From an uncultured Pseudomonadales bacterium (GTDB taxonomy: Bacteria; Pseudomonadota; Gammaproteobacteria; Pseudomonadales; Azotimanducaceae), in the NCBI GenBank assembly GCA_943787425.1, contig CALSMJ010000003.1, positions 1 through 64,000 on the forward strand: a stretch of 64,000 nt of DNA, written 5' to 3'. The first letter of the stretch is position 1. Each line of letters opens with the position of its first letter. Of this stretch, positions 1 through 64,000 are shown piece by piece. A program made the translations under genes and the position numbers. The notes under the pieces are model-generated. The model made no database searches and was not told the origin of the DNA. It worked only from the letters and a program-made list of their open reading frames with translations.

Positions 1-895
1 CTTCACCCGATGCCTCTAGCGCGTCAAGAACCTGGCCAATATGAATATCAACATCTCGAATGCAGTTGTAGTAATAGTTTCTGTAGATCCTCCATGCCTC
101 TTTATCTTCAAGAGGAAGCTTTCCGTACATAATGTCTGCCAAACGTTGATCTTCCCTGTGAGCGCTCGGCTTTTCATCTAACGAAGCCGCAAAGTTCGGA
201 GGTAAAGGTAAGTCCAACCAACCCCGATAAGGTTCAGCGAAGGGAGCGGGCAGCATGGGCGCTACGCGGACAGGGTCCAGGCGCTCTCCCGCCATGGTTC
301 CTGTCGCATCAAAGAACATGACGTCATGGGGATTAATAAAATTGACGCTGAGAAGCCAAGGCGGATCATCTTTACTTAGACCAGGTTTTCGACCACTTCG
401 ACCCAACAACCAGTTCGCGGCATCAGCTGCAATCGCCCCGTCATGCATGAATCCGTCCCACGCCAAACCATGGTGATCGCCGTCATAGGTGTACTCATTG
501 AAACCCCATGGCGCCAAGGCATCCGAGGTCACAGGAAATCGTTGTTGGTCGAAATCAATTCCATCATTGAGATGAGAGAGATGCCATTTACCCTTATAAA
601 CCGTGTAGTAACCGAGCTCGCTAAACATCGAGCCCATCGTAGGCATCGTTCTCGGTAGCTCAGGGTGAGGTGGCACATTAGGGTTAACGAACATGCGGGT
701 GTGTTGGGTGTGTTGCCCAGAATAAATGACCGATCTCGAGGGCCCGCAGGGCGTCGAGTTGACTTGGAATTTACGGAATGCCACCGAGCGAGCGAGTAAG
801 CGCTCGTGGCCCGGGAGCTCGAGCTGACTTGGAAAATCTACCCACGAATGCTCTTGATCAGTCGTGATCATGAGGATATTGAATGGCTTAGTCAC
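1..895 (-). CDS. type I sulfatase (alkaline-phosphatase superfamily), 3' end outside window
   Basis: Hydrolyses a sulfate ester; the substrate cannot be read from sequence. The first 298 codons are visible and the gene runs off the left edge. A GTG at 893-895 is chosen as start because GAGAGG lies a few bases upstream and translation gives MTKPFNILMITTDQE, the usual sulfatase N-terminus with its metal-binding Asp. Cys50 sits in CGPSR, the C-x-P-x-R motif whose Cys is oxidised to formylglycine; GKWHLS and NPHDV follow in the expected order. There is no signal peptide, so the enzyme is probably cytoplasmic, unlike the second sulfatase at 6273. It is third in a leftward operon after the TetR and dioxygenase genes (68-base gap). 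No formylglycine-generating enzyme gene lies in the window. Confidence 0.88.
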   Translation of the reverse strand, partial: MTKPFNILMITTDQEHSWVDFPSQLELPGHERLLARSVAFRKFQVNSTPCGPSRSVIYSGQHTQHTRMFVNPNVPPHPELPRTMPTMGSMFSELGYYTVYKGKWHLSHLNDGIDFDQQRFPVTSDALAPWGFNEYTYDGDHHGLAWDGFMHDGAIAADAANWLLGRSGRKPGLSKDDPPWLLSVNFINPHDVMFFDATGTMAGERLDPVRVAPMLPAPFAEPYRGWLDLPLPPNFAASLDEKPSAHREDQRLADIMYGKLPLEDKEAWRIYRNYYYNCIRDVDIHIGQVLDALEASGE

Positions 896-963
896 ACCAC
901 CCTCTCAATAAGCCTTCCTGGCCCGTTTTTGCGCTCACTACCTCTGCCTCATACAGGTTCTGA

Positions 964-1974
964 TCATGCTTTTTTCGCCATTGATCTCGCTTTCAATAGA
1001 CGAAACAGATTTTTCACGACCTTGAAGTTCCAACGGGCAATCAAGAACGCGGGCGTCGGTTCTGGCCCCCAATAATCCTTCATGTCAGCCAATTGACAGT
1101 CTTGAGCCTGGTGTTTGTTATTGAGCAGATCAGTATCGGTCCAATGCTCGTGAATCAATCCAAAAGGACTCTTCCAGTAATCAAAAATCTGCCCACCCAA
1201 TAAATGTCGCCCAATGCCCCAAACATGCTTGTAGGCGCCACCTTTGAGGTGATCATGCCCTGACATCAAGTCGTCCAAGTTACTGACTTCGAAAGCGACG
1301 TGCTGAACCCTCGTACGTTCATCAAGCGCCCACTGAAAACCAATGACATGATGATCAACATACGTTTCTGAGCGATCGAGCCGAGCGAAAATCATTTGAG
1401 GCGATTGATCGGGCAATCGAACAGCATCGGAAATCATCAATCCAAAATACTTGTGGTACCAGTCGAAGAGCCCTGCAGGGTCAGCGCTTTCCAGGACGAG
1501 ATGGCCCAAGCGCTTCACTCGAGAAGCCCCTTGCTCAATTCTCGGGAGCTCGCCCTCACGCGCCCTCAGACCATCCATATTGAAGGCATGCGGTAGCGCT
1601 GGATTCAGCGCTTCCCCGGAATTTTGACCCCAGACAACCTCAACCGTCATGCCTGCCGGATCGACTAATCGAACCAAGTAACCTCCAGCGGGATCACCGG
1701 ACGCCTCAACAGGAGACGCGCCCTCTAACCTCGATAATGTCTCGAGATCCTCATAAGACGCGGCTTCAAAAGCGATCGCTTCCACGCCCCCCCTGCCTTC
1801 ACCTAACACATAGCAGGGGGGGGCTGGGTCAGTTCCTCGATAGTAGATCCGCTCCGCTGAACGATACTGAACCTGAAGACCAAACCTTTCTAAGAAGCGC
1901 TCCGCATCCCCGAAGTCTGGCGCGCCCACACGCACGTACGCGAGCTTTTGTACTTTCGCAACCGGTTCTGTCAT
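964..1974 (-). CDS. extradiol (VOC-fold) ring-cleavage dioxygenase
   Basis: A 336-residue protein with two vicinal-oxygen-chelate domains (about 8-120 and 155-285), the layout of type I extradiol catechol dioxygenases. The likely 2-His-1-Glu iron ligands are visible at H158 (RLGHLVL), H225 (VQHVAFEV) and E276 (IHEHW), all in the C-terminal domain as in BphC and catechol 2,3-dioxygenase. The expected reaction is meta cleavage of a catechol with O2; the catechol is unknown. An ATG with GGATGAGG upstream fits as start. It lies 48 bases after the TetR stop and before the sulfatase, so it is probably co-transcribed with both, and its likely partners are the divergent monooxygenase and FAH-family hydrolase. 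Confidence 0.85.
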   Translation of the reverse strand: MTEPVAKVQKLAYVRVGAPDFGDAERFLERFGLQVQYRSAERIYYRGTDPAPPCYVLGEGRGGVEAIAFEAASYEDLETLSRLEGASPVEASGDPAGGYLVRLVDPAGMTVEVVWGQNSGEALNPALPHAFNMDGLRAREGELPRIEQGASRVKRLGHLVLESADPAGLFDWYHKYFGLMISDAVRLPDQSPQMIFARLDRSETYVDHHVIGFQWALDERTRVQHVAFEVSNLDDLMSGHDHLKGGAYKHVWGIGRHLLGGQIFDYWKSPFGLIHEHWTDTDLLNNKHQAQDCQLADMKDYWGPEPTPAFLIARWNFKVVKNLFRLLKARSMAKKA

Positions 1975-2022
1975 CGCCTCGGCTTCCTCATCCTTTGCTC
2001 GCTCGGAACGTTTCCGGCGTCA

Positions 2023-2667
2023 TCAATCAACCTCTAAATGCAGGTCAAAGACCGCCGCAACTGTCTTCTGTGCTTTTTTTGCGGGAACACCAAGCACCCT
2101 AAGCACAGCATCACAAGTATGCTTAATGGTTACATCGCACATTGCGGGATCGACCCGCCGACCCACGTTGATGAGCGCGAGTATCTGATTAATTAGCAAG
2201 AGATCTACGGTTACTGAAAAATGCCCCTGTTGTGTACCCAATTCGAGGTCCTTCCTCAGATACGCAACGGCCGAGGACTGCAGCTCTGGGACCATGAAGA
2301 CACCCTCTAACAGCACGTTAAGCCACTCCGCCTGTTGTCTAACCGTCCGAAGCAACCTCGCCGTCGCCAATGCAACACGCGTTGGCCCATGCGTAATGCT
2401 CTCCATGTCGTCATTAATCCGCTTCGTCAATTCGATGGCGAGCTCTGTGGCAACGTCACGCAGAAGCTCATCCTTTGTTTGGTAGTAGTTGTAAAAGGTG
2501 CCGTTGGCTAGCTTGGCTCGGTCGGTAATGTCCCTGATTTTGGCGCCAGAAAAACCCTTCTCTGCGAAAACGCTCACCGCGCTGTCCAACAAGACACCAC
2601 GAGTACGTTCGCGCTTCCTAGCGCCCATCGCTCTGTCTCTAAAAAGCTGAGCCTTCGCTGAGTTCAT
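2023..2667 (-). CDS. TetR-family transcriptional regulator
   Basis: A 214-residue one-component regulator. Residues about 20-66 are a TetR N-terminal helix-turn-helix: RGVLLDSAVSVFAEKGFSG, IRDITDRAKLANGTFYNYY, then TKDELLRDV. The remaining helical part is a ligand pocket with no assignable ligand. An AAGGAGG ribosome site precedes the ATG. A 14-bp perfect palindrome (2683-2696) overlaps that site and a second inverted repeat overlaps the divergent promoter, so it probably represses itself and the monooxygenase operon and is relieved by an aromatic or sulfated inducer (inference). First gene of the leftward dioxygenase-sulfatase operon. Confidence 0.9.
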   Translation of the reverse strand: MNSAKAQLFRDRAMGARKRERTRGVLLDSAVSVFAEKGFSGAKIRDITDRAKLANGTFYNYYQTKDELLRDVATELAIELTKRINDDMESITHGPTRVALATARLLRTVRQQAEWLNVLLEGVFMVPELQSSAVAYLRKDLELGTQQGHFSVTVDLLLINQILALINVGRRVDPAMCDVTIKHTCDAVLRVLGVPAKKAQKTVAAVFDLHLEVD

Positions 2668-2682
2668 AAAAGCTTGGCCTCC

Positions 2683-2696
2683 TTCCGAATTCGGAA
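2683..2696. promoter_or_regulatory. perfect 14-bp palindrome, candidate TetR operator
   Basis: TTCCGAATTCGGAA is its own reverse complement. It starts 16 bases upstream of the TetR start codon and its edge overlaps that gene's AAGGAGG ribosome site, a good position for autorepression. A related everted pair (CGGAA-CGT-TTCCG) lies at 2004-2016 between the TetR and dioxygenase genes. Binding is inferred only. Confidence 0.5.
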
Positions 2697-2710
2697 AGTT
2701 AGCGAATTAT

Positions 2711-2744
2711 TTGACAGACTGCAAGAAAATTGAGAATACTCTCA
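2711..2744 (+). promoter_or_regulatory. sigma-70 promoter with overlapping inverted repeat
   Basis: A consensus -35 TTGACA (2711-2716) is followed after 18 bases by AATACT (2735-2740), a 4/6 match to the -10. The -10 lies inside TGAGA-ATAC-TCTCA (2731-2744), an inverted repeat with perfect 5-bp arms, so a repressor bound there would block the monooxygenase operon that begins at 2781. Confidence 0.5.
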
Positions 2745-2780
2745 TTTTTTTAAACCAAACGAGTCCAGAGAAGTCCAATT

Positions 2781-4442
2781 GTGAATAACGAGAGCATGCC
2801 ACGCGTACTTATTGTCGGTGCCGGTCCTGTTGGCCAGATGGCAGCACTGCTGTTGTCTCAACATGGCATACCTAGTCTTCTCGTTGATAAGCGGACAACG
2901 CGACTCACCGCTCCAAAAGCACACGCTGTAAACGCCCGCACGCTCGAAATTTGTGACAGCATCGGGATCAGCGCATCGCAGTTGCGAGAACTTGGTTCAG
3001 CCGCAAACGAAGGCGGCATGGTCCGGTTTGTCGGGACGCTTACGGGCCCAGAGTTTGGCTCCCTGCCCTATGAAAGACAGGATGTGGGCGCGCTCGAATC
3101 CACGCCCTTCCCTCTCAGCAACATACCTCAACCTCTATTCGAACAAGTGTTGGCTCGCCATGTGACAGAGGACCCCAACATTGACTACCGGCTTGGCACG
3201 GCCTGCACCTCGCTGATCAATCAAGGAGCGCAGGTTGCAGCGAAGCTTTTAGATTCTAGAGACAAATCAAGAAGCCATTTACAGCTTTTCGATTACGCGA
3301 TTGCCGCCGACGGGGCAGGCTCGTCGATCAGGGATTCGCTCGACATTGAAATGGAGGGTCCCGAAGCGCTGGCTCACTATCTGATGATTCATTTCTCGGC
3401 TGACCTTCGAGCTTTGACCGAAAACAGAAGAGGCGTTCTGTACTTTTTATTTGAACCTGGCGTCAATGGCACGTTCATCGCCTACGATCATTCAAAAACG
3501 TGGGTTCTGATGCATCCCTGGCAACCCGGGTCGGAAAAGCTCAAGGACTATACGCAAGCGCGCTGTGCTGCTCTGATCGATAAAGCCGCAGGACAAAGCC
3601 TCAATGGCGTCACTGTAGAAAACATCAGTCCTTGGACGATGACCGCCCAGGTAGCAAAAGCGTACCGCAAGGAGCGTATCTTTCTCGCTGGCGACAGCGC
3701 GCACAGAATACCGCCAGCTGGCGGGCTGGGACTTAACTCAGGAATCGGCGACGTCCAGAACCTAAGTTGGAAGCTAGCAGCGGTGCTAAACGGACTAGCA
3801 GGCGAACGCCTTCTCGATACTTATGAAGTAGAACGCCAGCCCATTGCTCGCATCAACAACGAGCAGAGTTTGAACAATGCCATCAAGCTATTTGATCTGA
3901 TTGTTGCGCTCCATGGGGACGACCCTGAGAAGACCGGCGAGCGTTACGCGGCGATCTCGAAAAGTCCTGATGACTTCCCCGAGTTGGCAGAGGCTGTGAA
4001 AGCTCAAAAGCCCCACTTCGACAGCTTTGATCTACAAATAGGGTATCGCTACAACAGTCTGGCAATTGTCGACCCACCGCCGATACCGGATGTGGGCGAC
4101 GTGTCGGATTATCAGCCCTCGTGGGATGCGGGCGCTCACTTTCCACATCGCTGGGTAACCCAGGATGGAGAAACCCGATCACTCCATTCTCTCATTTCAC
4201 CTCGAACCTTCACGCTTCTACGCGGGCCAAAATCCGCGGAATTAAGCGGTCACTCTAAAGTTCAACAACTCCTCTTTGGTGTTGACTTTGAGGATGGGGA
4301 TGACTGGGAAATATTAACAGGACTACCCGCGAGCGGGGCCCTCCTGATTAGACCCGATGGACATATCGCCACCCGATTCAAAACCGTGAACGAGGAAGAT
4401 TTTTCGTCTGCGATCAGACAAATTTTGGCAAGAGGTGATTAA
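2781..4442 (+). CDS. FAD-dependent aromatic monooxygenase (PheA/MhpA-like)
   Basis: A 553-residue class A flavoprotein hydroxylase. Visible marks are the N-terminal dinucleotide fold (VGAGPVG, about 12-18), the DG motif near 178 (ADGAGSSIRDS), and the GD motif GDSAHRIPPAGGLGLNSGIG near 305 that binds FAD. The C-terminal part resembles the thioredoxin-like tail of phenol hydroxylases. Such enzymes use NAD(P)H and O2 to add a hydroxyl to a phenol, giving the catechol that an extradiol dioxygenase opens. First gene of a four-gene operon; the next start is 3 bases past its stop. The substrate is not readable; a role on a desulfated phenol is inferred from the flanking sulfatases. Confidence 0.85.
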   Translation: MNNESMPRVLIVGAGPVGQMAALLLSQHGIPSLLVDKRTTRLTAPKAHAVNARTLEICDSIGISASQLRELGSAANEGGMVRFVGTLTGPEFGSLPYERQDVGALESTPFPLSNIPQPLFEQVLARHVTEDPNIDYRLGTACTSLINQGAQVAAKLLDSRDKSRSHLQLFDYAIAADGAGSSIRDSLDIEMEGPEALAHYLMIHFSADLRALTENRRGVLYFLFEPGVNGTFIAYDHSKTWVLMHPWQPGSEKLKDYTQARCAALIDKAAGQSLNGVTVENISPWTMTAQVAKAYRKERIFLAGDSAHRIPPAGGLGLNSGIGDVQNLSWKLAAVLNGLAGERLLDTYEVERQPIARINNEQSLNNAIKLFDLIVALHGDDPEKTGERYAAISKSPDDFPELAEAVKAQKPHFDSFDLQIGYRYNSLAIVDPPPIPDVGDVSDYQPSWDAGAHFPHRWVTQDGETRSLHSLISPRTFTLLRGPKSAELSGHSKVQQLLFGVDFEDGDDWEILTGLPASGALLIRPDGHIATRFKTVNEEDFSSAIRQILARGD

Positions 4443-4444
4443 GC

Positions 4445-5224
4445 ATGGATTTAGGAATCGAGGGAAGAAAAGCGATTGTCTGCGCCTCATCACGGGGTCT
4501 GGGTAAAGCCTGCGCACTGTCGCTCGCTCGGGAGGGCGCGCATGTCGTAATCAACGGCCTAAACGTTGAGCGTTTAGAAGCCACCAAAGTTGAAATCGAA
4601 TCAATAGCGAAAGGATCTGTGACCGCCGTCGCTGCAGATATCAACACCGAGGATGGCAGAACAAAGCTACTGCAGGCTTGTCCTAAGATTGACATCCTCG
4701 TGAACAACAACGAGGGCCCTCCTCCCGGTCAGTTCCAAAAATGGCAACGCCAGGATTTTGAATCTGCGATCGACGCCAACTTCATGGCGCCTGCGTTGTT
4801 AATTCAAGCGGTGATCGAGGGCATGAAAGAGCGCAGGTTTGGGCGCATCGTGAATATCACTTCAGCCATGGTGAAATCGCCTCGAAGCGCGATGGGACTC
4901 TCGACCTCTGCAAGAACCGCGCTTACCGCTCTATGCAAGGGGATCTCGGTTGATCTCGCGCCTTTCAATATCACAATCAACAACATGCTTCCCGAGCGTT
5001 TCGATACAGACCGTCAGAAATTTATGGCTGAAATGGTCATGAAGTTAAAAGGCATCTCTCGCGAAGAAGCCTTCGCGGAAATTCATGAATCAATCGCAGC
5101 AAAACGGATGGGGTCACCCACAGAATTTGGAGATGCCTGCGCATTTCTTTGCAGCGCTCAAGCAGGCTACATCTCAGGCCAAAATCTCCAATTGGATGGT
5201 GGTTCCTATCCAGGCTTAATTTAG
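4445..5224 (+). CDS. atypical short-chain dehydrogenase/reductase (SDR)
   Basis: A 259-residue Rossmann-fold protein of SDR length. The cofactor motif is present in variant form (ASSRGLGKA near 15-23), as are NNN in place of NNAG (ILVNNNEGPP) and the C-terminal SGQNLQLDGG. The active site is altered: after the catalytic Ser of NITS, the positions normally held by Tyr and Lys are Ser and Arg (MGLSTSARTAL). SDR subfamilies with an xxGAR-type sequence here are known and are often called 3-oxoacyl-ACP reductase-like, but their chemistry is unclear. GAGGTG precedes the ATG, which follows the monooxygenase stop by 2 bases, indicating coupled translation. Confidence 0.82.
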   Translation: MDLGIEGRKAIVCASSRGLGKACALSLAREGAHVVINGLNVERLEATKVEIESIAKGSVTAVAADINTEDGRTKLLQACPKIDILVNNNEGPPPGQFQKWQRQDFESAIDANFMAPALLIQAVIEGMKERRFGRIVNITSAMVKSPRSAMGLSTSARTALTALCKGISVDLAPFNITINNMLPERFDTDRQKFMAEMVMKLKGISREEAFAEIHESIAAKRMGSPTEFGDACAFLCSAQAGYISGQNLQLDGGSYPGLI

Positions 5225-5234
5225 GGCGCTTTCT

Positions 5235-6269
5235 ATGAGACTCGCCTTTTGCTCGATTCTCCTTCTCGCCCTGGCGTTTGTCTTGTTGAGTTATTACGTT
5301 TCGCAACCTCTCAAGGAAGGCCGGCGGGTCGACTTTAAGCCCATCATCGCTGATCGAGACATCGCGCTAACGTTTGCGCGGTCACCACTGGGTTTAATTT
5401 TGGTGACAGAGCACTTGGGTGATGCCATCAGAGGGATTAATCTCTCCGCCTCGTACGGTGAAGAGCAAACTAAAGACCTCATTAATTTTCTCGCCCTAAC
5501 CGACCGCGATGTTTTGATCGCTTTAGATGCCGCCGAAGAGCGGTTTGATCTTAATTCTCTGATCATGCCAATCAGTTACTCACCGCCCTCGATCGCAGCG
5601 GGAACCAATTTCAAGGAACACGCGGATGAAGTTTATTCGGAGGATCCGCCGTTTCTCTTCCCAAAAATCACGCCTGCCAGCAACTGGAATGCGAACGTGC
5701 CCTTCCTGCCAAGACTCGATTACGAGGCTGAGTTGTGCCTTTTTCCGTTGTCGGACATCACGACAGAACGCCAAACAGCTGAATTCGGATTGGTTCTTTG
5801 TAACGATTTCACAGACCGCTTAACGCTCATCCGGGAGATCGACCTTGGGGCCCCGTTGGGGTTAACGGGCTTTGCATCAGGCAAAGGGTGTGAGGGCTGT
5901 CTGCCCACTGGCTACCTTGCTGTGATTCCGCAATCTGAAACATTTTATCTATCTGTAGAGCTGACTTTGTTCGTCAACGACGAACTGAGACAGTCATTCA
6001 GGATGCGGGACATCATCATGCCCATAGAAGACATCGTAGATCAGGCACTTCACTCACATGGGACTCAATACACAAAAGGAAAGGACCAAATTCCACTCAT
6101 GCCCGGCGAAACCATTTCACAAGGCACGTTGATCCTTACCGGCACAGCGGCCGGCGTTCTATTTAAGCCGCTGAACATCTGGAATCAGAGTTTTTATCTT
6201 CAACCAGGGGACGATGTCCGAACGGAAGCGACCTTCCTGGGCCACCTCGAAAATAAAATTGTGGACTAG
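5235..6269 (+). CDS. FAH-family hydrolase with N-terminal membrane anchor
   Basis: A 344-residue protein whose C-terminal two thirds match the fumarylacetoacetate hydrolase fold: AAGTNFKEHADEV, the acidic metal ligands in LDYEAELCLF, NDFTDR, and the late segments PGETISQGTLILTGTAAG and LQPGDDV. Family members hydrolyse C-C bonds of beta-diketo or meta-cleavage products or decarboxylate them. Unusually, residues about 4-23 (LAFCSILLLALAFVLLSYYV) are a membrane helix, which would place the enzyme at the periplasmic face. It starts 10 bases after the SDR and ends 3 bases before the sulfatase. Expected role: cleavage of the dioxygenase product; the anchor complicates that because the dioxygenase looks cytoplasmic. 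Confidence 0.8.
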   Translation: MRLAFCSILLLALAFVLLSYYVSQPLKEGRRVDFKPIIADRDIALTFARSPLGLILVTEHLGDAIRGINLSASYGEEQTKDLINFLALTDRDVLIALDAAEERFDLNSLIMPISYSPPSIAAGTNFKEHADEVYSEDPPFLFPKITPASNWNANVPFLPRLDYEAELCLFPLSDITTERQTAEFGLVLCNDFTDRLTLIREIDLGAPLGLTGFASGKGCEGCLPTGYLAVIPQSETFYLSVELTLFVNDELRQSFRMRDIIMPIEDIVDQALHSHGTQYTKGKDQIPLMPGETISQGTLILTGTAAGVLFKPLNIWNQSFYLQPGDDVRTEATFLGHLENKIVD

Positions 6270-6272
6270 CCC

Positions 6273-7712
6273 ATGAGAGCCCTGCTGCTTCTTTTTTTAT
6301 TTTTCGCATCGTTCGCACAGGCCGAGCTTCCTAACATTATTCTGCTCGTAGCAGATGACCTGGGCTGGAAAGATGTTGGTTACAACGGCAGCGAAATCCG
6401 AACGCCTTCAATCGATGCGCTTGCTGAAGGTGGTGTGACCTTAACTGACTTCTACGTGCACGCAACGTGCAGTCCCACCCGTGCCTCACTGATGACCGGA
6501 CAATCCCCTATGCGCCACGGTATTTACCATGCGATTGGTAAAAACACGGAGGGAAGCCTGCCACTACAGCTCAAACTTTTGCCGGAATATCTCAAGGATG
6601 CTGGGTATCAATCGCTGATGGTTGGCAAGTGGCACCTCGGTCACGCCACCTCAGCAATGCTACCGATGGCCAGAGGATTTGAAGAGGTCTATGGACACTA
6701 CACCGGTGGGGTTGGCTACTGGGACCACGTCCATGGTGGCGGCCTCGACTGGCATTACGACGGGAGAGCCCTGCGAGTCGAGGGTTATGCGACGCATTTG
6801 CAGGCGGATGCCGCCGTGCGAATGATTAAAAAAAGAGACAAGCAAAGACCGCTCTTCCTCTATACGGCCTTCAGTGCACCACATCTACCCAATGAAGCTC
6901 CCGAGGAGAGTATCGCCGCATACGTTGGAATAGAAGATGCGAACCGACTTGTTCACGCCGCGATGGTTGATGAACTCGACCGGGCCATTGGCCGAATCCT
7001 GACAATCCTCGAAGAAGAAAAAATGTTGGAGAACACACTGATCTGGTTCTTTAGTGATAACGGTGGTCTGAATCCTGCTGCTGCGAGCGATGGCATGCGG
7101 AGTCTTGTCTCTAACCTCGTTGCTATTTTTGGGCGACCACTGCCAACCGGATTCCTTGAATTCCTGCGTCATAATACTGAGGACGGTGGCTCAGATAATG
7201 GGCCCTACCGGCGCGGTAAAGGTGCGGTATATCAGGGAGGGATTCTGGTGCCATCGATTCTGTATTGGCCAGCCGTCCTCGAGCCTGCCACTATCGCTGA
7301 CCGTGTCACCATCCAGGATGTGTTACCGACAATCGCTCAACTGACCGATATCAACCTGATACCCGAGCAGGTGCTTGATGGTAAACCGCGCTGGGGAATC
7401 ATAACGGGTGCCGACAGCGAAGCAGGCGCAGACTTTGTGGCTTTGAGCATGGATAGTAAGGCAATCCTACGCGGACCTTGGAAACTTATTGTCAACGGCG
7501 AGGAAGGCGAGCTGTATAACCTTGCTGAGGATCCTTACGAACAAACTGATCGCTCCGTAGAACACCCAGAAATCGTCGAACAACTACGTTCTGCGATCAA
7601 TCAGATTCCACAGGTCGAATCGATCAACCAGCCACTCTTTAAGGTCATGATGGATATGGACAAATTTGGAGGAGAGGAGGATCGCCCCCCCTGGGCAGAT
7701 GTCGTTCAGTAG
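6273..7712 (+). CDS. secreted type I sulfatase (arylsulfatase-like)
   Basis: A 479-residue sulfatase with a clear signal peptide (MRALLLLFLFFASFAQA) and a mature start at about ELPNII. Metal ligands DD at 28-29 (ADDLGW), formylglycine site Cys66 in CSPTR, GKWHLGH near 119 and the FFSDNGG metal site near 261 occur in the order of arylsulfatases A/B. It should act in the periplasm or outside. It is last in the rightward operon, 3 bases after the FAH-family stop, and convergent with the MarR-type gene. It and the leftward cytoplasmic sulfatase differ in the motif (CSPTR against CGPSR), so they are not recent duplicates. Confidence 0.9.
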   Translation: MRALLLLFLFFASFAQAELPNIILLVADDLGWKDVGYNGSEIRTPSIDALAEGGVTLTDFYVHATCSPTRASLMTGQSPMRHGIYHAIGKNTEGSLPLQLKLLPEYLKDAGYQSLMVGKWHLGHATSAMLPMARGFEEVYGHYTGGVGYWDHVHGGGLDWHYDGRALRVEGYATHLQADAAVRMIKKRDKQRPLFLYTAFSAPHLPNEAPEESIAAYVGIEDANRLVHAAMVDELDRAIGRILTILEEEKMLENTLIWFFSDNGGLNPAAASDGMRSLVSNLVAIFGRPLPTGFLEFLRHNTEDGGSDNGPYRRGKGAVYQGGILVPSILYWPAVLEPATIADRVTIQDVLPTIAQLTDINLIPEQVLDGKPRWGIITGADSEAGADFVALSMDSKAILRGPWKLIVNGEEGELYNLAEDPYEQTDRSVEHPEIVEQLRSAINQIPQVESINQPLFKVMMDMDKFGGEEDRPPWADVVQ

Positions 7713-7753
7713 AAATAACCATCCTACAACGGGAAATTATTCTTACTAACCGC

Positions 7754-8506
7754 TTACACACCCGGATGGACCAATAAAGGTTGTAAGAAGGTCCGAATGA
7801 GATCTTGCTGCCTCTGGACACTCTCGTTATTCAGTACGAGCGATATTCGTTTCATACGGTCATCGTTGGGGTCCCCGCGGGCATGTAGCTGCTGCGACGC
7901 CACCAAGCCTTCAATCGCAGTGGATAAGGTGCTCTTGCACAACCCCAATCGAGAGGCCAACTCGCTTGCAGTCAGTTCAGATCGCCGAAAGACGATTTTG
8001 GCCTCCCACAGCGCGAACAGAATACACACCTGGGTGAGGGTCGCCCCAGGGGCGTGCCTTAACACAAGCGCTGAAAAATCCCCTGCAAATCCAATGGAGG
8101 GATACGCCGTTTGAAAACCAAATACCGAGTCCCGCTCTTGGATCAACTGCCCGGCCTTGCAAAACCACGCTCGATGGTCGCGAACCAGCCCAATTTTTGG
8201 CCATATTTTCTGACCGATGATTTCAATTCGATTTTTTAACACCGCCTGCCTTAAATAGCGGCGAACAAAGGCAACCGGTTCGTTAACAACTAAACTAAGC
8301 TCAGCTTCATCTGAGCTACAGGCCTGATTCAAATCAAAGAACTGGCCCATCAAATGACACTTCAAACGATAGGTCCGCAAACTGGTTTTGGAGGTTTGCA
8401 TCTGAGCCAGTGCTGAACTAGACACCGTCGTGACCATGGATAAGGGATGCGGCGAACCCTTTGCCAACGCCCTCGGCGATGTAAAAAGATCTGCCAGTTG
8501 ATTCAC
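7754..8506 (-). CDS. MarR-type winged-helix regulator with unassigned N-terminal half
   Basis: 250 residues. Residues about 150-245 form a MarR-like DNA-binding domain: LTQVCILFALWEAK, ELTASELASRLGLCKSTLS as recognition helix, and a wing with DPNDDRMKRISLVL. The first 130 residues are not recognised, which makes the protein longer than a typical 140-170 residue MarR. The GTG start is supported by GAGG upstream. It is a single leftward gene between the convergent sulfatase and the PhyH gene; its target is unknown. Confidence 0.7.
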   Translation of the reverse strand: MNQLADLFTSPRALAKGSPHPLSMVTTVSSSALAQMQTSKTSLRTYRLKCHLMGQFFDLNQACSSDEAELSLVVNEPVAFVRRYLRQAVLKNRIEIIGQKIWPKIGLVRDHRAWFCKAGQLIQERDSVFGFQTAYPSIGFAGDFSALVLRHAPGATLTQVCILFALWEAKIVFRRSELTASELASRLGLCKSTLSTAIEGLVASQQLHARGDPNDDRMKRISLVLNNESVQRQQDLIRTFLQPLLVHPGV

Positions 8507-8656
8507 ATGGTTTCCTCGGCCGCGCCGCGCGCGACCTTAACGAGCTGCCTATCTTTTACTCTATCCAAAGGCTTGGCGGCAACCACAATCCATCCTGGTC
8601 TCGACGATCTACATTAGGGGGCCTTGCCGCATCCTTTCCACCCTTTGGATCACAAA

Positions 8657-9838
8657 TCATAGTGGGTTTTTAGCCGATGACCGGACGTCCTTGACGGTAA
8701 ACCCCGCCTGACTGACACGGCGCGGGTCCGGCAACTGCCCAACTCGGCGGTAGTCGCCGCGATCCATTGCTTGCCGAAAGGCTTGGATATTGCCCCATCG
8801 ATCCCCTTGTCGGCCTGATGCGCCCAGACCAAAGCCTTCAACGGTTGCGCCATAGGTCAACGCTTGCATCCCGAGCCGGTGCAGCAGTTTCGGTGAGGCA
8901 GCATCGATGATCTCAGGCAAGGTCGAGACAACCCAATTTTCTTGTTGGCGCATCCACGGCTTCACATTACTCATAGTGGCGACGAAGCGGCGCTGATCGG
9001 TGCGGTTAATACCCGTGCCATGCCACAACCTGCCATCAAACAACATAATCGTGCCAGCAGGGGCTTTCAGATTGATGGGCCTGGCCATATCCGTCAGCGC
9101 GCCGCCGCTGCCGGCGCGAATCAGATTTTGATGACTGCCCGGGATAACCAAGGTCCCGCCATTGTCTGCATCAACATCCTGCGGAATAAACATCGTATTC
9201 ACCAATGCTGGCGCAGCCTCCGTGATCCAGGGCAACAGCGGCGCCTGATCGATATGCAGACCCTGAGGATACCCGCCAGGATCCGCACCATTGGCTAAAA
9301 AGCTATGGCAAATCCAACCTTCACCCAGCGTTTCGTTCAGCATCGCTTCTATTAGCGGGCCCGCTTGGACATGCTCTGGATCCTGTTCAATGCAGCCTCG
9401 AAAACAGTCTCCCTTATTGATTAGACATGGAACGTACTGGCCGGAGGGCGTCTGATGGGCGATACCCGCCGCCGCTTCTGCGTTTGCTTGTTCCAGCAGG
9501 CGGTTTAAAAACACATCACACTGCGCTTTGGACAATCCGTCCTCGATTAAGCCGTAACCCCATCGTCCAAAGTCGTGTCTGAGCTGCTGAAAGTCTTTTG
9601 TTGGCTGGGGCAGGTCAACCCCCTGCCAATCGGGATGATCCGCTGCCGCCGCGGTTTCCCAATAATGATCCCCGCCCCTTGGCAGCGGCTCATTCAGCTT
9701 AGGCGGCCGTAGCCAAGGGTAATCTCGAAAAAGCGACGCGTAAGGTTCTTTGCTCGCCATAAAATCTGCGAACAGCGGCGTGCCCTGGGCTTTTGCTGCG
9801 GCCACTTCGGTTTCTAAAAATGCTTTTGGGACGTCCAA
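8657..9838 (-). CDS. phytanoyl-CoA dioxygenase (PhyH) family oxygenase
   Basis: A 393-residue Fe(II)/2-oxoglutarate oxygenase of the PhyH family. The iron triad is visible as H195-x-D197 (GLHIDQ) and H273 (LWHGTG), with a 2-oxoglutarate-binding Arg in QRRFV near 283; VIPGSHQ is a family signature. It hydroxylates or dealkylates an organic substrate, which is not predictable. A TTG start is chosen because AGGAGG lies 8 bases upstream. It is downstream of the CoA-binding and rhodanese genes, separated by 82 bases, so it may have its own promoter. Confidence 0.85.
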   Translation of the reverse strand: MDVPKAFLETEVAAAKAQGTPLFADFMASKEPYASLFRDYPWLRPPKLNEPLPRGGDHYWETAAAADHPDWQGVDLPQPTKDFQQLRHDFGRWGYGLIEDGLSKAQCDVFLNRLLEQANAEAAAGIAHQTPSGQYVPCLINKGDCFRGCIEQDPEHVQAGPLIEAMLNETLGEGWICHSFLANGADPGGYPQGLHIDQAPLLPWITEAAPALVNTMFIPQDVDADNGGTLVIPGSHQNLIRAGSGGALTDMARPINLKAPAGTIMLFDGRLWHGTGINRTDQRRFVATMSNVKPWMRQQENWVVSTLPEIIDAASPKLLHRLGMQALTYGATVEGFGLGASGRQGDRWGNIQAFRQAMDRGDYRRVGQLPDPRRVSQAGFTVKDVRSSAKNPL

Positions 9839-9920
9839 TACCAGATCCTCCTACGGGGTGAATCAGCTTGATTGCCTTAACCACATGGTCACGCTTTGAT
9901 ACAGCAGACCATCACAGCCT

Positions 9921-10340
9921 TTACAACTTGCCTTGTGCCATCAGTCTCTGGTGATCAATCTTTGTACAACGATCCTGGATGACCTGAATGCGCTGGGCTT
10001 CAAGACTTGCCGCCACATCGGGATGCGCGATCCCCAACTGCATCCAAAAACACAAAGGCGCGAGGTTCAGGGCATCCTCCAAGAAGCTGGGCATTCGATC
10101 ACTCCGTTGAAACAGATCAATCATATCAATGCGGATCGGTACACGCTTTAGATCCGGGTAACATACCTCATCGAGGATCACCGTGTAGTTTGGGTTAACA
10201 GGTATGATGCGGTAGAACTGCTTCAAATACTGCGCAACGCCAAAGCTCGCCTTTGACGGATCCGGTGACAAACCAACAATCGCGATGGTTCTCGTCGCCT
10301 GAAACAGATGAATCAATTGTTCGTCTAGTTCGCCTTGCAT
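9921..10340 (-). CDS. CoA-binding protein (YccU-like)
   Basis: A 139-residue single-domain Rossmann protein of the CoA_binding_2 (YccU) family: TIAIVGLSPDPSKASFGVAQ near 17-36 is the nucleotide-binding loop, and residues of the type IIPVNP and QLGI follow as in the family. Members bind CoA or a related nucleotide; no reaction is established. AGGGGC precedes the ATG. The start lies 4 bases after the rhodanese stop, so both form one leftward transcript. Confidence 0.85.
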   Translation of the reverse strand: MQGELDEQLIHLFQATRTIAIVGLSPDPSKASFGVAQYLKQFYRIIPVNPNYTVILDEVCYPDLKRVPIRIDMIDLFQRSDRMPSFLEDALNLAPLCFWMQLGIAHPDVAASLEAQRIQVIQDRCTKIDHQRLMAQGKL

Positions 10341-10344
10341 GCCC

Positions 10345-10773
10345 CTACTCGGCTTTGGGTCGTCGCATCCAGCGACTGCTTTGACTGACGTCTTCTATCG
10401 GCTCGCCCTGCTTGTGCCAGCCGCTAAAACCCGCCTCCAAATGCGCGACATTGCTAAAACCCATATTGGTTAAAGATTGCACCGCAAGCACACTGCGCCC
10501 ACCGCCGGCACAGAACACCACCGTCCGCCGATCGGCTTGAAAGTAATCGCGATAGTAGGGGCTCGCAGGACTCGCCCAAAACTCCAGCATGCCGCGCGCG
10601 CAATGCACAGCCGTTGGGATCGTCCCTAAATCAACAAGCTCTTGAATCTCTCGGATATCGATCAGCAACAAATCTGGATTTGACGCCTGCTCTGCTTTAA
10701 GCGCCTCGATGCTGAGGTTTTCAATCTTGGACTTCAACGCGGTGGTATGCGCAAAAATATCTTGGATCGTCAT
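10345..10773 (-). CDS. rhodanese-domain sulfurtransferase
   Basis: 142 residues with one rhodanese domain: LLLIDIREIQELVDLGTIP, then VVFCAGGGRS with the catalytic Cys in its loop, and GFSNVAHLEAGFSGW. It transfers a sulfane sulfur or binds an oxyanion; the acceptor is unknown. The internal ATG at 10773 is preferred over an upstream in-frame one at 10824, because GAGGA precedes it and the fold starts just after it. First gene of the pair with the CoA-binding protein and divergent from the LLM-class oxidoreductase. Confidence 0.82.
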   Translation of the reverse strand: MTIQDIFAHTTALKSKIENLSIEALKAEQASNPDLLLIDIREIQELVDLGTIPTAVHCARGMLEFWASPASPYYRDYFQADRRTVVFCAGGGRSVLAVQSLTNMGFSNVAHLEAGFSGWHKQGEPIEDVSQSSRWMRRPKAE

Positions 10774-10927
10774 AGCGTGTCCTCGTTCATAAAAGTGTGT
10801 GCTCAACGCTTGCGACCTTATCACAGTGTAATTTCAACCGGCTAGGTCGCATCTGTCGCTATTGACGCGCCAGCCGCCTCAAGGTTCAATCTTAGAGTTA
10901 TTCTTCCAACCTTTGAGGTGCAACCCT

Positions 10928-11794
10928 GTGAAGATCGGCCTATTTTCAACGTTTATGTCACCCCTAGCAGACCCCGACATGATCCAAACCTTCGCGCAAA
11001 CGATTGAGGCTATGGGGGTTGAGTCGCTTTGGATGGGCGAGCATGTGGTCTTATTCGACAAAACCTCAAACCCCTATCCCGGCAGTCGGGATGGCAAGTT
11101 GCCCGTACCAGACGGTGGCGGCATGCTCGATACCGTCGCAACCTTTGGATTTATCGCAGGCTGCACCTCAACGCTGCGGCTGGGAACCGGAATCACCCTG
11201 CTACCCCAACGCAACCCCATCTACACTGCCAAAGAGTTCACCACCCTCGACTGGTTGAGCCGGGGCCGAATTGATTTCGGAATCGGCGTTGGCTGGTGCC
11301 AAGAGGAAGTGGAAGCTTGCGGCTATTCCTTTTATGACCGGGGGGCGCGCTGTGATGAGTTCATCGAAGTCATCCAGCAGCTTTGGACTGACCCCGTGGT
11401 TAATTTTGAAGGCAAAACCATTCAACTCAAAGATTGCCGCATGGACCCAAAGCCGGTTCAAGCCGGCGGCGTGCCGATGATTATCGGGGGCCATTCCCCT
11501 GCGGGGTTTAAAAGGGCCGCCCAGTATGGCGCTGGCTGGTACGGCTTTCAGCTGAATCTTGCCCAAACCGAGGACATGAAAGGCGCCCTAACCATAGCTC
11601 TGAATCAGGCAGGCCGTTCTTGGGACGACTTTGAATTGATCATTACGCCGCCCTATCAAATCACCCCAGATCTCGTTAAGGCCTATGAGGACTTAGGCGT
11701 CGATCGTTTAATTGTGCATCTCGGTAGCCAGAAACCGGACCGAATCACCGAACGCTTAACGCTCGTATCAGATCTTATGAACACGCTGCGCTAA
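10928..11794 (+). CDS. LLM-class F420/FMN-dependent oxidoreductase
   Basis: 288 residues of the luciferase-like TIM-barrel family (TIGR03619 type): WMGEHVV, LRLGTGITLLPQRNP, LSRGRIDFGIGVGW and VPMIIGGHSP are typical. It should oxidise or reduce a substrate with reduced FMN or F420; the cofactor cannot be fixed here. The GTG at 10928 giving MKIGLFSTFM is chosen over an upstream TTG (10862), since family members begin at this strand and GAGGTG lies upstream. It is monocistronic and converges on the MaoC-like gene across a shared hairpin. Confidence 0.82.
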   Translation: MKIGLFSTFMSPLADPDMIQTFAQTIEAMGVESLWMGEHVVLFDKTSNPYPGSRDGKLPVPDGGGMLDTVATFGFIAGCTSTLRLGTGITLLPQRNPIYTAKEFTTLDWLSRGRIDFGIGVGWCQEEVEACGYSFYDRGARCDEFIEVIQQLWTDPVVNFEGKTIQLKDCRMDPKPVQAGGVPMIIGGHSPAGFKRAAQYGAGWYGFQLNLAQTEDMKGALTIALNQAGRSWDDFELIITPPYQITPDLVKAYEDLGVDRLIVHLGSQKPDRITERLTLVSDLMNTLR

Positions 11795-11812
11795 GCTGCC
11801 GACTGCAGCTTA
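11792..11812. terminator. perfect hairpin joining two convergent stop codons
   Basis: TAAGCTGC and GCAGCTTA form an 8-bp perfect stem around a CGACT loop. The left arm begins with the TAA of the LLM-class gene and the right arm ends with the complement of the TAA of the MaoC-like gene, so both messages end inside one hairpin. There is no clear U-tract, so termination or 3'-end protection is inferred. Confidence 0.5.
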
Positions 11813-12634
11813 AGATCTTAGGTGATAGATGGCGCGCTGCCAGATCGTGGCCAATGGCGCGCGGCTGACCGCACTGAAGAGATTGACGCGAACATCCGCA
11901 AACTCATGGCCTTTCTTCTCAAAAAAATCCTCAACCACCATCTGAACCGCAACCTCCGCGCCTTCCTCGATAGCGGAAAAGTTTTGGTGGCGGGTCTCAA
12001 GGTGCACCCACGGGTTCATAAGCGCATTCGCCGCAAACACCCAATTGCCACAGCTCAAGACAAACGAGGTGTTGGCCCATCCAGACGGTCCAGCCGCTGT
12101 CGCATCAAAGCGCAACAACGCGGGCATGGCGGCGGCATCAGCGAAATACGCCGCCATCGGGTGCTGACGGGACCAGCGGTAATGGGTTTGAAGGCCGCCC
12201 GTTTGTTTCAACTTAGCAAAGGTTTCAGGCGTCGCCTTCGGCGGCACATACCCCTCAGGCATCAACGTTTGATCCAACCATTTCGGCTTCCCTGCGGCCT
12301 CGCCCTGATCCAGGCCAACCCGCGCTGTCGCACAAACCTTACCGGTTGCATCAACCAATTCCGCCTCAAACTGTTCTTCCGCTCGCGCCCTCACCATCAC
12401 ATCAAACGGTTCGCCATGGTAAACCGGGTGCAGAATCTTAATTTCTGCCCACCCCCGATCTAAAAATGCCTGACCCCAGTGGCTCACGGCGGGTTGGGTT
12501 AGGTAAGCCGATAGCGTCACGCCCGGAACCAGTCCCCCTTTAAAGCCATAGCGCTGAGCCATCTCATCGCTGTGAATCTGGTTTTGAGAGTCCGGCGCCT
12601 GATTAAAGGCGAGGCCACTGAAGTTTTGAATCAT
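11810..12634 (-). CDS. MaoC-like hotdog-fold protein
   Basis: 274 residues. The N-terminal half has a MaoC/hydratase-like pattern (IHSDEMAQRYGFKGGLVPG near 20-38, then HPVYHGEPFDV), and the C-terminal half looks like a second hotdog half. Enzymes of this fold hydrate enoyl-CoA or hydrolyse thioesters; catalytic Asp and His are not certain here. The ATG at 12634 (MIQNFSGLAF) is preferred to one at 12682, which would overlap the divergent gene's leader. It is divergent from the GMC oxidoreductase with 65 bases between starts, so the two may share regulation. Confidence 0.62.
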   Translation of the reverse strand: MIQNFSGLAFNQAPDSQNQIHSDEMAQRYGFKGGLVPGVTLSAYLTQPAVSHWGQAFLDRGWAEIKILHPVYHGEPFDVMVRARAEEQFEAELVDATGKVCATARVGLDQGEAAGKPKWLDQTLMPEGYVPPKATPETFAKLKQTGGLQTHYRWSRQHPMAAYFADAAAMPALLRFDATAAGPSGWANTSFVLSCGNWVFAANALMNPWVHLETRHQNFSAIEEGAEVAVQMVVEDFFEKKGHEFADVRVNLFSAVSRAPLATIWQRAIYHLRS

Positions 12635-12699
12635 CGCTGTGCGTCTCTTTTTGGTCTTTCCGCACGCTAATGCAATTCCCAAGGGCTGACAAGGCGTCT

Positions 12700-14322
12700 A
12701 TGCTTGCACGCATGGAAAAATTCGATTACATCATTGTAGGCGCTGGTACCGCCGGATGCGTACTGGCCAACCGACTCAGCGCCAACCCGGCGCACAAAGT
12801 GCTGCTCATCGAGTCCGGCGGCAAAGACGACTATTTTTGGATCGATATCCCAGTCGGCTACCTCTACACCATCAACAATCCTCGGACCGACTGGTGTTTT
12901 AAGACCGATGCCGAGCCGGGTCTTAACAATCGTCAAATTGGCTATGCCCGCGGCAAGGGTTTGGGCGGCTCATCCTCAATCAATGCCATGATTTATATGC
13001 GCGGCCAGCGCTCTGATTTCGATCAATGGGCCGCTCTCGGCAATCGAGGTTGGGGTTGGGACGATGTACTACCGGTCTTTAAGGCCTCCGAAAACTACCA
13101 GCACGGCGCCGATGAATTTCATGGCGATCAGGGCGAACTCCGAGTCGAAGAGCGGCGCGTCAATTGGGAAATATTAGATGCCTGGCAAGATGCCGCGGAA
13201 GAAACCGGCATTCCCCGAATCAAAGAGTTCAACACGGGCGACAACTTTGGGTGCGCCTACTTTCAAATGAACCAGCGTAAAGGGGTTCGTTGGAGCGCCA
13301 GCAAAGCCTTTCTGCGGCCCATTCAACACCGCCCGAATTTAACGGTCATGACCAACACCCATGTGCAAAAACTGGCTTTGCAGGCCAACGAGCACGGGCC
13401 GCGGGCAACCGGCGTTTGGATTACAAAAGGTGGCGATGCGCCAAGCCTTGTCACCGCAGCGCGAGAGGTGATTCTGGCCGCGGGCGCGGTGGCGTCTCCT
13501 CAAATTCTGCAACTGTCCGGTATCGGCGAGCCCGCTTTGATGCAGCACTTGGGTGCGGCCCCTGTTGTTGCTTTACCGGGCGTTGGGCAAAACCTCCAAG
13601 ACCACCTCCAAATACGAACCATTTATAAGGTTTCGAACACCACAACCCTAAATCCGAGAGTCAACTCACTCGTCGGCAAGGCGATGATGGGGCTTGAATA
13701 TCTGTTGTTCAAAACCGGGCCGCTTACCATGCCGCCCTCTCAGCTCGGCGCCTTTGCGAAAAGCGATGCGGCGCAACCAACCCCCAACATGGAATGGCAC
13801 GTCCAGCCCTTGTCACTCGATCAATTTGGCTCTCCGCTGCACCGTTTCAACGCCATTACGCCCTCGGTTTGTAATCTTCGTCCGGCCAGTCGCGGGGCCA
13901 TCACCGCGCAAAGTCTGGATCCACTCACGGCGCCCAAAATTACGCTGAACTATTTATCCAACCCAGAGGATGAAGCGGTTGCCGTTGCCGGATTGCGAAT
14001 GACGCGGCGCATCATGCAGGCCAAAGCCCTGGCCCGGTTTTTACCCGAAGAGTGGAAACCCGGGCCCGAGCGGCAAAGTGATGCTGAGCTCCTGGACGCC
14101 GCGCGTGATCTCGGCACGACGATTTTTCACCCCGTTGGCACCTGTAAAATGGGCGCCGATCCAGCGGCCGTGGTCGATGACCGGCTCAGGGTGCATGGTT
14201 GCAAGGGTTTGAGAGTGATTGATGCCTCAATCATGCCGCTCATAACCTCAGGCAACACGAATGCTCCAACGGTGATGATCGCAGAAAAAGGCGCACAATT
14301 TATTATTGAGGATGCTGGCTGA
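12700..14322 (+). CDS. GMC-family alcohol/choline dehydrogenase-like flavoprotein
   Basis: 540 residues. FAD fold [19 protein letters not shown] lies at the N-terminus; the GMC signature 1 segment [20 protein letters not shown] follows near 85-105; the C-terminal His and Asn active-site positions are in HPVGTCKMG and [15 protein letters not shown]. It oxidises a primary alcohol to the aldehyde with FAD; the physiological alcohol is unknown. ATG 12700 has AAGG upstream; 12670 and 12712 are also possible. Its 3' end overlaps the convergent MOSC gene by 20 bases. Confidence 0.88.
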
Positions 14323-14968
14323 GCGTGCCCTTTTCTTGCTTGGCGAGTGCTGTTTCGAACTTCTTGCGAGTCCGCTGATCAATCGGCAGCATCAACAATT
14401 GCCTAAGTTGATCACGCGATGGCGTTTGGTAATTGGCGTGGTAAACCGTGAGTAGCGTCTTAGCCGGCCCGGAATACGCCTCGAGAGATCCTTCATCGTC
14501 TGCTGCAATCGTCCCCGGCTGGATCACTCGGCAGTAAAACCCGGGGCGCGCCGCTTTTTGAAATGCTTTTGCAAACCCTGGCTCTGGAACGGCGGCGGCC
14601 AGGACCCCACATGGAATTCTGGGCGCGGACACTTCCAAGGTTACCCTCGGCAAGCGTAGCCGATCGCCAATGGCCAATTCAGCCGCGTCCAGGCCACGAA
14701 TCACAACATTTTCTCCGAAGCCCCCTGCATCAAAGGGTCGTCGATACTGACGCGCCCAAAAGGCATAGTCTTCTTCGGTATAAACGTACACAGCCTGATC
14801 CACGCCACCATGGTGTCGATGATCACACACCGCATCCCCCGCCAAACCCAAGCGATCGACCGCTACTTGATCATTAACTCGGGACTTAAAGATTCCGGTT
14901 GCAACACTGCGCGGTCCCACCGCAAGGGTTTGCCGGACGCCCACATGAACACTTACAACAGTAATCAA
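14303..14968 (-). CDS. MOSC-domain protein (YiiM-like)
   Basis: 221 residues. The MOSC beta-barrel spans about 20-165: [40 protein letters not shown], and IPCG with the conserved Cys. YiiM-type proteins bind molybdenum cofactor and reduce N-hydroxylated compounds; the C-terminal helical extension also fits YiiM. The TTG start has AAGGAG 6 bases upstream. It is convergent with the GMC gene, whose last 20 bases it overlaps. The redox partner is not in the window. Confidence 0.82.
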
Positions 14969-15199
14969 CCTTGTCTCCTTTGCTGGTACGCCGTCAGATT
15001 ACTGCAGCCCGTTCTGATCGGAAACCCTCGCAGCGAACCAGGCATCTATAATTGAAGAAATAGAATATATTACTGTCCATTAATTCTTTTTAATCCGCCG
15101 TTTCTGCTTGCTAACTTACGCTTCCTGACCGGCGACCATTCCGCCTCGTGCACCTTGGTCAACCGATGACGCCCACGACAACCTTTTAAAGGATCTAAC

Positions 15200-16804
15200 A
15201 TGTCAACTTATCTTGACCAAATCGCGGTACTTGAATCACTCAAAGCAAAAAACGCGGATACTTGGAAGGGTATCAGTGCCGAGTATGCAACCCGAATGCA
15301 ATTACAAAATCGGTTTAAAACTGGCATTGATATCGCGCAGTACACCGCCGACATCATGCGTCGCGATATGGCAGATTATGACGCAGACACAGCACGATAC
15401 ACTCAATCCCTGGGTTGCTGGCACGGCTTCACCGCTCAGCAGTTGGCCATGTCGGTCAAAAAGCATCGCGGAACCATGGATAAGTCCTACATCTACTTGA
15501 GCGGCTGGATGGTCGCGGCCTTAAGGTCCAAATTTGGTCCATTGCCCGATCAAAGCATGCACGAGAAAACCACCGTGCCGGAATTGATTCATGAGATCTA
15601 CACCTTTTTAAAGCAGGCCGATGCACGTGAACTGCGGCATATTTTTGTTGAGCTCGACGAAGCCCGGGATCAAGGCGCAAACCTTGATGACATCCTCAGC
15701 CGCATCGATAACTTTGAAACCCACGTCGTGCCAATCATTGCTGACATCGACGCCGGTTTCGGTAATGAGGAAGCCACCTACTTGCTCGCCAAAAAAATGA
15801 TCGAAGCGGGTGCCTGCGCAATCCAAGTTGAAAACCAAGTATCAGACGCAAAACAGTGCGGTCATCAGGACGGAAAGGTGACTGTACCGCACGAAGATTT
15901 CTTATCGAAGATCAACGCCATCCGATACGCGTTTTTAGAGCTTGGCGTCGATAACGGCATTATTGTCGCGCGGACTGATTCATTGGGTGCGAGCCTCACC
16001 CAAAAGATTCCCGTGTCGAAGGAACCGGGCGATCTGGCCAGTCAATATAACGACTTCTTGGAAACCACACCCGTCAATGATTTGAGTGAACTCAAAGACA
16101 ACGACATTGCCATTCATCAAAATGGCAATCTCGTTAAGCCGGTTCGATTGGATAACGGGCTCTATGCCTTCCGTGAGGGCACCGGATTTGATCGCGTTGT
16201 CTTGGACTGTGTCACCTCGTTGACCCATGGCGCTGACCTTCTCTGGATTGAAACCGAAAAGCCAAATGTCGCGCAAATTGCTGAGATGGTTGATGAAATC
16301 AAAAAGCATGTGCCCGATGCCAAGCTGGTTTATAACAACTCACCTAGCTTTAACTGGACCTTATCTTTCCGAGAACAGGTTTATGCTGATTGGAAAACAG
16401 CTGGGCAGGACGTGAGCGCCTATCCTGATCCCAATGAAACCCCCAAAGGGTTAATGTCCGTTGAATTTGATCAAACCGCCCTCGCCATTGAAGCAGACCG
16501 TCTGGTTCAACAATTCCAGAGAGATTCTTCGCGCGAAGCGGGTATTTTTCATCACCTCATCACCTTGCCCACCTATCATGAGACAGCCCTCGGCACGGAC
16601 ATTCTGTCAGAAGGTTACTTCGGTGATCTGGGTATGCTGGCCTATGTCCGAGACGTTCAACGTCAGGAGATTCGGCGCGATATGGCCTCTGTAAAGCATC
16701 AGGATCTTGCGGGGTCAAACATCGGCGATGACCACAAGGAGTATTTCTCCGGTGATAATGCCCTTTTGGCCGGCGGTAAAGACAACACGATGAACCAGTT
16801 CTAA
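15200..16804 (+). CDS. aceA: isocitrate lyase (long form)
   Basis: 534 residues, the length of the Pseudomonas/Colwellia-type enzyme rather than the 430-residue E. coli form. It splits isocitrate to glyoxylate and succinate, the first step of the glyoxylate shunt used to grow on acetate and fatty acids. Visible marks are PIIADIDAGFGNEEATYLL (Mg-binding Asp residues), AIQVENQVSDAKQCGHQDGK with the catalytic Cys in KQCGH, and IIVARTDSL. AAAGGA precedes the ATG. A perfect -10-like TATAAT is at 15047-15052, without a good -35. It ends at a strong hairpin terminator. No malate synthase lies nearby. Confidence 0.95.
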   Translation: MSTYLDQIAVLESLKAKNADTWKGISAEYATRMQLQNRFKTGIDIAQYTADIMRRDMADYDADTARYTQSLGCWHGFTAQQLAMSVKKHRGTMDKSYIYLSGWMVAALRSKFGPLPDQSMHEKTTVPELIHEIYTFLKQADARELRHIFVELDEARDQGANLDDILSRIDNFETHVVPIIADIDAGFGNEEATYLLAKKMIEAGACAIQVENQVSDAKQCGHQDGKVTVPHEDFLSKINAIRYAFLELGVDNGIIVARTDSLGASLTQKIPVSKEPGDLASQYNDFLETTPVNDLSELKDNDIAIHQNGNLVKPVRLDNGLYAFREGTGFDRVVLDCVTSLTHGADLLWIETEKPNVAQIAEMVDEIKKHVPDAKLVYNNSPSFNWTLSFREQVYADWKTAGQDVSAYPDPNETPKGLMSVEFDQTALAIEADRLVQQFQRDSSREAGIFHHLITLPTYHETALGTDILSEGYFGDLGMLAYVRDVQRQEIRRDMASVKHQDLAGSNIGDDHKEYFSGDNALLAGGKDNTMNQF

Positions 16805-16823
16805 TCTTTCAAAAGCGAGCAAA

Positions 16824-16882
16824 GGTGCCGCTCATTCGGCACCGAAACTTATTATTAACGCCTCGATTGGGGCGTTTTTTTT
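16824..16882 (+). terminator. tandem hairpins, the second a rho-independent terminator of aceA
   Basis: The first hairpin has perfect 7-bp arms GGTGCCG (16824-16830) and CGGCACC (16837-16843). The second pairs AACGCC (16857-16862) with GGCGTT (16871-16876) and runs straight into eight T residues (16875-16882), an intrinsic terminator just after the isocitrate lyase gene. Confidence 0.85.
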
Positions 16883-16958
16883 GCCTTTTAAAAACCCCTT
16901 CAACGTCAGCGCTTTCGCAACCCACTCCCCTGGGGCACAATGCAAGCAGAGGCTTATT

Positions 16959-18488
16959 ATGTATGACGTCATCATTATCGGCGCTGGCAGTGCCGGCAGC
17001 GTGCTGGCCAACCGACTCAGCGAGGATCCAAACCGTTCGATCCTGCTGATTGAAGCTGGCCCGGATTATGCGCTGCCCTCAAATCTACCCTTTGAATTGG
17101 TCAACAGCCACCGCAATGCGCTAACGGATCATGACTGGGGCCTAGATTATCAGCCAACTGAAAGCCAAACGACTCGACTGCCTCGCGGACGGGTTACGGG
17201 CGGGTCCAGCGCCGTGAATACCGCCATCGCACTTCGGGGCTTACCTGAAGATTATGATGCCTGGCACGACGCGGGTAATGCTGGTTGGGATTGGGCATCG
17301 GTCTTGCCCTTATTCAACCGCCTAGAGCGAGACCTCGATTATGGCGATGCCTCACATCATGGCGATGCCGGACCGATCACCATTCGGCGCTACCCCAAGA
17401 ATGATCTGTTACCCCAACATCAGGCGTTTTTAGACGACGCGGAACGCCAGGGTTACCCTTACTGCGCGGATGCCAACGATCCTCAATCGGTCGGCGCTGG
17501 GCCCCAACCAATGAACAAGCTGGGGCGCCTTCGAATCAGTTGCGCCATCGGCTACCTCGCGCCCGCTCGATTCAGACCGAATTTAACCATCCTGGCCGAC
17601 ACCCAAGTCCAGCGACTGCTGATTAACGGCCATCGATGTACGGGCGCTGAAATCGAGCTTCCCACGGGCGAACGCCAGACCATTCACGGCACGCTCACGA
17701 TTGTTGCCGCCGGCGCGCTCTTGTCCCCGACACTTTTAATGCGGTCAGGACTGGGCCCTGCGCCGATGCTGACGCACTTTGGGATTGAGGTGGTCGAGGA
17801 CGAACCGGCTGTCGGCCAAAACCTGTGCGATCATCCTGCTCTGGCCGTGGTCTGTCAGGTCAAACCGGGCATCGTCATTGATCATGATGCGCCGATCATT
17901 CAAACCATTCTGCGCTATACAACGGACGGCGCCACCGACCGTAACAATATGCAACTCGAGCAATTGAGTTACGCCGGCAAGCCCACCGGGCCTCCGATGT
18001 TCGCCATCGCCGCGTGTTTACAATACCAATATGGCCGAGGTCATCTCGCGCTAACTGGGGCCAAAAGCCAGGATCGGCCGAGTATCCATAACCGGTTTTG
18101 TGAGGACGCCCGGGATTTATTGCCGCTGCTCGCAGGTCTAAAAGAGGCCCTGCGATTGACCGAGCAACCTGCATTGCGGGCCATGATTGACGACATTGCC
18201 TTCCCAGATTTAAAGCGTGGCGCAAGCGATGGCGATTTAAAGGGTTTGATTCAGCGATTTGCGGGCAGCGGGTATCATCCTTGTGGCACGATCAAGATGG
18301 GGCCGCGGGAGGATACCGAAAGTGTTGTGAACGCCTCGGGTCAGATGCATCGCTGCGACGGTTTGGTGGTCGCGGACGCCTCAATCATGCCCCATGTGCC
18401 ACGCGCGAACACCAATTTATCCACCATTATGATTGGTGAAAAAATCAGCCAGGATATTCAAAGGCACCCGGCCCACTTTGGGTTGTAA
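16959..18488 (+). CDS. GMC-family oxidoreductase, second copy
   Basis: 509 residues, FAD-dependent alcohol dehydrogenase family. MYDVIIIGAGSAGSVLANRL binds FAD, PRGRVTGGSSAVNTAIALRG is GMC signature 1, and HPCGTIKMG plus PRANTNLSTIMIGEK carry the C-terminal active-site pair. It is clearly diverged from the GMC gene at 12700. The ATG at 16959 has AGAGG upstream and is preferred to in-frame sequence beginning in the aceA terminator. It leads a three-gene operon with a small membrane protein and a peptide-binding protein. The substrate is unknown. Confidence 0.88.
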   Translation: MYDVIIIGAGSAGSVLANRLSEDPNRSILLIEAGPDYALPSNLPFELVNSHRNALTDHDWGLDYQPTESQTTRLPRGRVTGGSSAVNTAIALRGLPEDYDAWHDAGNAGWDWASVLPLFNRLERDLDYGDASHHGDAGPITIRRYPKNDLLPQHQAFLDDAERQGYPYCADANDPQSVGAGPQPMNKLGRLRISCAIGYLAPARFRPNLTILADTQVQRLLINGHRCTGAEIELPTGERQTIHGTLTIVAAGALLSPTLLMRSGLGPAPMLTHFGIEVVEDEPAVGQNLCDHPALAVVCQVKPGIVIDHDAPIIQTILRYTTDGATDRNNMQLEQLSYAGKPTGPPMFAIAACLQYQYGRGHLALTGAKSQDRPSIHNRFCEDARDLLPLLAGLKEALRLTEQPALRAMIDDIAFPDLKRGASDGDLKGLIQRFAGSGYHPCGTIKMGPREDTESVVNASGQMHRCDGLVVADASIMPHVPRANTNLSTIMIGEKISQDIQRHPAHFGL

Positions 18489-18503
18489 GTTAAGGAGCGC
18501 ATC

Positions 18504-18854
18504 TTGCTGTACCTCGTTGCGAAAGTATTTTTTACCGCGATCATTATTGTGGTTGTCAGCGAAGTCGCTAAAAAAAGCGATCAGTACGGCGGCCTGCTGG
18601 CTGCCTTACCCTTGTCTACATTTCTCATTATTTTTTGGATGTACTTCGAGGGCGCAACCGATTCGAAGATTAGCAATCATCTGCAACTGACCCTGTACTT
18701 CGTCTTGCCAACCTTGCCGATGTTTCTCTTCTTCCCTTATCTCATTCACAAATTTGGTTTTCCCATTGCCACCTTGGCCTCGATTGCGCTGACCAGCCTG
18801 CTGATTTATGGCTTCAAATTGCTCTATGAACAGTTTGGTTTCAAGGTCTTTTAA
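18504..18854 (+). CDS. DUF3147-like small membrane protein
   Basis: 116 residues with four predicted membrane helices (about 3-20, 30-48, 62-82 and 87-108). The motif VVVSEVAKKSDQYGGLLAAL and the overall pattern match the DUF3147 family of inner-membrane proteins of unknown function. The start is a TTG, fixed by AAGGAG six bases upstream. It begins 15 bases after the GMC stop, and its TAA overlaps the ATG of the next gene (TAATG), so all three are probably translated as one operon. Confidence 0.75.
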   Translation: MLYLVAKVFFTAIIIVVVSEVAKKSDQYGGLLAALPLSTFLIIFWMYFEGATDSKISNHLQLTLYFVLPTLPMFLFFPYLIHKFGFPIATLASIALTSLLIYGFKLLYEQFGFKVF

Positions 18855-20650
18855 TGCGGCAAGACCTGCCTGACCCTGAAAAACAAACAGCGCCTTACCT
18901 GCTGCATCCATCTCGTCGGTGCGCGGATAAAACCCGCCTGCCCTGGATTGCACCTCGAACAAGATCCTTCATCAAAAAGAGCCGTGCCGGCTCGGCAACC
19001 CGGCGGCGATTAAAGCGCAAAGCCTGCCGGTTACCCAGTGTTAAAACGGCTTTGGCAACCCTCGGACTCTGGTTTTTATTACCAGGGATCAGTTTTGCGA
19101 ACGCGGAGATCGAGGCCCAATCCAAAACCCTGATCGCAAGCATCCCGCAGGCGCCGCGCACGCTGAATACCCTGACCGCAGAAAGCGTGAGCTATACCGC
19201 CCAGGTGTTAGCCCATACCAACGAAGGGCTCCTGCGTTATGACGGCAAACGACGGCTCACAGGGGGCGTTGCGCAACGCTGGGAAGTTGCCGCCGATCGC
19301 CTGATCTTCTGGCTCCGAGAAGATGCGACTTGGGAAAACGGTGCGCCCGTGACCGCCCAGGATTTTGTGTTCGCTTGGCAGAAACTGGTTGACCCCCGTA
19401 CCGGGGCGCCCTCGGCGAATCTTGCAGCCCCCATCAAGCAAGCCTCAGCGATCCTTGCCGGCAAAGCAGATCCCAAAACACTCGGCGTCAGCGCACTGAG
19501 CGCGTCGATTCTAAGCGTCGAGCTGGCACACCCCTGTGCTTGGTGCCTGAAGCTGATGACCAATTCAATTTTTTATCCGATCAACCAAGCCTTTTATCAA
19601 GCCGCTGGCGATGCCTTTGGTACCCGCCCCGAGACGCACCTCGCCAACGGCGCGTTCAAAATCAAACACTGGCAACGGGGCAAGCGTATTGACCTGACGC
19701 GAAACACCCAATACTGGCGGCAGGACGAGATTGCACTCAATGCCATTACCTTTGATCACATTGGCGCAGATCCTCGGACACAGCTAAACCTTTTCCGCGC
19801 CGGTGAGCTGGCCATTGCAAGCCTCGACCGCGATACCCTGAAAGCCGCCCTAGAGGATCAGTTGCGTGTAAAGACCTTTCCAACTGGACACCTGTTCCAT
19901 ATTCAATTTAGCCATGTCGCCGGCATGCACAGCGCCAACCAATCGCTTCGCTCGGCCATTAGCCTGGTAATCGACAAGGATGAACTCGTCAATAAAGTGG
20001 TCGCAAGCCCAGGCACCCGCATCGCCGACTCGATGTTCCACGACTGGTTGACCATCGGTGACACACCCTACCTCACCGCGCGCCCGCCGAGCCGTCATCG
20101 ACCGGATATCAACGCCGCCAAAGCACATCTCGCACAGGCTCGGGCCGAACTGAACCTACCGGCTAAACCGCGCTTAACCCTGACCATTAACGACAGCACG
20201 CTCTATCGCCGGGTCGCGGAATACCTTCAGGCCCGCCTCGGCACCCATCTGAACATCGAGCTTTTAATCGATCCCCAGTCCACGCAGCGAATGGTCGAAA
20301 AGTGGCGGGCAGGGTCTTCGGATATGACCCTCATCACCTGGCCGGTTGATGTTGATGACCCCATGGATCAAATCTCTTTCATGGGTGACCCAAATTTCCG
20401 GCGCGTCTTCAAAGGCCTGTATGCTGGCGAGGATATGGCCGCGCTTTACTATCAGGCCCGTGCGGCAATTCATCAAGCGGACCGAGTCGAGCAGGTTCAC
20501 AAGGTTCATGAATTCTTTACCGAGCGCGTTACCGTTTTACCCCTATTCGAGCCTTATGGGGCGGCGGTCCTCAAGCCGAATCTGAAAGGTTTCGTCTGGC
20601 AGCCCGTTCGCGGCTATGCCGATTTTCGTGCCGTTCAGATAATGCCCTAA
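18854..20650 (+). CDS. peptide-type ABC transporter substrate-binding protein (SBP family 5)
   Basis: 598 residues, OppA/MppA-like. The mature part shows the family course: RTLNTLTAESVSYTAQVLAH, EGLLRYD, FWLREDATWENGAPVTAQDF, FVFAWQKLVDPRTGAP, then NGAFKIKHWQRG. An export signal is present but late: the hydrophobic stretch ALATLGLWFLLPGISFANA lies at about 66-84 after an Arg-rich leader containing ATRRRLKRK. No ATG, GTG or TTG lies between the coupled ATG at 18854 and residue 60, so the long leader seems genuine or the start is atypical. It binds oligopeptides in the periplasm; no permease or ATPase genes are adjacent, so the transporter partners lie elsewhere. Confidence 0.82.
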   Translation: MRQDLPDPEKQTAPYLLHPSRRCADKTRLPWIAPRTRSFIKKSRAGSATRRRLKRKACRLPSVKTALATLGLWFLLPGISFANAEIEAQSKTLIASIPQAPRTLNTLTAESVSYTAQVLAHTNEGLLRYDGKRRLTGGVAQRWEVAADRLIFWLREDATWENGAPVTAQDFVFAWQKLVDPRTGAPSANLAAPIKQASAILAGKADPKTLGVSALSASILSVELAHPCAWCLKLMTNSIFYPINQAFYQAAGDAFGTRPETHLANGAFKIKHWQRGKRIDLTRNTQYWRQDEIALNAITFDHIGADPRTQLNLFRAGELAIASLDRDTLKAALEDQLRVKTFPTGHLFHIQFSHVAGMHSANQSLRSAISLVIDKDELVNKVVASPGTRIADSMFHDWLTIGDTPYLTARPPSRHRPDINAAKAHLAQARAELNLPAKPRLTLTINDSTLYRRVAEYLQARLGTHLNIELLIDPQSTQRMVEKWRAGSSDMTLITWPVDVDDPMDQISFMGDPNFRRVFKGLYAGEDMAALYYQARAAIHQADRVEQVHKVHEFFTERVTVLPLFEPYGAAVLKPNLKGFVWQPVRGYADFRAVQIMP

Positions 20651-20797
20651 ACCTTGTTTGCAACCCGTCTTAAACCCTCACCTTTGCGCTCGCTGCGCGT
20701 CTCGGGCCGACCTTTTCAAGGGTTATCAAGGCCGGACTCACAGACGCGCCGGCCCCTGTAAAGCGCCCTCTCTTTTCGGCAAACGTGCTTAAAGCGC

Positions 20798-21232
20798 TCA
20801 GCCAGCAGCCTTCGCGGCAGCCTGCATGCGCGCCATCTCTTCCCAGCTGAGGTAGCTGGTTAGCCCTTCATCGTCAAAGAAGACAACCGGCCCGTCGCAG
20901 ATGAATAAATATTCCGTGTCTTCTAGCGCAATCGTCTCGTCGTGCAGCACACCATTGGGTTCGTAGTCATAATCGCCAGCGTTGAGAATGCCATCGCGCA
21001 CCTGCAGCTTGCCTTTTAACACGTACGTATGGGCATCGGATAAATGCTTATGGGGCGAGGCAACGTAGCCTTTCTTCCATCGAAACAGCGCCGCCCAACG
21101 CCCCGTCTCAGAACCGGTCCAGAGCACCTTGATCCACGCCATCCCCGGCTGGGTTTCGATCCAGGGCTCATCCGCCCGCACAATAATATCCGCGAGTTGG
21201 TCATTAATCGGGGTGATATCTTGTCGTGGCAT
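20798..21232 (-). CDS. cupin-domain protein (acetylacetone dioxygenase-like)
   Basis: 144 residues forming a single cupin barrel. The metal-binding motif 1 is ASPHKHLSDAHTYVLKG (His-x-His and a later His), and motif 2 includes GDYDYEPNGVLHDE. Single-domain cupins of this sort include Dke1-like dioxygenases and isomerases; the activity here is unassigned. GAGG lies upstream of the ATG. It is a single gene, convergent with the binding-protein operon. Confidence 0.75.
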   Translation of the reverse strand: MPRQDITPINDQLADIIVRADEPWIETQPGMAWIKVLWTGSETGRWAALFRWKKGYVASPHKHLSDAHTYVLKGKLQVRDGILNAGDYDYEPNGVLHDETIALEDTEYLFICDGPVVFFDDEGLTSYLSWEEMARMQAAAKAAG

Positions 21233-21706
21233 AATCGGCGTCCTCAGTCATTGGCGAAGTCTTCACGGTAACGCGTTTCAAGGGCGCAAGAAAGCCATGC
21301 AAACAAGGTCATGCAGTGGGCTGTGCCGCATCGATTACAAGCGATGCACGCTCCGCCCAGAGATTGCGGCCTTCGAGCTTGGCGCGAGCACGCATCCGCC
21401 CGGGGCACGCCTGGCAAGATCGCGGACGGCCCTGACGCAATTCGCGTCACATGGTCAGCGCCAGGTCGGCAAGATTAACACGGCCTTAATTTGAGGCGGA
21501 CGGCCGACGGACACGGTCTTTGTGCGATCTGCTTAAGTGCTTACAAGGGGCCTCAGGGAACCTAAAAGACCAGCACGACGCGCTGGAGAAGCACCTGGGT
21601 AGGATTGGCTGCGCAAAATTTTTTTAGACCGCGGTGATTTTATTCCAGACGATTTGAAATAGACTAAAACCTCGGTACAACCCGCCCACTCATCAGGAGA
21701 CCCCCC
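21233..21706. other. intergenic region, no gene recognised
   Basis: 474 bases between the divergent cupin and amidohydrolase genes. Short open frames exist on both strands but have no family-like sequence or ribosome site. The last 15 bases supply AGGAG for the amidohydrolase gene. No clear -35/-10 pair or repeat was seen. Confidence 0.5.
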
Positions 21707-23191
21707 ATGCTGGACCTTGTAATCCGAGGCGCTGAAGTCATCGACGGGAGTGGCAATGCCGGGGTTGTCGCAGATGTCGGGATCGAAGGCGATCAAATTA
21801 CGGTCGTCGGTGACGCCGGCCCAGCGCATCAGGAAATCGACGGCACCGGTCTTGTGCTGGCACCGGGGCTGATCGATACCCACGCGCATGATGATGGCGC
21901 TTTTCTTCGCCACCCCGATATGACGTTTAAGTTATCCCAAGGCGTCACAACGGTCGTCAGCGGTAACTGTGGTTTCAGCGCCATCCCGTTTGATCCCGAA
22001 TCAGACCCGAGAAAAGCCAGCGGCGGCATCTTGTCCGGACTCAACGGCGGCTTTACCGACTTGAGCGGCTACTTTGACGCCGTGCTGGCCGGCGCGCCCG
22101 CGATCAACAATATGATGCTGGTGGGTCACAACACCATCCGCAGCCTGGTGATGGATGACCCCAAGCAAACGCCCAGCCAGCAAGACTTACAGGCCATGAG
22201 CGGGCACGTTGAGCGGGCACTTGAACAAGGTGCTTGCGGATTTTCAACGGGCCTGATCTACCACCCCGGACGCTACAGTCAAACCGACGAAATCGTGACG
22301 CTTGCCGAACTTGCCGGCCGCACAGGCGCGCTCTACACCACCCATATGCGCAACGAAGGCGATCACCTTCTGGATGCGGTGGAGGAAGCCTTACAAATTG
22401 GGGTTGAAGCCAAGGTCCATACCCATATTTCCCACCACAAAGCCGCGGGGGCGGCGAACTGGGGCAAGGTGGTGCCGTCGCTTGCTCGAATTGATGCCGC
22501 GATTGCTGCAGGCCAGCGCGTATCACTGGATGTTTATCCCTACACGGCGGGCAGTGGGCGAATGATCGAATACTTTAATCTCGACCGGATCAACCGAGAT
22601 CTTGCCGAGGTCATCCGAATTGCCAGTTGTCCAGCGTATCGTGAATACGAGGGTCTGATGTTAAAAGACATTGCAAAGACCCAGGCGGTCGATATCACCG
22701 ATCTCGTGCGAGACATCTTAACCGCGCCGCGCGGCGCCGATACCATTTGTATTCAATTCATCATCGATGAGCAGGATGTTGAGTATAACCTTCGGTGGCG
22801 AGACATGATGGTCGGCTCAGACGGCATTCCAAATCTGCGCGGCAAACCGCATCCAAGACTGTATGGCACCTTTGCAAAAATTTTAGGGCACTATGTCCGC
22901 GAACGAGCGCTCATGTCGCTGCCAGAGGCGATTCGGCGCATGACATCGCTGCCGGCAGCGACCTTTGGTATGACCCAGCGCGGTATGGTTCGAGCAGGCT
23001 TTCACGCGGACCTTTTGCTCTTTAATCCCGCAACCGTGCAAGACACTGCCACTTATGATGAACCGCAACAGCTTGCGTCTGGCATCCACACGGTCTTGGT
23101 CAACGGAAAAGTTGCTTGGCGGGACGGCCAGCACCAAATGAAAGGCTCTGGCGCCATGTTGAAGTACCGAGCGGGATCTTACGCGCGCTAA
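21707..23191 (+). CDS. N-acyl-D-amino-acid deacylase-like amidohydrolase
   Basis: 494 residues of the D-aminoacylase branch of the amidohydrolase superfamily. Marks: MLDLVIRGAEVIDGSGNAG, PGLIDTHAHDDGAF (metal HxH), SGNCGFS with the metal-bridging Cys of this branch, THMRNEG, KVHTHISHHK with metal His residues, and MMVGSDGIP with the catalytic Asp. It hydrolyses N-acyl-D-amino acids or a related amide in the cytoplasm. AGGAG precedes the ATG. It stands alone, divergent from the cupin gene. Confidence 0.87.
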   Translation: MLDLVIRGAEVIDGSGNAGVVADVGIEGDQITVVGDAGPAHQEIDGTGLVLAPGLIDTHAHDDGAFLRHPDMTFKLSQGVTTVVSGNCGFSAIPFDPESDPRKASGGILSGLNGGFTDLSGYFDAVLAGAPAINNMMLVGHNTIRSLVMDDPKQTPSQQDLQAMSGHVERALEQGACGFSTGLIYHPGRYSQTDEIVTLAELAGRTGALYTTHMRNEGDHLLDAVEEALQIGVEAKVHTHISHHKAAGAANWGKVVPSLARIDAAIAAGQRVSLDVYPYTAGSGRMIEYFNLDRINRDLAEVIRIASCPAYREYEGLMLKDIAKTQAVDITDLVRDILTAPRGADTICIQFIIDEQDVEYNLRWRDMMVGSDGIPNLRGKPHPRLYGTFAKILGHYVRERALMSLPEAIRRMTSLPAATFGMTQRGMVRAGFHADLLLFNPATVQDTATYDEPQQLASGIHTVLVNGKVAWRDGQHQMKGSGAMLKYRAGSYAR

Positions 23192-23408
23192 TCGCTGAAT
23201 AAACGCCTTGGTCGGCGGCGCTGGGTCAGCTTTACGTTGGCGCCGCGCGCTAACCCTTTCGACAATGAGATTCCTATGGCAACGCGCTGCAAGCCGGACC
23301 GATACGCTAACCGCTCAATTAAGACCGCCCTTGTCCGCTGGCCGTGCTTGATCTGGGACCAATGTACTACGGGGGTGCCAAGCAACCCAAACCAACTGCA
23401 TTGGTGCC

Positions 23409-23708
23409 TTACGAGATCGTCATCCCTAGGGCGGCTCTGGCAGCGGCATTGTCTGATTCGCTACCAGCCAGGACCCAGCCGGCGGTCAGCATTCTGGTCA
23501 TGTACTGTTTGTTGTACATAAACACCATCGCAATCCACCATAAACCGGCTGTCAAAACGGTTAAAATCCAATGCAGCACACCGATCCCGATTTCGCCCCG
23601 AAACAGTGGCACGAGCGGTCCAAAAAAAAGATAGGTCCAGCTAAAGCCATAGACGCCGGTTTTTATGAGCCCGCTTTGACTGTGCTTAATCGTGATTTCG
23701 GTTGCCAT
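23409..23708 (-). CDS. small inner-membrane protein, unknown function
   Basis: 99 residues. An amphipathic N-terminus (MATEITIKHSQSG) is followed by hydrophobic segments at about 20-35 (FSWTYLFFGPLVPLF) and 43-65 (LHWILTVLTAGLWWIAMVF), then a polar tail ending ESDNAAARAALG. The GFSWTYLFFGPLVPLFRGE pattern recurs in small bacterial membrane proteins as I remember them, without a function. GGAGG lies 6 bases before the ATG, which together with the composition argues for a real gene. It stands alone. Confidence 0.75.
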   Translation of the reverse strand: MATEITIKHSQSGLIKTGVYGFSWTYLFFGPLVPLFRGEIGIGVLHWILTVLTAGLWWIAMVFMYNKQYMTRMLTAGWVLAGSESDNAAARAALGMTIS

Positions 23709-24410
23709 CGCTGTCCTCCCGCTTAAACGCTTAACTTATCACGTCGACCCACTAGGGTTAAAACGAATCAAACCGTCAAAATACCGCGCTGCCCATCAAA
23801 GCCAAGCGGCTGTCCTGGTTAAGCCCAAACCGCCGCGTCATGTTCTGAGTCCTTGGCGTTTTGCCAAAGCCTTAACGCGCGCCCGCGCGCCGGTTTCGGA
23901 GCGGAAGCCTATTGGCCTTTTTAGGATGTAGCGATTTTTCGGATTAAAGCCCGTCAGGCTGGCGTCGCAGCCTGTTCTTTGCCGCTTTTGGCTCGGTCAA
24001 TTCACCGCCAAGGCCGTGCCCAAACGACTATCGCCGCGCAACCTGCGCCTCGGGCGCTGGCTCATAAAGACCCCTTAAAGTGCTCTGACTGCGGCCTAGG
24101 ACCCGCCAATCTTAAGGATTGCCCCCAATACCTTGAACTGATCTAACCCATCCCCTAAACTGCGCGGCCTTCGAAGGGTTGTCTTGAATCGCCCGCCGAA
24201 CGCTGGTTAGCCGCTGTACCCCCTCGTTGATTCAACGCTGGGCCATTGTCAAACCCGACACACCCATATCACACCACGCATCCAACCCATGGGTCATGCG
24301 CCTCTGGATATGACCCGATTCAAATTGAAACGCCCAAGCACTGCATCGACCTTATCTTGGTTGCTGCCAATTCATTTGGAGGCCGTTTGACGCTTCACAA
24401 GAGAGGTCCC
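23709..24410. other. 702-base region without recognisable gene
   Basis: Lies between the small membrane protein gene and the SulP start. An open frame runs in phase from 24246 into the SulP gene, but it reads as low-complexity His/Pro/Thr sequence and the ribosome site is at 24411, so it is treated as leader. No RNA gene, repeat or decayed family was seen. Confidence 0.5.
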
Positions 24411-25976
24411 ATGTTTGAACTCATTCATCGACGCCGCCACAGTATTAAAGACGACGTTTTATCCGGCCTTACGGTCGCCCTGGCCCTCGTGCCAGAGGCC
24501 ATTGCCTTTGCCTTTGTGGCCGGGGTTGAACCCCTGGTTGGGCTCTATGCTGCGTTTATGGTTGGTCTAATCACCGCAACGATGGGCGGCCGACCTGGCA
24601 TGATCTCCGGTGCAACCGGCGCGCTTGCCGTGGTGATGGTCGCGCTGGTTGCGGATCATGGCGTTGAATATTTGTTTGCGGCGGTCGTGCTCATGGGCGT
24701 TCTTCAAATGACGGCAGGTGCTTTCAGGCTCGGGAAGTTCATTCGTATGGTGCCGCATCCTGTGATGCTCGGGTTCGTCAATGGCCTGGCCATTGTCATC
24801 TTCTTGGCACAACTCGGTCAATTCGGCGTGCCGGGGGACACGGGCTGGCTACAAGACACGTGGCTGCAAGATACCATCCTGGACGTTGCCTGGATTAGCG
24901 GGATGCCGCTTTACACCATGCTGGGCTTGGTTGGGCTGACCATGCTCATCATCCAATATCTGCCCAAGCTCACCACGGCCGTGCCATCGTCACTCGTCGC
25001 TATTATTACGGTCACCCTCGTGGTCCTTGGCCTGGACCTCGACACCAAGGTGGTCGGCGACGTGGCGTCAATCGCGGGTTCACTCCCGAGCTTTCATTTG
25101 CCCAGGGTGCCGCTGAACCTTGAAACCTTGTGGATTATATTGCCCTATGCCTTTATTTTGGCCGCCATCGGCTTAATTGAGTCGCTCCTGACCCTTAGCC
25201 TGGTGGATGAACTCACCCAAACCCGAGGCCGTGGCAATAAAGAATGCATTGCCCAGGGCGTCGCCAATACCGTGACGGGCGTTTTTGGTGGTATGGGCGG
25301 TTGCGCCATGATTGGTCAGAGTATGATCAACGTCAACGCCGGTGGCCGCGGCCGATTATCTGGGATCACCGCAGCGCTTTGCCTTTTGATGTTCATCTTG
25401 GTTGGCTCTAGTTTGATTGAGCAAATTCCACTCGCAGCACTGGTCGGGGTCATGTTTATTGTCGTCATCGGCACCTTCGAATGGTCCAGTTTTAGGATTA
25501 TTCGCAAAATTCCCAAATCTGATGCCTTTGTTTTGGTCTTGGTCTCCGGTGTGACCGTTGCCACCGATCTTGCGGTTGCCGTCGTCGTCGGCGTCATCGT
25601 CGCCGCCCTTGTGTTTGCCTGGGAACACGCCAAGCACGTCAAGATCACCCTTTCAAGAGAAGCCAATGGCTGGGATGCCTACACCGTTAATGGCCCATTG
25701 TTTTTTGGATCCGTCACCCACTTCCTGAATCAATTTGATGTGGAGCAAGGCTCCCAAGACATTGTGATCGACTTCAAGGACTCAAGGGTTTGTGACCATT
25801 CCGGTCTTGAGGCCATTGACACGCTCGCAGAGCGGTTCACACAAGCCGGCAAGGTCCTGCACATTCGCCATCTCAGCGCAGAATGCCGCAAGCTGCTGCG
25901 CAAAGCTGGCAATTTAGTTGAGGTCAGTGTCCTTGAAGACCCTTCTTACTTCGTCGCAACAGACAGTTTGGCGTAG
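24411..25976 (+). CDS. SulP-family anion transporter with STAS domain
   Basis: 521 residues. About 10-12 membrane helices fill residues 15-415, starting with the SulP signature region [20 protein letters not shown] and [17 protein letters not shown], and a cytoplasmic STAS domain covers about 425-515 ([20 protein letters not shown]). Family members carry sulfate, bicarbonate or other anions, coupled to Na+ or H+. The ATG at 24411 has AGAGG upstream. The anion is not predictable; sulfate would suit a sulfatase-bearing genome, but nothing here links the two. Confidence 0.88.
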
Positions 25977-26081
25977 CTGTGTCGGGTTTTGGGTGAGGCA
26001 AAAAGACCGCTTGTGGCCGGGCAAACCACCCTCTGCACGCCGACAAGCGCTGGTTAATTTCGAAACAAAAAATCCGCTTTT

Positions 26082-26618
26082 TTATGGCGCGTTTAATAAC
26101 CGCCAATTGACCTCAACCGATCCTGCATCTGACGCAATAAACGCCGACTGGTCGGTGACTGTAATGCTTAATCGCAAGGTTCGAGCCAGCAATCTCGCCA
26201 GTTCAACGATTTGACCCCAGTCGAACTGAATCGCCTGCACCTTTGCGGCGGTGACTTCTTTTTCAGACCGCGCCCACCAAAGTTCTGATTTGGTATTAAA
26301 GCAGTAAACCTTGACGTCCTCGGCAATGTGACTGGCTTTGCGCAGACGCTCAGCGGCGGGCTCACCGATCTCAATCCATTTCAAGATACGGCCGTCTAGG
26401 CTGCGCTGCCAAATATCTGGCTCATCGCTTGCGCTGAGACCCCGAGCAAACTCTAGGTCTTGCGATGCATTCAGGCAATAAGCAAGTACCCGGGCCATCA
26501 TTCGTTCCCCGGTTTCAGACGGGTGCTGGGCAACGGTAAGGTTTAAATCAAGATATTGATTCTCATCGACATTCGACAGCGCAATATCGAATTTAAAAAT
26601 CGTGGGCTTGAGCGCCAT
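26082..26618 (-). CDS. yaeQ: YaeQ-family protein
   Basis: 178 residues, the usual YaeQ length. MALKPTIFKFDIALSNVDEN, TVAQHPSETGERMMARVLAYCL, DEPDIWQRSLDGRILKWIEIG and WWARSEKE are family landmarks; the fold resembles a PD-(D/E)XK nuclease. In E. coli it was linked to RfaH-type regulation but its biochemical role is unsettled. The ATG at 26618 follows AGGAGG directly, overriding an upstream in-frame start. It is third in a leftward operon after two membrane-protein genes, 34 bases beyond the small gene's stop. Confidence 0.9.
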   Translation of the reverse strand: MALKPTIFKFDIALSNVDENQYLDLNLTVAQHPSETGERMMARVLAYCLNASQDLEFARGLSASDEPDIWQRSLDGRILKWIEIGEPAAERLRKASHIAEDVKVYCFNTKSELWWARSEKEVTAAKVQAIQFDWGQIVELARLLARTLRLSITVTDQSAFIASDAGSVEVNWRLLNAP

Positions 26619-26652
26619 GGGACAACCTCCTAATGACGCGAAAAGACTTGGC

Positions 26653-26781
26653 TTACGTTGACGCAATCAGGACCAAAATCTGGAACACAGACTCGATCGC
26701 ATCGTCGACGCCTGGAATAACCCAAGTCACAACGGCGGTCGCGACCACGACCAACCCAATTCGGACAAACACATTTTTCAT
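26653..26781 (-). CDS. 42-residue single-helix membrane peptide
   Basis: A small gene below usual ORF cut-offs. It reads MKNVFVRIGLVVVATAVV, then TWVIPGVDDAIESVFQ and ILVLIAST, stop TAA: a short basic start, a hydrophobic helix at about 7-22, an acidic middle and a second hydrophobic tail. AGGAG lies 7 bases before its ATG, and that ATG overlaps the TGA of the preceding gene (ATGA), the classic layout for coupled translation. No family is recognised. A role with its two operon partners, the membrane-anchored protein and YaeQ, is a guess. Confidence 0.72.
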   Translation of the reverse strand: MKNVFVRIGLVVVATAVVTWVIPGVDDAIESVFQILVLIAST

Positions 26782-27326
26782 GCTTGATCTCCTGCCGCGA
26801 CATCTGACGCGTCTCGGGGTGCCACTTCGAAAACCCAGACATTGCCTGACTCAACATCAGCACCGGATGCTCGTGAGGGATACTTCTGACTCACCACCGC
26901 CATCAGTTCATCCAGAACTGGGCCCGTTTTAATTCGCACCAACCGCCGCTCGTACCGAATGCCATCAATGCGGACCACCACTCGATCATCGAGTTCGGCT
27001 TGCGCCGGCCAGCTTTTCCAAAGTTGGCCTACAAAACTGTTCATATAACCCGACCAGACGTACATTTTGCCCTGAACCGAGGCGACCCAAATTCGACGCG
27101 ACTGCGCGGGGTTCAACAGCTGAAGCTCAAGGGTTGGCACCTCGTTAACAAATGCCCAGTCGGGCTCCGCGCCGCGATACAATTCACCGGAAACCAAAGG
27201 TCCACCCGAAAATACGCGATTCGGTCCATCTTCAAACCGCTGCTTAAAAGCGGCGGTGACCACTGCCGTGGAAAAAATCAGTAACACCCAAAGCCCTATG
27301 ATTCCAATCCGTTTCAATATCACCAT
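26778..27326 (-). CDS. membrane-anchored periplasmic protein, unknown function
   Basis: 182 residues. One N-terminal helix (IGIIGLWVLLIFSTAVVTAAF, about 6-26) anchors a soluble domain of about 155 residues rich in beta-strand pattern (LELQLLNPAQSRRIWVASV, MYVWSGYMNSFVGQLWKSW). No catalytic motif or known family was recognised. The ATG at 27326 has GGAG 8 bases upstream; an in-frame start at 27527 would add an Arg-rich non-family leader. First gene of the operon with the 42-residue peptide and YaeQ. Confidence 0.75.
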   Translation of the reverse strand: MVILKRIGIIGLWVLLIFSTAVVTAAFKQRFEDGPNRVFSGGPLVSGELYRGAEPDWAFVNEVPTLELQLLNPAQSRRIWVASVQGKMYVWSGYMNSFVGQLWKSWPAQAELDDRVVVRIDGIRYERRLVRIKTGPVLDELMAVVSQKYPSRASGADVESGNVWVFEVAPRDASDVAAGDQA

Positions 27327-27623
27327 GTCGTGTGCTCCGTTTTGCGCCGAACCGCTGCCTGCTGACCTTAGCGTAATTCTCGACAGAGTTCGATGATCCC
27401 GGTTACTAACTTGTCGTGAGATGCCGCCCACGCGTTGCGGGCACGCTGTCGAACAAATCAGCCTTAATGACCCAATCAGGTTGGCGCCGGTAAGGCCCGC
27501 TCGTTCAAGCCTTAAAGGCGCGGACAAAAGCGCGCAGCTTCACCGCAGCAGCTTTGATCTGCTAGTCTTTCCATCAAGTCGGTGGACGCTGCCGAGAACC
27601 CTCAAAAATAAGAGCACAACGCA
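27327..27623. other. divergent intergenic region, nothing specific
   Basis: 297 bases between the leftward yaeQ operon and the rightward enoyl-CoA hydratase gene. It must hold both promoters, but no convincing -35/-10 pair or palindrome was picked out. Confidence 0.45.
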
Positions 27624-28364
27624 ATGACTGATATCCTAAGAGAAGACCGAGACCATGGTATTGCCATCCTGAGCCTCAACCGTCCAGCGGCGCTCAACGC
27701 CCTGAGCCCGGCGTTGTTCGTGGCCTTGCGAGCAGAGGTTGACCGTATCGCCCAAGAAGTAGAATCCGTCGGCTGCGTGATCCTCCGCGGGGAAGGCCGA
27801 TCCTTTTCAGCCGGCAATGATCTGAAAGCCATTCAAGCGGGACAAAAGCCGCCTTCGCCCCATTTTCAAGCAGAAACGCTCGAAGCCATCGAGCGCTTGC
27901 CGCAACCTGTTATTGCGGCCGTTCAGGGGCATTGTTACACCGGGTCCTTGGAGCTGGCATTGGCTTGTGACCTGATGATCACCGGTGAGTCTGCCAAGCT
28001 TGCCGATACCCACGGCAAGTGGGGCATGGCGCCAACCTGGGGCATGAGCCAACGTCTGCCAAGACGCATTGGCGTGGTCAAAGCCAAAGAACTGATGTTC
28101 TCCGGCCGAACGATTAGCGGCCAAGAAGCCGTCACCCTTGGGATCGCCAATCTGTGCGTGCCAGATGACAATCTGCTGAGCGCGGCGATCGAAATGGCAG
28201 AAAGCTTTACCCGAAATTCTTGGCACACCCTGCGCGCGGATAAAGCCCTTATCAATGTCGGACAAAACCATTTTTTAAATGACGGCTTGATCGAAGAACG
28301 CGAAAACGGACCCGGCGTTGCGCCCGACATGAATGATCGTCTCAAGGCCGGTTTTAAGCGTTAG
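27624..28364 (+). CDS. enoyl-CoA hydratase/isomerase family protein
   Basis: 246 residues, crotonase fold. The oxyanion-hole segments are GRSFSAGNDLKAIQAG and VQGHCYTGSLELALACDLMI, the latter with a Glu at the position of one catalytic Glu; GKWGMAPTWGMSQRLPRRIG follows. The other catalytic Glu of true hydratases is not obvious, so isomerase or another crotonase activity is possible. It probably acts on CoA thioesters in the cytoplasm. It is followed after 55 bases by the GST-like gene. Confidence 0.85.
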   Translation: MTDILREDRDHGIAILSLNRPAALNALSPALFVALRAEVDRIAQEVESVGCVILRGEGRSFSAGNDLKAIQAGQKPPSPHFQAETLEAIERLPQPVIAAVQGHCYTGSLELALACDLMITGESAKLADTHGKWGMAPTWGMSQRLPRRIGVVKAKELMFSGRTISGQEAVTLGIANLCVPDDNLLSAAIEMAESFTRNSWHTLRADKALINVGQNHFLNDGLIEERENGPGVAPDMNDRLKAGFKR

Positions 28365-28419
28365 GCTATGAGGGCAGGGTCTCGATTATGAGTCTTTTGA
28401 TAAGCACTTTACTAGCCGA

Positions 28420-29175
28420 ATGAAGGCTATGGCACCCCTCATTGTTTACCACTTGCCCGGGCGCTGGGGCCTGCCCAGCGTCAGCCCATTTTGTCTCAAA
28501 CTCGATGCCTTCTTACAAATGACTGGCATTCCGCACGAAGCCGTAACGGCCGCGACCCCTTTTGGCGGACCCAAAGGCAAGGCACCTTGGGTCATCTTGG
28601 ATGGTGAAACCCTCGGTGATTCATCGCTGATCATCGAACGTCTAAAAACCGTTTATAACGTTGATCCAGACCAGCATTTAAGCCGCACGGCGCGCGGGAC
28701 TGCGGTCGCAATCGAGCGTCTCATTGAAGAGAACTTGTATTGGGCGATGGTCTTTGATCGCTGGTGCCGACCTGAAAATTGGGACATCCTCAAGAACTCG
28801 ATTTTAGGTGATATTCCGCAGCCAGTACGCGCGTTGCTTGCACCCTTTGCTAAGCGCTCCGTCAAAAAACAGCTTGAGGGACAGGGTATGGGCCTGCATT
28901 CCAAGAAGGAGATCGCAGCCATTGCCGCTCGAGACATCAAGGCCTTGTCTGAGATGTTGGCCGGACAATCTTATTTTTTTGGCGAGCTGCCTAGCCTGAC
29001 CGATGCAACGGTCTATTCCTTACTGGCAAACATCTACCACGTTGACTTTAGTAGCCCTATGAAAGCGATGATCGAAGATGCTCAGAACTTGGTGCCCTTT
29101 ATAACGCGCTTCAAAGCCGCGCATTATCCTGACCCAGGGTCTCGGCTTGCGGCGGGGCCCCAAGCGGCGCAATAG
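28420..29175 (+). CDS. glutathione S-transferase-like protein (Tom37/metaxin type)
   Basis: 251 residues. The N-terminal thioredoxin-like half contains SPFCLKLDAFLQMTGIPHE and KGKAPWVILDGETLGDSSLI, close to the outer-membrane metaxin/Tom37-like GST group; the C-terminal helical half has FFGELPSLTDATVYSLLANI, a GST_C pattern. The Cys in SPFC could be catalytic. Substrate unknown. ATG 28420 is used, with 28429 also possible; neither has a strong ribosome site. It may be co-transcribed with the upstream hydratase gene. Confidence 0.78.
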   Translation: MKAMAPLIVYHLPGRWGLPSVSPFCLKLDAFLQMTGIPHEAVTAATPFGGPKGKAPWVILDGETLGDSSLIIERLKTVYNVDPDQHLSRTARGTAVAIERLIEENLYWAMVFDRWCRPENWDILKNSILGDIPQPVRALLAPFAKRSVKKQLEGQGMGLHSKKEIAAIAARDIKALSEMLAGQSYFFGELPSLTDATVYSLLANIYHVDFSSPMKAMIEDAQNLVPFITRFKAAHYPDPGSRLAAGPQAAQ

Positions 29176-29272
29176 TCGCGCGCAGAATGCCCTTAATTTA
29201 TCAATCAGGTGCTAGCACCCGCCCAGCGCGACGCACCCCACCAAAACACAATATCGAGGAGCGGCAAACAAC

Positions 29273-30304
29273 ATGCCCATCACAAAGGAAGCATTTGGCG
29301 AAACAAAGGAAGGCGCCCCCGTTGATCTCTATCACCTCGAAAACAAACACGGTCTCAAAGCCCAAATTATGACCTTTGGGGCAACCCTTCGACTCATGAG
29401 CTTGCCTAACGAGCAGGGTGCGGCAGTTGACATCACCCTCAGCCGCGAGACGCTTGATCAATATGCCGGCGAGTCCTGCTACTTTGGTGCAACGATCGGC
29501 CGGGTGGGTAACCGCATCGCCAAAGGGCAATTCACGTTAGACGGCGTCGACTACCAACTGGCAACAAACAATGACCTCAATCACCTGCATGGCGGCAACG
29601 TCGGCTTTGATCGAAAGCTCTGGTCCGCAGAGACGATGGAATTGGACGGGGAGAGCAGCGTGCGGCTCTGGCGAACCAGCCCCGACGGCGAAGAAGGCTA
29701 CCCGGGAACCCTTCACGTTGAAGTGATCTATACGCTGTCGAACGATAATACGTTGCGCATTGCGTACCAGGCGACAACCGACCGGGCAACGCCTGTGAAC
29801 CTTACGAACCATGCCTTTTGGAATCTAGCGGGGGCGGGCAACTCAATTCTTGACCACAAACTCACCCTGCACGCAAAGACCTATCTGCCCGTCGACGAAA
29901 CCTTGATCCCAACCGGCGACCGCGCAGCCGTGGCCGACACGCCCATGGACTTCACCCATTCAGTGGCGATCGGCGAACGTATTGAGCAGGTTCCGGGTGG
30001 CTATGATCATTGCTACATCCTCGACCGAGAAGGCTCAGGATTAAGCCTTGCGGCAGAATTGTTTGAGCCAAAAAGCGGCCGGCGCATGACGGTTGCGACA
30101 ACCGAGCCTGGTATCCAGTTTTATAGTGGCAATTTTTTGGATGGCAGTCAGTCCGCAGGCGGCAAGGCGTTTGACCAACATGGCGCGATTTGCCTAGAGG
30201 CGCAGCATTTTCCCGACGCCGTGAATCAGGCCGCCTTCCCATCTGTCGTTTTAAGGCCGGGTCAAACCTACCGCCAAACAACCGTGCATACGTTCAGCTG
30301 GTAA
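29273..30304 (+). CDS. galM: aldose 1-epimerase
   Basis: 343 residues, the usual mutarotase length. It interconverts alpha and beta anomers of hexoses. Marks: IMTFGATLRLMSLP, ATIGRVGNRIAKGQFTLDGV (substrate Asn-Arg), NHLHGGNVGFDRKLW with active-site His, PVNLTNHAFWNLAG with the second His, YDHCYIL, and GICLEAQHFPDAVNQ-like AICLEAQHFPDAVNQ with the catalytic Glu. GAGGAG precedes the ATG. No galactose operon genes surround it, so it stands alone. Confidence 0.93.
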   Translation: MPITKEAFGETKEGAPVDLYHLENKHGLKAQIMTFGATLRLMSLPNEQGAAVDITLSRETLDQYAGESCYFGATIGRVGNRIAKGQFTLDGVDYQLATNNDLNHLHGGNVGFDRKLWSAETMELDGESSVRLWRTSPDGEEGYPGTLHVEVIYTLSNDNTLRIAYQATTDRATPVNLTNHAFWNLAGAGNSILDHKLTLHAKTYLPVDETLIPTGDRAAVADTPMDFTHSVAIGERIEQVPGGYDHCYILDREGSGLSLAAELFEPKSGRRMTVATTEPGIQFYSGNFLDGSQSAGGKAFDQHGAICLEAQHFPDAVNQAAFPSVVLRPGQTYRQTTVHTFSW

Positions 30305-30431
30305 CGTTGATAGATTCATGAAACATCCATCACCAAATGTATTTCGCTTTGCAGTCAAAGCCCGACGCAAGATTCAGGAAGCCATCCATCCGGTACAACG
30401 CGAATCCTTCCTTCGAAGCGATGTAAAGGTA

Positions 30432-30508
30432 GTTTCGTCAAAACGAAACAACTGGCCAACACAATCACATTGGGTATTATCGTAAAGCGCGCGATGACCT
30501 TCGCGCGT
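30432..30508 (+). promoter_or_regulatory. two short hairpins upstream of the exported-protein gene
   Basis: GTTTCGT (30432-30438) pairs with ACGAAAC (30443-30449) around a 4-base loop; CGCGCG (30488-30493) pairs with CGCGCG (30502-30507) around 8 bases. Both lie in the 236 bases between galM and the small exported-protein gene. They may form a leader or terminate the galM message; no U-tract follows either. Confidence 0.3.
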
Positions 30509-30540
30509 TACTCTAATAAAACGCATTGAGGACCAACATC

Positions 30541-30981
30541 ATGAAAAACCGATTAAAAGCATTCCTACTCTTCTGCCTAAGCCCTTTATCTGTCTCGGCG
30601 GCAGAACTCGCTTTGGATCCTGCGTCATTTTTTGATGCCAATTTCACGATCGACTCGACCTATACTCGGGATGGCCAAAACTACGAGGTCTCGGCCTCTG
30701 GTGAGGCGGGCCCTTATGGCCGTGTTTATTTGTCGTATGAATTTACCGACAAACAAGACTTAGGGGATCGAGGGGAATATACCGGCCACGCTTGGACCCA
30801 AAATGGCGAGACGGTCGCAACCGCGACGCTCCAAGGGGTTTATTATAAAGATGGTCGTACTTTCAAAATCTACGGTCTTAATACTCTGAGCGACGGTAAG
30901 TTTCATTTTGCCGAAGGCGCGATCGACTTTGTTGCCAAAACAATGACCTTTAAAGTCGCTGATATTAAAACCGGCGACTAG
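30541..30981 (+). CDS. small exported protein, unknown function
   Basis: 146 residues with a signal peptide (MKNRLKAFLLFCLSPLSVSA) and a predicted cut before AELALDP. The mature part has alternating polar/aromatic strands (YTRDGQNYEVSASGEAG, VYLSYEFTDK, GEYTGHAWTQNGE) that suggest a small beta-barrel or beta-sandwich. No known family is recognised. GAGGA stands before the ATG at 30541, which fits the signal peptide better than an in-frame ATG-less extension upstream. It is monocistronic, followed by a strong terminator. Confidence 0.7.
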   Translation: MKNRLKAFLLFCLSPLSVSAAELALDPASFFDANFTIDSTYTRDGQNYEVSASGEAGPYGRVYLSYEFTDKQDLGDRGEYTGHAWTQNGETVATATLQGVYYKDGRTFKIYGLNTLSDGKFHFAEGAIDFVAKTMTFKVADIKTGD

Positions 30982-31077
30982 GCTTAGGATGACCGAGAGC
31001 GGATTGGGGTTGCGGGATAACAACGCGTCGTCGGTCCTATAATCCCAATAAGTATTCGGTTATCGACTGCAAAAGCC

Positions 31078-31109
31078 AAAAAAGGCAGCCTAGATGGCTG
31101 CCTTTTTTT
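31078..31109. terminator. strong bidirectional hairpin terminator
   Basis: AAAAAAGGCAGCC pairs with GGCTGCCTTTTTT around the loop TAGAT, a 13-bp perfect stem with A- and T-tracts, so it can end transcripts from both the exported-protein gene and the convergent DUF2855 gene. Confidence 0.9.
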
Positions 31110-31183
31110 ACGCACTGCATTGAGGGCACCACTGGGTTGATTGGACCCTTAGATCTGGACCAACACCCGAACTCAATCAGGTG

Positions 31184-32272
31184 TTAATCGAGCGACACAA
31201 CAAAGGCGTGATTGGGCTTTGCGCCCGCCAGCACCGCTTGAAAGGTTTGCTCAAGTTCTTCTCGCCCAACGCGATGGTTGATCGAAACCCAGCCATCGAC
31301 CACTTCCAAAAACGCTTGCCAGGCCGTACTCAGTTCCGCCTGAAATTTCTGCGGCCCCCAGTCTTGATTCCGCTTCTGGATCTGGTCCGGCGCAAAGAAC
31401 ATTTTGGGTTTAGCGCCTGGTAACCTGCTCGGCGGCTGACCATCGCGCGCTTCCCAGTGGGTGATCCCGACCCCACAGCTACAAACCATCTTGTCACCAA
31501 AATGATGATGTAACGCCTCAAGCACCTGCCGGTTGCCCGCCATATCCACAAAGGCCACGTTTTCACTCACATCAAGCGTGTCCAAGGCGTCATAAGCCAC
31601 CACTTGGTGATAAAGGTTCAAACTTTCGACGAAGGCTTTGTTCGCAGCAGACGTAAGGCCCGTGACCCTCACGTCACGATTTTTACGCAGTAAAAAAGCC
31701 AGCCCAAAAGCGGTTTTGCTGGAGGCGCTCGAGAGGATGATATTGCTGGCGCCAAAATGATCGTTATCCTCGAGGTAGTCATCGATCACAAAGGAGGTTG
31801 TGAACAACGGTCGATAGATCATTTGGTGATCATCGAATTGACGATCAAACCCATTGCCGGCAGTCATCAGCGCATAATTGTTATAAACGCCTGGCAGAGC
31901 CTGTCGATGCGCGGCGCCATCCGTAAATCCGCGCTCGGTCACGTGGGCGGGCTCAACAACCAGATACGAGGCCATGGGGAAGTAGCCGTAGAACGTATCG
32001 CCGAGCGTTAAGCCACTATCATTTTCGGCAACCACCGTGCCTTGACCCCAGACCGGTATTCGGCCCCAATCACCTTCGGCTGGAAAGAATTGCCAGTAAC
32101 CAATCATATCGCCGGCGACGCCATAGGTGATGTTATTTGCCGTCAGCGCAAATTTATCAACGGCTAAAACCGCCTCGCCCGGTGCAGGCGACCGAGTTGC
32201 CAGCGCCGGCAGTTCAATAACACGCGTGGTGCCCAAGGCGGCTCGGGTAACTTCAAAACTGTAAGAACTCAT
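31184..32272 (-). CDS. DUF2855 family protein (MDR-like fold)
   Basis: 362 residues matching DUF2855, a family related to quinone-oxidoreductase-like medium-chain dehydrogenases without zinc ligands. Typical stretches are AVDKFALTANNITYGVAGD near 38-56, GDTFYGYFPMASYLVV, and a Rossmann-like ASNIILSSASSKTAFGLAF. The activity is unknown; an NAD(P)H reductase role is plausible. AAGGA lies upstream of the ATG. It faces the exported-protein gene across the terminator and follows the dipeptidase gene (166 bases). Confidence 0.85.
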   Translation of the reverse strand: MSSYSFEVTRAALGTTRVIELPALATRSPAPGEAVLAVDKFALTANNITYGVAGDMIGYWQFFPAEGDWGRIPVWGQGTVVAENDSGLTLGDTFYGYFPMASYLVVEPAHVTERGFTDGAAHRQALPGVYNNYALMTAGNGFDRQFDDHQMIYRPLFTTSFVIDDYLEDNDHFGASNIILSSASSKTAFGLAFLLRKNRDVRVTGLTSAANKAFVESLNLYHQVVAYDALDTLDVSENVAFVDMAGNRQVLEALHHHFGDKMVCSCGVGITHWEARDGQPPSRLPGAKPKMFFAPDQIQKRNQDWGPQKFQAELSTAWQAFLEVVDGWVSINHRVGREELEQTFQAVLAGAKPNHAFVVSLD

Positions 32273-32437
32273 AATCTTAGATCCTTTTTTAAAAAACGGC
32301 GCTGTCGTCTCTGAACGCTAATAATGCATCATGATCGGCCAAGAACACACGGCATGTGATCTCGGCGCGGTCTTTGCCGCCCGCGGGCACCCTGTTGGCA
32401 GCCCGACGCCTTCATGGCTCGCATCGATACCCCAAGC

Positions 32438-33757
32438 TTATTCTATCGTTGCCTTGTCCTTCGACGCCGCAACCGCGCGGAAAACTCGAAGGAAGTTGCC
32501 GCCCCAAATTTTATGAATGTCCTCAGCGCTGTAACCCCGCGCCAGTAATCCGATGGTGACATTCAACGCTTCACTCGCGTCATTGAAGCCGGTAATGCCG
32601 CTGCCGTGGTTAAAGTCCGTGCCAATGCCAACATGATCGATCCCAATGCGGCGCACAATGAAGTCAATGTGATCAATGACATCCTCTATGCTGCCGGGTC
32701 CCAGCAGGTCGCTCACCGTGCTCAGAAATTGTTGTTGCACCGCCTCGTCTTCAATCTCCCAATACAGCTCGAAGGGGTAATAGAAGTCTTCGGTTATTCC
32801 GGCAACTTGGCGCGCTGCGCGAATTGCTTGGTCGAGCGCTTCATCGGATGAATCAAACAAATAGCCTCTGAAGGGCGCAACATGAATGACGCCGCCGCCT
32901 TCGCCAATTTGATCGATTTCCTCGTCCGATAAGTTCCGGCTGACGTTCGAGAGTTGCCAAACATTAGAGTGACTCGCAATCACAGGCGCGTCGGACAAGG
33001 CCAGCACTTGCAGGGCTGCCGCTTTCGAAAGTTGCGAGATATCGATGATGCCGCCAAGGGCATTAATTCTTGTCACCGCATTTTTACCCAATGCGGATAA
33101 GCCGCCATGCTCGGCAACCGCCTCATGCTGGCCCGTTGCCCCATCGAAAACTGGCCGAGAGGAATCTGCAAAGTCATTGTGGCCCATATGGGTGAGGGCA
33201 AAGACGCGCACACCCAGGTCGTAGAACTCATCTAAACCGGATACAGCACGGCCGAGAATACGCGCGTTCTGGAAGCCAAGAATGAGCGCGCCCTTGCCTT
33301 GCTCATGGGCCGCAACCAAGTCTTCCGCGGTCTTCGCTAAGGTAAGATTGTTCGCCGGATCCTCGGTCATCGCGAGCACGGCCGCAAGCTTTTCATCTGC
33401 CAGCGCGCGGGCCTCGGCATAGCCGCTGGTTGTTCTGGGACCCGGGCCGACGGCAATAGCCATCACTACCGCATCGACCCCGCCAATCTTCATTTTTTCG
33501 GGCGCGACCTTCGACAGTCCATCGACCCCGGCATACCGAGACGGTTTGCCCGGGATTTCAATATCGGCGTGGGCATCTAAAACCAACGCCGCGTCATGAA
33601 TGCGCCTGGCCCTGGCAGTTTGTTCTCGTGCGTCGCTCAAAGCCGCCTCGGTCGGCATCCCATTCGCCGTTGCGGCCGGCGCTTCGGACGCGGGCGAACA
33701 ACCCAAAAGCAATGTCCCGATCAGTAATAGTGGGATAACAAGAGTCAATTGGTTCAT
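32438..33757 (-). CDS. lipoprotein membrane dipeptidase (peptidase M19)
   Basis: 439 residues. The N-terminus MNQLTLVIPLLLIGTLLLGC ends in a lipobox, so the mature enzyme is a lipoprotein in the envelope. M19 metal-site elements are visible: VLDAHADIEI (H-x-D), THMGHNDF, PVIASHSN, and VGIGTDFNHG. Bacterial M19 enzymes split dipeptides, including D-amino-acid ones, with two zinc ions. The ATG at 33757 has AGGA upstream and is needed for the signal peptide, so an in-frame start at 33823 is rejected. Confidence 0.9.
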   Translation of the reverse strand: MNQLTLVIPLLLIGTLLLGCSPASEAPAATANGMPTEAALSDAREQTARARRIHDAALVLDAHADIEIPGKPSRYAGVDGLSKVAPEKMKIGGVDAVVMAIAVGPGPRTTSGYAEARALADEKLAAVLAMTEDPANNLTLAKTAEDLVAAHEQGKGALILGFQNARILGRAVSGLDEFYDLGVRVFALTHMGHNDFADSSRPVFDGATGQHEAVAEHGGLSALGKNAVTRINALGGIIDISQLSKAAALQVLALSDAPVIASHSNVWQLSNVSRNLSDEEIDQIGEGGGVIHVAPFRGYLFDSSDEALDQAIRAARQVAGITEDFYYPFELYWEIEDEAVQQQFLSTVSDLLGPGSIEDVIDHIDFIVRRIGIDHVGIGTDFNHGSGITGFNDASEALNVTIGLLARGYSAEDIHKIWGGNFLRVFRAVAASKDKATIE

Positions 33758-34100
33758 AGCGTCCTGCTTTAAACGTTCGACTTGAGTATTACACGAATCA
33801 TGAGCCGCCGCCGCACGCGTCATAGGTCATGCCGAGTGCCTTTAACAAGCAGTCAAAGGCGCCGCCTAGATCAGACAATCAAGACAATGACCCTGGATGA
33901 TGGATACGATTTGCAAAGCATTTTAAATGCCGGCCATAACGTGTTCCGAATTCTGGCAAAAAGATCATCGTAAAACCGTTGACAAGACGCTTGATTTTCA
34001 ACCCAGCAGGATGCCTTCATCGGCGCCCTAATGAAGGTGGTGTCTCACGGAAAGGGGCTGTTATAGTGAAGCCCGTATTTCAAACCGCTGGAGACACCCC
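33758..34100. other. divergent intergenic region
   Basis: 343 bases between the dipeptidase and the first carotenoid oxygenase gene. A TTGACA is present at 33979-33984, but no fitting -10 was found at 16-18 bases. No repeat or RNA was seen. Confidence 0.4.
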
Positions 34101-35510
34101 TTGGCTCAAACAGAAACCGCACCGGCAACCAATTTTTTTCTGGATGGCAACTTTGCGCCCGTTTCAGACGAACGCGATGCCCAAGACATGCCCGTTGTGG
34201 GCGAGATCCCAAAAGATTTAGCCGGCCATTTCTTGCGAGTTGGGCCCAATCCCGCACACATCTTTAATGAGGCGGCATATCACACCTTCGACGGTGACGG
34301 CATGATCCATGCCATGACGTTTAACGAAGGCAGTGCCCATTACCGAAACCGCTTTGTTCAAACCGAAGGGTATAAGCTCGAACAAGCCCATGGCGGCTGG
34401 TTGTACAAAGGCATGAACTCAATGATGGATCCAACCCCGTCTGAGCTCCCTAGTGGTGCACCAAAGAATAAGAACCTTGCCAACACGGCCTTTGCCTATC
34501 ACAACAAGACGCTCTACGCGCTGCATGAACCATCCCAGCCGACCATTATTGACTTGCCTGAACTGACCACGCGAGGCGCAACAAGTTTTGATGGCAAACT
34601 GAAACACCCCTTCACCGCGCATCCGAAAGTCGATCATTCGAGCGGAGAGATGATGACGTTTGGCTATGCCTTTCAAGCGCCCTTTGTCACCTACTCTGTG
34701 ATCAGTGCCTCGGGAGCGCTGATTCACTCAACCCCCATCACCATTTCAAAGCCGGTATTCATGCACGACTTTGCGGTCACTGAAAAATACTCGCTGTTTT
34801 TAGACTTTCCAATCACGCTGGATATCGAACGCGCTATTGCGGGCGGCCCCGCACTGGGATTTGAGCCGGAGCATGGATCTCGAATTGGCGTCATACCGCG
34901 CTTTGGCAGTGATCAAGATGTACGCTGGTTTGACGTGAAAACTGGCTCGGTTGTGCACACCGCCAATGCTTGGGATGACGGCGACGAGGTTGTGTTGCAA
35001 GCATCCCGCTCAAAAACCTCAGACATTGCCGGCGCTGGCCTGAACGCTGAAAATCTTGAAGAGACGCAAGGCCAGTTGTACGAATGGCGCATCAACCTAA
35101 CCACCGGCCTTGTCACAGAGCGCACGCTCAGCACCGTTTATTGTGACTTTACGCGGGTGAACGATTTGCAGGCTTGCCATCCAACACGCTACGTCTACGC
35201 GGCTGCCTTTAACCCCGAGCGGCCCTTCAGCTTTGATGGCGTTATGAAGTTTGATAATGAAACCCAAGCCACGACAACCTTTTATTACGGCGCCAACCGC
35301 TTCGGTGGCGAGGCGGTCTTTGCGCCCAGGGTAGGGGCCAAAACTGAGGATGACGGTTATCTTGTTTGCTTCGTGCAAGATGAAGCGGCCGAACAAAGTG
35401 AATGCTTGATTTTGGATGCCCAAGACTTGGCAGCAGGGCCTGTTGCCACCATTATGGTGCCGTATCGGGTGCCCTACGGCTTCCACGCGACTTGGGTTGG
35501 CGATCTTTAG
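34101..35510 (+). CDS. carotenoid-cleavage oxygenase, copy 1
   Basis: 469 residues of the carotenoid/stilbene oxygenase (RPE65) family. The four iron-binding His positions fit HPFTAHPKVD, FMHDFAVTE, VHTANAWDDGDEV and YGFHATW; FLRVGPNPAHIF and FDGDGMIHAMTF are family signatures. It cleaves a double bond of a carotenoid, apocarotenoid or stilbene with O2; the substrate is open. The TTG start has GGAG 7 bases upstream. It precedes an MFS gene by about 100 bases. A second, diverged copy lies at 39238. Confidence 0.9.
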   Translation: MAQTETAPATNFFLDGNFAPVSDERDAQDMPVVGEIPKDLAGHFLRVGPNPAHIFNEAAYHTFDGDGMIHAMTFNEGSAHYRNRFVQTEGYKLEQAHGGWLYKGMNSMMDPTPSELPSGAPKNKNLANTAFAYHNKTLYALHEPSQPTIIDLPELTTRGATSFDGKLKHPFTAHPKVDHSSGEMMTFGYAFQAPFVTYSVISASGALIHSTPITISKPVFMHDFAVTEKYSLFLDFPITLDIERAIAGGPALGFEPEHGSRIGVIPRFGSDQDVRWFDVKTGSVVHTANAWDDGDEVVLQASRSKTSDIAGAGLNAENLEETQGQLYEWRINLTTGLVTERTLSTVYCDFTRVNDLQACHPTRYVYAAAFNPERPFSFDGVMKFDNETQATTTFYYGANRFGGEAVFAPRVGAKTEDDGYLVCFVQDEAAEQSECLILDAQDLAAGPVATIMVPYRVPYGFHATWVGDL

Positions 35511-35611
35511 GGGCATCGATCACGCCGTTTGCGGCGATTCTAGGCAGCGAGTACTGCTTTGTTCAAGACTGATCGAATCAACGTTACAGGGCCGCGCTCG
35601 GATACGACGAC

Positions 35612-36844
35612 ATGTTAGCAAGACTCATCGCCGCCTTTACGTTTCGGGATTATCGGATCCTTTGGGTCATGCTGATCATTGGCTCAATCGCCTTCTGGAT
35701 GCGGATCCTAGGAACCGCCCAATGGCTGCTCGAAGCAACCGGCTCGGCCTACATGGTCGGCCTGATTGGGGTTGTACAGCTCATTGTGCAACTGCCCATC
35801 ACCCTGTGGGCCGGCACCTTGGCCGACCGGGTCGATCGTAAACGCCTAATGTCACTCGCGCATGGCGCAACCGGCGTCTCGCTGGTAACCCTGGGCGTAC
35901 TCAGCAGCACCAATGCGCTGACGCCCGCCTTAGTTTACGTGGGCATTGCCATCACAGCCGGAACCCATATGCTCGCGAGTCCCGCTCGCGGCGCCCTGCT
36001 CGCCGCCGTGGTCCCGGAAGGCAAACTGATGCTGGCCTCCTCAACCGACACCGCCTCCGCAAATGCCGCCGCCATTGCAGGCCCACTGCTATTTGCTGGC
36101 ATCGTCCTAACAGCGGATCTGACAACCGTCTTTCTAACTGCAGGCTGTCTCGCGCTGGTCAATGCGATCTTGCCGATGCTACTACGCGTTGATGGTCATG
36201 TTGCGGGCAAGCAGGGCGAGGCGGAAGATAAGCCCTCCCAAATCCAGCAGACTCGCGCTGGACTGCGGTACGTTGCCTCGCACCCCATTTTGCCCGGTCT
36301 CTTTCTCTTAGATGTTGGCATCACGACCGCCTCATTTTATCGAGAGGTGCTACCGGTCATCGCACTGGGTTTGTTCGCCGGCGGCGCCAGTGCAACCGGC
36401 ATGCTCGGGGCGGCCAATTCGGCAGGGGCAATCCTTGGGTCCTTTATTGCGCTGGCGCTTGCCGGCGTAAGGGCAAAAGGCATGCTCGTGCTCTACGCCT
36501 CCTTTGCCTATGGCGTCATTCTGTTTGGTTTTGGTATCGCAACGACCCTTTTGGGCGGGATGTTGATGATTGCGCTGCTGGGCGCCGCCGATGCGGTCAC
36601 CGTCGCCGTGCGTCAAACGACCGTCTTGCTGACGACCCCGGACGAGATGCGCGGCCGGGCCTATGCCCTGATGATCCTGGCGGCACAAACCGCGAACAAC
36701 ATCGGCACGATTTGGGTCGGATTTTGGGCCGGCGCCATCGGTGCGGGTAACACCATGGTCATGGGCGGCATCATCTCGATCACGGCAACCGCCGTCATCT
36801 GGTATGTCTGGAAACCGATCGGCAGATACCGTTCAGCCTCATAA
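35612..36844 (+). CDS. MFS transporter (enterobactin-exporter EntS-like group)
   Basis: 410 residues with 12 predicted membrane helices. RDYRILWVMLIIGSIAFWM starts helix 1; LADRVDRKRLM is the MFS loop 2-3 signature; a hydrophilic loop near residues 200-220 separates the halves; DEMRGRAYALM is in the second half. This MFS_3 subgroup usually exports small organic molecules. It follows the carotenoid oxygenase by about 100 bases on the same strand, so it might export an apocarotenoid product (weak inference). Confidence 0.83.
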   Translation: MLARLIAAFTFRDYRILWVMLIIGSIAFWMRILGTAQWLLEATGSAYMVGLIGVVQLIVQLPITLWAGTLADRVDRKRLMSLAHGATGVSLVTLGVLSSTNALTPALVYVGIAITAGTHMLASPARGALLAAVVPEGKLMLASSTDTASANAAAIAGPLLFAGIVLTADLTTVFLTAGCLALVNAILPMLLRVDGHVAGKQGEAEDKPSQIQQTRAGLRYVASHPILPGLFLLDVGITTASFYREVLPVIALGLFAGGASATGMLGAANSAGAILGSFIALALAGVRAKGMLVLYASFAYGVILFGFGIATTLLGGMLMIALLGAADAVTVAVRQTTVLLTTPDEMRGRAYALMILAAQTANNIGTIWVGFWAGAIGAGNTMVMGGIISITATAVIWYVWKPIGRYRSAS

Positions 36845-37124
36845 CAATCGCCCCTCGAGCTTGCCTCTGCCGCCTGATCGGTGATTCAAACCAGCCGGTC
36901 TGAACCGCAAGCCCGGAACAGTGACCTGATTGTGCGCGCTGATTTAAAACCTGCTCAGCATGGCCAGGGTCGCTCAGTGATTGCGTCCGCTAAACGCCCT
37001 GCATTTACAATAGCGCTCGTAATATTTGGGTGTTAGCGTTTCGAAAAAATGACAAAGTGGGGTTCAGAATGTTGCAAATGTTTATTTTCAAAGCGCATTG
37101 GATACGAACCATGATCGACTCGGA

Positions 37125-37610
37125 ATGATAAGAGAATCACAAGAATCTGATTTAGAAGAAGTCTTTAATTTAATCTATTCAGCTTTTGGCAATAAAGCAG
37201 AGTCCGATTTGGTTAAGCAGTTAATGCTGGACAAAGATTTATTTTTTAGCCTTGTTTATGAATCGCCAGACGCAATTTTAGGCAATGTGGTGGTTTCTAA
37301 AATGGCGATGAAGCCTGTTACGAACTTGTTGATTGGTGGGGTTGCGCCACTTTCAGTGCTGCCTAAAAGTCAATCCTCTGGAATCGGGGCACAATTAATG
37401 AGGGCCGCAATAACAAAGAGCAGAGGAATGAAACTCGACGCTTTATTTCTTTTAGGTGACCCAAATTACTACGGAAGATTTAATTTTAAAGTCTCAAATT
37501 TAGCGAATGATTACAGCTCCGAATATTTTCAGGCGCTTGAGTTAACCAAAGACTGTTTGGTTGATGTGAAATCAAAAGTCATTTACGCAAATGCATTTGC
37601 GAGCCTATAG
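37125..37610 (+). CDS. GNAT-family N-acetyltransferase, AT-rich gene
   Basis: 161 residues. The GNAT core is clear: MIRESQESDLEEVFNLIYSAF, PLSVLPKSQSSGIGAQLMRAAI (the acetyl-CoA-binding Q/R-x-x-G-x-G/A motif) and LFLLGDPNYYGRFNFKVS. It acetylates an amine; the closest shape is the YhbS-type subgroup. The ATG at 37125 is chosen over a TTG at 37098, because the fold begins at once, though neither has a good ribosome site. Base composition and codon use are visibly more AT-rich than in all neighbours, as is the 100 bases before it, suggesting recent acquisition. The 280-base gap upstream holds nothing else recognised. Confidence 0.82.
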   Translation: MIRESQESDLEEVFNLIYSAFGNKAESDLVKQLMLDKDLFFSLVYESPDAILGNVVVSKMAMKPVTNLLIGGVAPLSVLPKSQSSGIGAQLMRAAITKSRGMKLDALFLLGDPNYYGRFNFKVSNLANDYSSEYFQALELTKDCLVDVKSKVIYANAFASL

Positions 37611-37692
37611 TGATTAGCAAAGCACTACTGCCGTTTAGGAAAACAGGCTAAAGCCATAAGGACTGGAAAAAGCGCTTTGAGTCGCACCGAAC

Positions 37693-38952
37693 TCAATCCG
37701 GCGAGATTTCCGCAAGCCGCTTGCCTGCCGTTTCGGGCAAGAACAACCAAACCATAACGGGTGCGACGAGCGAGGTGGCGCAAAGCACTGCGATCGATGT
37801 CCAGTTTGACTCAAACACCGTGTAGAGCAGGGATACCGCGGTTAATCCGAGGATGCCTGAGGCGGTGGCAACAATCGCCTTAAAACCGGTCGCGGTGGAA
37901 CGATATCGAGTCGGGAACAATTCCGTACCATAACTCGTTGTCGTGACCTCACTGCCCATTAAGAAGAAGATAAGACCCACCCACAAAAACGGGACAAACA
38001 CCCCACCCATGGCATAAAACGAGAGCGCGGCCAGCGCGAACAGACCGGTAAACAAAATGGTGATGGGCCGACGACCGAAGCGATCACTCAGCCACCCCGC
38101 AAGCGGATTTCCAATGATCGCCAGGGCCCCGCCCACAAGGTTCAGCATCGCAACATTTGAGGGCTCCCACCCGTGCACATCCAGCAAATACTTTGGCGCA
38201 AAGAAAGCCGCGGTGCTGCCGGCAAGCATCAGGGCGAACACCGCGCCAAAAAGGCCTATCGTCCGCTTGGGTAGGTGGGTGAACAGATCAACAATGTTTT
38301 TCAATACCGGTTCATGGACCTGCACTTCCGCCTGAAATTGCGCCGTTTCGGGAAGACTGTGACGCCAATAAGCGATGAACAGTAAGGGAACCAGCCCGAT
38401 CGCATACAAAGACCGCCAACCGTAGGGCACCTGGTCCACGAATCCAAACATCACCGCCGCAAATCCTGAACCGCAAGCCGCCACAGCGCCGAGCGCGCCA
38501 ATACCCCAACCCCTATGCTTGGGCGAAAACTCCTCAGCAATCACGACCGCCGCAATTAATACTTCAGCGGTTCCGAAGCATCTCGCAAACATCTGAAATA
38601 CAACAAACGCCTCTGCGTTAGGCGACACCGCCGTCGCCCCGGTGAAGAGGGTATACCCAACGACTGTGACCAATAGAATCAATCGTCGACCGTATCGATC
38701 CGCGGCGATTGCCAAAAAAACCGCTAAAAACGAACCTGCTCTAACGAGGGCGCCCAAGAACCCAACATCCGATTCTGCAATCAGAAGTTCCGCTTGTATC
38801 TTGGTCAAGTTTAAGGAAAACAGGTACATATCGTACTGCTCGAAAAACGACACCGCTGACAACAAGCCAAGCAACTTCCACTGGTGCTTACTTAATTCAG
38901 GTGGTCGGCCGAGAAAAGGCACAAATCGATACCAAAACGGGACATTACTCAT
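37693..38952 (-). CDS. MFS transporter, sugar/metabolite:H+ symporter type
   Basis: 419 residues, 12 predicted helices. ADRYGRRLILLVTVVGYTLF and LSDRFGRRPITILFTGLFAL are the paired D-R-x-G-R-R loops of both halves, and LPETAGKRLAEISPD is the C-terminal signature of the sugar-porter-like and aromatic-acid-like groups. TELFPTRYRSTATGF also belongs to them. The substrate may be an organic acid or sugar. The ATG at 38952 (MSNVPFWYRF) has AGAGG upstream. It lies downstream of the second carotenoid oxygenase, 285 bases away, on the same strand. Confidence 0.85.
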   Translation of the reverse strand: MSNVPFWYRFVPFLGRPPELSKHQWKLLGLLSAVSFFEQYDMYLFSLNLTKIQAELLIAESDVGFLGALVRAGSFLAVFLAIAADRYGRRLILLVTVVGYTLFTGATAVSPNAEAFVVFQMFARCFGTAEVLIAAVVIAEEFSPKHRGWGIGALGAVAACGSGFAAVMFGFVDQVPYGWRSLYAIGLVPLLFIAYWRHSLPETAQFQAEVQVHEPVLKNIVDLFTHLPKRTIGLFGAVFALMLAGSTAAFFAPKYLLDVHGWEPSNVAMLNLVGGALAIIGNPLAGWLSDRFGRRPITILFTGLFALAALSFYAMGGVFVPFLWVGLIFFLMGSEVTTTSYGTELFPTRYRSTATGFKAIVATASGILGLTAVSLLYTVFESNWTSIAVLCATSLVAPVMVWLFLPETAGKRLAEISPD

Positions 38953-39237
38953 GTTGAACGCGCCTCTTTCTTTCACTCGGGCCCGACCAGCCGGGTTCAA
39001 TATTTTTTACGATCAGCATGGGCTGCACTGGAACAAACCCAAACATGACGACCCTACCGATTCAAGATTTTGGATCGAGATGGCAACACAACGTGTTCTG
39101 TTGGTTGCTTTCAAATGAGGACCCTGGCGTGCGTGCCGCAAGGCGCTCTTGAGTCCAGAAGCTTGAGAGACTTAAGACAATGCGAGATCGAATCTGCGTT
39201 CAAGTCCGACATGCCTGTATTGCCCTTCAACACGAGG

Positions 39238-40605
39238 TTAACCGGCTATAAAATTTCCATGAAAGCCAAATGGCACGCGGGCATTAAGTTTAACGATGGC
39301 CACCGGTTTCGCCTCGAAGTCCTGCGCATCAATAATGTGCAGTTCACTCAATTGGGTGTCGCCATTGTAGATAACGGACAATAGGTAACCGGCATCTTCT
39401 GCTTCGCCGTTTGAGGCGGTTACAAATACAGGCTCCCCGCCCGCGCAGTTGTCGCCAACACGATGGGTTTGAGTGGTGCCCGCCTCGAGATCAAATTTGA
39501 GCAGATCCGAGAACCCATGCACCCCGCCCGTCTTCAAGGCATAGCCATACTGGTGTGGGTAACACTCAACCTTAGGATTCACTCTGGGGAATTCCAGGTC
39601 GATGTCGCTCAGAACCGTTGTGGTCACGGTGCCAGCGGTTGGATCAATGATCCACCGTACCAAGCTTGATCCTTGCTCGTAATCGTCATCACCGGGCGCT
39701 GTCATCATCTTTTTATAGCGCACAACATCCATCACGATTTTGTCACCATCGTCGTAACTGTTCAGGGGATGAAAAACGTAACAAGGCTCAATATCGATCC
39801 ACTGCACGGTGTCTGAATCACTTGCGCGGTTCAGGATGCCTAATCGAGCTTGATGCGCATCAAGCCATTGGAAGGGAAAAAACCCTTTCTCCACCAACGC
39901 CAAATCGAAGACGACTGGCAGGTCCATAAAGACGACACGTGTCTCAGTCACGCCAAAATCGTGCATCATGACAGCAGCGGGCAAATCGATATCAATACTT
40001 TTTTGGAGTTCACCGCTTGCGGAGGCTTGATGGTACCGCAGAAAGGGCGCAAACATTTCATAACCGAAGAACAGCATCTCGCCAGTGCGGCCATCAACTT
40101 TTGGATGCGCGGTCATACTACCCGCCAGTTTTCCCTCGTAATCGAAGAGGCCTTTTGTCTCAAGCTGGCGGTCCATTTCATAGGGAAGCCCAACCTCCGG
40201 TAATGCTAAAACGCGACCACCGTGGCCGATGACATTCACATTGCCAGAACCCTGAATCATTAGCTCGACCTGACTGCCACCTGATGCCGCGGGCAGACCC
40301 GTTTTTTCAGCCAGGGCCTTGGTTCTAACCCACCGATTGCGATAGCTTTTCGCCTGGCCATTGCTCAGATGTATAGCGTGCAGCATGGCGTCACCCATGA
40401 ACCAATGGTGATTGGGGCCGGGGGCGACTGGGTTGGGGCCGTTGCGCAGCAGCGTGCCTTGTAGATTTTTAGGAATCGAACCGATGACCTCTAAAACATC
40501 AAAGCTGTTTTCAGTGTCAACCGGTGCAAAATTACCCTGTAAAACGGGATTGTCCTGCACCTGAAGCGCTTTGTTGTCGACTAACGTGTTGAGTTGTTCT
40601 GACAT
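39238..40605 (-). CDS. carotenoid-cleavage oxygenase, copy 2
   Basis: 455 residues of the same family as the gene at 34101. The His ligands fit SMTAHPKVDG, MMHDFGVTE, VFHPLNSYDDGDKI and FGFHGNF; GTLLRNGPNPVAP and HHWFMGDAMLHAI are the N-terminal signatures. Sequence identity with copy 1 is limited to these motifs and scattered positions, so the two likely act on different substrates. AGGG lies before the ATG. Its promoter (40686-40713) carries a palindrome, and a TetR-family gene lies just upstream, a probable control. Confidence 0.9.
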   Translation of the reverse strand: MSEQLNTLVDNKALQVQDNPVLQGNFAPVDTENSFDVLEVIGSIPKNLQGTLLRNGPNPVAPGPNHHWFMGDAMLHAIHLSNGQAKSYRNRWVRTKALAEKTGLPAASGGSQVELMIQGSGNVNVIGHGGRVLALPEVGLPYEMDRQLETKGLFDYEGKLAGSMTAHPKVDGRTGEMLFFGYEMFAPFLRYHQASASGELQKSIDIDLPAAVMMHDFGVTETRVVFMDLPVVFDLALVEKGFFPFQWLDAHQARLGILNRASDSDTVQWIDIEPCYVFHPLNSYDDGDKIVMDVVRYKKMMTAPGDDDYEQGSSLVRWIIDPTAGTVTTTVLSDIDLEFPRVNPKVECYPHQYGYALKTGGVHGFSDLLKFDLEAGTTQTHRVGDNCAGGEPVFVTASNGEAEDAGYLLSVIYNGDTQLSELHIIDAQDFEAKPVAIVKLNARVPFGFHGNFIAG

Positions 40606-40909
40606 CGATTTTCCCTTTTTCCAATTTATTTGTGCTGCAGGCTGTGCAAGTCAAAATCAAATATCTTGACGCCGTCTAGATAATCATTCTAACCGCCATC
40701 TTGACGATGTCAAGTTATGCTTTCGGCATCCAGTTAGAGTCCAAAGCCTGTTGCGACGCGCCGTGACCAAGAGCGCGATCTCACACCTTGGGTTCATTGA
40801 ATTGGCGATGGTGTCGCAAGATTGGAACCGATCGAGCGACTCTGGACGGGATTCAATCCCAACTGAAAAGGGATCGGTGCAGGGTGTTTAAAGTGGCGCA
40901 ATGAACCGT
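40606..40909. other. intergenic region with palindromic promoter
   Basis: 304 bases between the second carotenoid oxygenase and the TetR gene, both leftward. The part near the oxygenase holds the promoter described separately, with a second TCTTGACG at 40672. The rest shows no gene or RNA. Confidence 0.5.
40686..40714 (-). promoter_or_regulatory. sigma-70 promoter with palindromic operator
   Basis: On the minus strand TTGACA (40713-40708) is followed after 16 bases by TAGAAT (40691-40686), a consensus -35 and a 5/6 -10. The -35 lies in the palindrome CTTGAC-GAT-GTCAAG (40700-40714), 6-bp arms around 3 bases. It should drive the second carotenoid oxygenase, 81 bases downstream. The TetR-family product of the gene at 40910 is the obvious candidate to bind. 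Confidence 0.55.
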
Positions 40910-41551
40910 TTAGACTGCCCGCTGCTGCAAAAGCTTCGAAAGACGATCGGAGTTTTCTCGGATTATTTTAAGGTGGGCTTCGTCTGGGATCATGCTCAGT
41001 TGGCCTTCCAAGCGCAGATGCGCGTAGCCATGGATGTAGCACCAACCGATCAGAATGTCTTTGATGACGGGATTGCTTTTGCCGGGGACTTCAGACAATA
41101 AAGAAATTTCGGGTTCGCCGCGCTGGCGAAGAATCACATTGGTGAGTTCGATTAATGTCTCGGCCATCGCCGTTGGCGGCGACTCATCGTTGTAAACCAG
41201 TAGATCCTTGCGAAACATGATCCTGAAATGTTCCGGATAGGTCTCTGCAAACTCTACATAGGCCAGACCTGTCGCGTACATTTCATCCTGTAAATCACCA
41301 TCAACCGACTTCAATTTTTCCTGCAACAGGGCCACGAGTCGCTCAAAACCGCGCTCGGCGACGGCCGTTATTAACGCATTAATGTCGCCAAAATGATGCG
41401 CAGGCGCAGCATGAGAAACATTTGCTAGACGCGCACACGCCCGCATTGTGAGACCCTGCAACCCCTCACGCAGCAATAAGGTATCGGCTGCATCCAGCAG
41501 CGCGTTTTTAAGATCACCGTGGTGATAAACCGATTTCCTCAAACCTCTCAA
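40910..41551 (-). CDS. TetR-family regulator (AcrR-like, TetR_C_33 type)
   Basis: 213 residues. YHHGDLKNALLDAADTLL and LTMRACARLANVSHAAPAHHF give the usual DNA-binding domain at about 10-60. The C-terminal ligand domain includes EFAETYPEHFRIMFRKDLL and GWCYIHGYAHLRLEGQL. The start is unsure; a TTG at 41551 is used and no ATG lies near. It sits between the second carotenoid oxygenase and the aldolase/acyl-CoA dehydrogenase genes, all leftward, so it could control either. Confidence 0.85.
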   Translation of the reverse strand: MRGLRKSVYHHGDLKNALLDAADTLLLREGLQGLTMRACARLANVSHAAPAHHFGDINALITAVAERGFERLVALLQEKLKSVDGDLQDEMYATGLAYVEFAETYPEHFRIMFRKDLLVYNDESPPTAMAETLIELTNVILRQRGEPEISLLSEVPGKSNPVIKDILIGWCYIHGYAHLRLEGQLSMIPDEAHLKIIRENSDRLSKLLQQRAV

Positions 41552-41684
41552 TCCTATTTAGACCTCACAATCAGACCGGCAGCCCCTTAATGCACTTTGG
41601 GGTCCCAGGCGCCTTTCTTGAGGATGCTGACGGACGTCTGATGCGTCAAAGGCGGTCTCAAGCGACTCCGCACCCATGATACCG

Positions 41685-42479
41685 CTAGTTGTAGCCCGTC
41701 GACTCAACCGCCGCAACGCCCGTATCACCTCTGGCCGATCGCAGCTCTTGTCGCGCGAGCCTTGCCATAAAACCACTATCAGTGCCGAGCGTGACGAGGT
41801 TAAACCCCATTTTAAGATAACGTTTTGAGTAATCGAGGCTGCCTGTGTGAATACCGGCGGCGATGCCGGCAGTTTTACAGACCGATTGAATTTTCGCAAC
41901 GGCTGCAACGTGTTTTGGGTCTTCAAAGGCCATTGGCCCCAAACCCAAGGCGTAACCTAGGTCTGAAGGACCAATATAGATCGCATCCAAGCCCTGGGTC
42001 GCTGCAATGTCTTCGAGATTATCCAGTCCTTCTTTGGTTTCAATCATGGCAATGCAGGCAATTTCAGAATTCGCGTCTTCGGCATAGTTTTTGCCACCAT
42101 ACATCGCAGCTCGGACTGGACCAAATGAGCGAATGCCCGCCGGCGGGTATCGGCAGGCCGCCACCGCTCTTTCTGCTTCCGCACGATTATTGATAAGCGG
42201 CACGATCACGCCATAAGCCCCCGCATCGAGGGCTTTCATAATCGCAGCCGGCTCATTCCAAGGCACTCTGACGAAGGGCATCGTCTGGGTGGTCGAAATC
42301 GCCGGCAACATTACTTTCACGTCTTGGTAATCCAACAAGCCGTGCTGCATATCGATGCAGAGCCAGTCGAAGCCTACATGCGCCATGGTTTCAGCGGTGA
42401 ACGCATCGCCAATCGACAGCCACCCGCCGATGGTTTGTTTGCCTTGGCGCCAGCCCCGCAACACAGGGTTTGCTCTCAT
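41685..42479 (-). CDS. HpcH/HpaI aldolase-family enzyme
   Basis: 264 residues, class II aldolase TIM barrel. Marks: LSIGDAFTAETMAHVGFDW, IDMQHGLLDYQDV with the catalytic His, PFVRVPWNE with the substrate Arg, IAMIETKEGLDNL with a metal Glu, and YIGPSDLGYALG with the metal Asp. Such enzymes split 4-hydroxy-2-oxo acids into pyruvate and an aldehyde, the final step of many meta-cleavage routes. The ATG at 42479 has GGAGG upstream. It follows the two acyl-CoA dehydrogenase genes after 222 bases. Confidence 0.88.
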   Translation of the reverse strand: MRANPVLRGWRQGKQTIGGWLSIGDAFTAETMAHVGFDWLCIDMQHGLLDYQDVKVMLPAISTTQTMPFVRVPWNEPAAIMKALDAGAYGVIVPLINNRAEAERAVAACRYPPAGIRSFGPVRAAMYGGKNYAEDANSEIACIAMIETKEGLDNLEDIAATQGLDAIYIGPSDLGYALGLGPMAFEDPKHVAAVAKIQSVCKTAGIAAGIHTGSLDYSKRYLKMGFNLVTLGTDSGFMARLARQELRSARGDTGVAAVESTGYN

Positions 42480-42555
42480 CTGTCCCTCCTTCGTGATCGC
42501 TTGGCAAAAAGTCTTGCTGGCTGCACTGACCTCATGATGGCGCAACGCATGGCAC

Positions 42556-42585
42556 GCGCTTTCATGAGCCGCGCTTTCATGAGCC
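42556..42585. repeat. two tandem 15-bp copies
   Basis: GCGCTTTCATGAGCC is repeated exactly at 42556-42570 and 42571-42585, in the gap between the acyl-CoA dehydrogenase and aldolase genes. It may be slippage; no role is evident. Confidence 0.6.
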
Positions 42586-42701
42586 GCGCGGCCTTAAGGC
42601 GCCGTTTTTCTAAACGCGCCAGGACCCTGATCCGGCACGACCGCGCTCACGATGACCTAATGCGCAGGCGTGGGGTGCCGATTAGGACGATACACCCCTC
42701 A

Positions 42702-43913
42702 TCAACTAGAGGCGGTTGGCACCTCGCTAAAGGGTATACCCTTGTCGACGCGAATATCTTGCGGCATGCCCAGCACCCGCTCGGCGATAATGTTCGCCAT
42801 GATTTCGTCGGTGCCGCCCGCAATCCGCAGGCCCGGCGAGGCCATGTAGGTTGCTTGGAATAAACCCGCGCGTTCAGACAGTTTTTCGTCCCAAATCACA
42901 CCGGCCTGCTCCAACAAGTCCAAGGCAAAGCTCGCCATATCTTGTTGTTTGGGCGCCCCAACGAGTTTTCCGATGGAGTTTTCTGGACCTGGGATTTCGC
43001 CTTTGGACAGGGCGGTCATCGAGCGATAGCCGGTGAACTTCAAGCCCGCCTCCTGCACGTACCAATCCGCCAGCTTACGCCGCACCGAAGGATCCTCGAT
43101 GGCGGGTCGCTCACCCAAATCAACCGACTGGGCAAGTTCAAACACGGAATCAAAATTAACACCACCACCGCCACCACCTATCGAGGCGCGCTCATTCATA
43201 AGCGTTGTCAGCGCAACCTGCCAGCCCTGACCCACGTTGCCTAACCGCTGCGCATCGGGAATGCGCACATCCGTAAAATACACTTCATTGAAGTTCGCGC
43301 CTCCGGAAATTTGTCGAATGGGCTTAATCTCAATGCCGGGTGATTTCATATCCAAGAAGAAATAAGTCAAGCCTTGGTGTTTCGGCGCCTCAGGGTCGGT
43401 TCTTAATACCAGCACTCCAAAGTCGGAGTAATGGGCGCCAGAGGTCCAAATTTTCTGCCCGTTGACAATCCAATCATCACCATCCTTCACGCCTTTGGTA
43501 CGAAGGGCAGCAAGGTCTGAGCCGCCGGCTGGCTCACTGAATAACTGGCACCAGACTTCCTCACCGCTTGCCATGGGCGGCATAAAGCGCCGATTTTGTT
43601 CTTCGGTCGCCCAGGTCATCATCGTGGGCGCGCACATCCCTTGACCAATGGCGAAGATCCCCGCTGGGGTATCAAACTTAGCTTCTTCCTGATTGAAGAT
43701 CACCTGCTCGATTGCGCTCGCATCGCGACCGCCGTGGGCTTTAGGCCAGCGAATACAGGCCCAACCGGCGTCGTGTTTTTTCTTTTGCCAGAGCTTGGCG
43801 CGACCAATGTAATCTAGTCCGGTGAGCTCAGCCTCTGTTGGCACATTGGCGGTCAACCAGTTTTGAACTTCCGCTCGAAACGTTGCTTCTTGGGGGGTGT
43901 CATTAAAATCCAT
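42702..43913 (-). CDS. acyl-CoA dehydrogenase, large partner
   Basis: 403 residues with all three acyl-CoA dehydrogenase domains. WCQLFSEPAGGSDLAALRTK is the FAD-binding signature, GANFNEVYFTDVRIPD lies in the middle, and RIAGGTDEIMANIIAERVLG is the C-terminal signature. It oxidises an acyl-CoA to the enoyl-CoA, passing electrons to ETF. The ATG has GGAG upstream. It begins 16 bases after the neighbouring dehydrogenase gene, and such paired genes often encode a two-subunit enzyme, as known for FadE pairs acting on steroid side chains; the substrate here is unknown. Confidence 0.87.
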   Translation of the reverse strand: MDFNDTPQEATFRAEVQNWLTANVPTEAELTGLDYIGRAKLWQKKKHDAGWACIRWPKAHGGRDASAIEQVIFNQEEAKFDTPAGIFAIGQGMCAPTMMTWATEEQNRRFMPPMASGEEVWCQLFSEPAGGSDLAALRTKGVKDGDDWIVNGQKIWTSGAHYSDFGVLVLRTDPEAPKHQGLTYFFLDMKSPGIEIKPIRQISGGANFNEVYFTDVRIPDAQRLGNVGQGWQVALTTLMNERASIGGGGGGVNFDSVFELAQSVDLGERPAIEDPSVRRKLADWYVQEAGLKFTGYRSMTALSKGEIPGPENSIGKLVGAPKQQDMASFALDLLEQAGVIWDEKLSERAGLFQATYMASPGLRIAGGTDEIMANIIAERVLGMPQDIRVDKGIPFSEVPTASS

Positions 43914-43929
43914 ATCCTAGCTCCGGGTC

Positions 43930-45042
43930 TTATGCTGCGCGTTGCGCCTCAATTGCACTGATGAGTTTTTCTTGCCAAATGGCTTCTGAACCGATGTTCA
44001 CTGACAACAATTTCGAACGGCGATAGGGGAACTGACAATCAAACTCCCAAGTAAATCCCATGCCGCCGTGAGTCTGAATATTTTCTTTGGCCGCGTAGTA
44101 ATAGGCTTGTATTGCAGCGACTCGCGCGGACGCTGCCGCAACGGGTAACTCACTTGCATTCGTTGAAAGTGCCCAAGCACCAAAGTAGCAGTTGCCGCGC
44201 GCCAGGGTGTTTTTGACGTAGGCCGCCGCAAGCTTGTGCTTAATGGCTTGATAGGTCGCAATCGGCCGACCAAAAGCAAAACGGCCCAAAGCATATTCTT
44301 TCGCCATATTGAGGGCGGTATCGGCGCCGCCAACTTGCTCCCAAGCAAACAGTACCGCTGCGCGGTTGTACAGCTGCTGCAATTGGATCCAGCCCGAACC
44401 CGCCTCGCCCAATAATTCAGCGCTTGCACCATCAAAGGTAATGGCGGCATGGGACCGGCTTGGATCCAAAGTAGAAACCACCTGGCGCTGACAGCCCGGC
44501 TGATTTAAATCAACCAAAGCAAGCACCGGGCCCGCGGCACTGCTCGCAACAACCACCGCAAAATCAGCAACATCCCCATCGGCCACAGGCAATTTCACAC
44601 CGGTTATGGTCCCATCGGCATAACGCGTTGAAAGCTTTGCCGCGGTCAAATGGCCGTTTGCCTCTGAGTCGGCAAGACAGCCCATCACAGCACCGGCGGC
44701 AAGCTTTGGCAGCCAAGCGGCTTTTTGTGCGTCGGACCCAGCCGCCAAGATGGCTTCCGTTGCAAGATAGACCGAAGACGAAAAGGGCAGGGGTGCCAAG
44801 CAGCGACCCAACTCTTCGGCGATTACCGACAGCTCAAGGTAGGTCAATCCAAGACCGTCGTATTGCTCTGGAATCACTGTTGCCGTCCAGCCCATATCAA
44901 CGACCTTCTGCCAAAGACTCTGATCAAAGGCCGCATCGCCATCCAAAACCGTTCGAACCGCCTGAGGCGGGCATTCGGCTTTTAAAAAAGACTGCGCCTG
45001 CTCCCGGAGCATGTTCTGCTCGTCTGAAAATTCAAAATTCAT
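43930..45042 (-). CDS. acyl-CoA dehydrogenase, small partner
   Basis: 370 residues. FEFSDEQNMLREQAQSFL and TVIPEQYDGLGLTYLEL are the N-terminal domain; YALGRFAFGRPIATYQAIKH and NIQTHGGMGFTWEFDCQF are the C-terminal domain. The middle beta domain is shortened and the FAD signature is weak (VMGCLADSE), consistent with the non-classical subunit of a heteromeric acyl-CoA dehydrogenase. It is the first gene of the pair; a gap of 16 bases to the next gene supports one transcript. Confidence 0.83.
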   Translation of the reverse strand: MNFEFSDEQNMLREQAQSFLKAECPPQAVRTVLDGDAAFDQSLWQKVVDMGWTATVIPEQYDGLGLTYLELSVIAEELGRCLAPLPFSSSVYLATEAILAAGSDAQKAAWLPKLAAGAVMGCLADSEANGHLTAAKLSTRYADGTITGVKLPVADGDVADFAVVVASSAAGPVLALVDLNQPGCQRQVVSTLDPSRSHAAITFDGASAELLGEAGSGWIQLQQLYNRAAVLFAWEQVGGADTALNMAKEYALGRFAFGRPIATYQAIKHKLAAAYVKNTLARGNCYFGAWALSTNASELPVAAASARVAAIQAYYYAAKENIQTHGGMGFTWEFDCQFPYRRSKLLSVNIGSEAIWQEKLISAIEAQRAA

Positions 45043-45379
45043 GGTGTGTTATCCCCTCAACGTTATCGCGTTGTTTGTGAAACCGTGATCTTTAACCTGA
45101 TCCGAATGCTGCGGGTCCATTCTGGGCGCAATCGATTGAGACGCCGTCGTGCGCAACTTGCGGAACAACTCAAGGTATCACGATGTCGTCAGGTGTCCAA
45201 CTAGATCCTCCAAGACGGCCTTAGTCGCAGGGCAGCAGCGGCACAGTCTCGACCGAGGTACTTTTCAAGCCGAAGGCCGCCAGCCGTGCTAATCAGACAG
45301 CCTATCGGATAGGCCGCCCTTAGCGCGGCTCATGCACCGGGTGACCTCGCATCAGGATTGCTCCGCAACACCCCAAGTC
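45043..45379. other. intergenic region without recognisable gene
   Basis: 337 bases between the small acyl-CoA dehydrogenase start and the serine-hydrolase stop, both leftward. An Arg-rich open stretch on the plus strand (about 45101-45204) is not family-like. No promoter motif or repeat was judged convincing. Confidence 0.45.
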
Positions 45380-46615
45380 CTAACGCCGATAATCTCCTAA
45401 CCGAGAAAGACGGTAACCTTGGCTTTGATAGAGCGCATCCACCAGCGTTTGTCCGCGCTCATTGAGTAAGATGCCCGCGCCCATTTGATTCATCACATAT
45501 CCCAATGAAAGGCCCAGTTCTGGCTCCGCAAACCCGAGACTACCGCCAGCACCGGCATGACCAAAAGCCCTTGGCCCAAGAATCAAACTTTCTAAGGCGC
45601 CACCGGGCCGATCCAGATTATTCATCGTTTTCATGAACCCCGCACTAAAGTGGGTCGGCATCATTAGGGTTCGATCGATGCCGCCTCTGACCGCGGTTTC
45701 AGCCAACACCTGAACCTGGTCCGGGCTCATGAACTGTTCATCACCCGAGGCGCCCTGTTGGGCAAGCGGCGCGTACATTCTAGCCAAACCCAATGCATTG
45801 GTCAGTCCGCCGCCTGCACCAAATTCAGCAACATAGCTTTCGGGCGCGTCCGCTTTGAAACCACCGGTATTAAAATACGCTTTTGCCGGGATCGATTGTG
45901 GATCCTTGATCAGGTGCTGGGTAAAGGCCGCCGGCGCCAGGCCTCTCTGCGGCTTAAACCGCGCCAACTTTGCAACCCGATGGTGCTCCGAGCGGGGTAG
46001 ACCAATCCAAAAGTCCGCGCCCAAGGGCTCAGCAATCCACTGCCTGAAAAATGACCCCAAGGACTGACCAGAGATCCGCCGCACGAGTTCGCCCACAAGC
46101 CAACCAAACGTCGTCATTTGATAACCATGCTCGCGGCCCGGGGTCCAAAGTGGCGTGGCTCGTGCTAACGTCGCCGTCATATAGTCCCAGTCCAAAAACG
46201 CGCCCGGTTTTAGCGTCTCTGTTAAAGACGGCAAACCACTCGTATGGTTCAAGAACATGGCGACCGTCGTGTCACCTTTTTCAGCTTGGTCATACTCCGG
46301 CCAATACCGACTCACCGGGTCAGTGAGCGCAACCCGACCCTGATCGATCAAAAGATGCAGACACAAAGCCGTCGCCGCTTTGGTACACGAGTGCACAACA
46401 CACAAGGTGTCGGGCGCCCAGGGCTTTTGACGATCCCGGTCAACATACCCCCCAATGAGGTCAACCAAAACCTCATCGCCCTGGACCAGCGCCAAACCCG
46501 CGCCCAGTTCTCCGTGATCGGTAAAATTTTTAACGAATGCCGTCAGTAAGGATTCAAATTCTGGGACGCACCAGCCTGAGATCACGCCCATCGGTAGCTG
46601 TATTGTTCGCTCCAT
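45380..46615 (-). CDS. beta-lactamase-fold serine hydrolase (EstB-like esterase)
   Basis: 411 residues. The nucleophile motif S-x-x-K is SCTKAATAL (near residue 69), the Tyr of the second motif is in YQMTTFGWLVG, and the third motif is HAGAGGS near 350. FLNHTSGLPSL is typical of class C-like esterases. It hydrolyses esters or lactones, not beta-lactams in most cases. There is no signal peptide. AGGAGGGG precedes the ATG. It is divergent from the MFS gene at 46703. Confidence 0.87.
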   Translation of the reverse strand: MERTIQLPMGVISGWCVPEFESLLTAFVKNFTDHGELGAGLALVQGDEVLVDLIGGYVDRDRQKPWAPDTLCVVHSCTKAATALCLHLLIDQGRVALTDPVSRYWPEYDQAEKGDTTVAMFLNHTSGLPSLTETLKPGAFLDWDYMTATLARATPLWTPGREHGYQMTTFGWLVGELVRRISGQSLGSFFRQWIAEPLGADFWIGLPRSEHHRVAKLARFKPQRGLAPAAFTQHLIKDPQSIPAKAYFNTGGFKADAPESYVAEFGAGGGLTNALGLARMYAPLAQQGASGDEQFMSPDQVQVLAETAVRGGIDRTLMMPTHFSAGFMKTMNNLDRPGGALESLILGPRAFGHAGAGGSLGFAEPELGLSLGYVMNQMGAGILLNERGQTLVDALYQSQGYRLSRLGDYRR

Positions 46616-46702
46616 ACCCCTCCTGCCAGATCAGACTGCTCAAAACCAGCATACACCGAAGTCTGGACCCGCTACACTGGCCGCTTTTTGAGGATCACAG
46701 TA

Positions 46703-47941
46703 TTGACCGAGCAATTCGCACAGCACAAAGGCTTTCTCGGATGGCGAATGGTCGGTGTCGCTTTTTTTGTCGACTTCATCGCGGTTGGGTTCTTTTTTTA
46801 TTCCTACGGCGTCTTCTTTAAAGCTATCGCCATTGAATTTGGCGACTCTCGACTCGGCGTTGCCGTCGGAATCACCTTAACGCAAGGTGTTGGCGCCATC
46901 TTAGCCCCAATTCTTGGACGAGCCCTTGATCGCTATCCGCTCAAGTTGATTATGGCCATTGGCGCCCTGTCGATGGGGACCGGTTTTCTTCTGCTGGGGG
47001 TATCGTCAACGGCACTCCAATTTTATTTGATCCTCAGCATCTTTGTGGGATTTGGTGCTGGCGCAATGGGCCAATTGGCCACGTCAAAATTAGTCAGTAA
47101 CTGGTTTGTATTAAAACGCGGCATGGCGCTCGGCATCGCCGCAACTGGCATTTCCCTGTCCGGCGTCATCATGCCCAACATCAGTGCCGCATTGATTACC
47201 AACTATGGTTGGCGAGAGGGGTTCTTATTCTATGGCGCGGTGACCATCATTTTAGTGGTCCCACTGGTACTGAAATTTGTGATTTCAAAGCCTGAAGAAA
47301 TCGGGCAGTTGCCGGATGGCGAAACCGAGATCAATCGTCTGCCCACGCCTAAACCGCCGTTAAAAACCCGTGAGTTTTTATCCGATCGGAACTTTTGGAT
47401 GCTGGTCATGGTGATTGGGCTTTTATTTTGCATCCAATCCGGCACGCTCATTCACATGGTGCCGCAACTCACTGACCGCGGTTACACCCTTTACAGCGCG
47501 TCTTTTGTTGCTTCCTGCACGGCCGGGTTTGGTATTTTAGGCAAGTTAACTTTCGGCAATCTCGTGGATCGCTGGGATGTGCGCCATGCTTTGTGGCTTG
47601 GTATTGGAAGCCAAGTTTTCGGTCAACTTATGATGCTGTTGATGCCGGGCTATGCGCCGTTTTTGATTGGCGCCTGTTTTTTCGGATTCGGTATGGGCGG
47701 GGTGGTCCCGATGCAGGGCGCGGTGGTCGGAGCAGCCTTTGGACGCGCCTCCTTCGGTCGCGTTTTAGGCGCAATGCGACCGCCTATGGCAATCATCCAC
47801 CTTGCTGGCGTACCCTTCGCGGGCTGGATCTACGACACGACAGGTGACTATACCGCGGCTTTTACCACCTTCATTGCGTTGTATCTCTTTGCTGCAGCTG
47901 CTGTCATGGGGATCTCAGTCAATACCAAATCCAATCGCTGA
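46703..47941 (+). CDS. MFS transporter (monocarboxylate/OxlT-like)
   Basis: 412 residues with 12 predicted helices. GWRMVGVAFFVDFIAVGFFF, GVAVGITLTQGVGAILAPI and GRALDRYPLKLIMAIGAL follow the MCP/OxlT pattern, as does GWREGFLFYGAVTIILVV with the repeated WR. Such carriers move small carboxylates with protons. A TTG at 46703 is used because GAGGA lies upstream; a TTG at 46688 is also possible. The gene ends one base from the stop of the convergent MATE gene. Confidence 0.83.
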   Translation: MTEQFAQHKGFLGWRMVGVAFFVDFIAVGFFFYSYGVFFKAIAIEFGDSRLGVAVGITLTQGVGAILAPILGRALDRYPLKLIMAIGALSMGTGFLLLGVSSTALQFYLILSIFVGFGAGAMGQLATSKLVSNWFVLKRGMALGIAATGISLSGVIMPNISAALITNYGWREGFLFYGAVTIILVVPLVLKFVISKPEEIGQLPDGETEINRLPTPKPPLKTREFLSDRNFWMLVMVIGLLFCIQSGTLIHMVPQLTDRGYTLYSASFVASCTAGFGILGKLTFGNLVDRWDVRHALWLGIGSQVFGQLMMLLMPGYAPFLIGACFFGFGMGGVVPMQGAVVGAAFGRASFGRVLGAMRPPMAIIHLAGVPFAGWIYDTTGDYTAAFTTFIALYLFAAAAVMGISVNTKSNR

Positions 47942-47942
47942 C

Positions 47943-49283
47943 TCAACTCTTTGGCTCATCATTTGATCTGGCAAACCGAATTCGGCGCCGAAGGGTGATC
48001 CTCAACCAAACGAACGCGACCAGCGCGGTCACCGAAATCCCCACAACGCTCCCGATGAAAATCCCGCGGTAACCAAACAAATAATTACCAATGAGTGCGA
48101 GTGGCACCGATAGAAACAGCATTTGCAATAATGAAATCACAAGTGGCGGCCCGGGCATCCCGAGGGCATTGAAGCTCGATGTGCTATTGGCCACGACCCC
48201 CATCAAACCCATGCCCAACGGAATGATCAAAAGGTAAACGCTCGCCGCTTCAATCACCTCAGGATCATCGTTCACCAAGGCAATCAGACGAGGACCAAGC
48301 CAATACAAACAAACAAATGCAAAGAGCCCCCAACTTAGGGCAAAGATATTCGCGACCCGCAAAGCGCGTTGCACGCGTTCGAATAATCCCGCACCCCAAT
48401 TTTGGCCTACGAACGGCGCAACACTCATGGACAAGGCCCACATCACCATGGCCAACATCGTTTCAATCCGGGAGGCCACGCTAAAGCCCGCGACAACGGC
48501 CGCGCCATGACCGGCAAGCAGTCGAGTGATGACGGTTAATGAAATTGGTGAGATCAGATTTGCCGCAATCGCCGGCAAGCCAACGTGTAAAATAGCCCGA
48601 CTAGAACTGATGAAGCCGCCAAAGCTCCAGACCAACAATCGGTCCTTCGCGACATAATAGCCGTACATCACGAAGCTGATACCCCGGGCAATCACAAAGG
48701 CGAGCGCCGCGCCGGTCAGACCCAACCCTTCAAAGCCCTCAAAACCAAAGATTAAAGGCGGACCAATGACGATTTGAATCACGGCCCCAACCGTCATCAG
48801 GTAACTCGGCTTAACCGCATCGCCCGCCGCACGCATCAGGGACGAGCCCACCATCGCAATGGCAAAAAACGGCAGCCCAATCAGCCAGATCGTCATATAA
48901 CCCCGCGCCAGCGCTTGGGCTTGTCTGTCCGCACCCAGCAATTCGAAAATTGGCGTCAAAAAGACGAAAACCAAGCCAGCGACCAGGACTACAAAAAGCA
49001 GCACGAGCACAAAACTGTGGGTAATCAACCGTCGCGCGCGATCCCAATCGGCCGCACCAATACTTCGTGCGACCACTGACGAGGCGCCAATACCCAGTCC
49101 CATGGTCATGCCTTGCAACGTCATAACCAACGGGAACGTAAACCCGAGTGCCGCGAGTTCCAAGGTGCCAACGCGACCAATGTAGAGCGACTCCATAAGA
49201 TTTGCGCCCATCACTGCCACAAAACCAAACAGCATAAACCCCGTTAACCGCACGAGATGTTCGGACACTTCGCCCTCGGTCAA
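47943..49283 (-). CDS. MATE-family multidrug/organic cation efflux pump
   Basis: About 446 residues with 12 predicted helices. LTGFMLFGFVAVMGANLMES, YIGRVGTLELAALGFTFP and GLGIGASSVVARSIGAAD in the first half and FVGQNWGAGLFERVQRAL in the second are MATE signatures. It exports cationic compounds with Na+ or H+ antiport. The TTG at 49283 is given, but its ribosome site is poor. An in-frame ATT at 49343 has AAAAGGA upstream and would add 20 residues beginning NKPITASEPTKTPP; that region follows the stop of the upstream remnant gene by 12 bases, so the true start may be there. Confidence 0.85.
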   Translation of the reverse strand: MTEGEVSEHLVRLTGFMLFGFVAVMGANLMESLYIGRVGTLELAALGFTFPLVMTLQGMTMGLGIGASSVVARSIGAADWDRARRLITHSFVLVLLFVVLVAGLVFVFLTPIFELLGADRQAQALARGYMTIWLIGLPFFAIAMVGSSLMRAAGDAVKPSYLMTVGAVIQIVIGPPLIFGFEGFEGLGLTGAALAFVIARGISFVMYGYYVAKDRLLVWSFGGFISSSRAILHVGLPAIAANLISPISLTVITRLLAGHGAAVVAGFSVASRIETMLAMVMWALSMSVAPFVGQNWGAGLFERVQRALRVANIFALSWGLFAFVCLYWLGPRLIALVNDDPEVIEAASVYLLIIPLGMGLMGVVANSTSSFNALGMPGPPLVISLLQMLFLSVPLALIGNYLFGYRGIFIGSVVGISVTALVAFVWLRITLRRRIRFARSNDEPKS

Positions 49284-49355
49284 AGCTCGAGCGGTTCTTG
49301 GCGGCGTCTTGGTCGGCTCACTTGCTGTTATAGGCTTGTTAATGTACCGATCCTT

Positions 49356-49775
49356 TTAATGCGCCCGCCATGCCGCTGGCATGGGGGTTATTGTGATCAA
49401 AAAAAGTTGGGCAAGCCCGATGCCGAACGCGACCGCTAAGGCAGAAAACACAGAGCGCCACCCGGCTTCTTGGTATATTACGGGATGTCGCACTCGGCAT
49501 TGCCCGCCATAGACTCGCCTACGGAGCGAGCGTGCAACCGGCTCATCGGCCCCTTCATAATCAAACCCTGGCTCGCGCAGTGGGCAGGACTGGCGCGCTT
49601 GCCAGTCCGGCCAATTAAAGGTCAGCACAAGGCTCGAAACCAGTATCTGCTCGGGCGCATCACCCCCAACCGAGACGCGAATCAAAGCCGGTCCGTGAAG
49701 GCTGTTTCCGATACTTGAATCTTGCCCAGGCAGAATCAGCGGTTTGATATGCTCTGCTTGCCAAGGAGAGCTCAC
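49356..49775 (-). pseudogene. probable remnant of a glycosidase-like beta-propeller gene
   Basis: An open frame of 139 codons whose GTG overlaps the TGA of the upstream dehydratase gene (GTGA). Two parts look protein-like: IKPLILPGQDSSIGNSLHGP followed by ALIRV at the N-terminus, and VRHPVIYQEAGWR plus GIGLAQLF near the C-terminus. From memory they resemble the start and end of a family of beta-propeller, glycoside-hydrolase-like proteins of 300 or more residues. The centre is missing, and after GWR the expected LxVFCLSG-like sequence appears in another frame. It therefore reads as an internally deleted, frameshifted relic. A real short protein with a C-terminal membrane helix remains possible. 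Confidence 0.4.
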
Positions 49776-50743
49776 AACGCCAACGCTCGAGCCAAGACTT
49801 TTGCCTCAAGATTGCCGCCAGACGCAACAATGCCAATCTGGTCATCCGCAACATGCCGATCACACTCTAAAAAGGCGGCAGCCAGGCTTGCCGCGCCAGC
49901 GCCTTCAACCAGGTTGTCGGTGTGTTTGGCCATTTTCGCAATGGCGCTCAGAAGGGCAGTCTCGCCAACGGCAACGATCCTGCTAACGCCTTCTTTAATC
50001 ATTGTTAACGCCTGCGGATTTGCCAATCGAACCGCTAGACCATCGGCGATGGTATCTCCCGGCTCGGTCAAGATAGGCTCGCCGGCATCTAACGATCTCG
50101 GGTAGGTCTGAAACGCATCAGCTACCACGCCAATGACTTCGACCGAATGCCCCAAGGCCGCTTTGGCAAACAGCACACCGCAGATCCCTGAGCCTAAGCC
50201 AATCGGGACATATAGTTTTGTTAAGGCCGGCACCTTGGTTAAAAACTCATAGGCATAGGTTGCAACGCCCAGCACTAAATCCTGATGAAAGGAGGGTACT
50301 AAATGCAGCCCCTCAGCTTCGGCATAAATGCGCGCGTAGGCAACACTTTCATCAAAGTCTTCGCCGTGCTCGATGAGCCTTGCACCCAGCGCAATCATCG
50401 CTTTGTTTTTATCTGGATTATTGCCTTTCGGCACAACAATGACGGTCCTTAAGCCTTGTCTTGCCGCTGCAAAAGCGATGCTTTGCCCATGATTGCCGCG
50501 CGTGGCGGCACAGATTCCCGACACAGCCTGAGTCTTTAGCAAGCGATCGACATACACAAGACCCCCTCGCACTTTAAAGGCGCCCGTTGGCAAGTGATTC
50601 TCGTGTTTGACCCAAAGCTTTGCACCCAAAGCCTCGTTCAGGCGCGACCACTCAAGGGCAGGCGTTGGCGGCAATACCTGGTAGATCAATTGCGCCGCTT
50701 GGTTGAGTTGATTAAGCTTGCTTTGATTCGCTTGATTCGACAT
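49772..50743 (-). CDS. threonine/serine dehydratase-like PLP enzyme
   Basis: 323 residues, fold type II PLP enzyme. HENHLPTGAFKVRGG contains the PLP Lys, AATRGNHGQSIAFAA is the substrate loop, and GLGSGICGV binds the cofactor phosphate; EGAGAAS and ASGGNLE close the fold. It deaminates threonine or serine to the 2-oxo acid. It lacks the C-terminal ACT regulatory domain of biosynthetic IlvA, so a catabolic or racemase-like role is likelier. The start lacks a strong ribosome site. It leads a leftward run with the remnant and the MATE gene. Confidence 0.87.
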   Translation of the reverse strand: MSNQANQSKLNQLNQAAQLIYQVLPPTPALEWSRLNEALGAKLWVKHENHLPTGAFKVRGGLVYVDRLLKTQAVSGICAATRGNHGQSIAFAAARQGLRTVIVVPKGNNPDKNKAMIALGARLIEHGEDFDESVAYARIYAEAEGLHLVPSFHQDLVLGVATYAYEFLTKVPALTKLYVPIGLGSGICGVLFAKAALGHSVEVIGVVADAFQTYPRSLDAGEPILTEPGDTIADGLAVRLANPQALTMIKEGVSRIVAVGETALLSAIAKMAKHTDNLVEGAGAASLAAAFLECDRHVADDQIGIVASGGNLEAKVLARALAL

Positions 50744-50913
50744 CGCTTACTGCCTGGGCTATCCCTAAGGTCTGAAGGTTACCGTTCGATTATCGGCGGC
50801 TGGAACGGGCCTGGGTAAAATTACTCGGCCCATCTTTTAGGTGATGTTTCATCCAGCATTCGTTAAAAGATTCGACAACGCCACCACAGTCTAGCATTCA
50901 AAAGATAAACCCG

Positions 50914-51786
50914 ATGATCCTTCAAAACAATAAAGCCTTTCTGCGCTTAATCAGCCTCCTCATCCTATTCAGCGTAGCGCCTGTTAGCGCGAGCACGCTC
51001 AGTTCATTTTCAGTACCGAACTCAGACTTTACCGCGCTCGAAAGTAAGCTAAGCGCCATTGAACCCTCGCGTCGAACGTTAAACCAAACGTTTCAGCTGG
51101 CGGTTGCAAACTGGCGTTTGGGCCATTTGAAAGCAGCCCATGGCCTGTCCGATGAACTGATCAAAGCTAATTTTGAGCTTGGAGACAGTCTGTACTTAAA
51201 GGGTTTGATTTACCTCACTGAAGTGCGGGAGGTGAACGTCTTCAAAAAAATTGGGACCGCCAAAAAAGCGCTCCGAGCTTGGGAGCAGGCCCTTGAAGCA
51301 GATCCAAATCATATCTTGGCACTATTTGCTGTGACGGCTTTTTACATCAATGCGCCAAGTTTTGCAGGGGGCGACCTGGACGCGGCTCAAGCCCGTTTGC
51401 CGCAAATTTCCGCCCTGGATGCTGATTATCATCACCTGGCTGCTGGTCTCATTGCCGAAAAACAAGATCAACCTGAGCGCGCTGAAAACCTGCTTCGTAA
51501 GGCACGGATTGATGGCCCAGACCAGGTCATCATCTTGTTTCAGCTCGGCCAGTTTTATTATCGATCGGAAGACTATGAGCGCGCCGCAGAGATCTTTGAA
51601 ACGCTCCATGACTATCGGCTGCATTGGCACCATCCAGTTCCATCAATGATCCATTTGATGCACGCGATGGCGTTGAAAAAGCAAGGTAACTTACCAGCAA
51701 GCCGAGCACGCCTTGAAACCGTGCGTGAGGGCGCCCAAAACCCGAGCTTGAAGGCTTGGGCCGAAAAAGAGCTTGCCGCGTTTTAG
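50914..51786 (+). CDS. exported TPR-repeat protein
   Basis: 290 residues with an N-terminal signal peptide (about 1-26, FLRLISLLILFSVAPVSA). The rest is helical with TPR-like pairs, for example AKKALRAWEQALEADPNHIL, PERAENLLRKARIDGPDQVI and EDYERAAEIFETLHDYRL. TPR proteins hold protein complexes; no partner is seen. It is a single gene between the divergent dehydratase and the convergent SDR. Confidence 0.8.
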   Translation: MILQNNKAFLRLISLLILFSVAPVSASTLSSFSVPNSDFTALESKLSAIEPSRRTLNQTFQLAVANWRLGHLKAAHGLSDELIKANFELGDSLYLKGLIYLTEVREVNVFKKIGTAKKALRAWEQALEADPNHILALFAVTAFYINAPSFAGGDLDAAQARLPQISALDADYHHLAAGLIAEKQDQPERAENLLRKARIDGPDQVIILFQLGQFYYRSEDYERAAEIFETLHDYRLHWHHPVPSMIHLMHAMALKKQGNLPASRARLETVREGAQNPSLKAWAEKELAAF

Positions 51787-51866
51787 CCGATTACGTTCTG
51801 ATGGTGTCTGTCCCGATGACCGGGGCCGTGCTTAACGCCTAATGCCTTACAGGACCCGCCTTGGAC

Positions 51867-52823
51867 TCAATCTGTTGGAATCGTCGTCAGCGCAGAAAAA
51901 TCTAGGTCATAAACGTTCCAAGGGTTGGCTCTAACGCGCTCATCCAGCAAGACAGCATCCTCTCCTACCAAGATGCGCCATTGATTCGCACGCACCCCCG
52001 CTAAAATTACAGCTGCTGCGTCGGTCGCCGACATGGGCGCATTGTCCCGAAACTCGATCCCGCGCCGGTGCATTGCCTCCCGCAATTGGTCATCACTCAA
52101 GTTCATCATCATCTCAGTCATCGGGCCAGGCTGCTTCATGAAACGCTCGCGCACCACACGCACTTCATCCGCGCTCATGTCCAAAGGCGGGGTGTGGCCC
52201 AAGATTTTGCCAGAGTTGATCGCAATTGAAGTGCCGATATGGCCAGGCATCACCACAGAGACTTGAATATGCGGTGCGTTCAGACGGAGATCGGTAATCA
52301 AAGCCTCTGAAAACCCCTTCACCGCAAACTTGGCTGCAGCATAAGCCGTGTGCGATACCGTCGGGCCAAGCGAAGCCCAAAAACCGTTAATACTGCTCGT
52401 GTTCACAATATGGCCTTCATCGCTCTTGAGCAGCATCGGTAAAAAAGCGCGGCAACCGTAATAAACGCCATACCAACAGACCGCAAAGGTTTTTTCCCAC
52501 TCATCGCGATCACCGGCTACGAAGCCCCCGCCGCCACCTATCCCCGCATTGTTAAACAACAAATGAATCGACTCACCGTGGATGCTGGCGACCTCTTGCT
52601 GAAACCGCAGTAAATCGGACTCTATCGACACGTCGCACAGATGGGTTGAGATCCTAACGTCACTCAACGCGGCACACAGTGCTTTGGTTTCTTGCATCGC
52701 GTCCTCTGCGACATCGCACAGAGCAATGTGGCAATCTGCCGCTGCCAAGGCCTCACAGAGCGCCCGGCCCATACCGGTCCCACCCCCTGTGACCACCGCA
52801 ATTTTTCCCGAAAAATCCTTCAT
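51867..52823 (-). CDS. SDR-family dehydrogenase/reductase
   Basis: 318 residues, classical SDR with intact motifs: VVTGGGTGMGRAL for the cofactor, LLFNNAGIGGG, the catalytic Ser in HIVNTSSINGFW, and the Y-x-x-x-K in HTAYAAAKFAVKGF. It reduces a carbonyl or oxidises an alcohol with NAD(P); a long C-terminal tail of about 60 residues is unassigned. AAGGAG precedes the ATG. It starts 12 bases after the membrane-protein stop, so the two form an operon. Confidence 0.88.
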   Translation of the reverse strand: MKDFSGKIAVVTGGGTGMGRALCEALAAADCHIALCDVAEDAMQETKALCAALSDVRISTHLCDVSIESDLLRFQQEVASIHGESIHLLFNNAGIGGGGGFVAGDRDEWEKTFAVCWYGVYYGCRAFLPMLLKSDEGHIVNTSSINGFWASLGPTVSHTAYAAAKFAVKGFSEALITDLRLNAPHIQVSVVMPGHIGTSIAINSGKILGHTPPLDMSADEVRVVRERFMKQPGPMTEMMMNLSDDQLREAMHRRGIEFRDNAPMSATDAAAVILAGVRANQWRILVGEDAVLLDERVRANPWNVYDLDFSALTTIPTD

Positions 52824-52835
52824 CCCTACTCCTTT

Positions 52836-53270
52836 TTACGCCTCGCCTGCATCCTGATTGAGATAATGATTCGGCTTGAAGTGAAGCAGCGCCGCTAATC
52901 CAATGAAGGGCGTTGCCGCAATCAACCCCTGCATGATCCCAGCACCCCGGCTGTCGAGCATCGCCCAAAGCAGCATACTCAACGCAACTTGCAGCACATA
53001 AAGACTACTCCAAGGCCGCAACCAAGCTTTTTGATGGAGCAGACCGTAAGCGCCCAGAGCATAGATTAACCAATGCGCAACGCCACCAAACTTTGCAGAC
53101 CAGCCTGTGAACATGAGCCCAAACCAAACTTCTTGATCTTGGGCAAGGGGCTTGAAGAAGAGATCAAACGGCAGGTAAACAATGGTCATGTACAAACAAA
53201 ATGCCAGTAAGGCATTTGCCCACCAAGCGCGTTGTTTTAAATTTTCGGTGATACGACTGATCAGCGCCAT
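52836..53270 (-). CDS. four-helix membrane protein, unknown function
   Basis: 144 residues with about four hydrophobic segments (17-38, 60-78, 88-106 and 112-128). WFGLMFTGWSAKFGGVAHWL and WSSLYVLQVALSMLLWAML are visible landmarks, but no family is assigned. It is upstream of and nearly contiguous with the SDR gene, so they are expressed together. The reading frame is well kept and codon use matches the neighbours. Confidence 0.72.
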   Translation of the reverse strand: MALISRITENLKQRAWWANALLAFCLYMTIVYLPFDLFFKPLAQDQEVWFGLMFTGWSAKFGGVAHWLIYALGAYGLLHQKAWLRPWSSLYVLQVALSMLLWAMLDSRGAGIMQGLIAATPFIGLAALLHFKPNHYLNQDAGEA

Positions 53271-53374
53271 GGCTCGCCTGCCTTACTGTCTGGTTGCGTT
53301 TCCCCGACTGTATCATGTCGATGGGTCGGCGCAACAAGCTCAGCCGCGCCGAGTCAACCGATGGCCAAGACTGT

Positions 53375-55312
53375 TTAACGCTCGATAAAGCTTTTGAGCT
53401 GTTCCGATCGAGCAGGGTGGCGCAGTTTCCTAAGCGCTTTTGCTTCGATTTGCCGAATGCGTTCTCGCGTTACGGAGAACTGCCGCCCGACTTCTTCAAG
53501 CGTATGGTCGGTATTCATATCGATGCCAAAACGCATACGGAGCACCTTGGCTTCGCGTTCCGTGAGCGCGGTTAAGACATCATTCGTCGTTTCTCGAAGC
53601 CCTTCATCGGCAGCGTGATCAAGTGGCGACTCAACCGAGGTATCGCTCACCAAATTCCAAATCGTTGAATCATCGTCATCACCCACGGGCGTTTCTAAAG
53701 AAATCGGCTGCTTGGCAACATCCAACGCTTTGATCACTTTATCTTGGGGTAATTCCATCTTAATGCTGAGCTCTTCAATCGTCGCTGGGCGACCTAACTC
53801 CTGCAGCAGTTGACGACTCAACCGATTAATCTTGTTCACCGTTTCCATCATGTGGACGGGCACCCGAATGGTACGCGCCAAGTCGGAAATACTGCGGGTG
53901 ATGGCTTGACGAATCCACCAAGTTGCGTAGGTTGAAAACTTGAAGCCTCGGCGGTATTCAAACTTATCAACGGCTTTCATCAATCCGATGTTGCCTTCTT
54001 GAATCAGATCCAGAAAATGCAAGCCGCGGTTGGTGTACTTCTTGGCGATGGAGATCACAAGTCGTAGGTTCGCCTCGATCATATCTTTCTTTGCAAAGCG
54101 CATGACATTAATCGCCGATTGGAGTGCTTTATTCGTTTCTTTAATCTCTGGGACACTCAACCCGCGCTCCTCGGCAACACGACGCATCGTCTTGACGGCA
54201 TGACGGAGCGAGACGCGGTTGGCTTTGATCTTATTCGACCAAGGTTCCCCCGCTTTCTCTAACCCATCAATAAACGCGACGTCGGTCTGACAGACCCCGT
54301 AACGCTCGAGAAATACCGAGGTTGGCATGCCACACTTGGTCACGCACAACTGACGAATCGTTTTTTCTTGTTCGCGGATCAAGGCCATGTCAGATTGAAC
54401 CATCGCCACAATCGGATCCATCATCGCAGGCACCAACTTCAGCAATGAAAATACATCTTGAAGTTTTGCCAACCCGGCCTGGTACTTTGGTGATCCTCGC
54501 TCGTGTTTGGCAGCCAACCGCCCAAACGCTTTATGCGTTTTTGCGAGCGCTGCGAAGCGCGCGGAGACCATCTCTGGATCCGGGCCGTTGTGCGTTTCGG
54601 TTTCACTTTCTTCGAATTGCCCGCTTGATTTTGCTTCGGCAATGAGCGAGGTATCTGGAATTTCAGTTTCGGGATCAAGAAAGCCCGCAATAATCGACGA
54701 CACATCTAAAATGACGTTGGGATCTTCTTGATTTGCCAAAAGGTTATCGTAGGCCGCTAAGATGTGCTCAACCGGACCGGGATAAGAGGCCAGTACGCGC
54801 ATCGCTTCGCGAATACCGTCCTCGATTCGCTTGGCAATTACAATTTCACCCTCACGCGTCAGCAAGGGTACTGTGCCCATTTCTCGCATGTACATGCGCA
54901 CAGGATCCATGGTCTTGCCAGCAGCATCGCTAATGTTCAGGAGTGACTCTTCTGAAAGCGTTTCTTCTGATTCGGACTTCAGATCGGCAAGGTCCTTCGG
55001 CGCGACTTCACAAATAACAACGTTTAGATCCGCAAATGCTTGGCAGATATTATCGAATTCCTCCGAGCCTAAAATTCTGTCTGGCAGCGATTCCGTCAGC
55101 GTGTCAAAAGTCAAGTAGCCTTGCTCTCGGCCTTTTTCAATCAACGATTTCAGAACAGACTCAAGGTTTTCGACCTCGTCATCCGCCTCGGTGGCCAAAA
55201 CAATCCGGCTGGTCAAAACTTCCAGCGCATCCATATCATCGGCGGAACTGTTCTCAATTGCGTCGCTTTCGATAATCGAATCGAAGTCACCCTCAGTCGT
55301 GTGATTTGCCAT
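53375..55312 (-). CDS. rpoD: primary RNA polymerase sigma factor (sigma-70)
   Basis: 645 residues, slightly longer than E. coli RpoD (613). Region 1.1 is near 45-100 ([20 protein letters not shown]), region 1.2 near 135 ([20 protein letters not shown]), followed by the non-conserved insert rich in Asp/Glu. Region 2 includes [19 protein letters not shown], then [20 protein letters not shown] and [17 protein letters not shown], which bind the -10. Region 4 near 590-635 ([20 protein letters not shown]) binds the -35. It directs RNA polymerase to housekeeping promoters. GGAG is 10 bases before the ATG. No dnaG or rpsU lies upstream as in E. coli. Confidence 0.97.
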
Positions 55313-55563
55313 GTAACGCGTTCTCCAGGATTGAAAAGGTTTTATCGGCCCGATCGGTGCCGCAACAACTTCTATTAAAACTTTTTTTGGGTGCTCTTTT
55401 TTGAGTGCTCTTTTTTTAGCGCTATTTTCTGATGCTGTCTTTTGGTGCTGTCTTTTTGAGCAGTTTTAGGCGCTTTTCGATCTCTTTGCGCTTTTAACCT
55501 GCTGCCCGGTTATCGGTTGCCGGTTGTTCTGTCGCCGCTGCTACGCGTTTCGTTGGCGTCTTT

Positions 55564-55596
55564 TTGCCGACTTCTTGCCGACTTCTTGCCGACTTT
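55564..55596. repeat. three tandem 11-bp copies
   Basis: TTGCCGACTTC is repeated at 55564-55574 and 55575-55585, with a third copy ending in T at 55586-55596. It lies about 250 bases upstream of rpoD inside the lysine-rich stretch. Confidence 0.8.
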
Positions 55597-55865
55597 GTTC
55601 ACACAATCTTCAGCTTTTTTAGAGCTCCACTAGCTGCATCACCGCTCGATACGCTAACGCTTTTTATATCCGCCCCTGCCGCGCACGGGTCATTGTCCAG
55701 ACAACACCAATCTATTTTCGCCGTTTAAACCCAAGCCATCCCGGGAAAGGCACCGGTTCGGCTACCCGACAAAACCCAACATCACGTACGACGCTTTTTA
55801 TAACCAATACCAGGCGTTTTCTTATTAGCGTCACGCATAAAGACGTGTTCCACTATCGTGTCTCG

Positions 55866-55897
55866 TTACCGATATATCTTCTTACCGATATATCTTC
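55866..55897. repeat. two tandem 16-bp copies
   Basis: TTACCGATATATCTTC occurs exactly twice in tandem (55866-55881 and 55882-55897). It is a simple local duplication without a visible function. Confidence 0.8.
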
Positions 55898-56536
55898 TAA
55901 TAACCAATGCATCAGCGGGACGCTGACTAGGCTGATTTGATGCCCTAGCACGATCGGCGCTTGAACAAAGGCAATCGCCCGGTGTCCCGCCCGTAAGGCC
56001 TCATCACACCCTGCTTCTAACCTGCCGCGGATTATACCATTGATTGCATTTGAAAACAGCACCGCCGAGCATCATCGGATGCTTGCAAGCCACTGTTTTA
56101 GAGCTGTTTTTCAGATCCCGAAGCGGTCGGTATCAACACCCGCATCGCCGTTTAGGTTCATTATTGTTTCGAAGGCGGTCTCATCGAACGTTACATGGGC
56201 CAACCCCATATTCGACCCCAAAGACATTCCCAACGAGATCTCACGATACTTTCAATATAAATCATGCGCTTACAATTGATAACTCTATGTCAAGTCACAT
56301 CCAGAGGAGAAACCTCCACTTTTTAATCCTATCAATGTCCAGAATTGATCCGTATATTCCTCATCCTCGCTAGCGTCAGCTGGACGCTTTAATGTGTTCT
56401 CCTCGGCAGGATGGATACGCTTCTGGCTGCGCTAGCTGAGACCAAATCCTACTCCCGCTCATCAAGCGCATTTTTTACTAAAGCCTCGCGCCGGTCTCAG
56501 AGGTCTGACGATGCATCCTCGAGCACCATTACTACG

Positions 56537-56589
56537 ACCTATGACTCAGACCTATGACTAAGATCTATGACTTAGACTCTATGACTAAG
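56537..56589. repeat. four imperfect 13-bp tandem copies at the cysQ 3' end
   Basis: Units ACCTATGACTCAG, ACCTATGACTAAG, ATCTATGACTTAG and a 14-base variant run from 56537 to 56589. The last copy overlaps the stop codon of the bisphosphate nucleotidase gene (56585-56587), so the repeat grew out from or into the gene end. Confidence 0.8.
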
Positions 56590-57400
56590 ACACTTGGCTC
56601 AGCGTCTCAGCCAACAACGCTTCAAAATCATACGCCTTATCACCGATTACCAGAAAATTGGGGTTGAGCAATCCTGCTTTGGTGTTGTACTGCAGCGGTT
56701 GAAAGTCGGTGTTACAAACATCGCCCCCGGCTGCGGTTACCACCGCGTGCGCCGCTGCGGTGTCCCATTCTGATGTTGGCGCGAGCCGCGGATAAAAATC
56801 GGCCTCACCCTCTGCCACCAAACACAGCTTCAGGGAACTGCCCATACTGGTGAGCGACACCCCCTCGAAGGCACCCTCTAATGCTTGCAGCACCGTCTTA
56901 AGCGCGTCCGAGCCATGTCGACGGCTCGCAACCACGGTTAAAGCAGCCGATGAGACAGGCCGAGTCTGGATCACTTGTTCGCTGTCCCCGACGATTTTCC
57001 AGGCCGTGCCGGCCAGCACATCACCCACATAGGTTGTTGATGTGACCGGAACATGAACGATCCCAAAGATGGGTTCATGCCTCGAAATCAAAGCAATGTT
57101 GACCGTAAACTCGCCATTTCGCTCAATGAATTCTTTCGTGCCATCTAACGGGTCGACTAAAAAATACCGGTCCCAGCTGGACCGCGTTTTAAAATCGATC
57201 GCAATGCTTTCTTCGGACAAAACTGGAATATCTGGGAATTGACGCTCGAGCTCGGCAACAATGAGGCGATGCGCTGCCAGGTCTGCCAGCGTTAAAGGTG
57301 ACGCATCCTGCTTTATTTCAACGCCAAAATCGGCTGTATCATAGATGCTGAGAATTTCCGTTCCCGCTTTTCGGGCAATCTCTATAAGGGCTTCGCGCAT
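56585..57400 (-). CDS. cysQ: 3'(2'),5'-bisphosphate nucleotidase
   Basis: 271 residues of the inositol-monophosphatase superfamily. LVDPLDGTKEFIERNGEFTV is the metal and substrate motif 1, VLSEES an upstream metal Glu, and SEWDTAAAHAVVTAAGG motif 2. CysQ hydrolyses 3'-phosphoadenosine 5'-phosphate, the by-product of sulfate assimilation and sulfotransfer, to AMP. It is divergent from the nucleotidase gene with 75 bases between starts. Its 3' end overlaps a tandem repeat. Confidence 0.92.
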   Translation of the reverse strand: MREALIEIARKAGTEILSIYDTADFGVEIKQDASPLTLADLAAHRLIVAELERQFPDIPVLSEESIAIDFKTRSSWDRYFLVDPLDGTKEFIERNGEFTVNIALISRHEPIFGIVHVPVTSTTYVGDVLAGTAWKIVGDSEQVIQTRPVSSAALTVVASRRHGSDALKTVLQALEGAFEGVSLTSMGSSLKLCLVAEGEADFYPRLAPTSEWDTAAAHAVVTAAGGDVCNTDFQPLQYNTKAGLLNPNFLVIGDKAYDFEALLAETLSQVS

Positions 57401-57475
57401 GATGACTCCTGATCCAAAACGATTAGTAGGTTACACTGCCTCGGATCAATTTGACCAACCCATCGCAAGGCTCAG

Positions 57476-58141
57476 ATGAATCTGCTTAACTTCGAAAGCA
57501 TCCTTTTGGATATGGACGGCACTTTGCTGGATGGTTACTTTGATGACCTCTTCTGGAATGATTGGGTTGCCAAAGCCTATGCGACGCGCACTGGACTGCC
57601 GTTACACCAGGCCAGGACGAAAGTCCAAAGCGACCTGCAAGCCGTCGCCGGTCAGTTCGCCTGGTACGACTTTGATCGCTGGGCTTGCCACTTCGGACTC
57701 GACTTAGCGTCGTTACAGGACCGCGGCCAAGGCCTCATTCGATGTCGACCGGGAACCCTTGCGCTACTCGATTATGTCACCGACCACAAGGTGCCCATGA
57801 TTCTCACGACCAACGCCCACCCCAAAGTCTTAGCCTTTAAACTTGACGCAATCCAAGTACAACATCCTAATTTCACCTCTTACTTTTCACATATCATCAG
57901 CAGTCATCGTTTCGGCTTTCCGAAGGAGGCGCAGGGTTTCTGGCAGCGGTTCGCGGCGCAAACCGGGATCAAGCCGGCGCGCACCGCCTTAATCGATGAT
58001 AATGCGCAGGTTCTGAATGCGGCAAAGGCCTATGGGATCGCTGGGCTGATCGCAGTCAGCCAGCCCAACTCGAATCTACCGCCGACACGATTACCAGGGT
58101 ATGACAACGTGCGCTACTTGAACGAACTCATCAAGGAATAA
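57476..58141 (+). CDS. HAD-family GMP/IMP nucleotidase (YrfG-like)
   Basis: 221 residues, the length of YrfG. HAD motif I is LLDMDGTLLDGYFDDLFWND with the nucleophile Asp, motif II LTTNAHPK, and the Lys/Asp motifs include GFPKEAQGFW and ALIDDNAQVL. E. coli YrfG is a GMP/IMP 5'-nucleotidase. In E. coli yrfG is next to hslR (Hsp15), and the same pairing is seen here with a 6-base gap, which strengthens the assignment. Confidence 0.86.
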   Translation: MNLLNFESILLDMDGTLLDGYFDDLFWNDWVAKAYATRTGLPLHQARTKVQSDLQAVAGQFAWYDFDRWACHFGLDLASLQDRGQGLIRCRPGTLALLDYVTDHKVPMILTTNAHPKVLAFKLDAIQVQHPNFTSYFSHIISSHRFGFPKEAQGFWQRFAAQTGIKPARTALIDDNAQVLNAAKAYGIAGLIAVSQPNSNLPPTRLPGYDNVRYLNELIKE

Positions 58142-58147
58142 CGCCAA

Positions 58148-58522
58148 ATGATTCGAACCGATAAATGGCTTTGGGCCGCCCGGTTTTATAAAACCCGAGC
58201 CCAAGCCAAAGAAGCCGTCGACGGCGGCAAAGTCAAAGTGAACGGCGCGCGTACGAAACCGGCGAAAGAAATCAAGATCAATGACCTCGTTGAATTCAAG
58301 GCTGGATGGGATGATCGCGCCGTAATCGTCACGGGCCTGTCTGACATTCGTCGGGGCGCTGCCGAGGCCGCGCTGCTGTTTGAGGAGACCGAAGCCAGCT
58401 TACAAAACAGAGAAACGGCCCGACTCAAACGCGCCAGCCTAGGTCCCATGCCAAGAGGCGAGCGCCCGACCAAAAGAGATCGGCGCCAGATCCACCGATT
58501 GGTCTCACGGCCAGATTCCTAG
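58148..58522 (+). CDS. hslR: Hsp15, ribosome-associated heat-shock RNA-binding protein
   Basis: 124 residues. The S4 RNA-binding domain fills about 1-60: RTDKWLWAARFYKTRAQAKE and VDGGKVKVNGARTKPAKEIK. The basic C-terminal tail (RLKRASLGPMP, KRDRRQIHRL) is typical of Hsp15, which binds free 50S subunits carrying nascent peptide and helps recycle them. It directly follows the YrfG-like gene as in E. coli. Confidence 0.93.
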   Translation: MIRTDKWLWAARFYKTRAQAKEAVDGGKVKVNGARTKPAKEIKINDLVEFKAGWDDRAVIVTGLSDIRRGAAEAALLFEETEASLQNRETARLKRASLGPMPRGERPTKRDRRQIHRLVSRPDS

Positions 58523-58616
58523 ACCAACACCTGAATAACAAGCGCGTTTATTTTTGCACAAGGTCGATGATATGCTCGGCGCTGACTCAGGCCTACCTGG
58601 TTCAAGCGCCTAATCC

Positions 58617-58676
58617 TGACAACGATGAATTATCCCAATGCATCATCAGATAGGCCATCTTAAGGAATCGTTGTCA
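58617..58676 (+). promoter_or_regulatory. inverted repeat enclosing the gshA ribosome site
   Basis: TGACAACGAT (58617-58626) and ATCGTTGTCA (58667-58676) are perfect 10-bp complements. The right arm runs up to and into the ATG of gshA, and the ribosome site AAGGA (58662-58666) sits just inside the loop of about 40 bases. Folding would hide the start codon, a plausible translational switch. It could instead be a protein-binding site. Confidence 0.5.
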
Positions 58677-60253
58677 TGGCGGCTGATTTGCTAAAACAAC
58701 TTGTAACGGCAAGCAATGCACAAGAAATGCTCACGTTTCAAAGAGGCATTGAGCGAGAACTGCTCAGGACGACCCAACAGGGGGCATTGGCCTTAACCCA
58801 ACACCCAAACGCGCTCGGTGCTAAGCTCACGCACCCGTCAATCACAACCGATTTTTCGGAATCCCAGCTGGAATTAATTACCCCCGTGCACGCTTCAACC
58901 GAGACGGTTTTAGCAGACCTTGCGCAGATTCATCAGTGGACGGCACAACACCTAAACGATGAGCGGCTCTGGCCCGGGAGCATGCCTTGCCGCTTGCCCG
59001 AAGAACACTTAATCCCACTCGCCTATTACGGCGACTCTAACCTGGGTCGACTTAAAACGACCTACCGACACGGGCTTGGCATTCGATACAACCGAACGAT
59101 GCAAACCATTTGTGCCGTGCATTACAACTTCTCTTTTAAACCCGCTTTTTTTGACGCAATGCATCAAATAGCGACTTCACAGCCGCTGCCCGCAGCCGGT
59201 GAGCGGGCGTATCGCTCAGAGAAGTACTTTGGATTAATGCGTAACTTTCGAAGCCTAGCTTGGCTGCCGGCCTATCTGTTCGGCGCGTCTCCAGCCGTTG
59301 ATCAAAGTTTTGTAAGAAACCAGCAACACGACCTGTTGCCATTGGGTGATCAGACTTTTTACAAACCTTATGCCACCAGTTTGCGTTCAGGCGGCTTGGG
59401 CTACCAAAGCGCAACCCAAGCCGAACTTTTAAACGTGTGCTACAACAGTTTGGAGAACTACACCGCAACCCTGCGCCATGGCATCACGACCCAATTTTTG
59501 CCCTATCAGGCGCTGGAGCAACACAAAACCATTCAATTTGCACAGGTTAATACCAACATCCTGCAGTCTGAAGCGGAGTTTTATTCCTCTGTCCGGGCCA
59601 AATCAAACCCACCGCCAGGTCAGAATTTTTTAAAGCACCTCGATGAGAATGGGGTGGGTTATATTGAAGTTCGTATGCTCGACATTAATCCCTACTTACC
59701 CCTAGGGGTGAGCGCAGATCAGCTGAATTTTATGGATTTGTTGCTTTTGCACTGCATGCTTTCGCCAAGCCCAGAACACGATGAGCGCCTCTGCCATGAG
59801 GCTGTACAAAACTTTACCCAGGTAACCGAGTCAGGACGTAAGCCTGGGCTGATCTTAGAGAACACGGCGCAGCCGATTCGCCTTCAAGCTTGGGCTCGAA
59901 AGCTGTTTCAAACGCTTTATGAACTTGCCGAGATCCTCGACCCGCTGCATCAGACAACGCGGTATAAAGCCAGTCTTGACGCGCTCATAGGACGAATAGA
60001 CGATCCAGATCTGACCCCGAGTGGACAAATTTTAAAAGACCTGATGAGCCAATCAGCCAGTCTCATCGATCATCACCTGCAATTAAGTCGACGTCACCAT
60101 CAAGACTTTATGACCCAACCCATTACGCCAGCAGTCAGTCAAGCACTGGATCAACTCGCGGCGCAATCAAGACGGGATTTTGACCAGATACCAGCCAATC
60201 GGGATGAAGATTTTTCCGAATTTCTGGCGAACTATCACAAGGCCTATGAATAA
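58676..60253 (+). CDS. gshA: glutamate-cysteine ligase
   Basis: 525 residues, close to E. coli GshA (518). It joins Glu and Cys with ATP, the first step of glutathione synthesis. TFQRGIERELLRTTQQG, HPSITTDFSESQLELITPVH, GLGIRYNRTMQTICAVHYNF and YIEVRMLDINPYLPLGVS are recognisable class I landmarks. AAGGA precedes the ATG inside a candidate hairpin. It is followed after 5 bases by acpH. No gshB lies in the window. Confidence 0.95.
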   Translation: MAADLLKQLVTASNAQEMLTFQRGIERELLRTTQQGALALTQHPNALGAKLTHPSITTDFSESQLELITPVHASTETVLADLAQIHQWTAQHLNDERLWPGSMPCRLPEEHLIPLAYYGDSNLGRLKTTYRHGLGIRYNRTMQTICAVHYNFSFKPAFFDAMHQIATSQPLPAAGERAYRSEKYFGLMRNFRSLAWLPAYLFGASPAVDQSFVRNQQHDLLPLGDQTFYKPYATSLRSGGLGYQSATQAELLNVCYNSLENYTATLRHGITTQFLPYQALEQHKTIQFAQVNTNILQSEAEFYSSVRAKSNPPPGQNFLKHLDENGVGYIEVRMLDINPYLPLGVSADQLNFMDLLLLHCMLSPSPEHDERLCHEAVQNFTQVTESGRKPGLILENTAQPIRLQAWARKLFQTLYELAEILDPLHQTTRYKASLDALIGRIDDPDLTPSGQILKDLMSQSASLIDHHLQLSRRHHQDFMTQPITPAVSQALDQLAAQSRRDFDQIPANRDEDFSEFLANYHKAYE

Positions 60254-60258
60254 GCCTT

Positions 60259-60900
60259 GTGAACCATTTAGCGCATCTATTGTTATCCGGCAACAACGAC
60301 CAACTGCTTCTCGGCGGGTTTCTGGGGGACTTTGTTAAAGGCCTACAGATCGGCGTTCGGCCCGTGGCCATCGAGCAAGGAATCAGACTGCACCGCGCCA
60401 TTGACGCCTATACCGATCAACATCCAAGCGTTACCGCGTGTCGTTTAGCGCTGCCAAACAATTTAAGACGCGTATCAGGGATTGTCACCGATATTGCGTT
60501 TGATCACTTCTTGGCGAAATCCTTCACACGCTACCATCCTCAAAGTCTGCAGCAATTTGACCAATCAGCCTTTGAGCGCCTTTTAAAACCCAAACACCTC
60601 GATTTCTTTCCTGAGCAGGCCCTTTTAACCTGCCAGCGTATGCGCGACTTTAAAAGCCTGTTTCGGACACAAGACGAGGACTTTATCGCTCGCAGTCTGA
60701 CTCACATCGGTCGTAGGCTTCGTGGCGGCGAACGATTTTTCAACTCAGAAACGATCCCCGAGATCAACGCAGCCCTACCATTTATCCAAGCAAGCTTCCC
60801 AGAATTCTTTGCTTGCCTGCGAGGGTTTGTGGACAATTGGATAACAAATGATGACCGCGCAACAGGCCCAGTGGCCAACGAGGCACCACACAGAGGATGA
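60259..60900 (+). CDS. acpH: acyl carrier protein phosphodiesterase
   Basis: 213 residues. NHLAHLLLSGNNDQLLLGGF and LGDFVKG are the N-terminal signature of AcpH (DUF479), followed by GIRLHRAIDAYTDQHP and IAFDHFLAKSF with metal His and Asp residues. It removes 4'-phosphopantetheine from acyl carrier protein. The GTG start is 5 bases past gshA. Its stop overlaps the next ATG by 4 bases (ATGA), so gshA, acpH and dsbB form an operon. Confidence 0.92.
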   Translation: MNHLAHLLLSGNNDQLLLGGFLGDFVKGLQIGVRPVAIEQGIRLHRAIDAYTDQHPSVTACRLALPNNLRRVSGIVTDIAFDHFLAKSFTRYHPQSLQQFDQSAFERLLKPKHLDFFPEQALLTCQRMRDFKSLFRTQDEDFIARSLTHIGRRLRGGERFFNSETIPEINAALPFIQASFPEFFACLRGFVDNWITNDDRATGPVANEAPHRG

Positions 60901-61415
60901 AGGAATCACCCGACATGCCGATCTTGACCCAAAGACTTTTACTCATCGCGCTAAGTGCTAGCAGTTTGCTGCTGATTTTGATTGCGCTCATGATGGAGCA
61001 CTTGTTGTACTTAGAGCCCTGTCCGTTGTGCATTTTCCAACGAGTCGGTATTGTCTCAGCTGGCTGCCTTGCTGCGTTGGCGGCGCTGCATTATCCAGAA
61101 CAGCTCGGCATGCGGGTCTACGCAAGTCTTATTGTTGCGTCTTTTCTCGCCAGCACCAGTCTCGCCCTTAGACAGCTGTGGCTTCAAAGCTTACCGGCAG
61201 ATCAAGTTCCCGCGTGCGGGCCCAGCCTTGAGTATTTGATCGATGTTCTACCACTTACCGATGTCCTAGCCATTGTTCTCAATGGGGATGGGAGCTGTGC
61301 TGAAGTCGCCTGGTCCTTATTTGGACTATCGATCCCGGCATGGGTCGTGGTCGCTTGCGTGCCTTTGATCCTCGCCAGTCTTTGGCTTTATCGTGCCCCA
61401 AGAACAGCGCCCTGA
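60897..61415 (+). CDS. dsbB: disulfide bond formation protein B
   Basis: 172 residues with four predicted membrane helices. LEPCPLCIFQRVGI holds the first redox pair C-x-x-C (near 42-45); the second pair is in VPACGPSLEYL and GDGSCAEVAWSL in the second periplasmic loop. It reoxidises DsbA and passes electrons to quinone. The start at 60897 overlaps the acpH stop; an ATG at 60915 (MPILTQRL) with GAAGGA upstream is also possible. Confidence 0.93.
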   Translation: MKESPDMPILTQRLLLIALSASSLLLILIALMMEHLLYLEPCPLCIFQRVGIVSAGCLAALAALHYPEQLGMRVYASLIVASFLASTSLALRQLWLQSLPADQVPACGPSLEYLIDVLPLTDVLAIVLNGDGSCAEVAWSLFGLSIPAWVVVACVPLILASLWLYRAPRTAP

Positions 61416-61484
61416 TGAAAATATGCGGGTTTTAAGCGAGGCTATTCGCGCGGGTGTTACACTAAGAATTTGAGTCGCTCGCTA

Positions 61485-64000
<2,516 letters not shown>

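Follow-up and report, generated by a model that had tools for sequence, protein, structure and literature searches.

Recurrent placement of sulfatase genes beside extradiol ring-cleavage genes in a gammaproteobacterial family

The presence of two different sulfatase genes around a set of ring-cleavage genes raises the question of whether desulfation and aromatic ring cleavage are joined in one system, as a sequence-only reading of this locus had proposed. Seagrasses, algae and marine animals are reported to contain sulfated phenolics such as zosteric acid, sulfated flavonoids and sulfated coumarins, and the gammaproteobacterial group of the host is probably marine. A full-text literature search found, within the text that it covered, no description of a gene cluster joining desulfation to ring cleavage. 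In a study of SAR86, ring-cleavage dioxygenases and arylsulfatases were reported from the same marine bacteria, and in the available text of that study sulfolipids are taken to be the substrates of the sulfatases (PMC11582366). The window, which is the whole 64,000-nucleotide stretch analysed here (G000:C3:1-64000), begins at a contig end, and carries the following features.

2..895, minus strand: type I (formylglycine-type) sulfatase with CGPSR, N-terminus not signal-like, truncated by the contig end
964..1974, minus strand: two-domain VOC extradiol dioxygenase with H158/H225/E276 (Pfam VOC/extradiol)
2023..2667, minus strand: TetR-family regulator (Pfam), probably heading the left operon
2711..2744, plus strand: right-operon promoter region with the candidate TetR operator, conserved across loci
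2711-2716, plus strand: TTGACA element of the right-operon promoter, conserved
2721-2729, plus strand: GCAAGAAAA element of the right-operon promoter, conserved
2731-2744, plus strand: inverted repeat TGAG-N6-CTCA, candidate TetR operator, conserved
2781..4442, plus strand: FAD aromatic hydroxylase (Pfam FAD_binding_3 and Rng_hyd_C)
4445..5224, plus strand: short-chain dehydrogenase/reductase, SDR (Pfam)
5235..6269, plus strand: FAH-family protein with a conserved N-terminal hydrophobic stretch (Pfam FAA_hydrolase)
6273..7712, plus strand: sulfatase with CSPTR and a signal-like N-terminus (Pfam)

All seven protein-coding genes named by the sequence-only reading were recovered as open frames with matching Pfam families (ORF list and Pfam scan), and both the CGPSR and the CSPTR motif were found. 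The two operons are divergent as had been described, but the TetR gene, which had been placed between them, shares its strand with the left genes. A comparison of gene order with other genomes, proposed in the same reading, found the divergent-operon order kept in orthologous loci of related genomes and recurring across species. The promoter and the TGAG-N6-CTCA repeat between the operons are likewise conserved in related genomes; since 0.9 matches to the repeat pattern are expected by chance in the window, the repeat alone would be a likely chance match, and it is the conservation across loci that carries the evidence.

The contig end at the start of the window truncates the CGPSR sulfatase, which is complete on contig C7 of the same genome (545 aa, L022:12066-13703), where the left operon continues with genes for a further FAH-family hydrolase, a small VOC protein and a GST. 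The opening 5,947 bp of the window recur in full on contig C7 (2 mismatches), and two real cluster copies were considered; an assembly overlap was preferred because another contig (L038), carrying a 99.7% identical cluster, runs across the C3/C7 junction, leaving a true duplication of the cluster a small residual probability.

The dioxygenase bears H158, H225 and E276, which we take to be the 2-His-1-carboxylate metal site of type I extradiol dioxygenases, at exactly the residue numbers given earlier, and these are invariant in 16 aligned rows including that of the window, bearing out the claim of an intact triad. Its AlphaFold model (mean pLDDT 76.3) gave 235 PDB matches in Foldseek at E <= 0.001, headed by 3b59, LapB, XylE and AphC, and the predicted structure has the two-domain VOC fold of XylE/BphC. 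The best solved chain for the FAD hydroxylase was 8fhj, an unspecified monooxygenase, followed by 2,4-dichlorophenol 6-monooxygenase and 2-hydroxybiphenyl 3-monooxygenase. The SDR is a steady partner of the core, with 56-62% identity even at distant dioxygenase loci. The hydrophobic stretch of the right-hand FAH protein is, judging from its sequence, a probable membrane anchor; the model of this protein (mean pLDDT 45.6, 7 sequences) was excluded from the fold search.

The gene set had been thought unfamiliar as a pathway, a view that has to be given up for its core, where FAD hydroxylase, extradiol dioxygenase and FAH-type hydrolase stand in one cluster as in the known dnt and mhq systems and, in part, in fde and ifc. 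DntB is FAD-dependent, and DntG and the trioxo-acid hydrolase belong to the FAH family. The dnt pathway for 2,4-dinitrotoluene includes an FAD-type monooxygenase step, a trihydroxytoluene oxygenase and a bifunctional isomerase/hydrolase, and mhq leads from methylhydroquinone through trihydroxytoluene to 2,4,6-trioxoheptanoate (PMC10602510, PMC8571283). These lower pathways resemble the core of the cluster by gene content and description, not by DntD or MhqB sequence, and the available text of the same two papers names no sulfatase, SDR, membrane FAH protein or GST, unlike the present cluster. The fde (naringenin) and ifc (isoflavone) pathways use an FAD monooxygenase for hydroxylation at position 8 and a glyoxalase-type dioxygenase for opening of the A-ring (PMC11069340, PMC11303751), a pair of enzyme types also present here; the likeness is again one of description, not of FdeC or IfcB sequence, and no sulfatase is named in the available text on these pathways. 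IfcD1 and IfcD2 are cupins, whereas no cupin match was observed in a scan of 19 proteins from the cluster and its flanks, and flavonoid sulfates were not adopted as the specific substrate of a cluster without a cupin gene. The distinguishing features of the cluster are its built-in sulfatases and the FAH protein with the putative membrane anchor.

Sulfatase-dioxygenase adjacency is commoner than chance in the window's family, where a sulfatase lies within 10 kb at 18 of the 44 dioxygenase-homologue places against 2.6-5.2 expected, although these places are related by descent and the chance figures therefore overstate the certainty; the other 26 places have no sulfatase within reach. In the dioxygenase tree (72 rows, some of those scored sulfatase-free coming from short contigs; L029, L052, L055, L056, L058 and L059 were not included, and L062 gave no match), the sulfatase-linked dioxygenases fall on several distinct branches. 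In the window's own clade of 15 rows, a sulfatase is in the locus in 10, and none is visible in L048 and L050. Outside the family, TetR/FAD hydroxylase/VOC/FAH clusters found elsewhere in the order and on Burkholderia-type plasmids have the core in common, often beside a TetR gene, with dioxygenases 33-43% identical to that of the window; unlike the present cluster, they have a sulfatase at 0/13 loci from the order's other families (for most of which some 9 kb on either side was covered; a raw count unscaled for the sulfatase density of those genomes), and none is annotated in 5/5 dioxygenase-centred plasmid regions, for which the gene table is incomplete. In a sample of the class, the dioxygenase was matched in 3 of 368 other genomes, at 30-34% identity.

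Viewed from the sulfatase side, a secreted-type match and a dioxygenase homologue lie on the same contig within 10 kb in 16 of the 23 genomes with such a match. The commonest families around 19 secreted-type loci (139 ORFs) are of ring-cleavage type, namely VOC (13), FAD_binding_3 (12), GST (12), TetR (12) and FAA_hydrolase (11), and no glycoside hydrolase or lyase, the neighbours that mark a polysaccharide utilisation locus, appears in the top 25 of the 104 families. Conserved order, recurrence and neighbour families together support the view that the sulfatases and the ring-cleavage genes belong together. In one further genome (G269, L201), which is not counted among the 18, the secreted sulfatase was observed with the hydroxylase, SDR and membrane FAH protein, and the dioxygenase-like ORF shows 28% identity and no Pfam match at 1e-5.

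The labels cytoplasmic and secreted come from reading the sulfatase N-termini. The C-x-P-x-R motif is kept in 21/22 secreted-type and 8/8 cytoplasmic-type rows, and the other sulfatase motifs searched are present in most rows and absent from some. The search of the window genome (93.66% complete) found neither a formylglycine-generating enzyme of canonical type nor an anaerobic maturase, and no TIGR03942 match; PF03781 is matched once, by a 699-aa frame that lacks the C-terminal cysteine motif expected in a formylglycine-generating enzyme. The best matches of the secreted sulfatase are S1 formylglycine sulfatases, namely carrageenan sulfatases labelled S1_19 from entry names and PMC5066984, and GalNAc-4-sulfatase, but its neighbourhood is aromatic instead of polysaccharide. 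Membership of PF00884 or the name arylsulfatase is no proof of an aryl substrate (PMC5066984), and because of this nearness to carrageenan and GalNAc-4-sulfate sulfatases the proposed sulfated-aromatic pathway stands as to the association with ring-cleavage genes and not as to aryl sulfate as worded. The same nearness favours a reading in which the sulfatases remove sulfate from the sugar moiety of a sulfated phenolic glycoside, whose aglycone then enters ring cleavage, as does a GH1 beta-glucosidase-type gene fragment directly after the secreted sulfatase in L039; this alternative is unlikely, as the GH1 gene was seen at that one locus only and glycoside hydrolases are missing from the 25 commonest neighbour families.

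The cytoplasmic type was rejected as exclusive to the pathway, being away from any dioxygenase gene and beside unrelated genes in 5 of the 7 further genomes matching it at 66-77% (the contig in G364, which is among the five, is 3.6 kb long). It adjoins a second, different dioxygenase cluster in L116. On a Skermanella plasmid, the neighbours of a distant relative are genes for sulfatases and formylglycine enzymes instead of ring-cleavage genes. The occurrence of the cytoplasmic type elsewhere, the resemblance of the secreted type to polysaccharide sulfatases and the abundance of sulfatases in the window genome (12 PF00884 matches, about 10 distinct genes) would also fit sulfur or polysaccharide scavenging with an accidental placement near ring-cleavage genes, which is nevertheless quite improbable in view of the excess over chance and the conserved operon order, and given that only two of the roughly 10 sulfatases, both in the cluster, adjoin the one dioxygenase homologue of this genome. 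A sulfonation/desulfation cycle for detoxification or storage, in which a PAPS sulfotransferase would form the sulfate ester, is more improbable still: Sulfotransfer_1 genes lie near the clusters in L043 and L116, but in these 2 loci only, and 0/5 Sulfotransfer_1 matches of the window genome are on cluster contigs.

The best reading, which we hold to be moderately probable, is a regulated catabolic cluster for a phenolic that arrives as a sulfate ester and undergoes desulfation, then ring cleavage, gene neighbourhood being the sole basis for assigning both to the same compound. We infer the following scheme: the secreted sulfatase, the cytoplasmic one or both would remove the sulfate to give a free phenol OH, the FAD hydroxylase would add a neighbouring OH, and the dioxygenase would open the ring; the GST-like protein may isomerise the product, which the cytoplasmic FAH-family hydrolase would cut, by analogy with the dnt/mhq pathways for trihydroxy rings; the SDR may reduce or oxidise an intermediate, perhaps a quinone; and TetR, acting at the shared region, would repress both operons until bound by an intermediate. 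Sulfates of estrogen and other steroids, and bromophenol sulfates, were also considered as substrates. More tentatively, and with somewhat less than an even chance, members of the family may have combined one type of sulfatase with different extradiol clusters more than once, giving a dedicated system for consuming sulfated aromatic natural products that in the window's lineage would include an FAH-family enzyme facing the periplasm, next to the secreted sulfatase.

What is new here is that sulfatases lie near dioxygenase homologues beyond chance, in several separate branches of the tree. This recurrent pairing suggests a possible route for the consumption of sulfated phenolics, and it provides specific genes for testing, along with a marker for searching other genomes.

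The seven genes that the sequence-only reading had assigned to the divergent cluster proved to be open frames of the families it named, in a window that begins at a contig end. Contig C7 of the same genome (locus L022) ends in a 5,947 bp stretch (L022:12809-18755) that matches window positions 1-5947 with two mismatches, at 665 and 2395, and C7 and the window's contig C3 probably join at this end-to-end overlap. The features concerned are as follows.

Window, minus strand: CGPSR sulfatase 2-895 (cytoplasmic type), extradiol dioxygenase 964-1974, TetR 2023-2667
Window 2711-2744: conserved promoter stretch, terminating in TGAG-N6-CTCA
Window, plus strand: FAD hydroxylase 2781-4442, SDR 4445-5224, membrane FAH 5235-6269, secreted CSPTR sulfatase 6273-7712
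Contig C7: complete form of the CGPSR sulfatase, 545 aa
Contig C7, downstream of the CGPSR sulfatase: cytoplasmic FAH-family hydrolase, 322 aa
Contig C7, downstream of the CGPSR sulfatase: GST-like protein, 281 aa
Contig C7, downstream of the CGPSR sulfatase: one-domain VOC protein, 181 aa
Contig C7, L022:4487-7194: molybdenum hydroxylase genes (MoCoBD subunit by Pfam)

The C7 genes, together with the unbroken gene set on locus L038 (contig titled Gammaproteobacteria bacterium UBA4475, 99.7% nucleotide identity), suggest from orientation and spacing a left operon of TetR - dioxygenase - sulfatase - FAH - GST - VOC, and the right operon would comprise FAD hydroxylase - SDR - membrane FAH - secreted sulfatase. 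No cluster protein had an NCBIfam match above cut-off among the matches listed (best 25 per protein at most), so known equivalogs supply no specific function for any of them. On C7 a small iron-sulfur-type subunit, recognized only by reading the sequence, stands ahead of the MoCoBD subunit. Over 11.4 kb, the cluster of the window genome and that of G319, which is coded as another genus, share 99.7% identity (window 1-7699 plus L022:9109-18755 against L038), and another gene compared between the two genomes diverges widely; the near-identity may reflect either a recent transfer or a mis-binned contig.

The dioxygenase scan of genome contigs returned 22 loci, with L038 alone 99% identical and 12 loci at 51-67% dioxygenase identity, titled Gammaproteobacteria, Pseudomonadales, Cellvibrionales, Halieaceae or Proteobacteria (n = 10), Myxococcota (n = 1) and Deltaproteobacteria (n = 1); to judge by kinship, the group that carries the cluster is probably marine. 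The gene order, which the earlier reading proposed to seek in other genomes, recurs among these loci. In L038, L039, L040, L045 and L046 the secreted sulfatase comes after the membrane FAH gene (as a fragment in L046). In L043 it comes after the SDR gene, L041 and L112 have it ahead of the dioxygenase, and the L042 cluster has the cytoplasmic-type sulfatase without the secreted type. Sulfatases accompany 10 of the 15 rows of the window's dioxygenase clade; three of the other five rows (L044, L049 of G260 and L047 of G350) have a contig end near on at least one side, and L048 and L050 show no sulfatase. The distant loci L051, L053, L054 and L056-L058, titled Deltaproteobacteria, actinobacteria or, oddly, Bifidobacterium breve, retain the dioxygenase, SDR and FAD hydroxylase, and a sulfatase HMM scan of them found no sulfatase. 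Other neighbors were also observed, such as an RPE65-family (carotenoid oxygenase type) gene just beyond the cytoplasmic sulfatase (L042:15167-16582); a GH1 beta-glucosidase-type gene fragment immediately 3' of the secreted sulfatase (L039:1-1098); and Sulfotransfer_1 (PAPS sulfotransferase-type) genes near sulfatase/dioxygenase clusters (L043:3970-4908 and L116:5619-6527). L116 is a second, diverged dioxygenase-SDR-hydroxylase-FAH cluster of G264 with an adjoining, divergent sulfatase of the cytoplasmic type.

In the window's family, 40 of 206 genomes carry a dioxygenase homologue (E <= 1e-20), giving 45 rows at 44 places (an overlapping contig end counted once). An HMM derived from six of the window genome's own sulfatases placed a sulfatase within 10 kb at 18 of the 44 and within 5 kb at 17, compared with 0 of 13 places in the order's other families, most of them flanked by about 9 kb of sequence both ways (18/44 vs 0/13, Fisher p = 0.003 on raw counts, not scaled to the sulfatase density of the other-family genomes). 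Chance would yield 2.6 to 5.2 places, as estimated from a 603 kb searchable span and first-look sulfatase counts of 23 genomes (candidates, not confirmed genes); without the window clade, 11 of 35 places were observed against 2.1 to 4.2 expected. The Poisson probabilities, 4e-10 to 9e-6 for all places and 0.004 without the window clade at the highest density, treat the places as independent, yet the genomes are related. Where the locus includes an FAD hydroxylase homologue, a sulfatase is present at 16 of 23 places. Secreted-sulfatase matches (E <= 1e-70) occur in 23 of the 206 genomes: 16 have a dioxygenase homologue on the same contig within 10 kb; G284, G316 and G304 have both on separate contigs; and G269, G369, G299 and G291 have no dioxygenase match at E <= 1e-20. 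The unlinked secreted sulfatases of G299 and G291 adjoin flavin monooxygenases, and that of G304 adjoins DSBA-type and GST genes. Pfam families were tallied for 19 of the 23 genomes, leaving out the closest (the window genome G000, G319, G264 and G258): the 139 ORFs lying no more than 5 kb from the secreted sulfatase included Glyoxalase/VOC (13), FAD_binding_3 (12), GST_N_3 (12), TetR_N (12), FAA_hydrolase (11), SDR (6) and Rng_hyd_C (5), with no glycoside hydrolase or lyase family in the 25 commonest of 104 Pfam families.

In a quick dioxygenase tree of 72 rows, sulfatase-linked rows were located in the window clade; the G356/G289/G323 clade; the G301/G297 pair; a clade with G285, G290, G311, G312 and G292, where 5 of 10 rows are linked; the single row of G264's second cluster (L116); and G269, a short row on a long branch. 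The sulfatase label requires a minimum of 10 changes, gain and loss being indistinguishable; some long rows are uncertain, and a program warning flagged long branches that meet at G269 and at the second copy of G264. All 26 secreted-type sulfatases, themselves picked by similarity, group apart from five other sulfatases of the window genome (SH-aLRT 97).

The H158/H225/E276 triad claimed for the dioxygenase holds with exact residue numbers and is invariant across 16 aligned rows, the window's included. The dioxygenase's AlphaFold model (mean pLDDT 76.3) resembles solved extradiol dioxygenases: of 235 structure matches at E <= 0.001, the top ones are 3b59, LapB, XylE and AphC. Dioxygenase homologues are present on 161 plasmid records, and the best plasmid match of the membrane FAH protein is 31.9% identical. 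In that protein a hydrophobic stretch precedes the FAH domain in all seven aligned rows (window and six loci), and the charges flanking the stretch in relatives, ambiguous in the window, suggest a periplasmic domain. Between the divergent operons, TTGACA, GCAAGAAAA and TGAG are invariant columns in seven aligned sequences (window and six loci), and several other loci have two tandem TGAG-N6-CTCA-type repeats, some imperfect. The repeat occupies the expected position of a -10 element, consistent with repression through this candidate operator by the TetR protein of the cluster; the pattern alone has a chance expectation of 0.9 in the window.

The CxPxR motif is conserved in all 8 cytoplasmic-type rows and in 21 of the 22 secreted-type ones, and the other sulfatase motifs searched are retained in most rows and missing in some. 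The best solved-chain matches of the secreted sulfatase are carrageenan and GalNAc-4-sulfate sulfatases; those of the cytoplasmic type are weak and mostly partial. Besides near-identical G319, seven genomes carry the cytoplasmic type at 66-77%, adjoining a dioxygenase cluster in two (G304 and G264:C32, L116) and away from one in five, and on a Skermanella plasmid a distant relative adjoins an arylsulfatase and a formylglycine-enzyme gene. The 12 PF00884 matches in the window genome represent about 10 separate sulfatase genes. The genome's sole PF03781 match is without the cysteines that a formylglycine-generating enzyme should have, a TIGR03942 search gave no match, and neither a canonical enzyme nor an anaerobic maturase was found by these two models; the expected cysteines are likewise absent from FGE-domain tails at five relatives' loci (L133, L134, L137, L144 and L146).

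FAD hydroxylases of this family hydroxylate beside a phenol OH, extradiol dioxygenases cleave the ring, FAH-family enzymes cleave 1,3-diketone-type acids, and GST-type isomerases precede FAH-family enzymes in gentisate-like routes. The FAH and GST-isomerase roles make a trihydroxy ring the most likely cleavage substrate. Such rings are cleaved in the methylhydroquinone (mhq) and 2,4-dinitrotoluene (dnt) lower pathways (PMC10602510, PMC8571283). None of five plasmid dioxygenase regions examined has an annotated sulfatase in a gene table that is incomplete, and the open-licence papers searched yielded no description of the sulfatase-bearing form. The core of the cluster is already known in kind; the sulfatases would unmask one OH of the ring, or strip sulfate from an attached sugar.
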